From assembly GCA_013695905.1 (NCBI GenBank), contig JACCZQ010000303.1, positions 1 through 11,704 on the forward strand: DNA of 11,704 nt, written 5' to 3'. The translations under genes and the position numbers were made by a program. The DNA is from Chthoniobacterales bacterium (lineage in GTDB: Bacteria; Verrucomicrobiota; Verrucomicrobiia; Chthoniobacterales; UBA10450). Below the pieces are notes generated by a model. That model saw nothing but the letters and a program-made list of their open reading frames with translations, had not been told where the DNA came from and ran no database searches. Positions 1 through 11,704 of the stretch are shown piece after piece; the stretch's first letter is position 1, and each line of letters opens with the position of its first letter.

Positions 1-143
1 ATGTGGCACGGATCGTGGTGCATAGACTTGCCTCATGCAGGCCGGAGCGCGGTCGTGATTTTTGCCGACCAGGCAGGCAGGTGCTGCTCACCTCGAGAAA
101 GATTGTCCTCGTTCTTTTTCTACGAATCGCGTAATCCCAACGT
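1..143. other. Left-edge spacer upstream of the delta-60 gene
   Basis: No convincing gene is seen here. The open frames that cross this stretch are shadows that continue into the following gene. An in-frame TAA at 132-134 closes the reading frame of the downstream gene, so this stretch must hold its promoter and leader if the gene is expressed alone. I could not place a clear -35/-10 pair, and there is no purine-rich Shine-Dalgarno sequence next to the GTG at 144. A short AGGTG/CACCT hairpin (79-83 with 89-93) is too weak to call. Confidence 0.5.
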
Positions 144-3029
144 GTGCCTACGAAAAAGCAGATCGACCGTTTTTCTTTCCCGCTGGCCGCGCTGCTGGCG
201 TTTTTTACTGCAGTCTCTGCTCTTTCCGCCGCGCCCGGTGCAGTCGATCTGAGCTTCGACGCGGGACCGGGGCCGATACATGTCTGGCCAGGGGAGGGGA
301 CCGGAGTGTTGCTTCAGCCCGATGGGAAAATCATCGTCGGCGGGAATTTCAACGGCTGGAACCTGACGGAGGTGGCGCCGATCGTCCGACTGCAGGCGGA
401 CGGATCTCTGGACACCTCCTTCGAATCGTGGACCGTCGGCTTCGAGGGCACCAACCAGAGCGGCAGCGGTGCATGGAATGCGCTGGCGCTGCAGCCGAAC
501 GGCCAGGTTTTGGTCGCGCCGGGGCAATTCAATAACCGCTACGGCCCGCGTGCGCTGCTCCGGCTCGAGGCGAACGGGCATCTCGATGCCACGTTCAACC
601 CGCAGTTCGCCAGTAATCAGACCCCGCGCGTCCGGCAGGCGGTCGTGTTAGGCGACGGACGCATTCTTGTCGCGGGAAACTTTACCACCATCAACGGCAT
701 CTCCCGGCCCCTTCTGGCGCGGTTAAATGCCGACGGCAGCGTCGACCAAAGCTTTACCGCGGCGGAGGCTGGCCCCTTCCGGGTCCTGCCCAGCGGGAAG
801 ATCATCGTGAGCGTCGGCGCGGCGTTCTACCGCCTGCACAGCGACGGCAGCCGTGATCCTTCTTTCGTGGGGGCGGTGCCGGGAAATCCCTACAATGGCC
901 AGATCGGGTCGTTCGTGGTGCAGGCGGACGAGCGGATCGTTTATGCGCAGAGACTCGATTTTTTCGGCACCGACGCGGTGCGGCGTCTGCAGGCGAATGG
1001 CTCGAACGATGCGAGCTTCGCCACCTTCTCCGGGCAGTTCATCAATGTGCAGCTGGTGCAAAGCGACAAAAAGATTCTGATTAGCGGGGGCCGGCTGAAT
1101 CACGACGGAACTCCGGACCCGAGCTTTGATTGGAGAGCCGGCGGGGACACCATGGCGCAGCAAAGCGACGGCAGGCTGGTCACGACGAGCCGGTTCAACG
1201 CTCCACCGCACGGGGTGCGGAGACTGCTGCTCGACGGGTCGGTTGATCCGAGTTTCGCGCCCGGCGCCGGGTTGACGCTCATGATGCCGCAGAATATCGA
1301 GCGCGCCTGCCTTTTGCCGGATGGTCGGGTGGCCGTCGCCGGCCGGTTCAATCATTTCGCCGGGGTGCCGCGCAATAGTGTCGCAGTCCTTCAGCGCGAC
1401 GGCACGGTCGATCCCGCTTTTGATCCTGGAGATTCCATTGTGCCTTCGAGTAATAGCGGTCACTTCATGGGTGCGATCGTGGCACAGCCAGATGGGAAAG
1501 TTCTCGTCGCTTTCGAAAACAAGCTGGTGCGGCTGGAAGCGGACGGCAGCGCGGACGCCACTTTCAATTACACACCAGCACAGACGACCTATGCCTACGT
1601 CACGAGCGTGGCAGTGCAGCCCGACCGAAAAATTCTTGTTTACGGTCCGGATGGGTTGGTGCGCCTTTTTCCGGACGGGTCCCGCGATCCCTCCTTCCAG
1701 GCGGCGCAGAACGGGCCGGTGCTGTTCGTCGAGCCGGATGGGAAGGTGATGGTTCGCGGAGGCCCGCGGGTCGCGACACGGTTGCATCCCGATGGCGCGC
1801 TGGATGCGGAATTTCAGGGGCCAGGGGGAGCCGCCGGTTTGGTCGTTCTGCACGCGATGGCCTTGCAACCGAACGGTCAGTATCTCATCAGCCACTCGGA
1901 ACCGTCGAACTTTCGCGACGCTTTTGTGAGGCTGAACCGTGACGGCTCGGTTGATCCAGGTTTCGCTGCGAACGTCGCGTCAGTGAAGTTGATCGCGATG
2001 GATGCCGATGGAATCATCGTGGGCGGCAACATCGCTCCGCGAACCGACGTGACCTCGCAGCAGGTGCAGCTCGGCGTGGCGCGGCTCAGGTTCGACGGCA
2101 CACGGGACAACACCTTCCGGCCGGTGGAATTTAATTCCGAGGCCAGCCTTAGCGCTCTCCTGCCGACGTCTGGCGGGCAGCTGTTCGTGACCGGGAATTT
2201 CCGTCAGGTCAATGGGCTGGAGCGCCGCGGCATCGCGCGAATCTCGACGCGACCGGCGCCAGATCAGCTCGCCAATCTCTCCACCCGCGCCCGGCTCGCG
2301 GCGGAGGAACCGGTGGCGATTGGCGGGTTCATCATCACGGGCGACGAGCCGAAAACAATCATGGTGCGCGCGCTGGGTCCCTCGCTTTCGACGCGCGGCA
2401 TCGCTGCGGCTGAGACGCTCGCGGATCCTTCACTGCAGCTGCACGATGGCACGGGCGCGATGTTTCTCCGGAACGACAACTGGCGGGACACGGATGGAGC
2501 ACGCATCGCCGCGACCGGTTTGGCGCCGGCCAGCGACCTGGAGGCAGCCATCGTAACCGCTCTCCCGCCGGGAGCCTATACTGCCGTGGTGCAGGGCGGC
2601 CAGGGGCTGGCGCTGGTGGAGATTTACGATCTCGCGACAGGGGTCACCGCGCAGCTGGCGAACATCAGCACGCGCGCGCGGGTGCAGCAGGGCGACAACG
2701 TGATGATCGGCGGTTTCATCCTTGGGGGGAGGGTGCCTTCCACCGTCGTGGTCCGCGCCATCGGACCTTCGCTGGCCGCGCGTGGAGTGGCCGATCCATT
2801 AGCCAACCCGACGCTCACCTTGCACGATCAATCAGGGAACGCGCTGGCCTCGAACGATGACTGGCGGGAAGGCGAGCCGGCGAGGATCGAAGGTTACGGC
2901 CTGGGCTCGCTGGATGACCGGGAGTCCGCTCTGATCGCGACGCTGCCGCCGGGACCGTACACCGCTATCGTGCGTAGCGCGGGTGAGCAGCAGGGTGTTG
3001 CCCTGGTGGAAGTTTACCAGGTGGAATAG
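144..3029 (+). CDS. Secreted delta-60-repeat (DUF5122-type) beta-propeller-like protein
   Basis: A 961-residue protein of unknown function, probably exported. Residues 1-30 form a Sec signal peptide: Lys4-Lys5, then a hydrophobic stretch (FPLAALLAFFTAVSALSA) with probable cleavage near Ala29/Ala30. Residues about 32-707 hold around 14 degenerate copies of a unit marked by D-G-S-x-D-x-S-F, alternating with 'QPDGKIIVGGNF'-like strands. This is the delta-60 repeat, which is thought to fold as beta-propeller blades. Residues 708-836 and 837-961 are two copies of a domain with a 'LANxSTRAR', 'GGFI' and 'VRAxGPSL' signature. No C-terminal membrane anchor or sorting signal is visible. The start is GTG: an in-frame TAA lies 12 bases upstream and the signal peptide begins directly after it. 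It ends 23 bases from the convergent amidohydrolase gene. The family match is firm; the function (cell-surface or extracellular binding) is inference. Confidence 0.9.
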   Translation: MPTKKQIDRFSFPLAALLAFFTAVSALSAAPGAVDLSFDAGPGPIHVWPGEGTGVLLQPDGKIIVGGNFNGWNLTEVAPIVRLQADGSLDTSFESWTVGFEGTNQSGSGAWNALALQPNGQVLVAPGQFNNRYGPRALLRLEANGHLDATFNPQFASNQTPRVRQAVVLGDGRILVAGNFTTINGISRPLLARLNADGSVDQSFTAAEAGPFRVLPSGKIIVSVGAAFYRLHSDGSRDPSFVGAVPGNPYNGQIGSFVVQADERIVYAQRLDFFGTDAVRRLQANGSNDASFATFSGQFINVQLVQSDKKILISGGRLNHDGTPDPSFDWRAGGDTMAQQSDGRLVTTSRFNAPPHGVRRLLLDGSVDPSFAPGAGLTLMMPQNIERACLLPDGRVAVAGRFNHFAGVPRNSVAVLQRDGTVDPAFDPGDSIVPSSNSGHFMGAIVAQPDGKVLVAFENKLVRLEADGSADATFNYTPAQTTYAYVTSVAVQPDRKILVYGPDGLVRLFPDGSRDPSFQAAQNGPVLFVEPDGKVMVRGGPRVATRLHPDGALDAEFQGPGGAAGLVVLHAMALQPNGQYLISHSEPSNFRDAFVRLNRDGSVDPGFAANVASVKLIAMDADGIIVGGNIAPRTDVTSQQVQLGVARLRFDGTRDNTFRPVEFNSEASLSALLPTSGGQLFVTGNFRQVNGLERRGIARISTRPAPDQLANLSTRARLAAEEPVAIGGFIITGDEPKTIMVRALGPSLSTRGIAAAETLADPSLQLHDGTGAMFLRNDNWRDTDGARIAATGLAPASDLEAAIVTALPPGAYTAVVQGGQGLALVEIYDLATGVTAQLANISTRARVQQGDNVMIGGFILGGRVPSTVVVRAIGPSLAARGVADPLANPTLTLHDQSGNALASNDDWREGEPARIEGYGLGSLDDRESALIATLPPGPYTAIVRSAGEQQGVALVEVYQVE
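237..2264 (+). repeat. Array of about 14 delta-60 repeats (protein level)
   Basis: Seen by eye in the translation: recurring motifs such as DLSFDAG, DGSLDTSF, NGHLDATF, DGSVDQSF, DGSRDPSF, NGSNDASF, DGTPDPSF, DGSVDPSF, DGTVDPAF, DGSADATF, DGSRDPSF, DGALDAEF, DGSVDPGF and DGTRDNTF. They are spaced roughly 35-65 residues apart. Spacing is uneven, so some units are longer or decayed. The DNA of the copies is diverged, which suggests an old array rather than recent expansion. Confidence 0.8.
2265..2651 (+). repeat. C-terminal duplicated domain, copy 1 (residues 708-836)
   Basis: Begins QLANLSTRAR and contains GGFIITG, VRALGPSL, DNWRD, LPPGAYTAVV and ALVEIYD. It aligns along its whole length with the next copy, so it is a tandem domain duplication of about 125-129 residues. 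The pattern is one I associate with the C-terminal ends of secreted Verrucomicrobiota proteins; no function is known to me. Confidence 0.8.
2652..3026 (+). repeat. C-terminal duplicated domain, copy 2 (residues 837-961)
   Basis: Begins QLANISTRAR and contains GGFILGG, VRAIGPSL, NDDWREGE, LPPGPYTAIV and ALVEVYQ, matching the preceding copy in order and spacing. The gene ends one codon after this domain, so the domain is the natural carboxyl terminus and not a truncation. It may serve in attachment, export or folding; this is inference. Confidence 0.8.
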
Positions 3030-3052
3030 ACGCCGGGGCGCGGAAGCGGACG

Positions 3053-4390
3053 CTACTTCTTCATCAGGTCCAGGACAGCCGCCGTCATCGCAATAACCCC
3101 GGTGCGGATCGTCGGCTCCGGGACCGGGGCGTATTTGCTCGAGTGCAGGGATGGTAGTTCGGCGCCGGTTTTTCTGGCCTCAGCGATTTTGGCGGGCGCG
3201 ATCGCGCCGACCCAGAAGATGACGGCGGGGACGGAGTGATCCGGCAGGCTGTACTCGCTGAAATCTTCGCCGGCCATGACAGGGTCCATCGTCTCGACGT
3301 TCTCGGCGCCGAGGGTCTGACGCCAGACACCGAGGAGCCGCTTCGTCAGCTCGGGGTTGTTAAAGGCGGAGGGGGTGAATTCATCCTGTCGGACGTGAAC
3401 CACTGGCATCCGGTCGGGCGGCATTCCGGCGGTGGTGGCGCAGCCTTTCGCGATGCGCTCAATCGCGGCGAGGATCTGGTCGCGCACTTCCTTTTTATAG
3501 GTGCGGACGGTGAGCTGCATCTTCACTTCATCGGAGATGATGTTGTGCTTCGTGCCGCCGTGGATCGAGCCGACGGTGACCACCATTGACTCCAGCGGGT
3601 TTACTTCGCGGCTGGCGATGGTTTGCCAGCTGTTCACCATCTGCGCCGCGAGCACGATCGGGTCTTTGGTCTTGTGCGGGTAAGCGCCGTGGCCGCTGAT
3701 GCCGGGCACGCTCACGTCCACGGAATCGACGTTCGCAAAAGTGTAGCCCTCGGTGACGCCGATGCGGCCTGTTTCCAGTGCAGCGCTGCTGTGGAGGCCG
3801 AGGACGAAGTCTGGTTTCGGAAAGCGCGTGTAAAGGCCGTCGGCGAGGAGTGCCTTCGCGCCGGTGCCGATTTCCTCCGCCGGCTGGCCGACGAACACGA
3901 TCGTGCCTTTCCAGTGATCCTTCAGCTTCACGAGCGCGCGCGCGGTGCCGATGAACGAGGACATGTGGATGTCGTGTCCGCACGCGTGCATGGTGCTGAC
4001 TTCCTTTCCTTCGTCATTCTGCTGCGTGTCTTTGCTGGCGTAGGGGAGGCCGGTCTCTTCGGCGACAGGCAGGCCGTCGAGGTCGGTGCGGACGAGAACC
4101 GTGGGGCCGTCACCGTTCTTCAGCACGGAGACGACGCCGTAGCTGGTGGCGCCGGGCTTCTTGTATTTGCCTACCTTTTCCGTCACCTCGAGGCCAAGGG
4201 CGCGGAGTTCCTTGGCGATGACGGCGGCGGTTTTCTCTTCCTTTCCGGAGAGTTCCGGATGCGCGTGGAGTTCTTTATAGATGGCCACGAGCGACGGCAG
4301 CTCGGCGTCGGCAATCTGTTGGGGAGTTTGTTGCGCGAAAAGTGGAACAGCACAGACAGTGAGGAGAAGCGGGAGAACGCGGGGATTCAT
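3053..4390 (-). CDS. Exported M20-family amidohydrolase (amidohydrolase/hippurate hydrolase type)
   Basis: A 445-residue zinc metallohydrolase of the M20D amidohydrolase group, which removes acyl groups from N-acyl amino acids or related amides. The exact substrate cannot be read from sequence. An N-terminal signal peptide (residues 1-20, MNPRVLPLLLTVCAVPLFAQ) points to export; Val before Cys13 argues against a lipobox. Metal-binding and catalytic residues are present: Cys137 and His139 in HACGHD, Glu172-Glu173 in GQPAEEIGTGA, His200 in GLHS, and His416 in PSLHSSKYAP. Asp103 in VRTDLDGLPV is part of the typical core. The dimerisation domain (about 215-330) carries SGHGAYPH. Length is slightly above the family norm because of the signal peptide. 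It starts at an ATG with only a weak AGG upstream; TATAAC on the minus strand (4402-4397) could be a -10 box very close to the start, giving a nearly leaderless mRNA. It converges on the delta-60 gene. Confidence 0.93.
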   Translation of the reverse strand: MNPRVLPLLLTVCAVPLFAQQTPQQIADAELPSLVAIYKELHAHPELSGKEEKTAAVIAKELRALGLEVTEKVGKYKKPGATSYGVVSVLKNGDGPTVLVRTDLDGLPVAEETGLPYASKDTQQNDEGKEVSTMHACGHDIHMSSFIGTARALVKLKDHWKGTIVFVGQPAEEIGTGAKALLADGLYTRFPKPDFVLGLHSSAALETGRIGVTEGYTFANVDSVDVSVPGISGHGAYPHKTKDPIVLAAQMVNSWQTIASREVNPLESMVVTVGSIHGGTKHNIISDEVKMQLTVRTYKKEVRDQILAAIERIAKGCATTAGMPPDRMPVVHVRQDEFTPSAFNNPELTKRLLGVWRQTLGAENVETMDPVMAGEDFSEYSLPDHSVPAVIFWVGAIAPAKIAEARKTGAELPSLHSSKYAPVPEPTIRTGVIAMTAAVLDLMKK

Positions 4391-4664
4391 ACCTGAGTTA
4401 TACCGGCAGTGCAGATGAAAGCCAGCACGTTGCCGAGCGTGAAAGCTGCTGGGGCGCGCTTAGTCGAACGTCCTATCAACCCTTGGGAACACACCCGGCT
4501 CGACCTGGCGACCAATGGCTGGAAGACTGTTGATGAGACGGGTTCGCAGTGCAGCCACGGGCACCGTCTCATCCCAGTGTTTCAGGTCCGTTCCTTTGCG
4601 AACGCATGCCCCGCGGCAGTTTTTAGCGACGCAATCAAATGTACTGCCGGCCAGCTGCCGCGCG
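4391..4664. other. Spacer between the two minus-strand genes
   Basis: There is no supportable gene in these 274 bases. The open frames crossing it have no family resemblance. It must contain the end of the DUF1579 transcript and probably the promoter of the amidohydrolase gene. It holds the inverted repeat described separately and a small CGTTC/GAACG hairpin (4589-4593 with 4600-4604). I searched it for a tRNA and found no cloverleaf. Confidence 0.5.
4532..4573. repeat. 10-bp perfect inverted repeat (possible hairpin)
   Basis: GATGAGACGG at 4532-4541 is the exact reverse complement of CCGTCTCATC at 4564-4573, with a 22-base loop. It lies about 90 bases past the stop codon of the DUF1579 gene on the minus strand, in a position where a terminator would make sense. 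It is not followed by a T-tract on either strand, so it is not a standard intrinsic terminator. Protein binding or an RNA structure in the amidohydrolase leader are other possibilities. Confidence 0.55.
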
Positions 4665-5336
4665 CTACTTCTTGCGCGTGTAGCTGATCTCCATCGTCTT
4701 CGCTTCCGCGCCGTGCATGTCGTCGTACCACTCGAAGGTGTGATGGTCGTTATCGACGATTTTTATGACTTCGCGGATGTTCGTCGTCTTCCCCGGCATC
4801 ATCTGGCATTGCGCGTTGTAATTAAACGTCTTGCTCGCCGCGTCGTAGGTGCCTTCCGCGTTCATGATCATGGTGCTCATGTTGTCGATCCACGAGGAGA
4901 CAAATTTCTTTTTCGCATTGTCATAGCCTTCAATCGCCATGCCTTTGAAATCCATGTCTTTCATTTTTCCGTCCGGGCCCGGCATTTGGAACTTACCGGT
5001 GTGCTCCGCGATAAAGTAACGGCCGTCCATGATCGCCTTCCGTGTGGACGTGCCTTTTGACTCTTGCGGCGGGGCCTTCGGATCCATCCACATCTTCAGT
5101 GTGTAAGTCCAGTCGCCGGCCATGCTCGCGAGCACCTTGTGATTTTCGCCGGTCTTCCCCATCTCCATCATCATGGCCATCATCTGCTGCATGTCGGGCG
5201 CGCCGGGCTGAGCAGCCGCTCCCGCGGTGGCGGGACTGCTGGCAGGCGAAGAGGCAGTGGTTTGCGCGAACAAGGAGGTCGCGGTGAGAGTGGCCGCACA
5301 GACGGCCGCCAGCAGGTAAATGAGGGGGTTCTTCAT
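4665..5336 (-). CDS. Exported DUF1579-family protein
   Basis: A 223-residue protein of the DUF1579 family, for which I know no established function. A Sec signal peptide is clear (MKNPLIYLLAAVCAATLTATSLFAQ), followed by a low-complexity Ala/Ser/Pro-rich linker (about residues 26-45). A short Met-rich stretch (MQQMMAMMMEMGK) precedes the folded domain. The domain then shows the family pattern: an AGDWTYTLKMW strand, a DGRYF motif, FKGMAIEGYDNAKKKF, SSWIDNMSTMIMNAEG and a C-terminal HTFEWYDDMHG...MEISYTRK. Such folds resemble small beta-barrel or lipocalin-like ligand carriers, but that is inference. I chose the ATG at 5336 and not the TTG 21 bases upstream at 5357, because the signal peptide starts cleanly at MKN; no Shine-Dalgarno sequence decides it. 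The spacing makes co-transcription with the amidohydrolase uncertain. Confidence 0.88.
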   Translation of the reverse strand: MKNPLIYLLAAVCAATLTATSLFAQTTASSPASSPATAGAAAQPGAPDMQQMMAMMMEMGKTGENHKVLASMAGDWTYTLKMWMDPKAPPQESKGTSTRKAIMDGRYFIAEHTGKFQMPGPDGKMKDMDFKGMAIEGYDNAKKKFVSSWIDNMSTMIMNAEGTYDAASKTFNYNAQCQMMPGKTTNIREVIKIVDNDHHTFEWYDDMHGAEAKTMEISYTRKK

Positions 5337-5394
5337 GATGTGAGGATTACCAATCAATCACGGCGCGTCAAGACCGCTGACGCAACTCTGATTT

Positions 5395-5483
5395 CATCCA
5401 CAGATTTCACAGATTTTGAATCCGAGAGAAGTGGTCCCCAGCCACCACCTTCCCATCCGTGAAATCTGTGTAATCTGTGGATG
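5395..5483. repeat. Long palindromic repeat (CACAGATTT family) upstream of a polymerase-head remnant
   Basis: Arms of 22 bases at 5395-5416 and 5462-5483 are reverse complements with one mismatch, built of CACAGATTT-like units. The 45-base middle holds a second small stem, GTGGT at 5431-5435 with ACCAC at 5444-5448. The element could extrude as a cruciform or fold into a long hairpin in RNA. Its right arm ends 3 bases before the ATG of a polymerase remnant. The same arrangement is found at 10596-10668, in front of the intact polymerase. Repeats of this type are common between genes in Verrucomicrobiota genomes. Confidence 0.85.
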
Positions 5484-5486
5484 CTC

Positions 5487-5585
5487 ATGCGCTTTGAAGA
5501 AAACACGATGCTGTTCGGGTCCGATCCGACGCCGCGCATCGTTCTTTTGTCATTCCGAGCGAAGTCGAGGAATCTCTCGCTGTGA
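5487..5585 (+). pseudogene. Short remnant of the family-B DNA polymerase 5' end (19 codons)
   Basis: The frame from the ATG at 5487 reads MRFEENTMLFGSDPTPRIV and matches the first 19 residues of the polymerase gene at 10674 with one change (Met for Ile at residue 8). The DNA is also clearly similar. Homology stops at about 5543, where a dispersed repeat begins; that repeat supplies the rest of the frame (LLSFRAKSRNLSL) and the stop codon TGA at 5583-5585. It is therefore a truncated gene head and not a real small gene. Its TGA overlaps the GTG of the next remnant (GTGA), as in coupled genes; this may be chance. Confidence 0.8.
5543..5580 (+). repeat. Dispersed 'CATTCCGAGCGAAGTCGAGG' repeat
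   Basis: The core at 5551-5576 is an imperfect palindrome with outer arms ATTCC and GGAAT. When translated, such repeats give peptides like SFRAKSRNLS or HSERSRGIS in predicted proteins of many environmental bacteria, which is how I recognise it. It carries no gene and interrupts the first polymerase remnant. The left boundary is approximate. Confidence 0.7.
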
Positions 5586-5839
5586 GTTTTCAGGACAACG
5601 AGCTTCTCTTCGGCGCAGACAAGACCGCGCGCATCGTCGTGATCGAGATGGGCGACACCGGCACGGTAAAGGTTTACCGCCGCGAGGAGAACGGCGCCAC
5701 CGCGTGCGACATTGAGCCGTTTCACCCCTTCGTCTGGGCTGACTCCGACGTGGCTGATCTCGGCATGGACAACGCGGGCGTTCATGCCGCGGCGAGACGC
5801 ATTCGGTTTTGGAATGGCGCGAGCGCGATCGGCGATTGA
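5582..5839 (+). pseudogene. Longer remnant of the family-B DNA polymerase 5' end (about 65 codons)
   Basis: The open frame from GTG 5582 encodes 85 residues. Residues 1-65 match residues 1-65 of the polymerase gene at 10674, at about 52 of 65 positions by eye. The match includes IEMGDTGTVKVYRRE, CDIEPFHPFVWADSD and VADLGMDNA. At base 5777 all similarity ends abruptly; the remaining 20 residues (GVHAAARRIRFWNGASAIGD) resemble nothing I know. Divergence is concentrated in the first 45 codons, and the last 49 bases before the junction (5729-5777) differ from 10821-10869 at one position. The exonuclease and polymerase domains are missing, so no enzyme can be made. The frame has no internal stop, so the loss is recent or the peptide is tolerated. 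It sits 44 bases upstream of aceB. Confidence 0.85.
5729..5777 (+). repeat. Left copy of a near-identical direct repeat flanking aceBAK
   Basis: These 49 bases match 10821-10869 with a single C/T difference at 5743/10835; the last 34 (5744-5777) are identical. All similarity ends at 5777. The block lies inside polymerase codons 50-65, at the right end of the longer remnant. It is the best candidate for a recombination crossover site. Confidence 0.85.
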
Positions 5840-5883
5840 TGCGCGCGGGTGAGGAGCGGGCGACGAATCGTTAGCGGCGCCTC

Positions 5884-7494
5884 ATGGACACAACTTCTCG
5901 CATCCAAACCCCTGACGGCGTTGAGCTAACCAGCGAAGTCACCGCCGCTGTGAGGGAGATTCTGACGCCGGAGGCGCTGGCGTTTATCGCCAAACTGCAG
6001 CGGGCGCTCGGTGCGCGTCGCGTGGAATGTCTCGAGCGGCGGCAAGTACGCCAGGCGGCGCTCCATCGCGGCGAAATGCTCGACTTTCTCCCGGAGACGA
6101 AGGAGATCCGCGACGGCGATTGGACATGCGCGCCGATCCCGGCGGATCTGCGTGATCGGCGCGTTGAGATCACCGGACCGACTGATCGCAAAATGGTGAT
6201 CAACGCGCTGAACTCCGGCGCGAAGATGTTCATGGCGGATTTCGAGGACGCGAATTCGCCCGTGTGGTCGAACATGATCGAAGGGCAGGTGAACCTGCGC
6301 GACGCGATCCGCCGCACGATCACGTTCACAAATCCGAACGGTAAGGAATACAAGCTCAACGATCAGGTCGCCGTTCTACTCGTTAGGCCCCGCGGCTGGC
6401 ACTTGGTCGAGAAACATCTGCTGGTCGATGGCGCGCCGATGTCCGGCAGCCTTTTCGATTTCGGGCTCTTCTTTTTTCACAACGCGAAGGAGCTGATCGC
6501 CTGCGGCAGCGGCCCGTATTTTTACCTGCCGAAGATGGAGAGCCATCTGGAGGCGCGGATCTGGAACGATGCCTTCAAGCTCGCGCAGGATGAGCTCGGG
6601 ATTCCGCAGGGGACGATTCGCGCGACCGTGTTGATCGAGACGATTCCGGCGGCGTTCGAGATGGACGAAATCCTTTACGAATTGCGCGACCATTCCGCGG
6701 GGCTGAACTGCGGCCGCTGGGATTACATTTTCTCGTGCATCAAGCGGTTTCGGAACAAACCCGATTTCGTGCTCGCAGACCGCGCGTTGATCACGATGAC
6801 GACGCACTTCATGCGCTCGTACTCGCTGCTCTGTATTAAGACGTGCCATCGCCGCAACATCTTCGCGATGGGCGGAATGGCGGCGCAGATTCCGGTGAAA
6901 GAGGATGCGGCGGCGAACGAAGAGGCGTTCGCGAAAGTGCGCACCGATAAGGAACGCGAGGCGCGCGACGGCCACGACGGCACGTGGGTCGCGCATCCCG
7001 GCATGGTTCAACTCGCGCTCGATGCCTTTAACGCGGTCATGCCGCAGCCCAACCAAATCGATTGCAAACGCGAGGACGTGAATGTCACCGCGGCTGACCT
7101 GCTCGACTTCGGACCGGGCGAGCCGATCACCGAGGCGGGCTTGCGCCAGAACATCAGCGTGGGCGTGCAATACTTGGAGGCGTGGCTGCGAGGAAATGGC
7201 GCGGTGCCGCTCTTCAATTTGATGGAAGACGCCGCGACGGCGGAGATCTCGCGCGCGCAGGTCTGGCAATGGATTCGCCATCCGCGCGGCGTGCTGACGG
7301 ATGGCCGCAAGGTGACGAGCGAACTCTTCCGCAGCGTCCTCGATGAAGAGCTGGCGAAGATCAAAACGCAGGCGGGCGAGCAGCGATTTGGCGCCGGGAA
7401 ATTCGACATCGCGCGCGAGTTGTTTGACCAGATCACGACGGACGACGAGTTCGTCGAGTTCCTGACGCTGCCCGGATACGATAAGCTGAACTAA
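5884..7494 (+). CDS. aceB: Malate synthase A
   Basis: Condenses glyoxylate with acetyl-CoA to malate and CoA, the second step of the glyoxylate shunt; cytosolic and Mg-dependent. At 536 residues it fits the short A form (about 530) and not the 720-residue G form. Expected residues are present: Arg168 in LLVRPRGWH (catalytic arginine), [13 protein letters not shown] at 216-228, Glu252 in [18 protein letters not shown] and Asp280 in GRWDYIFS (Mg ligands), and the catalytic base Asp449 in [13 protein letters not shown]. The C-terminal [10 protein letters not shown] is also typical. An in-frame TAG at 5872-5874 makes ATG 5884 the first possible ATG; no Shine-Dalgarno sequence is seen, and the GAGGAG at about 5851 is too far away. 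It is first gene of aceBAK, with 7 bases to aceA. Its upstream DNA consists of polymerase remnants, so its promoter may derive from them. Confidence 0.97.
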
Positions 7495-7501
7495 CTCAAC
7501 T

Positions 7502-8815
7502 ATGAAAACAGAGAGCAACAACGGCGACTCCGCCGCAGAGACAAATCGCCTCGGAGCGAAAGCAACCATGAGGGATTGGGCGAACGACTCGCGCTGGGAC
7601 GGCATCGAACGCACCTACTCGTTAGAAGACGTCCGGCGATTGCAAGGGACGGTGGTTCCCGAGCACACGCTGGCGCGTCGCGGCGCCGAGAAGCTGTGGG
7701 AGTTGCTCCACACGGAAGCGTTCGTGCCGGCGCTCGGCGCGCTCACGGGTAACCAGGCGGTGCAGCAGGTACGCGCCGGCTTAAAGGCGATTTACCTGAG
7801 CGGATGGCAGGTCGCGGCGGACGCGAATCTCGCCGGGCAGATGTATCCCGACCAGAGCTTGTATCCGGCTAACAGCGTGCCGGCAGTCGTAAAGCGCATC
7901 AATCAGGCGCTGCAGCGCGCGGATCAGATCACGCACGCTGAGGGCAAGCACGACATCGATTGGTTCGCGCCGATCGTCGCCGACGCGGAAGCGGGATTCG
8001 GCGGCCCGCTGAATGTCTTCGAATTGGTTAAAGCGATGATCGAAGCTGGTGCGGCCGGCGTTCATCTCGAAGACCAACTCGCGAGCGAAAAGAAGTGCGG
8101 TCACATGGGCGGCAAAGTTCTCGTGCCGACCCGCACCGCGATCAATAATCTCATCGCGGGCCGTCTCGCTGCGGATATTTCCGGTGTGCCGACGATCATC
8201 ATCGCGCGGACCGATGCCGGCGGCGCGGCGCTTCTCACGAGCGATGTGGACGAGCGCGATCAGGCGTTCATTTCGGGCGAGCGCACGGTCGAAGGGTTTT
8301 ATCATGTGCGCGCGGGGATCGAGCAGGCGATCTCGCGTGGCCTGAGTTACGCGCCTTCCGCGGACATGATCTGGGTCGAGACTGCGAAGCCCGATCTCGC
8401 GGAAGCGAAGCAATTCGCGGAGGCGATTCATGGTCGATTTCCTGGAAAGCTGCTCGCTTACAACTGTTCGCCCTCGTTCAACTGGCGCGCGAAGCTCGAC
8501 GAAGCGACGATTGCGAAGTTTCAGCGCGAGCTCGGCGCGATGGGTTACAAATTCCAGTTCGTCACGCTGGCGGGATTCCACGCGCTCAACTACAGCATGT
8601 TTACCCTCGCGCGCGGTTATCGCGATCGCGGTATGGCCGCCTACTCGGAGCTGCAGCAAGCGGAGTTCGCCGCGGAGAAGGACGGCTACACTGCGACGAA
8701 ACATCAGCGCGAAGTCGGCACCGGGTACTTCGATGATGTCGCGCAGGTCATCATGGCTGGCGAATGCTCGACCGGCGCGCTGCAAGGTTCGACCGAGCAA
8801 GAGCAGTTTCATTGA
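7502..8815 (+). CDS. aceA: Isocitrate lyase
   Basis: Splits isocitrate into succinate and glyoxylate, the first step of the glyoxylate shunt, which lets cells grow on acetate or fatty acids without losing both carbons as CO2. At 437 residues it has the length of the bacterial enzyme (about 430). The catalytic cysteine Cys199 lies in the signature KKCGHMGGK (197-205). A metal-binding Asp161 is in [23 protein letters not shown] precedes the active loop, NCSPSFNW (321-328) forms the substrate pocket, and the C-terminal STEQEQFH corresponds to the lid segment that closes the active site. ATG 7502 lies 7 bases after the aceB stop, without a strong ribosome site, so translation is probably coupled. 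The aceK start overlaps its stop codon. Confidence 0.97.
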
Positions 8816-10575
8816 ACGAGACGGTTTCGCCTGCCGCGCCGGCGCTCACCGATAGCCGGCTCGCTGCGCTCTGCGCGGAGGAAGCCCGGAACGCGCTCGA
8901 TGACTACGCGGCGCGTTTCGATGAGATCACTCGGCGCGGGCGCGATCGCTTTCTCGCGCGCGACTGGCGCGGCAGCTACGACGACGCGGCCGAGCGGCTG
9001 CATCTCTACTCGCGGGTCCTCGATAGCCTAACGAATACAATCAAAGGCTTGCTGGCCGCGCGTCTTTGCGATCGCGGAATCTGGAGCGCCATCAAAGCCG
9101 TCTACTCGGCGCTGATTGGGCACTCGTCGCGCTGGGAAATTGGCGAAAGTTTTTTCAACTCGCTGACCCGTCGCATCTTCACGACCGAAGGTGTCGATCA
9201 GGCAATCGAATTCGTCGACACCGACTTCGACGCTCCGCCGACCAGCGTCGGCGCGAATGTAGGCCGCATTTACTCCGGAGCGCCTCTGCGCGAGTTGCTC
9301 CAGCGGGTGTTGACCGACGCAGAAGCGGGCGGGTTCGCCGAGAGTTGCTGGAACGATCTGCCGGGTTCGCTCGCAGCCGCCGCAGAGCGGCTCACCCACG
9401 CGATCGGCCAGAGCGGCGAGGCGAAGCTCGAGCTGGTCGGCGCGACATTCTACCGCGGGCGCGGCGCATATCTCGTCGGACGCGTCTGCCCGACCGATGA
9501 TGCCGCAAGCGTTGTGCCGGTCGCATTTTGCATGAGGCATACCGATCAGCGCGGGATAGTGCTTGATGCGCTGCTCGTCGGCGAAGCAGACCTCGCGATT
9601 CTATTTTCCTACACGCGCGCGTATTTCCGCGTCGACGCGCCATGTCCGTTCGCCCTCGTCCGTTGGCTCCGCGAGTTGATGCCGCGCAAAAGTATTGCCG
9701 ATCTCTACAATGCGATCGGCTACAACCGGCATGCGAAAACCGAGTTCTACCGCGATTTCGTGCGGCACCTTCAGCACTCGAGCGATCACTTCGTCACCGC
9801 GGAAGGAACGCGCGGCATGGTGATGCTCGTGTTCACGCTGCCGAGTTACGACGCCGTCTTCAAACTCATCCGCGACCGATTCGACGCACCGAAAAACAGC
9901 GATCGCCGCGAGGTGATGAGCAAATACAAGATGGTGTTCGAGCACGACCGCGCGGGCCGGCTGGTGGAGGCGCACGAGTTTGAGCACCTGCGCATTGCGC
10001 GAGATCGCTTTGATCCGGCGCTGCTCGATGAGCTCCTGCGGAGCACGGGTGCGACGGTCCGGCTGGACGGCGATGATGTGGTGATTGCGCACGCGTACGT
10101 CGAGCGGCGGGTGCGCCCGTTGAATCTCTTCTTCGCGGAGTGTGATGCCGACGAGGCGTCGGCGGCGGCATGTGGCTACGCGGAGGCGATCAAGGACCTC
10201 GCGGCGTCGAACATTTTCGCCGGCGATTTGTTAACGAAGAACTTCGGCGTGACGCGTCACGGGCGCGTGGTGTTTTACGACTACGACGAGCTTTGCTGGC
10301 TCACGGACTGCAATTTCCGCGAGATGCCGCAATCGACGAGCTACGAGGAAGAGATGGCTGCGGAGCCGTGGTTCACCGTGCGCGACAACGACATTTTTCC
10401 CGAGGAATTTCCGAACTTCCTCGCCTTTCCTGAGCGCGCGCAGCAGGAGCTGTTCAGGCGGCACGGCGACTTGTTTCACCCGGACTTCTGGCGCGGCGTG
10501 CAACAAAAGCTACGTGCAGGTGAGCTGCCGGAGCTGTTGCCGTACGCACAGGAGCGGAGGCTCGGCGCAAGCTAA
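8812..10575 (+). CDS. aceK: Isocitrate dehydrogenase kinase/phosphatase
   Basis: A bifunctional regulator that phosphorylates isocitrate dehydrogenase to switch it off, sending isocitrate into the glyoxylate shunt, and dephosphorylates it to restore the TCA cycle. From the TTG at 8812 the protein has 587 residues, close to the 578 of E. coli AceK. This TTG overlaps the aceA stop (TTGA), a 4-base overlap typical of coupled genes; an in-frame ATG at 8764 lies inside aceA and is rejected. The N-terminal half (about 1-300) is the AceK regulatory domain. The kinase-like part shows [31 protein letters not shown] with Lys351 as the probable ATP-binding lysine, then [23 protein letters not shown] with Asp472, Asp490 and Asp492 in catalytic and metal positions. 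All look intact. Its target, isocitrate dehydrogenase, is not encoded here. Confidence 0.96.
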
Positions 10576-10595
10576 GCGAGCGCCGGCGTCGTTCG

Positions 10596-10668
10596 CGCAG
10601 ATTTCGCAGAGTGACGCAGATTTTTCGGACCCGTTTCAGCGAATCTGCGGAATCTGTGTAATCTGCGG
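10596..10668. repeat. Palindromic repeat (CGCAGATTT family) directly upstream of the DNA polymerase gene
   Basis: The left arm (10596-10623) consists of three CGCAGATTT-like units and the right arm (10641-10668) of three units in reverse orientation; the arms pair imperfectly around a 17-base loop. The right arm ends 5 bases before the polymerase ATG. The 98-base spacer after aceK is almost wholly this element. It may act as a terminator-like or RNA-stabilising hairpin for aceBAK, or shape polymerase expression; it has no T-tract that would make it a classical terminator. It belongs to the same type as the palindrome at 5395-5483, but the arm sequences differ. Confidence 0.8.
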
Positions 10669-10673
10669 ACGCA

Positions 10674-11704
10674 ATGCGTTTCGAGGAAAACACCATCCTC
10701 TTCGGCTCGGATCCGACGCCGCGGATTGTCGCGATCGAGATGGGCGACACGGGAACCGTGAAGGTTTATCGGCGGGAGCAGGACGGCAGCACGGTGTGCG
10801 ACATCGAGCCGTTCCACCCGTTCGTCTGGGCTGATTCCGACGTGGCTGATCTCGGCATGGACAACGCGGAGAAACTCGCCGGTGACCTGAAGTTCAACTG
10901 GCTCGTGACCGTAAATAGCTGGAAGGAGCTGATCGCGCTGCGCAACGGGCTGAAGAACGCCGGACGCACCTTCTTCGCGCTCACCGATCCGGTGCAGCAC
11001 TACCTCACGCACACCGGGCGGACATTGTTCAAGGACCTCCGACCCGAGGAGCTGAAGCGACTCCAGATCGAGGTGCTGTCGTTCTGCGGCGTGGATCGCG
11101 ACCTGCCGGACGCCTCCACGCCCGAGGATCACTTCATGAGCATCGCGCTCGCCGACAACAGCGGGTGGGAAGAGCTGATCGTCGTCGATATCGCGAACGT
11201 TGAGGAATCCGAACGCGCTGCGCTCAAGCGCCTGACGAGCATCATCAAGGAGCGCGACCCCGACGTCATTGAGGGCCACAACCTCTTCAAGTTCGACCTG
11301 CCGTATCTCGTCGCCCGCGCGCGCAAGGCGAAGGTGAAGCTCGATTGGGGGCGCAGCGGCGGCTTCCTGCGTTCGCGGCCGTCGCGGCTCCAGATCGCGG
11401 AGAAGACGATCGATTACCCGAAGTTCACCGTTGATGGGCGGCACTTCGTCGACACCTTCCTGCTCGCACAATTCTACGATGTCGGCATGCGCAGCCTCTC
11501 CGGCTTCGAGCGCACCGATGTCGCCCAGCATTTCAGCCTCACGAGTGAAGCCGACATCTCGCAGCTCGGCGGTAAGGAACTGCAGCGCGCCTACTCCGAG
11601 GACGCGGAGCGCTTCCGCCGCCGCGCCCTCTGCGCCGTGCGCGAGACGCGCGCCGTCGCCGATCTCCTGAGCCCTAGCTACTTCATCCAGGCGCAGATTT
11701 TCCC
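10674..11704 (+). CDS. Family-B DNA polymerase, N-terminal part (gene continues past the window)
   Basis: The frame stays open for 343 codons to the window edge and covers the N-terminal domain and 3'-5' exonuclease domain of a bacterial family-B polymerase (COG0417 type); the polymerase domain lies beyond. Recognisable parts are the head LFGSDPTPRIVAIEMGD, HTGRTLFKDLRPEELKRLQ just before ExoI, VIEGHNLFKFDLPYL as ExoII with Asn203 and Asp208, VDTFLLAQFYDV, and RETRAVADLLSPSYFIQAQIF after ExoIII. ExoI, normally D-I-E, reads IEVLSF here, and ExoIII, normally Tyr-x3-Asp, reads RALCA. Proofreading is therefore probably weak or absent, while the fold is kept. The start is the ATG at 10674, 5 bases after the palindrome, with no Shine-Dalgarno sequence. 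Two broken copies of its 5' end lie upstream of aceB. The polymerase could serve in repair or translesion synthesis; that is inference. Confidence 0.88.
   Translation, partial: MRFEENTILFGSDPTPRIVAIEMGDTGTVKVYRREQDGSTVCDIEPFHPFVWADSDVADLGMDNAEKLAGDLKFNWLVTVNSWKELIALRNGLKNAGRTFFALTDPVQHYLTHTGRTLFKDLRPEELKRLQIEVLSFCGVDRDLPDASTPEDHFMSIALADNSGWEELIVVDIANVEESERAALKRLTSIIKERDPDVIEGHNLFKFDLPYLVARARKAKVKLDWGRSGGFLRSRPSRLQIAEKTIDYPKFTVDGRHFVDTFLLAQFYDVGMRSLSGFERTDVAQHFSLTSEADISQLGGKELQRAYSEDAERFRRRALCAVRETRAVADLLSPSYFIQAQIF
10821..10869 (+). repeat. Right copy of a near-identical direct repeat flanking aceBAK
   Basis: The partner of 5729-5777, with one mismatch in 49 bases, inside the intact polymerase gene at codons 50-65. 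After 10869 the polymerase continues normally, whereas the left copy runs into unrelated DNA. The two copies are in direct orientation 5.1 kb apart, so homologous recombination between them would delete or excise aceBAK as a circle. Confidence 0.85.

Follow-up and report, generated by a model that had tools for sequence, protein, structure and literature searches.

A probable scar of gene exchange in the gap between an M20 peptidase gene and a family-B DNA polymerase gene in an uncultured soil Chthoniobacterales bacterium

Introduction

In homology-facilitated illegitimate recombination (HFIR), one joint is homologous and the other is formed without extended homology; the accessible text of PMC3240628 reports the process in Streptococcus pneumoniae, Acinetobacter baylyi and Pseudomonas stutzeri. 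HFIR is reported to be less frequent than ordinary recombination by orders of magnitude, and it is one proposed explanation of how T6SS effector-immunity modules of Vibrio cholerae displace one another in series (PMC5361080).

Here we describe a locus from a Chthoniobacterales bacterium whose form is the one that HFIR during DNA uptake would be expected to leave. The locus occupies a contig of 11,704 nt (the window; that is, the whole stretch of DNA analysed), in which the glyoxylate-shunt operon aceBAK is bracketed by 5' ends of one polymerase gene. We read it as a plain trace of exchanged DNA and not as novel machinery: the mechanism is already known and the scar is unusual. No report of this locus was found among the papers listed on HFIR, Udaeobacter genomes and transformation, and no paper was found on aceBAK in Verrucomicrobia. 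On balance, we favour a history in which insertions into the polymerase gene replaced its head, the second of two such events being the better supported and the first a weak proposal.

Gene Content of the Window

The window is one entire contig of a soil-bacterium draft metagenome assembly (561 contigs, 76.7% complete). Based on Pfam matches, it encodes a DUF5122 protein (144-3029, plus strand), the resident M20 peptidase (3053..4390, minus strand; PF01546/PF07687), which is the usual divergent neighbour of polB, and a DUF1579 protein (4665..5336, minus strand; PF07617), the extra gene of the M20-polB gap in this genome. These are followed on the plus strand by genes for malate synthase (aceB, 5884..7494; PF01274), isocitrate lyase (aceA, 7502..8815; PF00463) and isocitrate dehydrogenase kinase/phosphatase (aceK, 8764..10575; PF06315, PF20423); the aceK coordinates are those of the open reading frame from its first start codon, which overlaps aceA. 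The last gene, polB (10674..11704, plus strand), encodes a family-B DNA polymerase with a PF03104 exonuclease domain, and its frame is open up to the contig end, where the gene is incomplete. A first-pass annotation of the sequence had seen no integrase or transposase, and a Pfam scan agrees, with no such recombinase domain in any of the eight larger window proteins, which are the ones scanned. No tRNA was found in the window, and no Rfam family matched at gathering score across it, so that an RNA element reading was dropped.

Polymerase Heads Flanking aceBAK

The polB 5' end, or head, is present three times in the window, always on the plus strand. Stump A (5487..5542) comprises polB codons 1-19 (56 nt, codon 19 being incomplete) and is 82% alike to head C, the head of the working gene; stump B (5582..5777) comprises codons 1-65 and is 81% alike to head C over the repeat. 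Both stumps are open frames, and they are 66% alike to one another. The first-pass annotation had described a palindrome and polymerase head before aceB and again after aceK, and the repeat search confirms the arrangement: a direct repeat of 200 nt (5578-5777 and 10670-10869, 81% identical, spacing 5092) places aceBAK between stump B and head C (codons 1-65 at 10674-10869).

The sharp edge that had been noted at 5777/10869 is also real. Stump B and head C are 80% identical over 65 codons at the protein level, which corresponds to the 13 changes previously counted, and they differ at 37 of 196 nt, with 36 of these differences in nt 1-147 and, as had been claimed, a single one in the last 49 nt (Fisher p 0.0002 for the clustering); over 34 bases at the repeat end the match is exact. 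Head comparisons used 69 distinct relatives' heads, of which 19 qualified by register to give 51 pairs of similar divergence in nt 57-147, and none of these 51 pairs is as alike as B and C over nt 148-196 (minimum two differences). When the comparison is narrowed to nt 148-180 and widened to the full set of 69 heads, one difference or fewer is seen in 14 of 704 pairs. The near-identical tract is therefore unusual, but not unique.

All ten differences between stump A and head C fall at third codon positions (p 1.7e-5), as do 11 of the 17 differences between stump B and head C in nt 57-147 (p 0.008). Judged by this pattern, the heads are alleles, not decayed copies; the stumps most likely acquired their differences while part of functional genes and were cut off only later. 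A recent in-place duplication of the current head, which the annotation had named as one of the findings that would overturn an insertion, was rejected: the A-C differences are confined to third positions, and those between B and C lie almost entirely upstream of nt 148. Differences mainly at third codon positions resemble those of separate working alleles.

Each head has a leader. Stump A is preceded by a palindrome (5395..5484; arms 5395-5416 and 5462-5483, 95% complementary), an arm of which is dispersed, with five places in the window genome at up to three mismatches (two of them off this contig), and which lies within 60 nt upstream of the polB head in 14/69 distinct relatives' heads. The leader of head C (10599..10672, an extent judged by eye) is related to this palindrome, and its bases 10651-10671 correspond to the dispersed arm except at two positions. 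Head B is led by an arm of a second dispersed repeat (5548..5577, plus strand) of the TTGTCATTCCGAGCGAAGTCGAGGAATCTCT type, which has at least 19 further places in the window genome and often stands directly before the polB start of relatives (10/69 forward, 16/69 reverse).

Neighborhood of polB in Relatives

The named relatives are mostly Chthoniobacterales, Spartobacteria, Verrucomicrobia or Candidatus Udaeobacter. The commonest layout among the 80 named loci is an empty site, with M20 on the minus strand lying divergently within 500 bp of polB on the plus strand (51/80). The remaining loci have M20 further off (3), no upstream M20 (18, many of these being distant relatives), no polymerase 5' end (4), or aceBAK exactly between M20 and polB without stumps (4). 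The first-pass annotation had anticipated an empty site with the polymerase directly downstream of the DUF1579 gene; an empty site does exist, but the usual neighbour there is M20, and DUF1579 is on a different contig from polB in all 26 relatives that have both (contig names compared by hand). It had also held that aceBAK beside the polymerase without a remnant throughout the relatives would argue against insertion. This arrangement was found only in the minority of four filled loci, which show where the block belongs rather than refute its insertion. In G003, a member of the window's genus, M20 adjoins aceB on one contig and aceK lies ~5 kb upstream of polB on another, and we infer that the two contigs join into one M20-aceBAK-polB locus. 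The M20-aceBAK-polB layout exists elsewhere without stumps.

None of the 163 relative loci that have a head (235 loci scanned, redundant) contains a second polB head, in a scan that was run without merging close matches and that recovered all three window heads as its control. A search of the family matched 69 of 83 genomes and returned short extra heads only in the window genome; a further contig of G063, and likewise of G072, holds a second full head, and in G034 the gene is split over contig ends. Several of the 87 protein matches to the stump B frame have non-aligning tails, P0007, P0027, P0050, P0059, P0064, P0078 and P0082 among them, and others look like frameshifts or contig ends. At the protein level, P0050, P0064, P0078 and P0082 consist of a polymerase start followed, after 52-118 residues, by a non-aligning tail, and are possibly other head-capture scars or frameshifts.

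Other extra DNA is also found in the M20-polB gap. Members of g10 (L061 and L066, corresponding to G030 and G036) carry ~1.4 kb upstream of polB or aceB, which may be larC-like, and L181 and L186 carry 7.7-7.9 kb. Upstream of aceB in L208, the M20 gene is in pieces beside an M20-aceBAK-polB layout.

Left Edge of the aceBAK Block

The proposed second inserted block (5778..10869, plus strand; 5092 bp) is delimited by the repeat spacing, the spacer alignment and the open frame that is obtained once it is excised. It contains the start of a lost M20 gene, a spacer, aceBAK, a palindromic leader and a new polB head. Comparison of M20 starts shows that a second M20 gene begins at the edge of the block, with 5778..5785 (minus strand) being the reverse complement of its start; these 8 bases recur at the M20 start of G003, G004, G012 and G020, and the window genome's own M20 differs. 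The spacer from the lost M20 gene to aceB follows at 5786..5883, and 5778-5883 aligns end to end with the M20-aceB spacer of G003 at a score of 34.5; none of 500 mononucleotide shuffles scored above 10, and none of 3873 pieces taken from other loci above 16. Because its left edge is an M20 start with this spacer, the block derives from a different M20-aceBAK-polB locus, of which it is the aceBAK side, severed at the M20 start.

The left joint brings unrelated sequences together, with polB codon 65 fused to the M20 start and aceB spacer. Short microhomology is typical of an illegitimate joint in HFIR. The motif AACGCGG is common to polB codons 63-65 and the window genome's own M20 start, and is absent from the starts of G003, G004, G012 and G020. 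An 85-aa frame spanning the codon-65 joint belongs to a protein cluster with two members on two contigs, which are perhaps not independent.

Origin of aceBAK

A tree was built from 27 aceB proteins. The ten M20-linked sequences, which come from six genera, all fall inside one clade of 13 (support 100/97), and the window aceB is sister to that of G003 within the M20-linked clade. G016, G013 and G019 are members of the clade of 13 without M20 linkage, and G001, G005 and G006, which belong to the window's genus and have aceB elsewhere, group in a different aceB clade (support 98/96). The M20-linked label requires two changes on the tree, compared to a mean of 8.4 when shuffled (0/500 as low), the label being based on M20 alone, without established polB adjacency, in G007, G015 and G024; M20 and aceB are separated by ~1.4 kb in G015, G024 and G030. 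On this tree, aceB kinship tracks place more than genus. The pattern fits an old lineage with many independent losses, or a cassette that is swapped through its flanking genes, and the tree favours neither. A plasmid origin of the block was rejected on the basis of a distant-mode plasmid search, in which 101 records matched with 60-80% identity but not one of them extended over 80% of the block; the eight plasmid records that were detailed match aceB/aceA only.

A Possible Earlier Insertion at Stump A

The annotation had proposed a single insertion, and had underweighted stump A and the M20 left edge; there were probably two insertions, and the case for the first is far weaker. The proposed first inserted block (5543..5637, plus strand; 95 bp) would comprise a half-repeat leader, a GTG start and the first codons of another polB. 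The five best matches to head B nt 1-57 are heads of genus g3, and one g3 head (L163/L206) has the same leader arm and GTG start as head B; beyond nt 57 its closest match is G004, which shares the window's genus. Residues 5, 7 and 14 of head B are g3-like and residues 23, 25, 57 and 58 are g1-like, and the end of stump A at nt 56 coincides with this change in the affinity of head B. A nucleotide test of the g3 affinity of the first codons of head B was not significant (p 0.15). Stumps A and B end in 10 identical bases, which prove little because these bases are equal in 60 of 507 divergent pairs. Excision of both 5543-5637 and 5778-10869 yields a single open polymerase frame of 343 codons; over its first 180 nt, this rejoined gene beats stump B against relatives in 6/6 comparisons, and head C beats the rejoined gene against the same six relatives (6/6). 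These affinities are suggestive of a composite head B that arose from an earlier insertion.

Proposed History and Alternatives

The starting layout would be a resident M20 gene (minus strand) beside polB (plus strand). In the earlier event, a polB front of ~95 bp from another genus would have entered the gene close to codon 19, with stump A as its leftover. In the later event, a chromosome fragment with the M20-aceBAK-polB layout, starting at the donor M20 start, would have entered the resident polB, with its right joint formed by recombination with the resident gene around codon 49 and its left joint by illegitimate joining to resident codon 65. The outcome would be the gain of aceBAK with its upstream region, a polB with a new leader and head C, and a leftover stump B. 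In both events, a left joint without extended homology and a nearby right joint at homologous codons would lie inside polB. The resident segment that these two joints enclose would end up present twice, and it is because of this duplication that each stump would end identical, or nearly identical, to the next head. We infer this direction and order of events, with DNA uptake as the route and illegitimate joining on the left. The empty site, the M20 start and the allele-like heads support the annotation's proposal of an incoming block that supplied a fresh 5' end and cut off the previous one; the circle that it also proposed is possible, but not required.

The 49-nt near-identical tract of B and C lies at the right joint, yet head C shows no switch of affinity near nt 147 and stays close to G004 through nt 334. 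The reported rarity of HFIR also weighs against this history. Separate trees were built to see whether the working polymerase is composite, and they are not decisive. In the tree of polB codons 1-110, the remaining 31 family members form a clade with weak support, and the window stands outside it together with G004 and G001; in the tree of codons 111-343, its placement is unresolved, near G005 and g6 members. The window genome encodes homologs of comEC and dprA, which permit DNA uptake but are common, being present also in 10/14 and 11/14 control genomes, respectively; the accessible text of PMC7343977 has no match for competence or transformation.

A somewhat unlikely variant is that a 5.1-kb circle, carrying the M20 start, aceBAK and polB codons 1-65, entered the resident polB by one crossover within codons 49-65. 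If such a circle had formed in an M20-aceBAK-polB cell, its entry would yield an identical product, 49-nt tract included, and the AACGCGG found in the own M20 start and in polB codons 63-65 is a possible circle-closing microhomology. However, an extra step of circle formation is required, no circle or plasmid form was seen and no plasmid record covers 80% of the block, and a circle alone leaves stump A unexplained. Slightly more doubtful is the mirror image of the proposed history, in which aceBAK-polB with head C was resident and a fragment carrying M20, DUF1579, stump A and stump B came in; this fragment would have paired on the left in M20 or beyond and been joined illegitimately at the resident M20 start, which it would have replaced. 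The arrangement of G003, from the same genus, with M20 beside aceB and aceK upstream of polB, is consistent with such a resident, as is the constant affinity of head C around nt 147, but the 49-nt tract would need a further conversion to be explained. Because both explain that tract, the history stated above, or its circle variant, is preferred over the mirror image.

According to the accessible text of PMC3784515, merodiploidy most often takes the form of a tandem duplication, and one extending from polB codon 65 to the M20 start of an M20-aceBAK-polB genome, with subsequent loss of the left aceBAK, would account for the codon-65/M20-start joint without foreign DNA. We consider this very improbable: it predicts that B and C were initially the same, but 37 of 196 sites differ, concentrated in nt 1-147, and the M20 remnant differs from the window genome's M20 start. 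An assembly artefact, whether two strains joined in the contig or a misresolved repeat, could be imagined in a draft metagenome assembly of 561 contigs with 34 exactly shared bases at the repeat end, but is scarcely credible, as a repeat misjoin would not make the codon-65/M20-start or stump A/B joints, and the frame across the former is in the two-member cluster on two contigs (perhaps not independent).

If the head-replacing history is right, the locus would provide a natural, sequence-level example of uncultured soil Verrucomicrobia gaining a metabolic operon without mobile-element enzymes, and stranded 5' stumps could be used to order past exchanges. More tentatively, the M20-polB gap may be a recombinase-free exchange site in this soil family, where an aceBAK cassette with M20 and polB homology arms crosses genera; pairing of one arm would swap the front of the gene and leave a stump as a record. 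With an aceB lineage tied to one site in six genera, this idea is open to comparative test.

Comparison With Known Systems

As HFIR is described in the accessible text of PMC3240628, the window locus would share with it one homologous joint, another without extended homology, and foreign DNA trapped beside a homologous anchor. Unlike those cases, the locus is only a fossil in an uncultured genome, and its joints lie within ~50 bp of each other in one gene, so that the gene survives with a new head. The T6SS modules of V. cholerae likewise involve successive insertions at a conserved stretch, with remnants of earlier residents (PMC5361080); in that system, as far as the same accessible text describes it, effectors were displaced and orphan immunity genes are kept downstream, where they may be useful, whereas the stranded polymerase 5' ends of the window serve no apparent purpose, and it is a metabolic operon that was carried in. 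In the merodiploids of S. pneumoniae, DNA uptake also makes new joints and partial duplications; however, the accessible part of PMC3784515 describes the duplication of long resident segments between repeats, whereas the repeated heads of the window are different alleles.
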